This document shows positions 1 to 38,054 of a stretch of 38,054 nt of DNA, piece by piece. The translations under genes were made by a program, and so were the position numbers. The stretch is from positions 1 through 38,054 of the forward strand of contig JARGFH010000036.1 in the NCBI GenBank assembly GCA_029210695.1, given 5' to 3'. Numbering within the stretch: position 1 is the stretch's first letter; each line of letters starts with the position of its first letter. The DNA comes from Acidimicrobiia bacterium. Its GTDB lineage: Bacteria; Actinomycetota; Acidimicrobiia; Spongiisociales; JAHEDJ01. The notes beneath the pieces were generated by a model. That model was not told the origin of the DNA. It was given only the letters and a program-made list of their open reading frames with translations, and ran no database searches.

Positions 1-336
1 TCCAGTGTGACCGAAAACGACCTCGAACGCGAGCACCCCCGACCCACAACCACCAACTTTTTCGGCAGCCACCTAGTGTATGTCGACGGCCAGCTCTGCG
101 ATCCCTTCCACGGCGGCGAGGCGATCGGATCCGACGAAGCGGCAGCCCTGGTGAGCTATGCGCTGGGAGGAGCGCCGCGGCTCGATCGCAGCTGGCTGGA
201 GGCGGTGCCGGACCATTTGATCGTTGAGCGCATGCTGCGCAACCTCAACGACGCCTACCGCCGATCAGGCGATCTCGAGCACTGGGATTGGATCGCGGCA
301 TGTCTCACCGCGCTCGGAGTCGGGCCGGCTGAGTAA
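1..336 (+). CDS. Transglutaminase-like (SirB1-type) protein, C-terminal part
   Basis: The reading frame is open to the left edge, so this is the 3' part of a longer gene; the GTG at 7 is only an internal codon candidate. The visible 111 residues contain GSHLVYVDG followed by a DPFHGG motif, which matches the region around the catalytic His and the conserved DPF(H/N)GG of SirB1/transglutaminase-like superfamily proteins. The tail (RMLRNLNDAYRRSGDLEHW) resembles the TPR-like helical C-terminus that follows this domain. The catalytic Cys would lie upstream of the window. The biochemical role of this family is poorly defined. The gene ends 14 bp before the convergent dehydratase gene. Confidence 0.72.
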   Translation, partial: SSVTENDLEREHPRPTTTNFFGSHLVYVDGQLCDPFHGGEAIGSDEAAALVSYALGGAPRLDRSWLEAVPDHLIVERMLRNLNDAYRRSGDLEHWDWIAACLTALGVGPAE

Positions 337-349
337 CGGGAAGCTGTCC

Positions 350-634
350 CTAGCCGGCGGTCAGGCGTTCGATTTCGGCGGCCAGACTCGCGTCCTTTTC
401 GGTCAAGCCGCCTTGGTCGTGCGTTGAGAGGGCAATCGTCACGCGATTCCAACGGATATCTATATCGGGATGATGAAAACTCTTCTCGGCCAGAATCGCC
501 ACGCTGGAGACGAATCCCATCGCGGCGACGAAGTCGGTGAAGGCAAACGTCCTCAGAAGGATCTCGCCGTCGATCTCCCAGCCGGGGTGTTCGGAGAGGA
601 ATGCGGAGCGTTCGGGGTGCGTGAGAAGGGCCAT
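350..634 (-). CDS. Pterin-4a-carbinolamine dehydratase
   Basis: This small protein (94 residues from the ATG at 634) carries the signature of pterin-4a-carbinolamine dehydratase (PCD/DcoH): EKSFHHPDIDIRW, whose two adjacent histidines form the active site, then a downstream LSTHDQGGLTEKD stretch. The enzyme dehydrates 4a-hydroxytetrahydropterin, regenerating the pterin cofactor of aromatic amino acid hydroxylases; in bacteria without such hydroxylases it may serve other pterin pathways. An upstream ATG at 652 would add MCNNPR. I prefer 634 because the family normally begins close to a MxLL sequence, but neither start has a clear ribosome-binding site. No hydroxylase gene is visible nearby. 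Confidence 0.88.
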   Translation of the reverse strand: MALLTHPERSAFLSEHPGWEIDGEILLRTFAFTDFVAAMGFVSSVAILAEKSFHHPDIDIRWNRVTIALSTHDQGGLTEKDASLAAEIERLTAG

Positions 635-721
635 GCGCGGATTGTTGCACATCGGCCGCGATATGGATCACCCTCGACACTGGCCCGGTTCGGCGGTCGC
701 GCCCGCAGGTTAGGGCTGATC

Positions 722-727
722 TAGTCT
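722..727 (+). promoter_or_regulatory. -10 box of a leaderless promoter (DinB gene)
   Basis: TAGTCT lies exactly 6 nt before the ATG at 734 and no Shine-Dalgarno is present. That spacing places transcription start at or next to the A of ATG. No convincing -35 hexamer is seen. Confidence 0.5.
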
Positions 728-733
728 CAACCC

Positions 734-1219
734 ATGTCCGATCTCAACACCCCCGAGAAGGAAACGCTCTCTCGCTACCTGGACACCTATCGGGGCATCA
801 TGGCCTACAAGGCAGCAGGTGTAGACAGAGAGGCTGCCGCGGCGCCGATGGTCCCGTCGGGAACATCGTTGCTGGGGATCGTCAAGCACATGGCATACGT
901 GGAACGTTGGTGGTTCCAGGCGGTGCTTGGTCGCCGTGACGTCGAATTCCCGTGGTCTGAGGACGACCCCGATGCCGACTGGAGGATCGAAACCGACGAG
1001 TCGGTCGAAGGCGTTACTGAGTTCTACCTCGGCGAATGCGAGGTGAGCAGGGCGATACTCGACCCGATCGGCTCGCTCGATGAGGTGTTTCCACACGATG
1101 GTGGAGAGATCTCAGCCCGCCGCGTCGTGATCCACATGCTCGAGGAAACCGCCCGGCACGCCGGCCACGCAGACATACTCCCTGAATTGATCGACGGATC
1201 AACAGGCTGGGGTCCGTAG
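734..1219 (+). CDS. DinB family (DUF664) protein
   Basis: A 161-residue four-helix-bundle protein of the DinB/DUF664 group. Two conserved histidine-containing helices are visible: LLGIVKHMAYVERWWF near residues 46-61, and a second one near residues 134-151 that reads HMLEETARHAGHAD. Together these histidines form the metal site of the superfamily. In actinobacteria, relatives act as or resemble thiol S-transferases that use mycothiol, but the substrate cannot be told from the sequence. Start: the ATG at 734 sits 6 nt after a TAGTCT box, which fits a leaderless mRNA. It seems to be a single-gene unit between the convergent dehydratase and HNH genes. Confidence 0.85.
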   Translation: MSDLNTPEKETLSRYLDTYRGIMAYKAAGVDREAAAAPMVPSGTSLLGIVKHMAYVERWWFQAVLGRRDVEFPWSEDDPDADWRIETDESVEGVTEFYLGECEVSRAILDPIGSLDEVFPHDGGEISARRVVIHMLEETARHAGHADILPELIDGSTGWGP

Positions 1220-1261
1220 TCCGGATCGCATCGTGCGCCGGGATTGATGCGCGCCTGTCGG

Positions 1262-2371
1262 TCAGGGTGGGTCGCGCCGTGATGGTGTGAAGCGGAGCCG
1301 GCCTGGCGGGGATTCAGGGTCGATTTCGAAGCCCATTTGGTGGATTACCACATGGTGGTGAAACCAGCACAGAGTCGTGAGGTTGCTGGCGTTGGTTTGT
1401 CCGCCCTGCGACCAGGGGAGCCGGTGGTGGGGTTGGAGCCGGTAGCGGGAAGTGCATCCGTCTGCACAGCAGCCGCCGTCCCGGTAGAGGATGAACCGTT
1501 TGAGTCTGGGTGGGATGACTCTGGTGGTGCGTCCCTGATCGTGAGGTTGGCCGTCTGTGATGACAGTGTGTTCGACTGAACCAGCGCAAAGAATCTCCTC
1601 GATCGTGGAAACGCCGACCTGGATACCCGATGAAGTGACCGAACCGGCTTGGCCGTGTGAGGAGGCTGCCAGGTTTCCGTTGGTGAATACCGACAAGATC
1701 GGTCCGTTGGAGGTGGTGTCACCTGATGAGGCGGTGAGCGAGTCCTGGGCGATCGAGACCAGGGCGTCGGCGTTGCGCTGACCCAACGAACCCCGTGTGC
1801 CGTCGGGCAGGAGCGGGAACTGGTCGCCCCGACCGTGGAGGGCTAGTTCAACGAGGTCTCCGTCCATGCCGGGGAGCTGTCCCCATAGTCGGACAGCGCG
1901 GCGATCCAGGGTTGGTTGGAGCATCAAGAACCGATCTGAGAAGATCCGGTGACCTTCGTGGCGGGGGATCCGCCGCTGTTGAGCCGTGAGCCTTCGGACC
2001 CCGGGAATGTCTAATCCGGCGGAGAGTCCGACACTCCGGGGGGAAGCGCCGGCTGTGCCCAATCTTGCGGTAGCCAAAATCCGGTCAAACGACGATCTTC
2101 CCGCCGCGAGTGATTCCTCGAGTTCCGGCTGATCGGCCAACATCCGGGTCGCTGTGACCAAATCCTTGGCCGTTTCGGGGGCGATGTCGAGTCGTCCGGC
2201 CGTCCACTCTCCGAGTGAACGGCACCCATCAGCAGATGGCACCTGGCGGTGGTCGGCCTCCCGCAACAATCCGACCTGGCGGGCCCGAGCCTGCGCCACA
2301 AACGACTCGAGCTCAGCCAACTGTTGTTCCAGCTCATCAGTGGTCAGATTGTCGAATGCTCGGGTCTTCAT
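1262..2371 (-). CDS. DUF222/HNH endonuclease domain protein (13E12 type)
   Basis: A 369-residue protein with an N-terminal helical DUF222 region (residues about 10-200) and a C-terminal HNH nuclease domain. In the HNH part a zinc-type pair CCADGC is followed by LQPHHRLPWSQGG, then NASNLTTLCWFHHHVVIH near residues 300-350, so the catalytic His and Asn/His residues are all present. The architecture equals the 13E12 repeat family of actinobacteria, multi-copy genes often regarded as selfish or mobile; their cellular role is unknown. Start: the ATG at 2371 follows from the conserved N-terminus; no strong ribosome-binding site is evident. The 5' flank is unusually rich in GC hairpins. Confidence 0.85.
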   Translation of the reverse strand: MKTRAFDNLTTDELEQQLAELESFVAQARARQVGLLREADHRQVPSADGCRSLGEWTAGRLDIAPETAKDLVTATRMLADQPELEESLAAGRSSFDRILATARLGTAGASPRSVGLSAGLDIPGVRRLTAQQRRIPRHEGHRIFSDRFLMLQPTLDRRAVRLWGQLPGMDGDLVELALHGRGDQFPLLPDGTRGSLGQRNADALVSIAQDSLTASSGDTTSNGPILSVFTNGNLAASSHGQAGSVTSSGIQVGVSTIEEILCAGSVEHTVITDGQPHDQGRTTRVIPPRLKRFILYRDGGCCADGCTSRYRLQPHHRLPWSQGGQTNASNLTTLCWFHHHVVIHQMGFEIDPESPPGRLRFTPSRRDPP

Positions 2372-2471
2372 GTGGGCAACATATCAACCGGCTGTGACAG
2401 AAAAAGATGGGGAACAGCCGGTAGGGGGCGCCTTGATGAAGGTTGCCCCCTCTGCCTTGGGGGCTCGGCAT

Positions 2472-2495
2472 CTCCCCCACGTTGCCGTGGGGGAG
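2472..2495. repeat. Perfect GC stem-loop
   Basis: CTCCCCCACG and CGTGGGGGAG form a perfect 10-bp stem around the loop TTGC. There is no U tract on either side, so a palindromic repeat unit is as likely as a terminator. Confidence 0.6.
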
Positions 2496-2639
2496 AAACG
2501 CGTGGGTGGGGGGAGTTTGGGGAATCGGGGTGGCTTTGTTTGTGTCGAGGACTCTGTGCGAGTTCGAGTGATCTCGCAGGCTTCGCGTTCTTGCACTCTC
2601 TCCTTGCGTCCTATCCCAGCTTCCGCTGAGGGAGGTGGT

Positions 2640-2657
2640 CTGCTGCTGATGCAGCAG
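2640..2657. repeat. Perfect 7-bp stem-loop
   Basis: CTGCTGC and GCAGCAG pair perfectly around the loop TGAT, about 90 bp before recO. Function unknown. Confidence 0.4.
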
Positions 2658-2737
2658 GGCGGAAAGGGCACCCAACACCGCTCTAGCGCGGCATCAGCGC
2701 GACGCAAATGCGGACATTCAACCGGCCATGCACCGGG

Positions 2738-2743
2738 TACCCT
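2738..2743 (+). promoter_or_regulatory. -10 box of a leaderless promoter (recO-uppS)
   Basis: TACCCT is followed by 6 nt and then the ATG at 2750, with no Shine-Dalgarno. This supports both a leaderless mRNA and the choice of 2750 as the recO start. Confidence 0.55.
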
Positions 2744-2749
2744 TCGCCA

Positions 2750-3466
2750 ATGGCAATCCGACACGACCAGGGAATCGTTCTGCGGGGGTACCCGTTCGGG
2801 GAATCCGATCGTGTCGTGATCATTCTCTCGCCGAATCACGGGAAGCTTCGTACGGTCGCCAAAGGTGTGCGCAAGACCAAGAGCCGGTTCGGCGGCAGGC
2901 TCGAGCCGCTGACCCAGGTGGACCTCGTGCTCTACGAAGGTCGCAATCTGGACACGATCACACAGGTTTCGACCATCGAGGCCTTCCCGCACGTTCGGGA
3001 CGATCTGGAGCGGGTGGGCATTGCCGGTGCGATGCTCTCGGTGGTCGATGCGGTCGCTCAGGAGAACGAGTCGGCACACCGGCTCTTCCTGCTGCTCCAT
3101 AGGTCCCTGCGCGTACTCAACGACGGTCCGGCCGACCCGGGCTTGCTGACGGCCTTCTATCTGAAGCTCGCCGCCCTGGTCGGGGTCGCCCCGGCGCTCG
3201 CCGATTGCGCCAGTTGCGGTGGTCACGTCGACGTTGAACGCTTCAGCTTCGCCGCCGGGGGAGTCGTGTGCAGCCGGTGTGCGACTCCCGATTCGGTGAA
3301 GTTGCGCCCCGGGTTGCTCGACTATCTCGCCTTTCTCGCCGGGAGCGAATTGGCTTCATTGCCCGAGAACGGTGGGTTGGCCGGGGATGGTCAGGGTCTG
3401 GTGAGGCGCTTTCTCGAATATCACCTCGAGCGCAAGTTCACGGTGGCGGAGGTGCCGGGTGGATGA
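2750..3466 (+). CDS. recO: DNA repair protein RecO
   Basis: RecO anneals single-stranded DNA and loads RecA together with RecR in the RecF recombination pathway. The protein (238 residues) has the N-terminal OB fold (GIVLRGYPFGESDRVV near residues 7-22, then a basic KGVRKTKSRFGGRLEPL strand), a helical middle, and a four-cysteine zinc site (CASCGG ... CSRCA at about residues 150-175) before the C-terminal helices. Length and order are normal. The ATG at 2750 is favoured over an upstream start at 2708 because the family begins with a short MA.R.. sequence and a -10 box sits 6 nt before it. It overlaps uppS by 8 bp, so the two genes are co-transcribed. Confidence 0.92.
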   Translation: MAIRHDQGIVLRGYPFGESDRVVIILSPNHGKLRTVAKGVRKTKSRFGGRLEPLTQVDLVLYEGRNLDTITQVSTIEAFPHVRDDLERVGIAGAMLSVVDAVAQENESAHRLFLLLHRSLRVLNDGPADPGLLTAFYLKLAALVGVAPALADCASCGGHVDVERFSFAAGGVVCSRCATPDSVKLRPGLLDYLAFLAGSELASLPENGGLAGDGQGLVRRFLEYHLERKFTVAEVPGG

Positions 3467-4196
3467 CCTCGACACCTCCCGGCTGGATCTCGAGCGGATC
3501 CCGCGCCACGTCGGCGTGATCATGGATGGCAACGGGCGATGGGCGGGTGACCGCGGACTCGAACGGACGGCCGGACATGCCGCCGGAGAGGCCGCATTGT
3601 ACGACTGTGCCCTCGGCGCACTCGAGATCGGCGTGGAATGGTTGACGGTCTTCACCTTCTCAACGGAGAACTGGTCTCGCTCGGCAGAGGAGGTCCAATT
3701 CTTGATGCTGTTCAACGAAGATCTGCTCGGAAGGCGCCGGGACGATTTGCACGAGCGTGGCGTGAGGATGTTCTTCGCCGGTGACCTCGACGATCCCCGG
3801 ATTCCGCAGAGCAACAAGGATCGCATGCGCGAAGCGATGGAGCTTACCGCTGCCAACCGCCGGCTCAACCTGGTGTTCGCTTTCAACTACGGAGGACGTT
3901 CCGAGATCGTTCGGGCTGCCGGAGAGATCGCCAGTCTGAGCGCAAGCGGCGAGATCATCCCGGCGGAGGTAGACGCCGAGATGGTGCAGGCTCATCTGGC
4001 GGTTCCTGGCATGCCTGATGCCGACCTGATCATTCGCACCTCCGGAGAGCAGAGGATCAGCAACTTCCTGCTCTGGCAGTCGGCCTATGCAGAATACGTG
4101 TTTCCCGAGATCCTGTGGCCCGACTTTCGTCAGCAGGACCTGGTCGATTGCATAGCGGAGTACCAGTCGAGAAAGCGCCGGTTCGGGAGGGCGTAG
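3459..4196 (+). CDS. uppS: Isoprenyl transferase (undecaprenyl diphosphate synthase family)
   Basis: A cis-prenyltransferase of 245 residues that adds isopentenyl units to an allylic diphosphate, giving the lipid carrier for peptidoglycan and other envelope polymers. All family signatures are seen: HVGVIMDGNGRWA with the catalytic Asp (residues about 17-29), a GHAAGE helix, LTVFTFSTENW, and RTSGEQRISNFLLWQSAY near the C-terminus, which binds diphosphate. Start: the GTG at 3459 lies inside the end of recO, an 8-bp overlap that suggests translational coupling. The recO-uppS order is common in actinobacteria. The chain length of the product cannot be read from the sequence. Confidence 0.93.
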   Translation: MDDLDTSRLDLERIPRHVGVIMDGNGRWAGDRGLERTAGHAAGEAALYDCALGALEIGVEWLTVFTFSTENWSRSAEEVQFLMLFNEDLLGRRRDDLHERGVRMFFAGDLDDPRIPQSNKDRMREAMELTAANRRLNLVFAFNYGGRSEIVRAAGEIASLSASGEIIPAEVDAEMVQAHLAVPGMPDADLIIRTSGEQRISNFLLWQSAYAEYVFPEILWPDFRQQDLVDCIAEYQSRKRRFGRA

Positions 4197-4264
4197 GACG
4201 CCGACGGGTCGCGACCGTCAGACTGGCGGCCGGCCAGGGGTGACCGGCGACCAATCCCGGCGCC

Positions 4265-4270
4265 TATGAT
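4265..4270 (+). promoter_or_regulatory. -10 box of the glyS promoter
   Basis: TATGAT is a near-consensus -10 hexamer. A weak -35-like TGACCG (4241-4246) lies 18 bp upstream. The predicted leader to the ATG at 4301 is about 24 nt and contains an AGGG motif near 4287. Confidence 0.5.
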
Positions 4271-4300
4271 CTTCCGACCAACCCACAGGGATTGTTTCTC

Positions 4301-5608
4301 ATGACCATCACGCTCGACACCATCACCAATCTGTCCAAACGACGCGGGTTCGTGTTTCCCTCATCCGAGATCTACGGCGGGCTCCGGTCCGCCTACGACT
4401 ACGGACCCCTGGGTGTGCAGTTGCTTCGCAACGTCAAGGAGCAGTGGTGGCGTTCGATGGTGCAGCTGCGCAGCGACGTGGTCGGGCTCGATTCAGCGGT
4501 ATTGCAGGCCAGGAAGGTCTGGCAGGCCTCAGGCCACGAGGCGGTGTTTACCGATCCGATGGTGGAATGCAGGAATTGCCACACTCGCCATCGAGTCGAC
4601 AAGCTGACCGATCCGGATCTGTGTCCGAACTGCGGGCAGCGAGGGCAGTTCACCGAGGCCCGGGACTTCAACCTCATGTTCCGTACCAACATGGGCCCGG
4701 TAGACAGCGACGAGAACCTGGTGTACCTGCGCCCGGAAACCGCCCAGGGGATCTTCATCAACTACGAGAATGTTCGAACGACCCAGCGCCTCAAGCTGCC
4801 CTTCGGGATTGCACAGGTGGGAAAATCCTTTCGCAACGAGATAACGCCGGGCCAGTTCGTGTTCCGGACCCGCGAGTTCGAGCAGATGGAGATGGAGTAT
4901 TTCTGCCGGCCTGAGGAGGCGGGGCAATGGTTCGAGTACTGGATCGAGATCCGATCTGAGTGGTATCGCAATCTGGGAATGAACGAGAACAACTTGCGAA
5001 TTCGCAAACACGACGACGACGAGCTGTCGCACTACTCGGCCGGCACCGTCGACGTCGAGTATCGCTTTCCGTGGGGTTGGGACGAGCTCGAGGGGATCGC
5101 CAATCGCACCGATTTCGATCTACGGCAGCACACCGAGCACAGCGGCCAGGACCTGCGGTACTACGACCAGGAGGCAGATCTCCGCTTCTTCCCTTACGTG
5201 ATCGAACCGGCCGCCGGGGCGACCCGCACAACTTTCGCGTTCCTGATCGACGCCTACGATGAAGAAGAGGTGCGCGGCGAGAAGCGGGTCGTTCTGCGGC
5301 TCGATCACCGGCTGGCGCCCTATCAGCTCGCCGTCTTGCCGTTGTCCAAGAAGCGAGAGCTGACCGAGGGAGCGGAACGGGTGGCCGCCACGCTGCGGCC
5401 GCTCTACAACCTCGAGGTCGACGTCACCCAGGCGATCGGTCGCCGTTACCGGCGTCAAGACGAGATCGGGACCCCCTACTGCATCACCTATGACTTCGAT
5501 TCGATTGAAGATGCGGCAGTAACGGTGCGCGATCGGGACACGATGGAGCAAGACCGTGTGTCGATCGACCGCCTCGAGGAGTATCTGAGGACGAAGCTGA
5601 CGGCCTGA
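4301..5608 (+). CDS. glyS: Glycyl-tRNA synthetase, dimeric (alpha2) type
   Basis: A class II aminoacyl-tRNA synthetase that charges tRNA-Gly. The 435 residues show the eukaryote/actinobacteria-like single-chain form rather than the alpha-beta form: an N-terminal KRRGFVFPSSEIYGG sequence, a Cys4 zinc insertion (CRNCH ... CPNCG, about residues 90-115), the class II motif 2 loop FRNEITPGQFVFRTREFEQ (about residues 175-195), and a C-terminal anticodon-binding domain beginning near the LAPYQLAVLPL sequence. I chose the ATG at 4301 over the TTG at 4292 because the family begins shortly before the conserved KRRGF and an AGGG motif lies about 10 nt upstream. It is probably monocistronic. Confidence 0.93.
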   Translation: MTITLDTITNLSKRRGFVFPSSEIYGGLRSAYDYGPLGVQLLRNVKEQWWRSMVQLRSDVVGLDSAVLQARKVWQASGHEAVFTDPMVECRNCHTRHRVDKLTDPDLCPNCGQRGQFTEARDFNLMFRTNMGPVDSDENLVYLRPETAQGIFINYENVRTTQRLKLPFGIAQVGKSFRNEITPGQFVFRTREFEQMEMEYFCRPEEAGQWFEYWIEIRSEWYRNLGMNENNLRIRKHDDDELSHYSAGTVDVEYRFPWGWDELEGIANRTDFDLRQHTEHSGQDLRYYDQEADLRFFPYVIEPAAGATRTTFAFLIDAYDEEEVRGEKRVVLRLDHRLAPYQLAVLPLSKKRELTEGAERVAATLRPLYNLEVDVTQAIGRRYRRQDEIGTPYCITYDFDSIEDAAVTVRDRDTMEQDRVSIDRLEEYLRTKLTA

Positions 5609-5629
5609 GTCGCGGGTCGCGGCGCCGTT

Positions 5630-5640
5630 CCAATTGCCAA
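5630..5640. promoter_or_regulatory. CCAATTGCCAA element upstream of the lacI-type gene
   Basis: CCAATTGCCAA lies directly before the -35 region of the regulator's promoter. The same 11 bp occur in inverted orientation at 6743-6753, upstream of the solute-binding protein. The shared, near-palindromic site (core CAATTG) is a candidate operator of the LacI-family protein. Confidence 0.45.
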
Positions 5641-5670
5641 TTGCTTTCTGCCAGTGGCGTTGGTTACCGT
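5641..5670 (+). promoter_or_regulatory. Promoter of the LacI-type regulator
   Basis: TTGCTT (5641-5646) and TACCGT (5665-5670) are separated by 18 bp, a reasonable sigma-70 type promoter. Transcription would start near 5677, inside the operator that follows. Confidence 0.45.
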
Positions 5671-5676
5671 TCCTTC

Positions 5677-5690
5677 TGGAAGCGATTCCA
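5677..5690. promoter_or_regulatory. LacI-family operator
   Basis: TGGAAGCGATTCCA has TGGAA/TTCCA arms around a central CG, the classic layout of LacI/GalR operators (compare the cre consensus TGWAARCGYTWNCA). It covers the predicted transcription start and lies 13 bp before the GTG at 5704, so autoregulation is likely. Confidence 0.6.
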
Positions 5691-5703
5691 AGCAGGTGTC
5701 CCC

Positions 5704-6726
5704 GTGCCGACGATCTTTGATGTGGCGCAGGCGGCCGGAGTCGGTGTAGGTACCGTATCGCGGGTGCTCAACGACAGTCCGGCGGTGAGCGATGCCACGC
5801 GGTCCAAGGTGCAAGCGGTCATTTCCGACCTCGATTACCGACCGAGTTCGCTGGCGAGGGGACTCTCCCTCGGCACCACCAACATCATCGGAGCCGTCGT
5901 GCCGAAGGTGACGCGCCCCTCTTCGATGGAACGCCTGCGCGGCGTGCTCGACGAGTTGGGCGGATCCGGCTACGACCTCGCCCTCTACCAGGTGGACGGC
6001 GAAGAACAGCGTTCGTCCCGGATCCGGGATATCGTCCGGCCCGACCGGTGTTCTGCCGGTTTGCTCATCTCATTGCGGGCCGCTCCGGACGAGATCTTGG
6101 TGATGACGCAAGCGAAGCGACCTGTGGTGACGATTGATGGTCACATCGAAGGCCTTCCGGGTTGTCACATCGACAATGTTGCCGGCGGACGAATGGCGAC
6201 CGAGCATCTGCTCAGACTCGGCCACCGGGTGATCGCGTTCGTGGGAGATATCGAAGACGATCTCGGATTCAACCCGGGGGCGGCAAGGTTCGAGGGCTAC
6301 CAGGAGGCGTTGAGGGGACTTGGTATTGCGCGCCGCGACGATCTGATCAAGACGGGACCGCATAGTAGGGAGAGCGCCGACGAGTTGACCCGAGGACTCT
6401 TCGGTGCATCCGATCCGCCAACAGGCATCGTGGCCACCAGCGATACGCAGGCGTTCGGAGTGATGGCGGCCGTTCGTTCGCAGGGCCTCGAGGTACCCAC
6501 CGACGTCTCAGTGGTCGGGTTCGATGATCTAGAATTAGCAGGGCATCTGGGGCTCACCACCGTGCGGCAGCCTCTGTACGAATCCGGAGTGCTGGGCGCC
6601 CGAATGCTCCTACAACAGCTTGATGGACATCGAGATGGTTTGGACGTTGTGGAGTTGCCGCTCGAGGTAGTAGTGCGCGAGACCACAGCCCCACCGAGCA
6701 AAGGCTCAGCGCTTTATGGCGCATGA
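5704..6726 (+). CDS. LacI family transcriptional regulator
   Basis: A 340-residue regulator with the N-terminal LacI helix-turn-helix (IFDVAQAAGVGVGTVSRVL at residues 4-22, then the hinge-helix YRPSSLARGLS) and a periplasmic-binding-protein-like sensor domain. Such proteins bind a sugar or nucleoside and release an operator. I chose the GTG at 5704 because the DNA-binding domain starts at once after it and an AGCAGG sequence precedes it; an in-frame TTG at 5641 would add 21 unusual residues and start before the promoter. It stands directly upstream of, and in the same direction as, a sugar ABC importer, which it probably controls. Confidence 0.9.
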   Translation: MPTIFDVAQAAGVGVGTVSRVLNDSPAVSDATRSKVQAVISDLDYRPSSLARGLSLGTTNIIGAVVPKVTRPSSMERLRGVLDELGGSGYDLALYQVDGEEQRSSRIRDIVRPDRCSAGLLISLRAAPDEILVMTQAKRPVVTIDGHIEGLPGCHIDNVAGGRMATEHLLRLGHRVIAFVGDIEDDLGFNPGAARFEGYQEALRGLGIARRDDLIKTGPHSRESADELTRGLFGASDPPTGIVATSDTQAFGVMAAVRSQGLEVPTDVSVVGFDDLELAGHLGLTTVRQPLYESGVLGARMLLQQLDGHRDGLDVVELPLEVVVRETTAPPSKGSALYGA

Positions 6727-6742
6727 GCAGACCCTATTAGGG

Positions 6743-6769
6743 TTGGCAATTGGGAATCACCTGATTCCC
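6743..6769. promoter_or_regulatory. Operator-like inverted repeats before the solute-binding protein gene
   Basis: TTGGCAATTGGGAA (6743-6756) contains the inverse of the CCAATTGCCAA site found before the regulator gene. It overlaps a perfect 8-bp inverted repeat, GGGAATCA-CC-TGATTCCC (6752-6769), just ahead of the ribosome-binding site. A further small palindrome, CCCTATTAGGG, is at 6732-6742. Confidence 0.5.
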
Positions 6770-6792
6770 GGAAGAAGGAGGAGTCATACTCC

Positions 6793-8112
6793 ATGAAGAA
6801 AACAAGATGGATATCACTATTCGTCGCGTTGCTGCTGCTGGCAGCCGCGTGCGGCAGTGGCGACTCAACGGATACGACGGTAGCCGAGAAGCCGGTAGTC
6901 AATGTATTCGGCGCGTTCTCGGGTGTCGAGGCCACCGCGGTGCAAGAAGTCATCGACGCCGAACTCAGCTCGAAAGATTACAGCGCTGTGTACGAGGGTT
7001 CAGACAGCTTCGAGGAGCAGATCAAGATTCGGGTCGACGGCGGCAACCCGCCCGACATCGCTCTTTATCCGCAACCTGGTGCACTCGTTCAGCAGGCTGA
7101 AGCCGGCAAGTTGATTGCGCTCGAGGATCTCGGGTTCGATATGGCCGCGCTAGAAGCCACGTTCGGGAAGTACCTGCTGTCACTGGCTGAAGTCGACGGC
7201 AAGCACTACGGATTGCCGACCAATACCAACTTGAAGAGCCTCATCTGGTACCCGCTTCCCGAATTCACGGACGCCGGATATGAGGTTCCCACCACCTGGG
7301 ATGAGCTGATCACCCTCAGCGACAAGATCGTCGCCGACGGCGGTACGCCCTGGTGCATCGGCACCGGAAGCGATGCAGCAACCGGATGGACCGCCACCGA
7401 CTGGATGGAGGACATCATGCTCCGTACCGCGGGGTCTGATGCCTACGACCAGTGGGTGTCGGGCGACTTGCCCTTCGCCAGCCCTGAGGTGAAGCGGGCG
7501 GCGGAGCTGCTGGGCCAGATTGTCTTCACTGAAGGCTATGTGCTCGGTGGCGCAGCGGCCATCCCCGATATCGACTTCCGTGATGCGCCGGATCCGATGT
7601 TCAACAATCCGCCTAGCTGCTTCCTGCACCGGCAAGCGTCGTTCATCACCCAGTTCTTCAATGTTCCTGGTGAAGAAGAAGGCGCTTCCGGCCTCGAAGC
7701 CGGCGTCGACTACGGCGTCTTCGCCTTCCCCGACATCGATCCCGGTGTCAAGGGTGCTCTGGGCGCCGGTGAGCTGGCGGCAGTCTTCGTCGATCGGCCC
7801 GAGATCCGCGAATTCCTCAACGACTTCACGTCTACGGAAGTCCAGTGTGCGCAGGGAGCAAGTGCCGCTGGTCGTATCTCACCGAACACGAACGTCGGCG
7901 CCGACTGCTATCGCGACGACATTCTGGCCACGGCCTCGGAGGCAATTGTGGCCGCCCTCGCTACCGAAGGCTTCCGGTTCGATGCGTCGGACCTGATGCC
8001 CTCAGAGGTCGGATCCGGTCAGTTCTGGACCGGCATGAATGTCTACATGCGTGAAGGTCCCGATTCGCTCGACAAGGTGCTGGCAGACATCGACGCTGCC
8101 TGGCCCAGGTAG
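6793..8112 (+). CDS. ABC importer solute-binding lipoprotein (family 1, sugar)
   Basis: The extracellular receptor of a carbohydrate ABC importer. A lipoprotein signal peptide is clear (KKTRW, a hydrophobic stretch, LAAAC with Cys20 as the lipidated residue), followed by an acidic Ser/Thr linker and a bacterial extracellular solute-binding fold (about 410 residues). The sequence resembles the alpha-glucoside/maltose-type group, for example PPDIALYPQPG and PTTWDELITLSDKI. A strong Shine-Dalgarno (AGGAGGAG, 6776-6783) lies 9 nt before the ATG. Operator-like repeats lie upstream and a strong hairpin downstream, before the permeases. The substrate is not certain. Confidence 0.88.
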   Translation: MKKTRWISLFVALLLLAAACGSGDSTDTTVAEKPVVNVFGAFSGVEATAVQEVIDAELSSKDYSAVYEGSDSFEEQIKIRVDGGNPPDIALYPQPGALVQQAEAGKLIALEDLGFDMAALEATFGKYLLSLAEVDGKHYGLPTNTNLKSLIWYPLPEFTDAGYEVPTTWDELITLSDKIVADGGTPWCIGTGSDAATGWTATDWMEDIMLRTAGSDAYDQWVSGDLPFASPEVKRAAELLGQIVFTEGYVLGGAAAIPDIDFRDAPDPMFNNPPSCFLHRQASFITQFFNVPGEEEGASGLEAGVDYGVFAFPDIDPGVKGALGAGELAAVFVDRPEIREFLNDFTSTEVQCAQGASAAGRISPNTNVGADCYRDDILATASEAIVAALATEGFRFDASDLMPSEVGSGQFWTGMNVYMREGPDSLDKVLADIDAAWPR

Positions 8113-8132
8113 AACAACTGAATAGATAACCC

Positions 8133-8162
8133 ACGAGGGGCGGCGACGGCGCCGCCCCTCGT
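8133..8162 (+). terminator. Strong intra-operon hairpin (attenuator or RNA stabiliser)
   Basis: ACGAGGGGCGGC and GCCGCCCCTCGT form a perfect 12-bp GC stem (13 bp with the next G-C pair) around a tetraloop. It lies between the solute-binding protein stop and the first permease. There is no long U run, but such hairpins usually protect the receptor mRNA or reduce permease expression. Confidence 0.75.
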
Positions 8163-8204
8163 CGTGTAGTCTCCCGCTTGCTATTCGACGGGAGGAGTAG
8201 GCCA

Positions 8205-9359
8205 ATGGACGACAATCAACCCGGCAAGGGTGTCCTCACCTCCGACAAGCCTGTGCCGGTCGATGAGCTGGATCGCGCATCCGGCATTCTCGTTGTGCTC
8301 TACCGGATCATTGCGTCCCTGGCGGTACCGGTCGTGTCGTTCATCATCCTGTGGCTCACGTTCAACTGGCTCCGGGACTCCGACGCCAGCCGGGCGCTGC
8401 AGGTCGTGGTGGCAATCGTTGTCGGTGTCGGCGGCGTGTTTGCGCTCTTCTGGGGCATGGACTTCGTCGTCAATCAGTTGCCGGACCGCCTGAGAGAGCA
8501 CGTACGCCCGTTCGTATTTGTCGGGCCGGCTCTCGTGATTCTCAGCGTGTACCTCGTGTACCCCGCCATCAACACGCTGATAATCAGCTTCAAGGACAAG
8601 TCCCAGGAGGCCTGGGTGGGGTTGGAGAACTACGGCTTCGTGTTCACCGATGACGCCATGCTCCGCTCGATTCGCAACACAGTGCTCTGGATCATCATCG
8701 TCCCGCTCATCTCGGTCGGCGTCGGTCTCGCTTTTGCGACGCTGGCGGATCGGCTCCGGCGGGGAGAGGCTGTCGCCAAATCTCTGATCTTCCTGCCGAT
8801 GGCCATCTCATTCGTAGGCGCGTCGATCGTGTGGAGGTTCATCTACAGTTTCCGGCCGGAGGGCTTCGGTGAGCAGATCGGCCTTCTCAACGGCATCCTC
8901 ATCCAGCTTGGCGGTGAGCCACGGGCCTGGTTGTCGTGGGACCCCTGGAACAATCTCTTTTTGATGGTCATCATGATCTGGCTTCAGACTGGTTTTGCCA
9001 TGGTCATCCTCTCGGCGGCGATCAAGGCGGTCCCCGACGACTTCCTGGAGGCCGCCCGAATAGACGGCGCATCCGAACTGCAGATATTCTGGCGCATAAT
9101 CATCCCATCCATCATGTCCTCGATCGTGGTCGTTTCCACGACGATGGTCATCAGCGTTCTCAAGATCTTCGACATCGTCTGGGTGATGACCGGCGGTGAG
9201 ACGGGGACGGAGGTGATCGCCGAACGGATGGTGCGGTGGTTCTTCCGCAATGACCATGATGGGAGGGGTGCGGCCATCGCCGTCGTGCTCTTCATTGCGA
9301 TCATCCCGATCATGTTGCTGAATGTGCGCCGGTTCCGGCAGGAGGAGGCGATCCGATGA
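8205..9359 (+). CDS. Sugar ABC transporter permease (MalF-like)
   Basis: An inner-membrane permease subunit of 384 residues. The N-terminus has an additional pair of membrane helices (about residues 30-95) before the canonical six, as in AglF/MalF-type subunits. The cytoplasmic EAA loop is seen near residues 281-300 (EAARIDGASELQIFWRIIIP), which docks the ATPase. I chose the ATG at 8205 because GGGAGGAG (8190-8197) stands 7 nt before it; the longer frame starting at 8178 lacks such a site. Its stop overlaps the next permease start (ATGA). No ATPase gene follows, so a shared MsmX/MsiK-type ATPase elsewhere is expected. Confidence 0.9.
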   Translation: MDDNQPGKGVLTSDKPVPVDELDRASGILVVLYRIIASLAVPVVSFIILWLTFNWLRDSDASRALQVVVAIVVGVGGVFALFWGMDFVVNQLPDRLREHVRPFVFVGPALVILSVYLVYPAINTLIISFKDKSQEAWVGLENYGFVFTDDAMLRSIRNTVLWIIIVPLISVGVGLAFATLADRLRRGEAVAKSLIFLPMAISFVGASIVWRFIYSFRPEGFGEQIGLLNGILIQLGGEPRAWLSWDPWNNLFLMVIMIWLQTGFAMVILSAAIKAVPDDFLEAARIDGASELQIFWRIIIPSIMSSIVVVSTTMVISVLKIFDIVWVMTGGETGTEVIAERMVRWFFRNDHDGRGAAIAVVLFIAIIPIMLLNVRRFRQEEAIR

Positions 9360-10297
9360 CGGCTTCGACCACGATGCTCCAGAGCGAAGTCCCGGTCAAG
9401 AAGAGCGGCTTCTTCGGCCGCCTGCTGGAACGGTGGCCTGTCAAGCTGGGTCTCCTGATCATCGTTATCTTGTGGATAATCCCGACCCTTGGTCTGTTGA
9501 TCAGCTCGTTCCGATTGCCGAACCTTGTGTCTACCACCGGATGGTGGAAGGTGTTCGGCAGTTTGGCCGACACGGCCCAGTGGACCCTCGAAAACTACCG
9601 CAACGTGCTGTCGTCGGAAGGCTTCGGCAACGCGTTTCTCAACAGCCTGGCCGTGACCATTCCGGCCACGGTCATTCCGATCGCGATAGCCGCCTTCGCT
9701 GCCTACGCCTTCGCGTGGATGGATTTCCGGGGACGGCAGTGGATGTTTGTGACCGTCGTGGGTCTCCTGGTCGTTCCGCTCCAGATGGCGTTGATCCCGA
9801 TCCTGCGCCTCTACAGCTCAGGAGCCTTCATCGGTGACTTCCAAATCTTCCCAGATCTGAACCTAAACGGCACCTACATGGCCGTCTGGCTCGCGCACAC
9901 CGGATTCGGCTTGCCCCTGGCCGTGTATCTGTTGCGCAACTACATCGGGGGATTGCCTTCGTCGACGATCGAGTCGGCTCATATCGACGGAGCCAGCCAC
10001 TTCACGATCTTCTGGAGGCTGATCGTTCCGCTGTCGGTACCTGCCCTGGCCTCGTTTGCGATCTTCCAGTTCCTCTGGGTCTGGAATGACTTCCTGGTGG
10101 CGCTCGTGTTCCTGGGTGGAACTCCCGACGTACGGGTTCTTACGCAAGCGCTGGCCGAATTGAATGGAACCAGGGGCGAAGCCTGGCACCTGCTGACGGC
10201 CGGAGCGTTCATCACCATGGTGCTGCCACTCACTGTCTTCTTCTCACTGCAGCGATACTTCGTGCGAGGTCTGACCGCAGGTTCGGTGAAGGGCTGA
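9356..10297 (+). CDS. Sugar ABC transporter permease (MalG-like)
   Basis: The second permease subunit, 313 residues with six predicted membrane helices. The EAA motif lies in the second half (IESAHIDGASHFTIFWRLI, about residues 204-222). The N-terminus holds a short cytoplasmic stretch before the first helix (LLIIVILWIIPTLGLLISSF). The ATG overlaps the TGA of the upstream permease by 4 bp, so the two subunits are translated in a coupled fashion and probably form a heterodimer. With the lipoprotein receptor this makes a CUT1-type importer lacking only the nucleotide-binding protein. Confidence 0.9.
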   Translation: MTASTTMLQSEVPVKKSGFFGRLLERWPVKLGLLIIVILWIIPTLGLLISSFRLPNLVSTTGWWKVFGSLADTAQWTLENYRNVLSSEGFGNAFLNSLAVTIPATVIPIAIAAFAAYAFAWMDFRGRQWMFVTVVGLLVVPLQMALIPILRLYSSGAFIGDFQIFPDLNLNGTYMAVWLAHTGFGLPLAVYLLRNYIGGLPSSTIESAHIDGASHFTIFWRLIVPLSVPALASFAIFQFLWVWNDFLVALVFLGGTPDVRVLTQALAELNGTRGEAWHLLTAGAFITMVLPLTVFFSLQRYFVRGLTAGSVKG

Positions 10298-10313
10298 GAG
10301 TTGCCGAGACGGC

Positions 10314-10319
10314 TACCCT
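10314..10319 (+). promoter_or_regulatory. Possible -10 box before the small membrane protein
   Basis: TACCCT lies 9 nt before the ATG at 10329, with no Shine-Dalgarno between, similar to the leaderless arrangement of recO. The fit is looser. Confidence 0.35.
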
Positions 10320-10328
10320 CGGCGGGTC

Positions 10329-10850
10329 ATGACGACTCGCCCTGATACCGCGCTGAACCCACGTCGAAGATGGCTGGCTATTGGCGCGGCCACCGTCCCG
10401 CTGGTGTTCAGCTATGTTTCGATCGCCGCCGCCTTCACCACCGACGCCGATGGTGAGTCCCTGGTCGGACCGGGTGCGGCGGCTCTTGGTTTGGGTTTGG
10501 CCCCGTTCGTGTTCATGCTGCTCGCCTTCGTCTCGGCGCACCGGAATCCCGGTACGGCCGTGCTGAAGGCAATGGGGCTGTTCCTGCTGCTGGCCTTCCC
10601 GATCGGGGTGCTGGCACCGGCTCTTGGTGCAACCGCGGGGTACGCGGCTGGTGGAACGGTGGCACTCCGCGCAGATGAACGGTCACGGGCCAGATGGATC
10701 GCAGTGGGCTTCACCATTGTGTATGTTTTGATCCTGCTCCTGGTCGCCCCTGCCGCCGGGCTCTTCACAGGCGCGGTCTTACCCCTGCTCGCCATCGGTT
10801 TCGCAGACGAGTACGTCGACTGGAAGGCAGCGCGAGCGGAGACGGGTTGA
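10329..10850 (+). CDS. Hypothetical membrane protein
   Basis: A 173-residue protein that I do not recognise. It has four or five hydrophobic segments (about residues 17-36, 50-67, 78-92, 93-106 and 123-152) and a short basic N-terminus (TALNPRRRW), so the N-terminus is probably cytoplasmic. Residues are rich in Ala, Gly, Leu and Val with few charged positions. There is no signal peptide cleavage motif and no known catalytic motif. It follows the sugar permease by 31 bp but has its own possible -10 box, so a functional tie to the importer is not implied. Confidence 0.7.
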   Translation: MTTRPDTALNPRRRWLAIGAATVPLVFSYVSIAAAFTTDADGESLVGPGAAALGLGLAPFVFMLLAFVSAHRNPGTAVLKAMGLFLLLAFPIGVLAPALGATAGYAAGGTVALRADERSRARWIAVGFTIVYVLILLLVAPAAGLFTGAVLPLLAIGFADEYVDWKAARAETG

Positions 10851-10877
10851 GGCCGATGGGGCGACGTTCGAGGCTCG

Positions 10878-11003
10878 CTACTCGTTGACGATTCGATCTA
10901 ATCCGACTCCCACCCGGTAGGCGAGTGCACCACCGACGCCGGCCATCAGCGGATTCTCGATGGCCGCTCGCAGCGGCCCGCCGCGAGTTGCCGGCGCCCA
11001 GCA
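10878..11003 (-). pseudogene. Decayed 3' end of a second VIT/CCC1 transporter gene
   Basis: The minus strand reads ATRGGPLRAAIENPLMAGVG and continues to RIVNE and a TAG stop. This matches the last 37 residues of the intact VIT-family gene at 12345-13076 at 28 of 37 positions. The DNA match runs through the stop codon and includes long identical stretches. Just upstream of the match (in gene direction) a 6-nt insertion appears, then similarity stops; no start codon or body of the gene remains. This is the remnant of a duplicated or rearranged transporter gene, now separated from the intact copy by threonine synthase. Confidence 0.75.
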
Positions 11004-11039
11004 ATCCAAGGCTGGTATTGATGGGAGCGATCGGTTCGC

Positions 11040-12290
11040 TCAGTCGTTGAGAAGCAAAGACCAGTCGATCGGCTGGGTGTGATCCAGGCGGCGCTCGGCT
11101 GGAGGCATCGGGTACTTCAGCCCGTTGCCGCAGTTGAACAGGACTACCTGGTCGGACCGGTCAATCTGCCCGGCTTCGAGCGCCTGCAGGTAGGCGGCGA
11201 GCGTGGCCGCTCCTTCAGGGCTCATCAACAGACCGTCTTCGCGCGCCGCCCGACCGTGGGCTTCTTCGATGGCGGAGTCTTCGACCGCGATGGCGAATCC
11301 TCCGCTGTCCCGGACGGCTTCGAGTATCAGGAAGTCGCCGATCGCCATGGGTACCCGGATTCCCGCTGCCACGGTGTGGGCGTCTTCCCACAACTCAGCG
11401 TGGTCCGCTCCGTCTCGCCACGCCTTGACGATCGGAGCGCATCCGGTCGCCTGCACCGCCACCATGCGCGGCTTCTTGGCGCCCAGCCAGCCGATCGCCT
11501 CGAGTTCTGTGAACGCTTTCCACATGCCGATCAAACCGGTTCCGCCCCCGGTCGGATAGAAGATGACGTCGGGCACCTGCCACCCGAGCTGCTCAGCGAG
11601 TTCGAGGCCCATCGTCTTCTTGCCCTCTATCCGATAGGGCTCTTTGAGGGTGGAGGCATCGAACCAGCCCATGATTTCTTTGCCCTGTCCGACGACTCGG
11701 CCGCAGTCGTTGATAAGGCCGTTGACGCGGAACGTGCGGGCGCCCTGCAGGGCGATTTCGCGCACATTCACTTCCGGCGTGTCGTCCGGGCAGAACACGA
11801 AGGTCTCGATTCCCGCTCTACTACCGTATGCGGCCAGTGCAGCTCCGGCGTTGCCATTGGTCGGCATGGCCATCCGGGTGATGCCCAGTTCTTTGGCCAT
11901 CGAAACCGCTAGCGCCAAGCCGCGAGCCTTGAAAGAGCCGGTCGGTAGACGACCCTCATCCTTGACGAGAACCTGCCCGGCACTCACCTGCTCCCCGATC
12001 CGATGGAGAGGGATGAGCGGTGTTGCTTCTTCTCCGAGAGACACGATGTTCTCGGTCCTGCGGACCGGTAGAAACTCGCGATAGCGCCACAAATCGTTAG
12101 GGCGGGCGGAGAGGGCGCCCTTGTTGAGCGCCGCTCCAAGTTGCTCGAGGTCATATCGCACCAGCAGTGGCTTCCCGTGATCGGAGAGCCCGGCGACGAC
12201 ATCGGCCGGATAGCGCTCCCCGGTGGAGCTGCATTCGAGATGGGTGACAAAGGTGGCTCGATCTTCGGTGAGATTCTCCGACGAATACAT
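11040..12290 (-). CDS. thrC: Threonine synthase
   Basis: A fold-type II PLP enzyme of 416 residues that turns O-phosphohomoserine into threonine. The PLP lysine is Lys121 in PTGSFKARG; the phosphate-binding and substrate loops are PTNGNAGAALAAYG and YPTGGGTGLIGMWKAF. The N-terminus has the typical threonine-synthase ECSSTGERYPAD sequence. I chose the ATG at 12290 because AGGAGG (12295-12300) stands 4 nt before it; the TTG at 12293 is too close to that site. No other threonine pathway gene is adjacent. A related PLP lyase cannot be fully excluded, but the motifs favour ThrC. Confidence 0.9.
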   Translation of the reverse strand: MYSSENLTEDRATFVTHLECSSTGERYPADVVAGLSDHGKPLLVRYDLEQLGAALNKGALSARPNDLWRYREFLPVRRTENIVSLGEEATPLIPLHRIGEQVSAGQVLVKDEGRLPTGSFKARGLALAVSMAKELGITRMAMPTNGNAGAALAAYGSRAGIETFVFCPDDTPEVNVREIALQGARTFRVNGLINDCGRVVGQGKEIMGWFDASTLKEPYRIEGKKTMGLELAEQLGWQVPDVIFYPTGGGTGLIGMWKAFTELEAIGWLGAKKPRMVAVQATGCAPIVKAWRDGADHAELWEDAHTVAAGIRVPMAIGDFLILEAVRDSGGFAIAVEDSAIEEAHGRAAREDGLLMSPEGAATLAAYLQALEAGQIDRSDQVVLFNCGNGLKYPMPPAERRLDHTQPIDWSLLLND

Positions 12291-12344
12291 CAAGCCTCCT
12301 TGCTGAAGTGGCTAGGTGCTAATGGCCAATGACCAACGGCCCCA

Positions 12345-13076
12345 CTACCCATTCACGATCTTGTCGAATCCGAATCCCACCCAGTAGGCGAGTACACCAC
12401 CGACGCCCGCCACCAGCAGATTCTCAATGGCCGCTCGCAGCGGCTTGCCGCGGGTTGCCCAGGTCTTGATGACGCCCACGATGAGCAAGCCGAGCACGGC
12501 GCCGATACCGGCAATCACCATGCCGGCGTGTGGGCTGGTGACGAGAGCGAAAGGAATGACTGCCGGAGCCGATCCCAGCAGGAACAGCCCGCCCGACATT
12601 CCGGCCGCCGCATAGGCGGAGCGCCGCTCGGAATCGAGGACGCCGAATTCGAGGGCCGTCATCACCCCGAGGAGGGCGTCGTCGTTGCCGTTGAAATGCT
12701 GAACGACTTCTTCACGAAGATCGCCTTTCAAACCGAGACCCTTCAGCAGATCCCGCAACTCGTGGAGTTCGTCCTCCCGAAAGTCGCGGATGTGTTGGCG
12801 TTCGAGGTTGATCTCACCCTGGAACACTTCATCCTGCGACTTGGTTGCCATGTACTCGCCGGCAGCCATGCTGACGGCGCCGGCAATGGCGCCCGCCACC
12901 CCTGTGAGCAGGACATTGCGGGTGGCCATTCCACCACCCACGACACCGGCGACCAGCAGGAACATCGACACGAGGCCGTCGTTGACGCCGAGAATCATGT
13001 CCCGCCAGTACTGACGATGTTTGCCGAGGTGTTCTGTGAAAGCTGGTCGGTGCCGGTAGCCGGGGTCGATATCCAT
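12345..13076 (-). CDS. VIT1/CCC1 family iron/manganese transporter
   Basis: A 243-residue membrane protein of the VIT/CCC1 family, which move Fe2+ or Mn2+ out of the cytoplasm. The first helix carries the family signature LGVNDGLVSMFLL (about residues 29-41), the second helix reads GAVSMAAGEYMATKSQDE, and an acidic cytoplasmic metal-binding stretch (about residues 88-115, rich in Glu, Asp and His) follows; three further helices lie in the C-terminal half. The ATG at 13076 lies 7 nt after a TACACT box and has no Shine-Dalgarno, suggesting its own leaderless promoter inside the 3' end of the upstream glycosyltransferase gene. A degenerate copy of its 3' end is at 10878-11003. Confidence 0.9.
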   Translation of the reverse strand: MDIDPGYRHRPAFTEHLGKHRQYWRDMILGVNDGLVSMFLLVAGVVGGGMATRNVLLTGVAGAIAGAVSMAAGEYMATKSQDEVFQGEINLERQHIRDFREDELHELRDLLKGLGLKGDLREEVVQHFNGNDDALLGVMTALEFGVLDSERRSAYAAAGMSGGLFLLGSAPAVIPFALVTSPHAGMVIAGIGAVLGLLIVGVIKTWATRGKPLRAAIENLLVAGVGGVLAYWVGFGFDKIVNG

Positions 13077-13083
13077 GATCGAG

Positions 13084-13089
13084 AGTGTA
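13084..13089 (-). promoter_or_regulatory. -10 box of a leaderless promoter (VIT gene)
   Basis: TACACT on the minus strand is followed by 7 nt and then the ATG at 13076, with no Shine-Dalgarno. Confidence 0.5.
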
Positions 13090-13091
13090 CG

Positions 13092-14561
13092 TCAGGACCC
13101 GGACAGTTCCCGAAGCCTGCTGAGCTCGACCTCCGGGGTTCCCTCGGTGAAGTACGAGTGGATCGGCAGGAGATTGAGCGGTGGTGCAGACCGGGCCCGT
13201 TCGAGCGCGTTTACGTAACCCTCGGCAGTGCGATCCCATGTGTAGCGGTCGAGCACTCGCTGCCGGCCGGCCTTCGCCAGGCGATCCCACTCGGGACCGA
13301 GTGCGCGTTCGAGGCCCCGGGCTATGTCAACAGGGTCGGCTGGATCGATCAGCACGCCGTATTCGGTGCTCCCATCGACGAGGCTCTCGGAAGGCCCTCC
13401 GTTGCGGGTGGCGACGATGGCGAGGCCGGCCGCGGCGGCTTCGAGCGGAGCCAGGCCGAACGGTTCGTAGAGGGCGGTGAGTGCAAAGACGGAGCGGCGC
13501 TCCGCGAAGTACCGGTACACGGCTGACAATGAAGCCTGCCCCTGGACCCCGAAGGCGGCGACTCTTCCGGCGAGACCACCCGCCTCGACGGCGGCTCGCA
13601 GGTCCTGCAACACGCCGAGTTCGATTTCTCCTGCACCGCTATCGGAGCGAAGCGGATCGTCGAGGGCGCCGGTGATGAACACCAGGTTGGCGGCCTCTCG
13701 CAGCGTCGGGCTGGCGGCGAAGGCCTCGACCAGCACAACAGGGTTCTTCTTGGGGTCGAGTCGGCTCGATGCGACGACCACTGGAAGTAATTGGCGGTCG
13801 GGAGCGAGATCCCTGCTCAGCCGGTCATCGACGAGCCGGCGAACCTCAGCTTCTACGGCATGGCGAACGTCGGTTCCGAACACATCGAGGGCGACACCGG
13901 GCGGGATGACGGAGAAGCGCGCATCCTCTGCGGTATCGACGGCGCCCGCGTAGGCGCGATGTCCATACTGTTCGAACCGTTCCTGGGCTGTGCTGGTGAT
14001 CACGACGCCCGCGTGATTCATCCCCACCCGTTCTGCTTCGAGCCGTGGGGCGAAGTGGTAGTGAGCGTCCAACTGCTCCAGGGGCATTGACCCCGTCGAC
14101 ATCTTGTCGAACTTCTGCGCCCCCAGGCTGTGCCCGGTGAACGTGTACGGCACGCCGACCTCGGCTCGCAGCAGAGCTGCGGCAAGGCCACCGTCTCCGT
14201 AATGGCCGGTGGCCGCCTCTGGCATTGCCCCCTCGGCCCGGTAGTGCGCAACGATGCCGGGAACCCAATCCCGGCCCAGGTACGGCCACAGGTCTTCTTT
14301 CCGTAAGAAGGCGGATGAATCGCCGCAATCAATGCGAAGGATCCGAACGCCGCCCGGATAGGCGTCTTGCGCGGCGGAGAACTCCGGCCAGGCCGGATCG
14401 TCGATGCGGCGAGTGATGATGTCGACCCGGTGTCCGAGTGCAGCGAGGGCCATGGCCACATTCTTGACGTAGACGAGCTGGCCTCCGAAGTCGGGGTGCT
14501 CGGTCCAATACGAGTCGGCAGGGTCGAAGTTGCCTTGTGGATTCAGGAAGGCCAGATGCAT
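13092..14561 (-). CDS. Sucrose-phosphate synthase-like glycosyltransferase (GT4)
   Basis: A 489-residue GT-B glycosyltransferase. The N-terminal Rossmann domain begins with LNPQGNF and a DFGGQLVYVKNVAMALAALG stretch typical of sucrose-phosphate synthases, followed by HYGDGGLAAALL and VPYTFTGHSLGAQKFDK. The C-terminal domain has the nucleotide-sugar site SRLDPKKNP and the GT4 E-x7-E motif (EPFGLAPLEAAAAG, about residues 396-409). The likely reaction is transfer of glucose from UDP- or ADP-glucose to fructose 6-phosphate. No phosphatase domain is fused and none is nearby. Its promoter is divergent from dnaG, with TACCAT 6 nt before the ATG (leaderless). Sucrose synthase or another GT4 specificity remains possible. 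Confidence 0.8.
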   Translation of the reverse strand: MHLAFLNPQGNFDPADSYWTEHPDFGGQLVYVKNVAMALAALGHRVDIITRRIDDPAWPEFSAAQDAYPGGVRILRIDCGDSSAFLRKEDLWPYLGRDWVPGIVAHYRAEGAMPEAATGHYGDGGLAAALLRAEVGVPYTFTGHSLGAQKFDKMSTGSMPLEQLDAHYHFAPRLEAERVGMNHAGVVITSTAQERFEQYGHRAYAGAVDTAEDARFSVIPPGVALDVFGTDVRHAVEAEVRRLVDDRLSRDLAPDRQLLPVVVASSRLDPKKNPVVLVEAFAASPTLREAANLVFITGALDDPLRSDSGAGEIELGVLQDLRAAVEAGGLAGRVAAFGVQGQASLSAVYRYFAERRSVFALTALYEPFGLAPLEAAAAGLAIVATRNGGPSESLVDGSTEYGVLIDPADPVDIARGLERALGPEWDRLAKAGRQRVLDRYTWDRTAEGYVNALERARSAPPLNLLPIHSYFTEGTPEVELSRLRELSGS

Positions 14562-14567
14562 CAGGGA

Positions 14568-14573
14568 ATGGTA
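14568..14573 (-). promoter_or_regulatory. -10 box of a leaderless promoter (sucrose-phosphate synthase-like gene)
   Basis: TACCAT on the minus strand stands 6 nt before the ATG at 14561; there is no Shine-Dalgarno. Confidence 0.5.
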
Positions 14574-14602
14574 GGCGAAGAGAACCAGTCACCCGGCCGC
14601 CC

Positions 14603-14608
14603 TACACT
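14603..14608 (+). promoter_or_regulatory. -10 box of the dnaG-rpoD promoter
   Basis: TACACT lies 9 nt before the ATG at 14618 (3 nt before the alternative ATG at 14612), again without a Shine-Dalgarno. Same hexamer as at the VIT gene. Confidence 0.45.
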
Positions 14609-14617
14609 CGGATGGCG

Positions 14618-16389
14618 ATGGCATTCATGCGCGACGACATCGAGAGAGTTCGGTCGGCGACCAACATCGTCGATCTGGTGGATTCCGTGACCACCGTCCG
14701 CAAGCGCGGGCGGGCGGTCAAAGCGATCTGTCCGTTCCATCAGGAGAAGACGGCTTCGATGTCCATCGATGTCGCCAGGGGCCTATATCACTGCTTCGGG
14801 TGTGGAGCGGGAGGCGACGTCTTCAAGTTCGTCCAGGAGACCCAGGCGCTGGACTTTTCAGAGGCCGTCGAGCACCTGGCCGCCCGTTCGGGAATCACCC
14901 TCCGCATCGACAAGGAGGCCGCCAGGCAGCGCGGCGAACGACAGGCATTGATCGAAGCCATCGAGAAGGCGGTCGAGTTTTTCCACGATCGGCTGAAAAA
15001 CGCTCCCGACGCGGCCTCCGCCAGGAAGTACCTGCGCGGGCGCGGCTACGACGGGGAGGTGGTCGACCGCTTCCAGATCGGTTACTCGCCTGCGGAAACC
15101 TGGGATGCGCTGGTCAGGTATCTCAGCGGCAAAGGCGTCAACGAAAAGACGATGCTGGACGCCGGTCTGGCGGCGCGCAACCAGCGAGGCGGGTTGCGGG
15201 ACTGGTTCCGCGGGCGGGTCATGTTTCCCATCAACGACATCAGCGGCTCACCGGTCGGCTTTGGTGCCCGCCTCCTCGATGGGGAAGGGCCCAAGTATCT
15301 CAACTCGCCGGAGACCCGCATCTACCGGAAGGCACAGCTGTTGTACGGCCTCGATCTGGCCAAAGCGGCAATCACCCGGTCGGGTTACTCACTGGTTGTC
15401 GAGGGGTACACCGATGTGATCGGTCTCCATCTGGCGGACCTGCCGGTGGCGGTGGCGACTTGCGGCACGGCGCTGGGCGAGGAGCACTTCGATCTGTTGC
15501 GGCGTTTCTCGGAACGAATCGTGCTGGCCTTCGACGCAGATGAAGCCGGGGTTGGAGCGGCCCTGCGCGGCGACGAACTGTCCACTCCTGCGGATCTCGA
15601 TCTCGACGTCAGGGTTGCTGTGATGCCCAGCGGAGCCGATCCTGCCGACATGGTGCAGTCGGGCCGGCTCGATGAACTCCGCCAGGCCGTCGAGGCATCG
15701 CGTCCTTTGCTGGAGTTCCGCATCGATCGAGAGTTGGAACACCACAACATCGGCGAAGCCGAGGGGAGGGCGCGTGCGGTCCGTTCAGCGGCCATGCTGA
15801 TCGCCCGTCAGTCAGATGAGATCGTCCGCTCCGAGTATGCCCGACGCGTCGCCAGGGCCACGGGCGTTGATCTTGGTGCCGTCCTCAAGGCGGTGCAGGA
15901 AGCGCTGCGCAGCGGAGGCCATCCGGGTCGACGCTCTGAGTCCCCCGGGCCACCGTCCGCTCCGCCGCGCTCTACGCTGTCCGGGTCGGAGCAGGCCGAA
16001 CGGGAGTTGCTGCGGCTGATGCTGGCGAACGACAGTCGTCTTCCGCTCGACGCTCTGGATCTGGACCTCTTCTCGCTCGCCGAGCACCGTGCGTACTTCG
16101 AGGCGGTGTATCCGTTGCTGTCGTCGACGCCGCCCGGAACCGTCATCGACCTCGGGGCCCTTCCGGAAGGGTGGGGTGACGCGCTACGGGTGATCGTCCT
16201 TGATGAGCGCCCGCTCGATCATGACCCGAAGGCCCTCGTGCAGCGGCTGGAACGGTGGCGAACCGAGCGCAGCATCGTCGAAGTCAGGAAGCAGATCGAC
16301 GCGGAGACGGCCGGATCAGATACCCATTCAAATCTCCTCCGCCAGTTGATAGCTTTGGAGCGACGCAAGAGAGAGTTGGATAGCGAATA

Positions 16390-16390
<1 letters not shown>
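14618..16390 (+). CDS. dnaG: DNA primase DnaG
   Basis: The replication primase, 590 residues. The N-terminal CHC2 zinc site is complete (Cys38, His41, Cys59, Cys62 in CPFH and CFGC). The catalytic core follows with a RNAP-like basic domain, then the TOPRIM domain with the metal residues in [12 protein letters not shown] (about residues 260-270) and FDADEAG (about 305). The C-terminal part (after about 460) is the helicase-binding domain. The start is uncertain: ATGs at 14612, 14618 and 14627 are all in frame; a -10 box fits 14618 best, and a longer frame from 14537 is unlikely. Its stop overlaps the rpoD start, the core of the macromolecular synthesis operon without rpsU. Confidence 0.95.
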
Positions 16391-17532
<1,142 letters not shown>

Positions 17533-17574
17533 CGCGTTCCTGGTTCCTAGTCGCGAGTAGCGAGTAGCTAGTTC
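17533..17574. repeat. Degenerate short tandem repeat between convergent genes
   Basis: TTCCTAG occurs at 17544-17550 and again at 17572-17578, and GAGTAGC repeats between them (17555-17568). A similar unit mixture of TAG and GGCC words lies before thrC (12305-12340). No U-tract terminator is seen between rpoD and the small convergent gene. Confidence 0.4.
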
Positions 17575-17823
17575 CTAGCCTTCTGTTTTCTCGCGGATCT
17601 TGTCGGCCGCGGTGGACATTCCCTCGCTCACGACCTGCTTGGCCCGCGCCGCGCCCAGGTCGGCCACCGCCGAGCCTTTCTCGATCAACTGCCGGGCCGT
17701 GTCGGTCTCTGCCACCCGACCGGCGAACTTCCTGATTTGCTCGTAGCGTTCACGGCCGGCTTTGGCGCCGAGCACGTAGCCGATCGCTAGGCCGATGATG
17801 AAACTAAGCCTCTTCAACTTCAC
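17575..17823 (-). CDS. YtxH-like small membrane-associated protein
   Basis: An 82-residue protein. One N-terminal membrane segment (LSFIIGLAIGYVLGAKAG) is followed by GRERYEQIRKFAGRVAE and a charged amphipathic, probably coiled, tail (residues about 35-82). This layout is found in many actinobacterial YtxH-like proteins of unknown role. I chose the GTG at 17823 because GGAGG (17831-17835 on the complement) stands 7 nt before it; an ATG at 17853 would add ten unsupported residues. It converges on rpoD and is divergent from tRNA-Asn. Confidence 0.75.
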   Translation of the reverse strand: MKLKRLSFIIGLAIGYVLGAKAGRERYEQIRKFAGRVAETDTARQLIEKGSAVADLGAARAKQVVSEGMSTAADKIREKTEG

Positions 17824-17868
17824 GCCAGAACCTCCGGAAGGGAATCGAACCATTGTGGCATACGGTGG

Positions 17869-17874
17869 TATTCT
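17869..17874 (+). promoter_or_regulatory. -10 box of the tRNA-Asn promoter
   Basis: TATTCT ends 11 nt before the mature 5' end of tRNA-Asn. No clear -35 is seen. Confidence 0.45.
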
Positions 17875-17885
17875 TCCGGCCGCCT

Positions 17886-17958
17886 TCCGGGGTAGCTCAA
17901 TTGGCAGAGCGCCGGACTGTTAATCCGTAGGTTGTGGGTTCAAGTCCCACCCCCGGAG
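17886..17958 (+). tRNA. tRNA-Asn (GTT)
   Basis: A full cloverleaf can be folded: acceptor TCCGGGG with CCCCGGA, D-arm GCTC...GAGC, anticodon loop CTGTTAA with anticodon GTT, and T-arm GTGGG TTCAAGT CCCAC. The discriminator base is G, normal for Asn, and CCA is not encoded. Confidence 0.95.
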
Positions 17959-17971
17959 CGAAGGCTCCAAC

Positions 17972-18013
17972 CCTCTGAACAGGCCTTTTGCGCTTCAGAG
18001 GCCAGCGCTGGCC
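17972..18013. repeat. Inverted repeats downstream of tRNA-Asn
   Basis: CCTCTGAA (17972-17979) pairs with TTCAGAGG (17994-18001), and the 14-bp palindrome GGCCAGCGCTGGCC follows at 18000-18013. They could serve as the tRNA terminator, though no U tract exists. The remainder up to 18191 holds nothing I recognise. Confidence 0.45.
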
Positions 18014-18191
18014 GATGTTCGTAACGAGCGATCTGTCCGTCGGACGGGAACGCAGGACAGTGCCGGAGGTCTCACCGCATGGTGTGACATTGACGCTCAA
18101 CGACCATCCGGCGCCGGGGTTGGCACCCGCATCAGGACAGGCCACCTGTTTGACGGAACGTCGGTGGCGATTTCCGACTCGTTTCAACGTG

Positions 18192-19331
18192 TCAGCAGCT
18201 TGACCTCTGCCCGGCGTTGATTATGCAGATCCTGGCTTCGGGGTCGGTAGGGTCGCCGCATACCGCACCCCCGAGTCCTGGCGCGCTCTTGATGCTGAAC
18301 TCAAACTGGCCTGTACATTCATCGGCTGTGTTTGGGAGGCTGAGGTCACCGCCGTAGGCGTCCTGAAGGTCGGAGACGGTTGCGCCGATGGCTATTCCTG
18401 CGCTGGTGGCAAGTGGCGAACGGATGTCGAATGGCATCGATCGCGCCATCCCGTGAAAGCCGTAGAGCATGTCCATGTGGGTCAGATACCAGGCATCGAA
18501 ATGCGGGACTCCATCATCACGGAATAGGTGCCAGTCTGAGAAGGTGACGGTTAGTCCAACACCATCGTGGAGTTGCCAGTGCGCTTCGGCGTAGTAATCC
18601 TCAGCGGGATGACCGTAGAGGCAACTGTCCATGTCGTATTCAGGGACACACGAATACTCGTGGCCGGGTGGTCCGAGCACGGAGATGAGTCGTTCCAGAG
18701 CCTCTTCCGCCGGGTCGCCGAAGTCGATGAGACCGAGTCCGTCACCTCGGAGTTCGATCTGGTCGTAGAACACGAACGGTTTCGGGTCGTAGGTAACGGT
18801 CAGCTCCACCTGGGTGGACGCCGCCGAGGGACAGGAAGCGGTGAACGTGAACGTGTTTCCCCCTGGGGTCAGTTCCAGGATCAGCCACCACTGACTTGGC
18901 GCATCCGTCGGAGCTTGGGGATAAGGTTCGGGGACAATCGCCTCATAGCCGCCCTTTGCCGTGACGGTGCAACCCCGTTCGACGCTCCCGAAGAACAGCT
19001 TCGATCGTTGAGTAACCGTTTCGCCGTCCTCCGGCGAGTTGACCTCCAGAGTCGGTGGACCTTTCGGCGGAGCGGTGATCGAAGTTAACGCCGTCGTGGC
19101 AGAAGAGGTGACCAAGGGGTCCGCAGTGCTCGTCGCGGTGGCGGCACGGGCAGTTGTCGACGATATCGATGAAGTCCACGAAACGATTGTGGTCGTGGTC
19201 GACGCTTGAGCCGTTGTAGTAGAAAACCCGGTCGTCTCGTCAGCGCTCCCACAGGCATCCAGCAACAGGGACACACAGACCACGACGGCGAGTAACACGC
19301 GCCTCGGTTCTATTCGTTCCGTTGATCTCAT
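18192..19331 (-). CDS. Lipoprotein with Ser/Thr-rich linker (unknown function)
   Basis: A 379-residue secreted lipoprotein. The signal peptide runs RRVLLAVVVCVSLLLDAC with Cys27 as lipid anchor (the Asp just before Ala-Cys is unusual), followed by a Thr/Ser-rich linker of about 70 residues. Then comes an Ig-like domain (PTLEVNSPEDGETVTQRS, about residues 100-200) and a C-terminal module with FGDPAEEALERLISVLGPPG and GIAIGATVSDLQDAYGGDL, two halves that read like a duplicated alpha/beta module. No enzyme motif is visible. The ATG at 19331 overlaps the TGA of the upstream lipoprotein gene (ATGA), so both are translated together; a longer frame to 19514 lacks a signal peptide at its start. Confidence 0.75.
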   Translation of the reverse strand: MRSTERIEPRRVLLAVVVCVSLLLDACGSADETTGFSTTTAQASTTTTIVSWTSSISSTTARAATATSTADPLVTSSATTALTSITAPPKGPPTLEVNSPEDGETVTQRSKLFFGSVERGCTVTAKGGYEAIVPEPYPQAPTDAPSQWWLILELTPGGNTFTFTASCPSAASTQVELTVTYDPKPFVFYDQIELRGDGLGLIDFGDPAEEALERLISVLGPPGHEYSCVPEYDMDSCLYGHPAEDYYAEAHWQLHDGVGLTVTFSDWHLFRDDGVPHFDAWYLTHMDMLYGFHGMARSMPFDIRSPLATSAGIAIGATVSDLQDAYGGDLSLPNTADECTGQFEFSIKSAPGLGGAVCGDPTDPEARICIINAGQRSSC

Positions 19332-20542
19332 CGTCCCCGTCCCAAGAGCGACACGACACTGGGGGTGCCGATGTATATGGCCGGATGTTCTCCCCAGGTG
19401 TCGACGATTCGGATGTCGACCCAAACGTGGTTTGACCAGTCCCACCGGTGGAGAACGACGTGGCGTCCGTCGAAGTCCCCCAGTTGCACGTCCGCTCCGA
19501 TTTCGGTACTCCACATCTCTTCACCGGTGGTGAGGTCTACCACTGCCACCACTGCGGGGATCAGTTGGCTCTTCTCCCACCATCCGTCGTGGTCGCCCGT
19601 GCAGACACGGGGTCCTGTCGGGAAGTTGTCCGAATCCGGCCAGAATGCGTCGGGTCGATACCGGTAGGCCAGCAGGTTCCCGTCATCAGAGATCCGTGCA
19701 GCCAGTTCGCACGGAGCACAGCCCTGGCCCGAAGGAAACGGGTTGGAGGCTACCTCGACCTCGGTGCCGGATCGATCCCAAAACTCGATCACGTCGTAGG
19801 TGTAGTCACCGCCACACTGGCCGTAGGGGGCCCCGACGAACAGCCCCCCACCGAAAGACCCGATGTCGTACCCTGCGTCCTCCATCGGCAGGCATATGAA
19901 GGTGGACTCGTCCCCGGTAGGTAGGGCATACCCATTGAGCGCCCAGTCCGCGCACGGCCAGGTGTCCGGGTCAATCTGGATTGGCACACCGGAGTAGAAC
20001 AACGTTGCGGCACCATCCAGAATGCCCGTGAAACCCGGGTGCCAGTAGCCCGACTCACGTTCCACCTCGACCGGTTCTGATTGCCCAACTCGTTGCCACA
20101 TCAAGATTGGCTGCTCTTCGGGCATGAACATGACACCGCCCTCTAGATCATCAGCAGCCCATTGCACCGGACCTTGATCCCACAGGATTGTCGGAATCCC
20201 GCGCTCAACTCTGATCAGGCCGAAGGGTCCGTGCCACAAAAAATCCGGTCCGGTCGCAGCTTCTGGTGGAAGCGACAAGGCTGTGGTAGCCGTTGTCGAA
20301 ATCGCGGCTGTGGCGACCTCTTGGAGCGCTGCCAATCCCGAGTAGTCCACCGATACACCGCCCAGTGTGCTCGAAGGTGTCGAAGTCGAAGCGCTGGTCG
20401 TGGAGGCCACCAACGTCTCGCCGGCCGTGCTCGTCGTCGCTGAGGTAGCGGTTAGAGAGGATCCAGCGGTGTCCTCGCCGTCGGTCCCGCAGGCGGCCAA
20501 CAACAGGGACCAGCAAACTGCGATGGCGAGTGTGTAGCGCAT
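19328..20542 (-). CDS. Lipoprotein with propeller-like domain (unknown function)
   Basis: A 404-residue lipoprotein: signal peptide RYTLAIAVCWSLLLAAC with Cys18, a Ser/Thr-rich linker (to about residue 90), then a large extracellular domain. Tryptophan-rich strands and the late segment VVAVVDLTTGEEMWSTEIG look like blades of a PQQ/WD-type beta-propeller. Paired cysteines (CAPC, CLPM, CGGD) suggest disulfides. It is the first gene of a two-gene unit with the downstream lipoprotein (4-bp overlap). The first 65 bp around the start align with the same region of that second gene without gaps (about 74% identity), so the two share an ancestor or an exchanged 5' end. Confidence 0.75.
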   Translation of the reverse strand: MRYTLAIAVCWSLLLAACGTDGEDTAGSSLTATSATTSTAGETLVASTTSASTSTPSSTLGGVSVDYSGLAALQEVATAAISTTATTALSLPPEAATGPDFLWHGPFGLIRVERGIPTILWDQGPVQWAADDLEGGVMFMPEEQPILMWQRVGQSEPVEVERESGYWHPGFTGILDGAATLFYSGVPIQIDPDTWPCADWALNGYALPTGDESTFICLPMEDAGYDIGSFGGGLFVGAPYGQCGGDYTYDVIEFWDRSGTEVEVASNPFPSGQGCAPCELAARISDDGNLLAYRYRPDAFWPDSDNFPTGPRVCTGDHDGWWEKSQLIPAVVAVVDLTTGEEMWSTEIGADVQLGDFDGRHVVLHRWDWSNHVWVDIRIVDTWGEHPAIYIGTPSVVSLLGRGR

Positions 20543-20836
20543 CGGTTCTCATCCCTTCTAACGTCATCATCCGCCTGCAAGTTGCGACGGTGAAGAGGCC
20601 AACGGCCCTGCCATCGCCATATCGCCGATTCCGACCTCGATCTTCTCGACGAACCCGCCACCCGGTGATCCGCCCGCCGGTTTGCGCGGTCGCCACGCCG
20701 GAAGGACCACCCGGTACAGGCATTGCTCATGACGGCTTCTGGGCCGTAGTGCGCAACCGGCGTTCAACCGTCGCGGACGAGAGGGGTCGTTGGCCTCTAG
20801 GCCAACTCTGCTCTGGCAATGAGGATGGTGTGAGAG
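20543..20836. other. Divergent intergenic region with a palindrome
   Basis: About 290 bp between the lipoprotein pair and the propeller gene. The only structure I can point to is the stem GTTGGCC-TCTA-GGCCAAC at 20789-20806, 30 bp before the propeller start, which could be an operator or a leader hairpin. No -10/-35 pair is convincing. Confidence 0.4.
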
Positions 20837-22621
20837 GTGATCTTGGATTCGGCAAACGGGCGCCGTAGCGCGGATGCGAATTCTCCTCGTGTGGTGCTGA
20901 TCGATGGCGAAGCGCCCGGCCCGGGGAGTCTTCGAGGGCTGCTGTTGGCGGGGTTGGTCGTTCTTGTTGTGGGGGGTATTGCACTATCTCAGGGTTATGA
21001 CGTGCAGGACGTCGCGCCGAGCACGCTGCCGCCGGTCCCGCCTTCTTCATCGACGTCGACCACCGTCGGGAGACGCCCGTCGCCGGTCGGCGAGGTAGCG
21101 GGGCAGTTTGAATCTCGCATACTCGACTGGGTATATGAGGTGAACGATGTTGAGGTTTCGCCGGATGGCTTGATGTATGTGGCGGCACCGGTGGGGGTTG
21201 CCCGGCTGGACGGGGCAGGCGAGTGGACTCTGATCGACGTGGAGGACCTGCCCGGCGGGACAGGTCTGGAGGGCGGGCGTCCGGGTCTCGGGTTTCCGGG
21301 TCGGAATATCGAACAAATCGCCATCGGCTCCGATGGAGTGTTGTGGGTGGCCGGGTCTTCCGTATCCCGGGCGGATGATGAGCAGTTCGGCGGACGCTTG
21401 GAAGGGTGGTTCGGTGCACGGTGGCTTTGGTGGGTGGCGCGTCTTGATGGCTGTTGGGGGCGTTGTTGGTGGACGGTGTTCACCTCCGACGATGTTCCCG
21501 AGCTGGAAGGCGGCATCGGTGATCTGGTGGTTTCGGAGGAAGGCGCCGTCTATTTGTCGGTGGGTGAAGACCGGCTGCTTGTGTTCGACGGATACGAGGG
21601 GGGTTCCTACTCGGTGCCCCTTCCAACAGATTTGAACGAGTCACTGTGGTCGGATTCGTTGGCGGTTGGAGACGACGGTGTGGTGTGGGCGGCTACCGAC
21701 CATCACAGCGGGGGAGTGCTCTCTTTTGACGGTGCCGGGTTTACCCGACATACGACCGAGGACGGCCTTCCCAGCGACACCGTAGTGCAGGTCACGACTG
21801 GGACGGACGGCACCATTTGGTTGGCCACCGAGGCGGCAGGGGTTGCTGCCTTTGATGGCACGATCTGGACTACCTACACGATGGCAGATGGGTTGCTGTC
21901 CAACGATGCTGTGATAGCCACCGGTATCGACGGCACGGTGTGGGCAGTCCACTATGGGTTCCCCCCATACGGATATTCACGATTTGATGACACCGGATGG
22001 ACGACCTACCCGTTCGATTCCCCGGTGGGTGACCGCCAGGCGGCAGTCACCTCGGACGGGACTCTGTGGACCGTCTCGGAGGACGAGTTGACCAGTTTCG
22101 ATGGCATCACCCGTACCATCCATCCCTCCCCGTTCACTCAACCCGTTCCCGCAACCATCGCGCTCTCCATCGACGGTTGGGAAGGAGTCGAGGGGTATCG
22201 GTTGTTGGCCGTAGTCTCGTCGTCCGATGGCTACAACGAGTTGGTAGGTGGAGCGTTTTGGACGATGATCGACTCCGACCCCTACTCGGGAACAGACTTC
22301 GTGCATCCGCCGAACTGGAGAGATGAGCCGCCCTGGGTTTTATCCGAGTCCTGGGGCGAAGGGGCGTATCTGTGGGACGAGACGGCCGGGCTGGAACCCG
22401 GCCTCTATCGGATCCACTTCCTGGCGAATCCCGGTACGTTGGCACCGTTCAACAGACACATCCCGGCCGACCCTATCGAACGCTACTGCTCGCTTGATAT
22501 TGAAGTCTCATCCGGTGTAGAAACCACCGTCAGAATCTCCGGAATCCCCACCACAGGATTGGCGTCCGATTGTCTGGGAGTCGCCGTTGACACTGAGGCC
22601 GTACCCAGCTCACCCCCATAA
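20837..22621 (+). CDS. Membrane-anchored beta-propeller protein
   Basis: A 594-residue protein with a short cytoplasmic N-terminus, one membrane helix (about residues 33-51, LRGLLLAGLVVLVVGGIAL), a Pro/Ser/Thr linker, and an extracellular domain. From about residue 95 to 430 it carries repeats of the two-component-regulator propeller type: (V/I)W(A/L)A(T) followed by SFDG.....T, for example TDGTIWLATEAAGVAAFDG and IDGTVWAVHYG, seven or so blades. The last 150 residues form another beta-rich domain. No kinase or enzyme motif is attached. The GTG start is tentative. It diverges from the two lipoproteins and shares their linker style, which suggests a joint surface role. Confidence 0.75.
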   Translation: MILDSANGRRSADANSPRVVLIDGEAPGPGSLRGLLLAGLVVLVVGGIALSQGYDVQDVAPSTLPPVPPSSSTSTTVGRRPSPVGEVAGQFESRILDWVYEVNDVEVSPDGLMYVAAPVGVARLDGAGEWTLIDVEDLPGGTGLEGGRPGLGFPGRNIEQIAIGSDGVLWVAGSSVSRADDEQFGGRLEGWFGARWLWWVARLDGCWGRCWWTVFTSDDVPELEGGIGDLVVSEEGAVYLSVGEDRLLVFDGYEGGSYSVPLPTDLNESLWSDSLAVGDDGVVWAATDHHSGGVLSFDGAGFTRHTTEDGLPSDTVVQVTTGTDGTIWLATEAAGVAAFDGTIWTTYTMADGLLSNDAVIATGIDGTVWAVHYGFPPYGYSRFDDTGWTTYPFDSPVGDRQAAVTSDGTLWTVSEDELTSFDGITRTIHPSPFTQPVPATIALSIDGWEGVEGYRLLAVVSSSDGYNELVGGAFWTMIDSDPYSGTDFVHPPNWRDEPPWVLSESWGEGAYLWDETAGLEPGLYRIHFLANPGTLAPFNRHIPADPIERYCSLDIEVSSGVETTVRISGIPTTGLASDCLGVAVDTEAVPSSPP

Positions 22622-22688
22622 GACGGCCGCAACCCGTCCCCCGTCGTGCGCGCAGCCAGACTTCGACGGACGCGGGCTAGCCGTACTG

Positions 22689-23954
22689 CTACGGGCCCAG
22701 CTTGGCGTTTAGGGCTGGCGTACCGGCGACTTGAATGACGGTTGGTCCAATGGTCAGCAGCTTACGGTAGGCGAACGCGGCGGCAAGGAGCGTTGCTACT
22801 CCACCGAGACCGAGTCCGTAGCGCGGCCCGACGTTCTCGCCGACCCAACCGATGATTGGACCTCCGATCGGCGTCGACCCCAGAAACGCCACAGCCCACA
22901 ATCCCATGACACGTCCACGCATCTCGGGGGTGGCGCTCAGCTGAAGAGTGGCGTTTCCCAGGGCCAGAAAGGTGATGCTGGCTGCTCCAAGCGCAACCAG
23001 GGCCACGTAGACGGTCACGAGGTTGGGAGCGAACGAGGTGATGAGTTGGGTAACGCCAAAGACTGCCGCCGTACGTGAGAGGGCAACCGCCGGACGGGTA
23101 CGACGAGACGCCGCCACCAGGCCCCCGACGACCGCCCCTCCGCCCATGCAGGCGGACATCGTGGCGTATGTTCCGGCGTCGCCCCCGAACGTGAATTTGG
23201 CGATCAGCGGCAGTATGACCTGGAATTCATAGGCGAACATGCCGACGACACCCATCATCAGGAGGGGAGTGAGGACGGCGGGTGTCGCCCCGACGTACCG
23301 CAGCCCTTCTCGCAACTGCCCGGCGCGGCGCGGCTGGGGCGCCACAGTCTGCAGCTCATCGGCCCGCATGAGGATAAGAGCAACGATGACGGCCAGATAG
23401 GTTCCTGAATTGACCAGGAAGCAGGGTCCCAACCCCACCGTAACGATGAGAACCCCGGCTGCCGCCGGCCCGAGGACACGCGCCAGATTGACCAATACCG
23501 AGTTGAGGCTCACGGCGCTGGTGAGCTTCTCACGTCCAACCAGTTCGGGAACGAAAGTCTGTCGCGTCGGGTTGTCGACGCTGGAGACGAGACCGAGCGC
23601 GCCGGCCAGGACGTACACCATCCAGAGCCGGATGACATCGAAGACGACCAGCAACCCCAGTGCGCAGGCCAGAATCGCCGCCGCGCTTTGGGTGATCAGA
23701 AGCAGACGCTGCTTGTTGAACCGGTCGGCGATGACGCCGCCGTAGGGGGCGAGGATGAGCATGGGCAGGAACTGAACCGCGGTGACCAGGCCGAGAGCCG
23801 TTCCGCTTCCCGTCAGTTCCAACACGAGCCACGATTGGGCAACCCTCTGCATCCAGGTCCCCGACATTGAAAGCGTCTGGCCGATGAAATAGAGCCGGAA
23901 ATTCCGGATGGCCAACGGCGAGAAAGCTCTCTTGACCCAGACGGGCCTGCTCAT
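22689..23954 (-). CDS. MFS transporter (DHA3/EntS-like)
   Basis: A 421-residue major facilitator with twelve predicted helices. The N-terminus (PLAIRNFRLYFIGQTLSMSG) and the motif-A-like loop GGVIADRFNKQRLL (about residues 73-86) mark the EntS/macrolide-efflux group (MFS_3). The substrate is unknown; drug or siderophore export would be typical. Its ATG overlaps the TGA of the marR-type gene by 4 bp, so the regulator and pump form one translationally coupled unit. Confidence 0.88.
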   Translation of the reverse strand: MSRPVWVKRAFSPLAIRNFRLYFIGQTLSMSGTWMQRVAQSWLVLELTGSGTALGLVTAVQFLPMLILAPYGGVIADRFNKQRLLLITQSAAAILACALGLLVVFDVIRLWMVYVLAGALGLVSSVDNPTRQTFVPELVGREKLTSAVSLNSVLVNLARVLGPAAAGVLIVTVGLGPCFLVNSGTYLAVIVALILMRADELQTVAPQPRRAGQLREGLRYVGATPAVLTPLLMMGVVGMFAYEFQVILPLIAKFTFGGDAGTYATMSACMGGGAVVGGLVAASRRTRPAVALSRTAAVFGVTQLITSFAPNLVTVYVALVALGAASITFLALGNATLQLSATPEMRGRVMGLWAVAFLGSTPIGGPIIGWVGENVGPRYGLGLGGVATLLAAAFAYRKLLTIGPTVIQVAGTPALNAKLGP

Positions 23955-24388
23955 TCGCCGGCCGCGATCTTGTCGAGGAGAACGGCGACTTTGGCCAGGG
24001 TGCCCACTTCTTCGTCGCTCAGGTGGGTCATCCGTTTCGCCAGGAACGCGCTGCGCCGCCGGCTAGTCGTGTCCAGGATCTCTCGGGCCGGTGCCGTCAG
24101 TCGCACGATTGTTGACCGGGCATCTTCCGGACTCGGCTCCCGGGTCACCAGCCCGCTCCCTTCCAGCCTGCCGATGATGCCGGTGATGCTCGGGCGTGAA
24201 ACTCCCTCGATGGACGCCAGCTCACCCATCCGAAGCGGACCCCGCCGGTCGAGCGTCGCCAGCACCGAGCGCTGGGAAGGAGTGAGATCACCCATCGATT
24301 CCTGCCGAAGACGGCGAGCCAGGCGGGCGACGGACAGCCACAAGGACCCGGCCGCTTCTTCTCGAGCGCCGTTCACCGAGTCTTCCAT
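23951..24388 (-). CDS. MarR family transcriptional regulator
   Basis: A 145-residue winged-helix repressor. The helix-turn-helix lies at about residues 53-76 (LRMGELASIEGVSRPSITGIIGRL) and the wing follows with an EPSPEDARSTIVRLT sequence; the Asp-Arg pair is the usual wing tip contact. Residues 1-35 and 110-145 form the dimer helices. It leads an operon with an MFS pump. The promoter contains the palindrome TTAGCATGGCTAA covering a TAGCAT -10 box, so self-repression is expected. Start options: ATG at 24388 or the GTG at 24376, which has GGAAG before it. Confidence 0.88.
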   Translation of the reverse strand: MEDSVNGAREEAAGSLWLSVARLARRLRQESMGDLTPSQRSVLATLDRRGPLRMGELASIEGVSRPSITGIIGRLEGSGLVTREPSPEDARSTIVRLTAPAREILDTTSRRRSAFLAKRMTHLSDEEVGTLAKVAVLLDKIAAGE

Positions 24389-24399
24389 TCCAAAGGCAT

Positions 24400-24412
24400 T
24401 TAGCCATGCTAA
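24400..24412 (-). promoter_or_regulatory. MarR operator over the -10 box
   Basis: TTAGC-ATG-GCTAA (minus strand) is a perfect 5-bp inverted repeat with 3-bp spacer, typical of MarR sites. It includes TAGCAT, a TAnnnT -10 hexamer, 12-24 bp before the regulator's ATG. Confidence 0.65.
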
Positions 24413-24438
24413 TCAAAAAGGAGCAGCGCGAGGTTGGC

Positions 24439-24510
24439 ATGTTCGGCGAACTGGACGACAATGGCGGCGACGCGGCTTTGCCGCTCGCTTCAGGAGGTAT
24501 TGATCGATGA
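24439..24510 (+). CDS. Small ORF coupled to the YLDPGSGS protein
   Basis: A 23-codon frame (MFGELDDNGGDAALPLASGG then IDR) whose TGA overlaps the ATG of the next gene (ATGA). A GAGG motif lies 5 nt before its ATG. An in-frame ATG at 24406, inside the MarR operator, would make it 34 residues. No homology is recognised; it might be a leader peptide or chance. Confidence 0.3.
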   Translation: MFGELDDNGGDAALPLASGGIDR

Positions 24511-24689
24511 TCGTCGGATACTTGGATCCAGGCTCTGGCAGTTTGCTGCTGCAAGCCATGCTTGGAGGCCTCGCCGGCCTCGCCGTCGCCTTCAAAGCGT
24601 GGAAGAGCAGATTCTCGATTTCTCGTCAGTTGTCCAAGCTGGAGAAAGAAGTAGAAGCACCGGTGGACGAGACCCCACTCGGGTCCTGA
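24507..24689 (+). CDS. Small membrane protein with YLDPGSGS motif
   Basis: A 60-residue protein: the motif YLDPGSGS, then a hydrophobic helix LLLQAMLGGLAGLAVAFKAW (residues about 13-32), and a charged tail. I recall small proteins with a Y(L/I)DPG(S/T)GS start next to sulfatase-like and glycosyl or methyl transfer genes in many bacteria; their function is unknown. The start is firm: AGGAGG (24492-24497) lies 9 nt before the ATG. It precedes the methyltransferase by only 7 bp, so both are one operon. Confidence 0.75.
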   Translation: MIVGYLDPGSGSLLLQAMLGGLAGLAVAFKAWKSRFSISRQLSKLEKEVEAPVDETPLGS

Positions 24690-24696
24690 CGACCGC

Positions 24697-26070
24697 ATGA
24701 TCTCCGCCGACCCGGGTTCGTTTCGCGATCCGGCCTCGCAGATCTTCATCGACGGTACGCGAGTCCTGCGCACTCTCGACGAGCGCGGTCTCGAGGCCTG
24801 GCGGGCACTGGCCGGGACTGACTTCCTCGAGAGGGCGGTTACAGACAGCAAGATCATTGCCTCCACCGAGATAGTTGATCCACCCGCAGGCGCCGCCGGC
24901 GCGCTGGAGCATCCTCGCCTGCCCTTGATCACCTACCCGTACGAGTGGACCTTTTCGATGCTCAAGGACGCCGCACTCCTTCAGTTGGATCTGCTGGAAG
25001 GCGCACTCGGTTCCGGATTGACGATCAAGGATGCAACTCCCTTCAATATTCAGTTCGTGGACGGCAGTCCGATGTTCATCGACATCGGATCATTCGAGCG
25101 ATATCAACCCGGTGAGCCGTGGATCGGCTATCGCCAGTTCACCAGGCAGTTCCTCTTCCCACTCATGCTGCGGGCCTGGAGTGGTGTTCCCTTTCAACCC
25201 TGGATGCGCGGCGACATGGAAGGTCCGACCGCCGCCCATATGCGGAGCCTCTTGCCGTGGTGGCGAAGAATCCAACCCCGCGTTCTCCTCCATGTGGTGC
25301 TCCAGGCGCGGATGGAGGAGCGGATGTCCGGTAAGGCGGTTCGCGACGATCTCAGGCGGGCCGGATTCTCTGCCGACTTGATCCTCGCCAACGTGAGGAA
25401 ACTCCGCCGCCTCGTCGAATCGTTGCAGTGGGATCCCGAAGATGACGGATGGTCTGACTACCACGCCTGCACCCATGTGGAGCGGGATCGGGCCACCAAG
25501 GGCGAGTTCCTCGAGAGCGTCCTTCAGCGCGTGGAACCCGGCAGGGTGCTCGATGTTGGGGCCAACGACGGCTACTTCTCTCAGATCGTGGCCGGCCGTG
25601 GCGCACACGCCATCGCGGTCGACGGCGACGAGGCCGTTCTCGACCACCTGCACCGGCGTGGGACCGGGAAGGCCTTGTCAATCGTGGTGGGCGACCTCGC
25701 CAATCCATCGCCATCGCAGGGATGGGCCGGTGCGGAACGCCCATCGTTGTTCGAACGGGCCCGCCCGGACCTGGTTATCGCCTACGGTCTCATCCACCAT
25801 CTGATCTACTCGGCCAGCATCCCACCGCGCAGGGTCATGGAGTGGCTGCGCAGCTTCGACTGCCCGGTTGTGGTCGAGTTCGTCTCACCTTCAGACGAGA
25901 TGGTCGCCAAGCTCATCGGCAACAAGCTGGCCGAGGAGCTTCACGAAGGACGGGATGAAGATGCCTTCAGGGAGATCATCGCCGGCCTCTTCGAGATCAG
26001 AGACGAACGGAAGCTCGGGTCGGACACCCGCCTGCTGTTCGAACTGCATCCCCGGGAGGTCAGTCGTTGA
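24697..26070 (+). CDS. SAM-dependent methyltransferase with N-terminal kinase-like region
   Basis: A 457-residue protein in two parts. The N-terminal half (about 1-240) includes IKDATPFNIQFVDG and FIDIGSF, which resemble the catalytic D-x4-N and D-x-G loops of kinase-fold proteins such as phosphotransferases. The C-terminal half (about 270-450) has a class I methyltransferase fold: motif I VLDVGANDGYF, the acidic end of strand 2 AVDGDEA, and a later VIAYGLIHHL motif. The substrate is unknown. It is downstream of the YLDPGSGS gene and convergent with the sulfatase gene, with an 11-bp overlap of coding ends. A role in modifying an envelope glycan or lipid is an inference from these neighbours. 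Confidence 0.78.
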   Translation: MISADPGSFRDPASQIFIDGTRVLRTLDERGLEAWRALAGTDFLERAVTDSKIIASTEIVDPPAGAAGALEHPRLPLITYPYEWTFSMLKDAALLQLDLLEGALGSGLTIKDATPFNIQFVDGSPMFIDIGSFERYQPGEPWIGYRQFTRQFLFPLMLRAWSGVPFQPWMRGDMEGPTAAHMRSLLPWWRRIQPRVLLHVVLQARMEERMSGKAVRDDLRRAGFSADLILANVRKLRRLVESLQWDPEDDGWSDYHACTHVERDRATKGEFLESVLQRVEPGRVLDVGANDGYFSQIVAGRGAHAIAVDGDEAVLDHLHRRGTGKALSIVVGDLANPSPSQGWAGAERPSLFERARPDLVIAYGLIHHLIYSASIPPRRVMEWLRSFDCPVVVEFVSPSDEMVAKLIGNKLAEELHEGRDEDAFREIIAGLFEIRDERKLGSDTRLLFELHPREVSR

Positions 26071-28528
26071 AGGTCGCCGGATCGCTGATCGCGTAATCCC
26101 CGAATTCCGCTACGACCGTCAACCGGTCGAGCCCATCCGGCACCGAGCCGGCGTCGATCTCGAATGAGAATCCCGACCGGAGAAGATCGTCACTCTTGTA
26201 CCACCTCACAACGTTCGGGTTGTCGAGATTGGGTGGGCCGTACGCAACGAGTGAGTCGCCGGCAAAGACGTAGAACCGGTCGGCGGTGACCTTCCGGCTG
26301 ACATCGGCCGCCCAACCGACCACGTGCCAGCCGGACTCGGTTCTCGTCACCTCGTCCACCTGAAGACGCCGGTTGCCCTCGTCCTGCAGTGCGAGCACGT
26401 GCCCGTCGTCTGCGATGTACTCGAGGTTCACGTCGTCCGCCGATCCGGTCAGCCATCCTGAACCGTCCGGTATCGGGACGAGGATGGTGAGTTCGTTCGC
26501 TCCGTCCGTCATCAGATCTTCTGCGACGAGCCCCCGGATCTGCCCACCGCTGGGAGTGTCCCGGGAGATGAATCCGGCCCCCGCCACCCGTCCGTTTACC
26601 GCGATGAGAATGTCGTCGCCTTCAACGTCGGTGGGCAGCTCGAGCCGGCCGGTGATCAGGGTTTGGACCATGCCGGACCGGCGATCGACCGAGGCGAGTG
26701 CATTGGCGTGATCGAGCGACCAGCGCACCTCGTCGCTGGCTTCCGGGCTGAGTTCGACCACCGGTGTGCCGACGAGTTCGCGGTATGGCCCTACCGCGGC
26801 GATCTCCGTCCAACTGTCCTGACCGGGTACCCATTGGTGGTTGCGGGCGACTTGCTCGAAGAGGACCGAGACGTCGGTGCTCGCGCCCTCCGTGCTGCAG
26901 CACCAGTGGATGATCGTGTGAGGGCGGTCGGTGCTTTCGATGTCCAGCAACGACATGCCGTCGAGCTCCCAGTCGCTGGAGATGTCCAGGGCGTCGATGA
27001 TGGTCGGGAGGATGTCGATTGTGAAGGCCGGCTCATCCCGGGTCATTCCTTCGGTTTGGCCGGGGTATTTCACGAACAACGGAACCCGGTAGAGGTCATC
27101 GCGGTTGTTCTCGTACGGCCACCGTCTGTGCTCGCCGGGGACGAATGAGGCACCGTGGTCGGCCACCACGATGATCATGGCATCATCCCAGCTGCCCGTC
27201 TCTGCCAGTCGGTCGAAGAGCGATCCGAGCATCGTATCGAGGAACCCCAGCTGGTAGAGGTGCCGCTGGAAACCGAGCCGGGTGATGTTGGGGTCGACAT
27301 CCCAGAACCCCGACCCCTGGACACCGTCGACCTCGCTGTATTGCTCCGGCCGCTCGTAGTGGGTTCCCGACGGGTTGACGACCCAGGGCACATGAGGGGA
27401 TTTCAGATGGGCGTAGTGGACCGTCGGTGGGGCGTCTTCGGTAACACCATTGATGATCCGCTGAATCCAGTCGATCCACTCGCTTCGGACACCGGCCTTG
27501 GGAACGGGAAAGTCGTCGACGGCGACGGGTGACGCCGATGGGTTGTTCTCCTGACCGAGGAACCCCTTCCAGGTGTTGTCGATGCTGGGGAGGTTGTCAC
27601 GTGCCCCGGCGGGGAGGGAGAGATGTCCGTACACCACGCCCGTATCGCGGACCAGCGAGGCGAATCGGGCCGGGGCCCTCCCGGCATAGTCCTCGCATAC
27701 ATCTTCCGGGCAGAGGTCGGCTACCCATTCGATCACGTGCATCTCATAGGCGCTGCCTAGCAGGGTGAATAGGTTGTCCGGATGGTCTATCGCCGACGGG
27801 CTGAGATCCTTGCTTCCGAAACGTCCCGTCAGCGCGGCCGGGACGCTCTGCGTTGTGGCGATGGAGGCGGACAGTGCGTTCCGGTACCAGGTGCCGGAAT
27901 TCGCCAGACGGGCGAAGTTCGGGAAAAGCGTTTCGTTGATCGAACCGTCCATGTTCATCATCGAGGCGGTTGGGAACTCATCGAGTTGTATGAAGACGAT
28001 CGAATGCGGTTGACCGACGCGGCTGGTGTCGATCGAAGCGGCGGCGGCGGGTTGTTCCCAGATGAGCCGGGACGTGGCGGAGAACACCAGGAAGAGAACG
28101 AGCACGGCCGGAAGTGCCAGCGAGAATAGAACCAGTGTTCCTTCGATTCTCTTGCGCAGGATGATCAAGACCGAGGCGATCACCAGGGTCAAAATGATCG
28201 CGCCGACGGTGCCGTCCGGTACCGCCTGCCGGCTGATCACCAGACCTAGCGCTGCTCCGCCCAGCCCTACGAAGGTTATGTAGACGCGGGTGGCCGTCCG
28301 GGATCCGATCTTCTCTGCCAAGCCTAGGAACAGGAGACCGATGAGCGGCGGAACCAACGTGATCATCAGCGCAAATAGAACGATCTGCGACTTGCTGGCT
28401 CGATTGGCGACAAAGACCTCTGGATTCTTTCCGTAGAGATCGAGAAGGGGCGCGGCAACGGCCGCGGCGCTGAGCGCGCAGATGACAAGAAAGCGGTGCC
28501 AGAGTCGGCGTCTGTTGATTCGGCTCAT
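26060..28528 (-). CDS. Membrane sulfatase/alkaline phosphatase superfamily enzyme
   Basis: A large (822-residue) protein with about five N-terminal membrane helices (residues about 12-150) and an extracellular sulfatase-like domain (about 170-560). The metal-binding start IVFIQLDEFP, the nucleophile region SASIATTQSVPAALTG (Thr as probable nucleophile, like LtaS-type enzymes), and IIVVADHGASFVPGEHRRWP are all present. The C-terminal 250 residues form beta-rich domains of unknown role. Such enzymes transfer phosphoglycerol or phosphoethanolamine groups or hydrolyse sulfate esters. I prefer the ATG at 28528; a GTG at 28534 is the alternative. It overlaps the end of the methyltransferase gene. 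Confidence 0.82.
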   Translation of the reverse strand: MSRINRRRLWHRFLVICALSAAAVAAPLLDLYGKNPEVFVANRASKSQIVLFALMITLVPPLIGLLFLGLAEKIGSRTATRVYITFVGLGGAALGLVISRQAVPDGTVGAIILTLVIASVLIILRKRIEGTLVLFSLALPAVLVLFLVFSATSRLIWEQPAAAASIDTSRVGQPHSIVFIQLDEFPTASMMNMDGSINETLFPNFARLANSGTWYRNALSASIATTQSVPAALTGRFGSKDLSPSAIDHPDNLFTLLGSAYEMHVIEWVADLCPEDVCEDYAGRAPARFASLVRDTGVVYGHLSLPAGARDNLPSIDNTWKGFLGQENNPSASPVAVDDFPVPKAGVRSEWIDWIQRIINGVTEDAPPTVHYAHLKSPHVPWVVNPSGTHYERPEQYSEVDGVQGSGFWDVDPNITRLGFQRHLYQLGFLDTMLGSLFDRLAETGSWDDAMIIVVADHGASFVPGEHRRWPYENNRDDLYRVPLFVKYPGQTEGMTRDEPAFTIDILPTIIDALDISSDWELDGMSLLDIESTDRPHTIIHWCCSTEGASTDVSVLFEQVARNHQWVPGQDSWTEIAAVGPYRELVGTPVVELSPEASDEVRWSLDHANALASVDRRSGMVQTLITGRLELPTDVEGDDILIAVNGRVAGAGFISRDTPSGGQIRGLVAEDLMTDGANELTILVPIPDGSGWLTGSADDVNLEYIADDGHVLALQDEGNRRLQVDEVTRTESGWHVVGWAADVSRKVTADRFYVFAGDSLVAYGPPNLDNPNVVRWYKSDDLLRSGFSFEIDAGSVPDGLDRLTVVAEFGDYAISDPATFND

Positions 28529-28602
28529 CGGCACCGCCGAATGGTACCGGTTGCAGGCGTCAATCAGACAACGTGCCGTCGACCCGAAATGCGCAAAGCA
28601 AG

Positions 28603-28626
28603 CGGTTCGGGCTCAGCCCTGAACCG
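28603..28626. promoter_or_regulatory. Hairpin between the sulfatase gene and oleA
   Basis: CGGTTCGGGC pairs with GCCC-T-GAACCG around the loop TCA (one bulged T). It sits in the 180-bp divergent region, upstream of the possible oleA -10 box TATTCT (28669-28674). Regulatory role unknown. Confidence 0.4.
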
Positions 28627-28668
28627 AAAATGATCATGCAGTCGGCCGAAATTGGTCGCGGAGGCCCC

Positions 28669-28674
28669 TATTCT
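28669..28674 (+). promoter_or_regulatory. Possible -10 box of the ole operon
   Basis: TATTCT lies 38 nt before the oleA ATG. The -35 is not clear. It is identical to the -10 hexamer of tRNA-Asn. Confidence 0.35.
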
Positions 28675-28712
28675 GCGACAATCGCCTTTGCCCGCCTCCC
28701 GAAAGACCCTTG

Positions 28713-29732
28713 ATGTCCGGCAACGCCGCCTTCAATCTGATCGACACTGCCATTGTCTCCGTTGCTCATGTGGATGCACCGGAGGTGGTTACTTCCGCAG
28801 AATTCGACGAGATCCTTGCCGAGACCTACGAGCGGGTCGGCGCTCAACCGGGACTTCTCGAGAGCCTCGCCGGCATCCGTGAGCGCCGCTGGTGGCCCGA
28901 AGGGCATCTTTTCACCGATGCAGCTGCCGCAGCCGGAGCAAAGGCGATCGAGGCCAGCGGCGTCCGGGTCGAAGAGATCGGCTTGCTGATCGACACTTCG
29001 GTCTGCCGCGATCGGCTCGAACCGTCTTCCGCGGTCACGGTCCACAATGCGCTCGATCTCCCCAGCTGGTGTCTCAATTTCGACCTCTCCAACGCCTGCC
29101 TCGGGTTCGTCAATGCACTCCAGGTGGCCGGCAACATGATCGACGCCGGACAGATCAACTATGCCCTGATCGTCGACGGCGAGGGCAGCCGCCTCATTCA
29201 GCAGAGAACCCTGGAACGGCTCTCGAGTCCCGATGCGACCATGGCCGACCTCTTCGCCGAATTCGCATCGCTGACGCTCGGCTCGGGAGGGGCCGCCGCA
29301 GTCGTTGGACGGCACTCTGAGAACCCCGGGAGCCACAAGGTGGTTGGTGGGGTGGCCAGGGCTGACACGAGTCACCACAACCTGTGTATCGGGGATATGA
29401 ACCAGATGCGTACGGATACCAGAGGTCTTCTGGATGCCGGACTGCAGGTCTCCAAGCTGGGCTGGATCGATGCAGAGGAGCGGGGCTGGCTGGAGGTCGA
29501 CCGCTACATCGTCCATCAGATCTCACTGGTGCACACGACGATGCTGTGTGAGCACCTGGGAATAGACATGGCCAAGGTTCCGCTCACGTTCCCGTACCTC
29601 GGCAACGTCGGCCCGGCGTCGATTCCCATCACTCTGTCCCGGGAAGCCGACTCACTCCTGGCCGGGGATAAAGTCCTCCTGATGGGGATGGGGTCCGGCA
29701 TCAATGCATCGGTGATTGAACTGGTCTGGTGA
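28713..29732 (+). CDS. oleA: OleA, acyl-CoA head-to-head condensing thiolase
   Basis: OleA joins two fatty acyl-CoA molecules by non-decarboxylative Claisen condensation to a 2-alkyl-3-keto acid. The 339-residue thiolase-fold protein has the catalytic Cys129 in DLSNACLGF, His268 in VHQIS, Asn298 in LGNVGPAS and the OleA-specific Glu103 in RDRLEPSS. The spacing Glu to Cys (26) and His to Asn (30) equals that of the characterised Xanthomonas OleA (E117/C143, H285/N315), which separates it from ordinary FabH. I chose the ATG at 28713; a TTG at 28710 is directly before it. It is the first gene of the ole operon and overlaps oleBC by 4 bp (GTGA). Confidence 0.93.
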   Translation: MSGNAAFNLIDTAIVSVAHVDAPEVVTSAEFDEILAETYERVGAQPGLLESLAGIRERRWWPEGHLFTDAAAAAGAKAIEASGVRVEEIGLLIDTSVCRDRLEPSSAVTVHNALDLPSWCLNFDLSNACLGFVNALQVAGNMIDAGQINYALIVDGEGSRLIQQRTLERLSSPDATMADLFAEFASLTLGSGGAAAVVGRHSENPGSHKVVGGVARADTSHHNLCIGDMNQMRTDTRGLLDAGLQVSKLGWIDAEERGWLEVDRYIVHQISLVHTTMLCEHLGIDMAKVPLTFPYLGNVGPASIPITLSREADSLLAGDKVLLMGMGSGINASVIELVW

Positions 29733-32299
29733 CCGCCGGTTCGACGTCGCCGGCCGCACTTCCTCCGTCCGGCCTGGCCGGTCTCGAACCCGGGTGGTCG
29801 CGGCTCGTCACGACAGCGGGCCTCGACGGAGCCGGCCGAACCTGGCACGTGCTCGACAACGGTGCGCAAGATCCGACCCTCACCCTGCTGTGTGTGCACG
29901 GCAACCCGACCTGGTCGTATCTCTGGCGTGAGCTGATCGCCGGCGCCCCGCCAACGGTGCGGGTGGTTGCGCCGGATCAGCTCGACATGGGTTTCTCGGA
30001 ACGGACCGGGACGGCTCGCCGGTTTGAGCAGCGGATCGAGGATCTGTGTGCACTGACCGAGGAACTGGGACTGAAGGGACCGGTCGTGACAGTCGCCCAC
30101 GACTGGGGTGGTCCGGTTTCTCTGGGCTGGGCCGAGCGCCATCGCGATCAGATGGCCGGAATCGTGCTGATGAACACGGCCGTGCACCAACCGGGCGGGT
30201 TGACGGCACCCCGGCTGATCCGCATGGTCCGGGCCGGTGGGATCCTGGAGAAAGCCTGCGTTGCGACTCCGACCTTTCTGCGGGGAGCCCTGGCCCTGGC
30301 TCGACCTCGCCTTGCCACGTCCATCCGCGAGGCCTATGAAGCTCCGTACCGCACTTCCGACCGGCGAGCGGGGATCGGCGCCTTCGTCGAGGACATCCCG
30401 CTGAGTGACGATCACCCGACCCGGCGGCCTCTGGATGAGGTTGCCGCCGGCCTCGACCAACTTGGCGAAGTTCCGGCGCTGCTTCTGTGGGGCCCACGCG
30501 ACCCGGTGTTCTCCGAGCGCTATCTGCACGACCTCGTTGCCCGGCTACCGAAGTCCGAGATTCATCGATTCGAGGGTGCCGGTCACCTCGTGACCGAGGA
30601 CGCCGATGTCGCAAGTGCCATTTCCACCTGGGTCCAGGGGCTCGACCGTGCGCCCTTCCCGGTTACACCGATCGCGGATCGAGAACCGCTCTGGGCCGCC
30701 CTCGACCGGCGGAGCGAAGATGCCGCCGTGGCCATCGTCGAGATGGGTTCCGGCGGAGCAGAAGCATCCCTTACGTTTGCAGAACTCAATTCGGATGTGA
30801 GGAGCGTGGCTGCCGGGCTCGCCGAGTTCGGCGTTGAGAAAGGCGATCGGGTCGCCTTGCTGGTTCCACCGGGCATCGACCTGGCCGTCTCTCTCTACGC
30901 CTGCTGGCGGATTGGGGCGGTGGTGGTGGTTGCCGATGCCGGTCTCGGTGCCCGTGGCATGAGCAGGGCACTCGCAGCCGCCAACCCGGACTACCTCATC
31001 GGGGTTCCCCGTGCCCTGGCCGCCGCCCGGACGCTGGGCTGGCCCGGTCTGCGGATTTCAACCGCACCGCTGGGGCCGGCTCTCGTCCGTCTGTTTGATG
31101 TGCGGGCGACCCTCGATGAGCTGCGCAGCCGAGGCAAACGGCGCCCGGCTCCGCCGATGCCGGAGCCCGTCGATGAGGCGGCGATCGCTTTTACGTCCGG
31201 CGCGACGGGGCCTGCCAAGGGAGTTGCGTATCGGCACCACCAGCTTCAGGCCCAGCGTGACGCCCTCGTCGATCTATACGGGATCCATAGCGATGACCGC
31301 CTGGTGGCCGCGTTCGGGCCGTTCGCCCTGTTCGGGCCCGCCATGGGTATAACTTCCGTGGTGCCGGACATGGTTGTTACTGCTCCGGGCAGCCTCACCG
31401 CTCGAGCACTGGCGGAGGCCGTGCAGGCAGTCCGGGCAACGCTCGTCTTCGCCTCTCCCGCCGCGTTGACCAATGCTGCGCTGACGGCAGACGGGGTATC
31501 GGCTGCCGGAGCCGCCGCAATGCAGGGGGTCCGGTTGGTGATGTCGGCGGGGGCACCGGTTCAAGTCGACGTTTTGCGCGGAGCCGTCGCGCTGATGCCG
31601 CGGGCCCAGGCGCGCACTCCCTACGGCATGACCGAGGTTCTGCCCGTCGCGGACATCAGCCTGACGGAAATCGAGGCGGTCGGATCGGGAAATGGAGTAT
31701 GTGTCGGACATCCGGTTCGAGGTGTCGAGGTGGCGATCAGCCCCTTCGGCTCCGGCGCTGAGGAGACGGGCACCCTTACCCACGCCGGCGGCGTCGCAGG
31801 CGAAGTCTGCATCCGGGCCGCGCACATGCGGGACGGTTACGACGGCCTCTGGATGACTCAGCAACTGGCGTCGCAACCGGCCGGTTGGCACCGCAGCGGG
31901 GATGTGGGCCATTTCGATGACGCCGGCCGCCTGTGGATTGAAGGCAGGGTCGGACACATCGTGACGACTGCAGGCGGATTGGTGACTCCGGTCGGGATTG
32001 AGCATTCGGTGACGGCTCTTCCCGATGTTGCGCAAGCGGCTGCAGTCGGGATCGGTCCGGCCGGCACGCAGCAGTTGGTCGTGGTGGTGGTTCCGGTGGC
32101 CGGCCGCCGGCGTCCGGATCTGGCCGATGAGGATCTAGCCGATCGGGTCAGAGCGCGGGTCGGCGCGATCGACGTAGCCGCGGTCCTGACGGTCCCGTCA
32201 CTTCCCGTCGACAAGCGTCACAACTCCAAGATCGATCGTCCCCGGGTCGCCCGTTGGGCAGCGCAGGTACTGGCCGGCGGCCGCTTGGGTCGAATATGA
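29729..32299 (+). CDS. oleBC: OleBC fusion: beta-lactone decarboxylase and beta-lactone synthetase
   Basis: An 856-residue fusion. Residues about 1-300 are OleB, an alpha/beta hydrolase related to haloalkane dehalogenases, with the HGNPTW motif and the nucleophile Asp125 in HDWGGP; it splits the beta-lactone to a cis-alkene and CO2. From about residue 310 on lies OleC, an acyl-adenylate-forming enzyme that cyclises the beta-hydroxy acid to a beta-lactone: the P-loop FTSGATGPAKG (about 488-498), YGMTEVLP, SGDVGHFDDAGRLW and the terminal lysine region RHNSKIDRPR are all intact. Fused oleBC genes are known from actinobacteria. The GTG start overlaps oleA, and the end overlaps oleD (ATGA). Confidence 0.93.
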   Translation: MTAGSTSPAALPPSGLAGLEPGWSRLVTTAGLDGAGRTWHVLDNGAQDPTLTLLCVHGNPTWSYLWRELIAGAPPTVRVVAPDQLDMGFSERTGTARRFEQRIEDLCALTEELGLKGPVVTVAHDWGGPVSLGWAERHRDQMAGIVLMNTAVHQPGGLTAPRLIRMVRAGGILEKACVATPTFLRGALALARPRLATSIREAYEAPYRTSDRRAGIGAFVEDIPLSDDHPTRRPLDEVAAGLDQLGEVPALLLWGPRDPVFSERYLHDLVARLPKSEIHRFEGAGHLVTEDADVASAISTWVQGLDRAPFPVTPIADREPLWAALDRRSEDAAVAIVEMGSGGAEASLTFAELNSDVRSVAAGLAEFGVEKGDRVALLVPPGIDLAVSLYACWRIGAVVVVADAGLGARGMSRALAAANPDYLIGVPRALAAARTLGWPGLRISTAPLGPALVRLFDVRATLDELRSRGKRRPAPPMPEPVDEAAIAFTSGATGPAKGVAYRHHQLQAQRDALVDLYGIHSDDRLVAAFGPFALFGPAMGITSVVPDMVVTAPGSLTARALAEAVQAVRATLVFASPAALTNAALTADGVSAAGAAAMQGVRLVMSAGAPVQVDVLRGAVALMPRAQARTPYGMTEVLPVADISLTEIEAVGSGNGVCVGHPVRGVEVAISPFGSGAEETGTLTHAGGVAGEVCIRAAHMRDGYDGLWMTQQLASQPAGWHRSGDVGHFDDAGRLWIEGRVGHIVTTAGGLVTPVGIEHSVTALPDVAQAAAVGIGPAGTQQLVVVVVPVAGRRRPDLADEDLADRVRARVGAIDVAAVLTVPSLPVDKRHNSKIDRPRVARWAAQVLAGGRLGRI

Positions 32300-33288
32300 G
32301 AGTTCTCGTTACGGGCGCCACGAGCTTGCTGGGACGCGTAGTTGTGGGCCGGCTGACCGGCCGCGGAGACGATGTCACGGTTTTCCAGCGAAGACCCGCC
32401 GACCTAGGGGTTGCCGAACACCTTGGTGACGTTGCAGACCGTGCGGCGGTAGTCGCGGCCATGGCCGGGGCGGAGGGGGTCATCCACCTGGCTGCCCGAG
32501 CGACGGTGACCGGATCGTGGCAGCAGTTCGAATCGACCAACGTCATCGGCACACGGAACGCCCTCGATGTCGCCAGTGCAGAAGGGGTCGACCGGTTCGT
32601 GCACGTGTCGTCTCCGTCGGTTGCCCACGCAGGCAGATCGCTCGTCGGGGAAGCCGCCGGTCCCGCAGATCCCGATCGCGCCCGGGGGCACTATGCCAGG
32701 AGCAAGGCACAGGCAGAACTGATCGCGCAGGCCGCCAATTCGACGAGCCTGGCGGTCGTCGCCATCAGGCCTCATCTCATCTGGGGGCCGGGTGACACGC
32801 AGCTGGTGGAGCGGATTGTGAGCAGGGCCCGAGGGGGCCGATTGGCGATCGTGGGTTCCGGTGCTTCCCTGATCGATACCACCTATGTCGACAATGCCGC
32901 CGATGCCCTCGTGGCCGCCTTGGACCGGGCTCCGGAGCTTGGAGGCAGAGCGCTGGTGGTCACCAACGGGCAGCCACGCCCGGTTCGCGAGTTGTTGAAC
33001 AGAATCGTTCTCGCCGCCGGTCTGGAGCCGCCCCGCGTCAAGGTTCCCTACCGGGTGGCTCGTACCAGCGGACTCGTCGTGGAGCGGATCTGGGAGCGGC
33101 AGAGAAGGGAAGATGACCCCCCGATGACGAGCTTCCTCGCCGAGCAGCTCGGAACGGCCCACTGGTTCGACCAGCGAGAGACCAGGAGGGCCCTCTCGTG
33201 GGAGCCGGTGGTGAGTCTGGATGAGGGTTTTCGGCGGCTCAACGCCTGGTATGAAACAGGCGGCGCCGGATCGGCCCGCCGCGGCTAG
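32296..33288 (+). CDS. oleD: OleD, 2-alkyl-3-ketoalkanoic acid reductase
   Basis: An NAD(P)H-dependent extended SDR of 330 residues that reduces the OleA product to the beta-hydroxy acid used by OleC. The nucleotide-binding loop is TGATSLLGR (residues 6-14), an acidic or basic-selecting strand end follows (VFQRRP, suggesting NADPH), and the catalytic YARSK gives Tyr133 and Lys137. The 3-beta-hydroxysteroid dehydrogenase-like C-terminal domain is complete. I chose the ATG at 32296 because it overlaps the oleBC stop by 4 bp; a longer frame from 32254 is inside oleBC. With oleA and oleBC the pathway from acyl-CoA to olefin is complete. Confidence 0.92.
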   Translation: MRVLVTGATSLLGRVVVGRLTGRGDDVTVFQRRPADLGVAEHLGDVADRAAVVAAMAGAEGVIHLAARATVTGSWQQFESTNVIGTRNALDVASAEGVDRFVHVSSPSVAHAGRSLVGEAAGPADPDRARGHYARSKAQAELIAQAANSTSLAVVAIRPHLIWGPGDTQLVERIVSRARGGRLAIVGSGASLIDTTYVDNAADALVAALDRAPELGGRALVVTNGQPRPVRELLNRIVLAAGLEPPRVKVPYRVARTSGLVVERIWERQRREDDPPMTSFLAEQLGTAHWFDQRETRRALSWEPVVSLDEGFRRLNAWYETGGAGSARRG

Positions 33289-33397
33289 CGGCGGGCGCCG
33301 CTGCGGGCCATCCCACTTCCTTGGAAGAAATCCTCTGCATCGGCGGTTGTCAACGCTTGGACGGCAACGAAGCTCGATCGGGAGCGCGTAAACGAGG

Positions 33398-33646
33398 ATG
33401 TACAACGGCAGCTGCGAACACGCGATCGCTCAGATCTACTTCTACCTCGACGGTGAGATCACGTGGATCGCCAGGCTGCGCGTCGCCCGCCATCTGCGGA
33501 GATGCCGGGACTGTTCGGGTGCCTACGACTTCGAGAGCCGCCTGAAGGCGATCGTGCGCGATCACCTTTCCGTGGAACCCCCACCCGAAGCGATCGGCCG
33601 TCTACGCGCGTTTCTCAGAGAGAACGAATCGGGATTCGGGCGCTGA
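33398..33646 (+). CDS. Orphan zinc-finger anti-sigma-like protein
   Basis: An 82-residue protein with the zf-HC2 signature: CEH near the N-terminus, then H-x3-C-x2-C (His32, Cys36, Cys39 in HLRRCRDC) and a helical tail. This is the zinc-anti-sigma fold of RsrA-type redox sensors. No ECF sigma factor gene is next to it, and no membrane segment follows, so a soluble redox-responsive regulator is a reasonable guess. Translation signals are only fair: GAGG touches the ATG, while GGGAG lies about 13 nt before it. Confidence 0.7.
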   Translation: MYNGSCEHAIAQIYFYLDGEITWIARLRVARHLRRCRDCSGAYDFESRLKAIVRDHLSVEPPPEAIGRLRAFLRENESGFGR

Positions 33647-33766
33647 GAGGTCCCGGGCTTGTCCGGTGAGTCCGTGTCGTTGAGTGCCGCTAGGCCAGCG
33701 CACTGAGTACTGTTCTGGTCACGAACGGGGTTGCCCGCAACCGAATGATCCAGGTGTGGAGAGACA

Positions 33767-34063
33767 ATGATCACGAAGCGCTTCTTCAAGACGAAAGATG
33801 AGGTCGAAGTCGCGTTCGAGCTCTCCCTTCCGGTTGACGTTGACGGCGTCTCGGTGCTGTGCGATGCGACCGAATGGGTGGCTACCCCAATGCGGCGCGC
33901 CAAAGGTGCGTGGCGGGTACGGTTACGCCTTCCCGTCGACCGGCACATTCAGTTCCGGTACCTGGCCAGTGGTGGGATCTGGATCACCGACGACGAAGCC
34001 GACGGCTACGTCGACAACCCCCACGGTGGCCAGAACTCGGTGGTCAATACCTACCGTCCCTGA
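33767..34063 (+). CDS. Stand-alone isoamylase N-terminal/CBM48-like domain protein
   Basis: A 98-residue single-domain protein starting ITKRFFKTKDEVEVAFELSL, with ATEWVATPMRRAKGAWR and FRYLASGGIWITDDEADGY. This is the early-set domain (CBM48/AMPK glycogen-binding relative) found fused to glycogen-branching enzymes and isoamylases, but no catalytic domain follows. The tryptophans could bind alpha-glucan. GGAGAG stands close before the ATG. Probably an independent unit. Confidence 0.75.
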   Translation: MITKRFFKTKDEVEVAFELSLPVDVDGVSVLCDATEWVATPMRRAKGAWRVRLRLPVDRHIQFRYLASGGIWITDDEADGYVDNPHGGQNSVVNTYRP

Positions 34064-34108
34064 CGTATCGTTCAGTTCCTGAACGGGTTAGATGGAAGGC
34101 AGGGAGAA

Positions 34109-34117
34109 CCCCCCCCC
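34109..34117 (+). repeat. C9 homopolymer
   Basis: Nine consecutive C residues in the 200-bp gap before the PLP enzyme gene. Apart from a short inverted repeat GTTCAG-TTC-CTGAAC at 34070-34084, this gap holds nothing recognisable. Confidence 0.6.
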
Positions 34118-34263
34118 GGAAGTTATGACCGTGCGGGGCAAGCGCCGACGAAATCCCCCGAACGGCGTCGGTGTAGGTGTCCTCGGGATTCCGGTCCGCT
34201 CCTGCGCCGATCGCGGTGTCCCGGTCCCATACCAGCTAACGTCGCTACCCGGAAGGGAGCGAC

Positions 34264-35586
34264 ATGCAGATACCCGAACACGGAGTTGCCCGCCGGCAGG
34301 TCCTCAGCGATATGCAGGCACTGCGGATCGATGATGCCGACTGGCAATCCGGGCACACATGGAGCCTCGTGTACCAGGCATCCGAAGAACACACGGAATT
34401 CCTCAAAGAGGCGTACGGCACGCTCTTCTCCGAGAACGGGTTGAATCCGATCGCTTTTCCATCCCTTCGACAATTCGAGGCTGAGGTGGTGCGGATGACC
34501 GCCACGATGCTCAACGGCGATGCGGCGGTGGCCGGGACGATGACCTCGGGCGGGACGGAGAGCCTCCTGATGACCGTCAAGACCTACCGGGATTGGGGTA
34601 GGGCAACCAAAGGTATCGAGCATCCGAACATGATTCTTCCGCGGACGGCCCATGCCGCGTTCGGCAAGGCTGCGCACTATTTCGGCGTTGAGCCCATCTG
34701 GGTGGACATCGCTCCTGATCTGCGAGCCGACGTAGCGGCGATGCAAGCGGCGGTTACTGGAGATACCGTGCTGCTGGTCGGTTCGGCCCCCAACTACCCG
34801 CACGGCATGATTGATCCGATTGAAGAACTCGCCACTGTCGCGATGGAGCGGGAGGTCGGCATGCATGTCGATGCCTGTCTCGGTGGCTTCTTGCTGCCGT
34901 GGGTCGAACGTCTCGGGTATCCGATCCCTCCATTCGATTTCAGGGTGACGGGCGTGACGTCGATGTCGGCCGACGTGCACAAGTACGGATACGCGGCCAA
35001 GGGCGCTTCGACGGTGATGTATCGAAACGCCGAACTCCGGCGGCATCAGTTCCACGTCACGACCGGCTGGCCGGGTGGGATCTATGCCTCACCATCAATG
35101 GCAGGCACGCGGCCCGGCGGAGCGATCGCGGCGGCCTGGGCGGCGCTCAATGCGATGGGACAGGATGGATACCTGGCCATCGCCGAGGAGATCATGTCGG
35201 CCGCCCACCGGCTGATCGACGGCGTGAGTGCGATCGATGGGGTTCGCGTCCTCGGAACCCCACCGGCAAGCGTGTTCGCCTTCGAGTCCGATTCGACCGA
35301 CGTGGACATCTACGCGGTCGGCGACGCGCTGGAGGCCAGGGGCTGGCATATGGACCGGCAGATTGCTCCGGCTTCGCTGCACGTGATGGTGACATCGCCG
35401 GCGCACGGTGACGTTGCCGAGGATTTCCTCGCCGACCTGAGCGCATCTGTTGAGCAGGTGCGGCGCAACCCGGCGGCCTCGCAGCAAGGCCAGGCCGCCC
35501 TGTACGGGATGATGACGACGCTGCCCGATCCGACGATGGTTGACGAAATGGTTCTCCAGATGCTCGACGGCCTCTACTCCACCTGA
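34264..35586 (+). CDS. PLP-dependent decarboxylase/sphingosine-1-phosphate lyase family enzyme
   Basis: A 440-residue fold-type I PLP enzyme. The cofactor lysine is Lys240 in SADVHKYGYAAKG; the glycine-rich phosphate site reads GTMTSGGTESLLM (about 96-108), and HVDACLGGF holds the Asp that contacts the pyridine N. These match the group II decarboxylase clan, closest in style to sphingosine-1-phosphate lyases and related aldehyde-releasing enzymes. Whether the substrate is an amino acid or a phosphorylated long-chain base is not decided. GGAAGGGAG lies just before the ATG. Downstream are two tandem palindromes and a convergent gene. Confidence 0.85.
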   Translation: MQIPEHGVARRQVLSDMQALRIDDADWQSGHTWSLVYQASEEHTEFLKEAYGTLFSENGLNPIAFPSLRQFEAEVVRMTATMLNGDAAVAGTMTSGGTESLLMTVKTYRDWGRATKGIEHPNMILPRTAHAAFGKAAHYFGVEPIWVDIAPDLRADVAAMQAAVTGDTVLLVGSAPNYPHGMIDPIEELATVAMEREVGMHVDACLGGFLLPWVERLGYPIPPFDFRVTGVTSMSADVHKYGYAAKGASTVMYRNAELRRHQFHVTTGWPGGIYASPSMAGTRPGGAIAAAWAALNAMGQDGYLAIAEEIMSAAHRLIDGVSAIDGVRVLGTPPASVFAFESDSTDVDIYAVGDALEARGWHMDRQIAPASLHVMVTSPAHGDVAEDFLADLSASVEQVRRNPAASQQGQAALYGMMTTLPDPTMVDEMVLQMLDGLYST

Positions 35587-35587
35587 G

Positions 35588-35636
35588 TTTCTCCGCAATG
35601 CAGCGACGTGTGGTGGTCCACTGCATTGCGCAGAAA
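35588..35636. repeat. Palindromic repeat, copy 1
   Basis: TTTCTCCGCAATGCAG and CTGCATTGCGCAGAAA form a 16-bp stem with one mismatch around a 17-nt loop containing GGTCCA. A second copy begins 60 bp downstream (40 of 49 positions identical). Confidence 0.8.
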
Positions 35637-35647
35637 GTTCCAGTGGT

Positions 35648-35696
35648 TTTCTCCGCAATGCAATGGCGCGTAGCGGTCCACAGCATTGCTGAGAAA
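35648..35696. repeat. Palindromic repeat, copy 2
   Basis: TTTCTCCGCAATGC pairs with GCATTGCTGAGAAA (one mismatch) around a loop with GGTCCAC. It ends 2 bp before the stop of the convergent DUF819 gene. REP-like element or bidirectional terminator. Confidence 0.8.
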
Positions 35697-35698
35697 TG

Positions 35699-36808
35699 TC
35701 AGGGTTGGACGAGGTAGGCGATCGCCAGGCCGGCATAGTTGCCGATTGCGTAGCCGAGCACACCGGCAGCCAGGCCGGACACGATGATCCTGCGGTTACT
35801 GATGGCAGCAGCCACCGGCCCGACGAACGCCGGTCCGAAGACCGCGGCGGTGGAAGTGATCAGGACGGTGTCGGTGTCGATGCGAAACAGCCGGGCCAGG
35901 AGGTAATGCAGGAGGATGGAAGCAACGAACACGACGGCGACGAACACGAATACTGTTGAGAATGAGTCGGCGAGTTCGCGGATGTTGGCGAGCGTTCCGA
36001 TCGCGACGGCAAACACCAGCAGAAGGTACTCGCCGGTTTCGTAGGTCCCCGGCAATGCACGAATCCTCGGTACGAACGAGGCGGCCAACCCGAGCGTTGT
36101 GATTCCCAGGATGACGGCCGCCACCGGCAACTCCCCGGTGATCGCAATGAGCAAACCGGCAACGGCCCCGCCGACTACGACGGCCAGGCCGAGCGACATG
36201 ATCACCTGGCGCCACCCATATGGGAGCGGTTCTTCGAACCCACCATCGATTCCCAGGGTGGCGTCATCAAACGGTGGAAGGAATCGGCCGAGCACCCGCC
36301 GGGCGATCGTCATCAGGAACAGCAGGTAGAGGGCGGACAGCACAACATCGGCGCCGTTCATCAACACGAAAGTCTCATCCGTCACGTCTAGCGCCACGCC
36401 GATGGCGCTCATGTTGGGGGTGCCGCCCGTGTAGACACCGACCGTCATGCCGGCCATCTTCCATGTTTCCGGATGGCGCTCTGCCAGAACCCAGGCAGAC
36501 GAGGCCGACACCACCATGACCGAGATAGCCGCCAGGCCGAACGAGATCATTGCCGGTCGGGCGATACGCAACCACTTCCGCACGTCGGTTGAGAAGAGCA
36601 GAAGAGGGATGGCGAGCAAGACCATGGCTTCGCTGACGGTCGTAGCGAAGTCGGTGTCGAGATCGAAGAGGTTCCCGAGTGCAATACCGAACAAGTATGC
36701 GAGCACGATCGGACCGGCCCACTCGAGCACTCGCCACCTCTTTGCTCCCCACCGGGCGAGCGCGGGGAAGCCTATGAACACCAAGCCCAACAGGGCGATC
36801 CCGGCCAA
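35699..36808 (-). CDS. DUF819 family membrane protein
   Basis: A 369-residue integral membrane protein with about ten helices. Family marks are GVYTGGTPNMSAIG (about residues 144-157) and IGTLANIRELA (about 275-285). DUF819 (YjcL-like) proteins are predicted transporters with an inverted-repeat fold similar to anion or bile acid-type carriers; the substrate is unknown. The start is probably the TTG at 36808, because AGGAGG (36813-36818) stands 4 nt before it and no ATG or GTG is available nearby. Confidence 0.85.
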   Translation of the reverse strand: MAGIALLGLVFIGFPALARWGAKRWRVLEWAGPIVLAYLFGIALGNLFDLDTDFATTVSEAMVLLAIPLLLFSTDVRKWLRIARPAMISFGLAAISVMVVSASSAWVLAERHPETWKMAGMTVGVYTGGTPNMSAIGVALDVTDETFVLMNGADVVLSALYLLFLMTIARRVLGRFLPPFDDATLGIDGGFEEPLPYGWRQVIMSLGLAVVVGGAVAGLLIAITGELPVAAVILGITTLGLAASFVPRIRALPGTYETGEYLLLVFAVAIGTLANIRELADSFSTVFVFVAVVFVASILLHYLLARLFRIDTDTVLITSTAAVFGPAFVGPVAAAISNRRIIVSGLAAGVLGYAIGNYAGLAIAYLVQP

Positions 36809-36919
36809 ATTCCCTCCTCGATTGCCGACATTGTTGCTGGCCCGACGCTTCGGTGTCGGTTAGATCGAGGTCGGTCTCAGGGATCAGTAGAGTTGTACTG
36901 AAACCGAGTGGAGGAATTG

Positions 36920-37774
36920 ATGCGCCGGGTCGTGGCGGCCGTTGATCTGTCGGGGTTGCGTCGTCGCGTTGCCGATCGGGCTCGCATCATTGCGGAAGAG
37001 CATCACGCCAAGTTGACCCTGCTGCACGCCATCCCGCCGTTGGAGGATGTGTTCCTCAGTGAGGCCGAAGTGACCGCGATGCAGGTGCTGCGGCGAGATT
37101 CGACCGAGCATCTGGCGGAGTGGCTTCGTGAACGAACGGATGTCCACATCGACATCCGCCTCCCGGTGGGTCCGCCCGCGAGAGTGGTGGCAAGCGAGGC
37201 GCGCCATGCCGACCTCGTCGTGGCAGGTACCTCATCACTCGATCCGGCGTCTGTCGGTCCGATGACGCGCCGAATTGCCCGCAAGTCGCGCTCGCACCTC
37301 ATAGCAGTGCGCCGTCAGCCGAGGGTGCCGTACCGGCGGGTGCTGGTCGGCGTCGATCTCTCGCAGCCGTCGGTTGTGGCCGTTGGCTTTGCTTTGGAGC
37401 TGGCGCCGAAGGCGGATATCACCCTCGTGTACTCGCTGCCGGTCAGGTTCGATGCGTTCCTCGGGGAGGCCGGCTTCAAAGATGCCGATCTCGTCATGAG
37501 CCGGTCGAGACGGATGGCCGAAGCGAGCGAGGCTCTGAAGGATTTCGTCGCTCCGTGGGCCGATCGAGTTCGCACGCTCGTGATGGAAGGTCCACCCGGT
37601 CAGAGCATTCAGGAGGTGGTCCGGCAGCGCAGCGCCGACCTGGTGGTCGTCGCCACTCGCGGCGCGTCGGACGACTCGATGGTGCTGCTCGGTACCGTGG
37701 CCGAGGAGGTTCTGGCCACGGCGCCGTGCGATGTGGCCATTGCCCACGTCGGCGGTACATTCCGGCGCCCGTGA
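36920..37774 (+). CDS. Universal stress protein, two UspA domains
   Basis: A 284-residue tandem UspA protein. Domain 1 (about 1-130) starts RRVVAAVDLSG and ends with VVAGTSSLDPASVGPMTRRI; domain 2 (about 135-284) starts RRVLVGVDLSQPS and has VVVATRGASDDSMVLLGTVAE. The G-x2-...-G-x9-G(S/T) ATP-binding motif is only partly kept in both domains, so nucleotide binding is uncertain. GGAGG (36910-36914) lies 5 nt before the ATG at 36920, which is better than the GTG at 36908. It is the likely single gene of its unit. Confidence 0.88.
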   Translation: MRRVVAAVDLSGLRRRVADRARIIAEEHHAKLTLLHAIPPLEDVFLSEAEVTAMQVLRRDSTEHLAEWLRERTDVHIDIRLPVGPPARVVASEARHADLVVAGTSSLDPASVGPMTRRIARKSRSHLIAVRRQPRVPYRRVLVGVDLSQPSVVAVGFALELAPKADITLVYSLPVRFDAFLGEAGFKDADLVMSRSRRMAEASEALKDFVAPWADRVRTLVMEGPPGQSIQEVVRQRSADLVVVATRGASDDSMVLLGTVAEEVLATAPCDVAIAHVGGTFRRP

Positions 37775-37829
37775 TTTCGAGGTAGCAGCGGCCTGCAGGA
37801 CGGGTTGTGGTTGGCGGGGTGAGGGGTCG

Positions 37830-37835
37830 TAGTAT
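37830..37835 (+). promoter_or_regulatory. -10 box of the CAU tRNA promoter
   Basis: TAGTAT ends 9 nt before the tRNA 5' end. A TTGTGG hexamer 19 bp upstream (37805-37810) is a weak -35 candidate. Confidence 0.45.
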
Positions 37836-37844
37836 CCGGGTGTC

Positions 37845-37919
37845 GGGCCCGTAGCTCAATTCGGTCAGAGCAGCGGACTCATAATCCGTTGGTTGCAGGT
37901 TCAAGTCCTGCCGGGCCCA
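37845..37919 (+). tRNA. tRNA with CAU anticodon (elongator Met or Ile2)
   Basis: Acceptor GGGCCCG with CGGGCCC, D-arm GCTC...GAGC, anticodon loop CTCATAA with anticodon CAT, and T-arm GCAGG TTCAAGT CCTGC. The G1-C72 pair argues against initiator tRNA. Whether C34 is lysidinylated (Ile2) cannot be told from the gene alone. CCA is not encoded. Confidence 0.92.
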
Positions 37920-37923
37920 CAAA

Positions 37924-37950
37924 CGAAACCCCCGCTCAGCGGGGGTTTCG
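37924..37950 (+). terminator. Rho-independent-type terminator after the tRNA
   Basis: CGAAACCCCCGC and GCGGGGGTTTCG form a perfect 12-bp stem around the loop TCA, starting 4 nt after the tRNA. The TTT belongs to the stem. It can work in both directions. Confidence 0.8.
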
Positions 37951-38054
37951 GCGCCTTTGAGGCAGGTCGACGACATCGCCCAGGACGCGCTCAGGACGCG
38001 ATCCGGTCGTGGAGTGGGTGTCTAGGCGGTCCATCAATTCGGCGAGATCACCTT
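37936..38054 (-). CDS. Possible 3' end of an unknown gene (partial)
   Basis: From the right edge the minus strand has an open frame of 38 codons ending in TGA inside the terminator hairpin: DLAELMDRLDTHS, then RPERVLGDVVDLPQRR. The amphipathic character looks protein-like, but the piece is too short to assign. Confidence 0.35.
   Translation of the reverse strand, partial: GDLAELMDRLDTHSTTGSRPERVLGDVVDLPQRRRNPR

Follow-up and report, generated by a model that had tools for sequence, protein, structure and literature searches.

In characterised ole systems the reactions follow the order OleA, OleD, OleC and OleB (PMC7158056; PMC7064751). An oleA-oleBC-oleD layout in which oleB and oleC are fused is known from Micrococcus luteus and other Micrococcales (PMC7158056; PMC7064751), and the fused three-gene layout is also on record for Granulosicoccus. 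In KEGG, OleBC is listed under a separate number, K25044 (PMC13170169). Because the arrangement has been described for these Micrococcales and OleBC is listed in KEGG, neither the layout nor the fusion in the locus analysed here is new. A 2020 survey concluded that, among Gram-positive orders, ole genes occur in Micrococcales alone (PMC7158056).

The stretch of DNA that we analysed (38,054 nucleotides; hereafter the window) corresponds to contig 36 of a genome that measures 3.9 Mb in 181 contigs and is 97.9% complete. On its forward strand, oleA (28713..29732; 339 aa), oleBC (29729..32299; 856 aa) and oleD (32296..33288; 330 aa) follow one another in the order A-BC-D, with OleB and OleC on one chain. 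All three genes are intact, and every catalytic position is occupied. We placed the oleA start at the ATG at 28713, the in-frame TTG at 28710 being the mechanical start of the open reading frame. The oleA stop codon (TGA, 29730-29732) and the GTG start of oleBC at 29729 overlap by 4 bp in the sequence GTGA (29729..29732), and the oleBC stop codon (32297-32299) and the ATG start of oleD at 32296 overlap by 4 bp in ATGA (32296..32299). The sequence-only reading had proposed a complete olefin operon here, and its coordinates, the overlaps at both junctions and the catalytic residues were all as it had claimed. The best Pfam E-values across the ole genes, 1e-13 to 4e-49, exclude a chance match. 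The genome has no OleA and no full OleBC other than those of the window, and no second ole set was found in it. The gene content, residues, layout and phylogeny observed are, in our estimate (a probability of about 0.9), those of a standard ole operon for long-chain olefins that is probably functional and belongs to an acidimicrobial actinobacterium.

The same gene order was found again in more than 70 loci, with the genes overlapping or closely spaced. Among 27 Acidimicrobiia-type operons, the 4-bp overlap was present at the A/BC junction in 23 and at the BC/D junction in all. None of the six genes flanking the operon in the window lay beside ole genes in any other locus, loci of the same genus included. 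Because the gene order recurs and the flanking genes do not, we regard oleA-oleBC-oleD as a self-contained unit. Divergent from oleA, a gene on the reverse strand (26060-28534) encodes an 824-aa sulfatase-domain protein with N-terminal hydrophobic segments. Just 3′ of oleD, on the forward strand, lies a gene for an 82-aa zf-HC2 (anti-sigma type zinc finger) protein (33398-33646) that is not conserved beside other ole operons. It is followed on the same strand by a gene for a 98-aa protein (33767-34063), in which a carbohydrate-binding module of the glycogen-binding type was recognised by eye and which had no Pfam match at 0.001, and by a gene for a PLP-dependent decarboxylase (34264-35586). 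The nearest family to the latter was the tyrosine decarboxylase MfnA, at 232 bits against a cut-off of 299, and the enzyme could be of the sphingosine-phosphate-lyase-like type. A link between the ole genes and the PLP decarboxylase, zf-HC2 or sulfatase genes was rejected on the lack of recurrence of the six flanking genes.

The OleBC protein consists of an OleB half (residues ~20-305) and an OleC half (residues ~325-850). In Pfam searches, an alpha/beta hydrolase domain (PF00561) was found at residues 52-291, an AMP-binding enzyme domain (PF00501) at 333-704 and the C-terminal domain of the latter (PF13193) at 757-826. The OleB half is a haloalkane dehalogenase (HLD)-like alpha/beta hydrolase with an aspartate nucleophile and a histidine base. 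It contains HGNPTW (57-62), the nucleophile Asp125 within HDWGG, Asp258 and His286. Its best match among solved structures was DhmeA (8ckp, 8ooh), a haloalkane-dehalogenase-like protein of subfamily III, the subfamily in which X. campestris OleB has also been placed (PMC10503415). DhmeA shares the aspartate nucleophile and the histidine with the OleB half, although the match reached only ~108 bits and DhmeA is not known here from an ole operon. The motifs of an adenylating enzyme are intact in the OleC half (TSGATGPAKG at 489-498, YGMTE at 632-636, GDVGHF at 724-729, R740 and K834), which is encoded together with OleA and OleD in an ole operon. The OleC half fell below the cut-offs of the olefin beta-lactone synthetase models NF045786 (283 of 900 bits) and NF045785 (234 of 850 bits), whose names refer to the Xanthomonas and Shewanella (Gram-negative) forms, and its best model, the broad ligase model NF006754, was also missed (352.8 bits, cut-off 478). 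Because of the operon, the fusion and the tree, we filed it as an OleC-type domain outside the two curated subfamilies. In 41 fused OleBC proteins that were 45-76% identical to that of the window, D125, D258, H286, N59 and W126 of OleB were invariant, as were the main ligase positions of OleC.

The fusion holds the last two enzymes of the pathway on one chain, and the sequence-only reading proposed that the beta-lactone would be channelled along a physical route connecting the active sites of OleC and OleB. In keeping with such a route, the fused proteins belong to a single old branch, and the AlphaFold model of the whole chain is of high confidence (mean pLDDT 90.4, pTM 0.88). However, according to the part of PMC10503415 that cites Christenson 2017, the unfused OleB of Xanthomonas already acts in large multi-enzyme assemblies. 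Channelling is something that we would infer from the fusion, and we consider it rather doubtful. When the whole model was used in a fold search, the top matches were all acyl-adenylating enzymes; because the ligase half dominates the search, this result is uninformative on OleB.

The olefin operon that we favour would work as follows, by analogy with characterised relatives. OleA, a thiolase, is predicted to carry out a head-to-head, non-decarboxylative Claisen condensation of two fatty acyl-CoAs, giving a beta-keto acid. OleD, a predicted NAD(P)H-dependent 2-alkyl-3-oxoalkanoate reductase, would reduce this product to the beta-hydroxy acid, from which the OleC half of OleBC, using ATP, would form a cis-beta-lactone. 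The OleB half, a predicted beta-lactone decarboxylase, would finally remove CO2, leaving a long-chain cis-alkene with an internal double bond for the membrane. All four activities are backed by family and structure-sequence matches. OleD is of the extended SDR type, with a glycine-rich motif (GATSLLG, 7-13) and Y133xxxK137, and lies in the ole operon. Its best family was NF042422 (2-alkyl-3-oxoalkanoate reductase OleD), at 313.6 bits, below the cut-off of 580, with a query that began 14 residues upstream, at 32254. Counting against this reading are the scores of OleC and OleD under the NCBIfam cut-offs, in models named for Gram-negative forms, the substrate chain length, which is not readable from sequence, and the ole literature cited here, in which no ole product from acidimicrobial members is reported.

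OleA, OleC and OleD are common to olefin and beta-lactone pathways (PMC7064751). The operon might accordingly be read as one for a beta-lactone natural product of the nocardiolactone or lipstatin type, in which OleB activity was lost or changed and the lactone is the end product. In published practice, the presence of oleB separates olefin clusters from beta-lactone clusters, and oleB is missing from the characterised clusters of the latter kind, which consist of oleACD (PMC7064751). In the window, the OleB domain is present and intact, and Asp125, His286, Asn59 and Trp126 are among the residues that did not vary in the 41 relatives. In addition, no P450, NRPS or glycosyltransferase was found among the neighbouring genes tested, and none of these neighbours recurs beside other ole operons. 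With OleB intact, a beta-lactone end product is very unlikely.

The OleA protein scored 421 bits against NCBIfam NF006720 (cut-off 285), whereas FabH models remained far below their own cut-offs. Its best solved structures were all X. campestris OleA (PDB 3row; 290 bits), and FabH structures reached at most 70 bits. Residues Glu103, Cys129, His268 and Asn298 aligned with the catalytic residues of 3row, which are Glu117, Cys143, His285 and Asn315 in X. campestris numbering. The spacings in the window protein, 26 residues for Glu103/Cys129 and 30 for His268/Asn298, equal those of Glu117/Cys143 and His285/Asn315. Glu117 and His285 of OleA are also named in titles among the works listed by PMC7064751. 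The window protein has the diagnostic OleA motif, EPxx[AS]x(14,18)DxxNACL (PMC7158056), as EPSSAVTVHNALDLPSWCLNFDLSNACL at residue 103; the motif was found in 56/56 OleA rows and was absent from the FabH of the host itself. In a tree of 57 rows, the window protein lay among OleA proteins of other fused operons, grouping with characterised OleA and not with FabH; the FabH row is a very long branch, so that the tree supports the OleA identity and is no proof alone. The sequence-only reading had called the assignment firm on the equality of the spacings. That equality was confirmed, but spacing alone does not make the assignment firm; it is firm because of the profile, structure-sequence and tree evidence. 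Grouping with FabH, against which the identity was tested, was seen neither in the tree nor in the bit scores. Although the thiolase fold and the Pfam families are common to OleA and FabH, we rejected the idea that OleA is a FabH/KASIII paralogue in a cluster with a product other than olefins, to which we give almost no weight, on the profile scores, structure matches, motif and tree position and on the presence of a separate FabH-like gene in the host genome.

Because the pathway is known, the operon itself teaches little, and the useful part of this analysis is the distribution. OleBC matches (E <= 1e-100) were obtained in 63 of 395 sampled Acidimicrobiia genomes and in 47 of the 268 of good quality, covering 35 of 184 genera; a few weaker matches span only part of the query, at contig ends. 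What is new is therefore mainly that the fused enzyme is common in the little-studied Acidimicrobiia, contrary to the Micrococcales-only statement of the 2020 survey. A wider presence was partly anticipated, since a 2026 paper (PMC13170169) already lists OleBC or OleC in Actinobacteriota MAGs, in passages that do not name the class. With about one in six sampled Acidimicrobiia genomes carrying the fused enzyme, more organisms become likely producers of biogenic alkenes, and the divergent OleA and OleBC sequences offer new starting material for chain-length work. Two divergent OleBC relatives (G083:C1:784208-786688 and G358:C13:129665-132070) each had one in-frame stop codon (TGA and TAA, respectively) and may be pseudogenes, sequencing errors or split genes. 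Two Acidimicrobiia-type operons (L009 and L022) were in records titled 'Acidobacteria bacterium'; the title of L009 is probably wrong, because its genome (G264) falls in the order of the window itself.

In the OleBC tree, all fused proteins clustered in a single branch (support 100), separate from their unfused gammaproteobacterial counterparts, a topology that fits a single fusion event. The deepest fused branches were Acidimicrobiia genomes in a tree with a distant outgroup, whose long branch makes the root of the fused clade unsure. In both the OleA and the OleBC trees, Pseudohaliea rubra (L046) and the gammaproteobacterium G750 (L128) lay inside the Acidimicrobiia-type branch at different places. 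In AU tests, P. rubra and G750 as one clade were rejected (p = 0.0023), as was the placement of either with Micrococcales (p = 0.0015 for P. rubra and p = 0.00014 for G750); these values are indicative only, because the groups were named after the tree had been seen and quick trees were used. For the lateral transfer to P. rubra, an earlier note named Actinobacteria in general (PMC7158056), and our trees point to the Acidimicrobiia side as the probable donor. We lean slightly towards a history in which Acidimicrobiia, where the most divergent forms occur, have long possessed the fused OleBC and, rather than Micrococcales, were the donors of the fused operon in at least two transfers to Gammaproteobacteria (P. 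rubra and G750); Acidimicrobiia members would then be unrecognised olefin producers. The distribution also changes which lineage is the probable source of the lateral transfers reported for Gammaproteobacteria. The fused OleBC of G750 (L092/L128) is 52% identical to that of the window and nested near Ilumatobacter-type proteins; it may come from contamination of the genome.

The direct relatives of the operon are the Acidimicrobiia-type fused operons (e.g. L009, L018, L025 and L041) and that of P. rubra, which have the same gene order and OleBC proteins 56-76% identical to that of the window, but flanking genes unlike those of the window. The operon of M. luteus and other Micrococcales matches that of the window in its three genes and their order, in the OleB-OleC fusion and often in the 4-bp overlaps, whereas its OleBC is only ~41-52% identical to the window protein, which belongs to a separate, Acidimicrobiia-type branch. 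Unfused gammaproteobacterial OleC proteins were ~33-38% identical to the OleC half of the window. The oleABCD genes of Xanthomonas campestris encode the same four activities and the same OleA catalytic residues as the window, but there oleB and oleC are separate genes.
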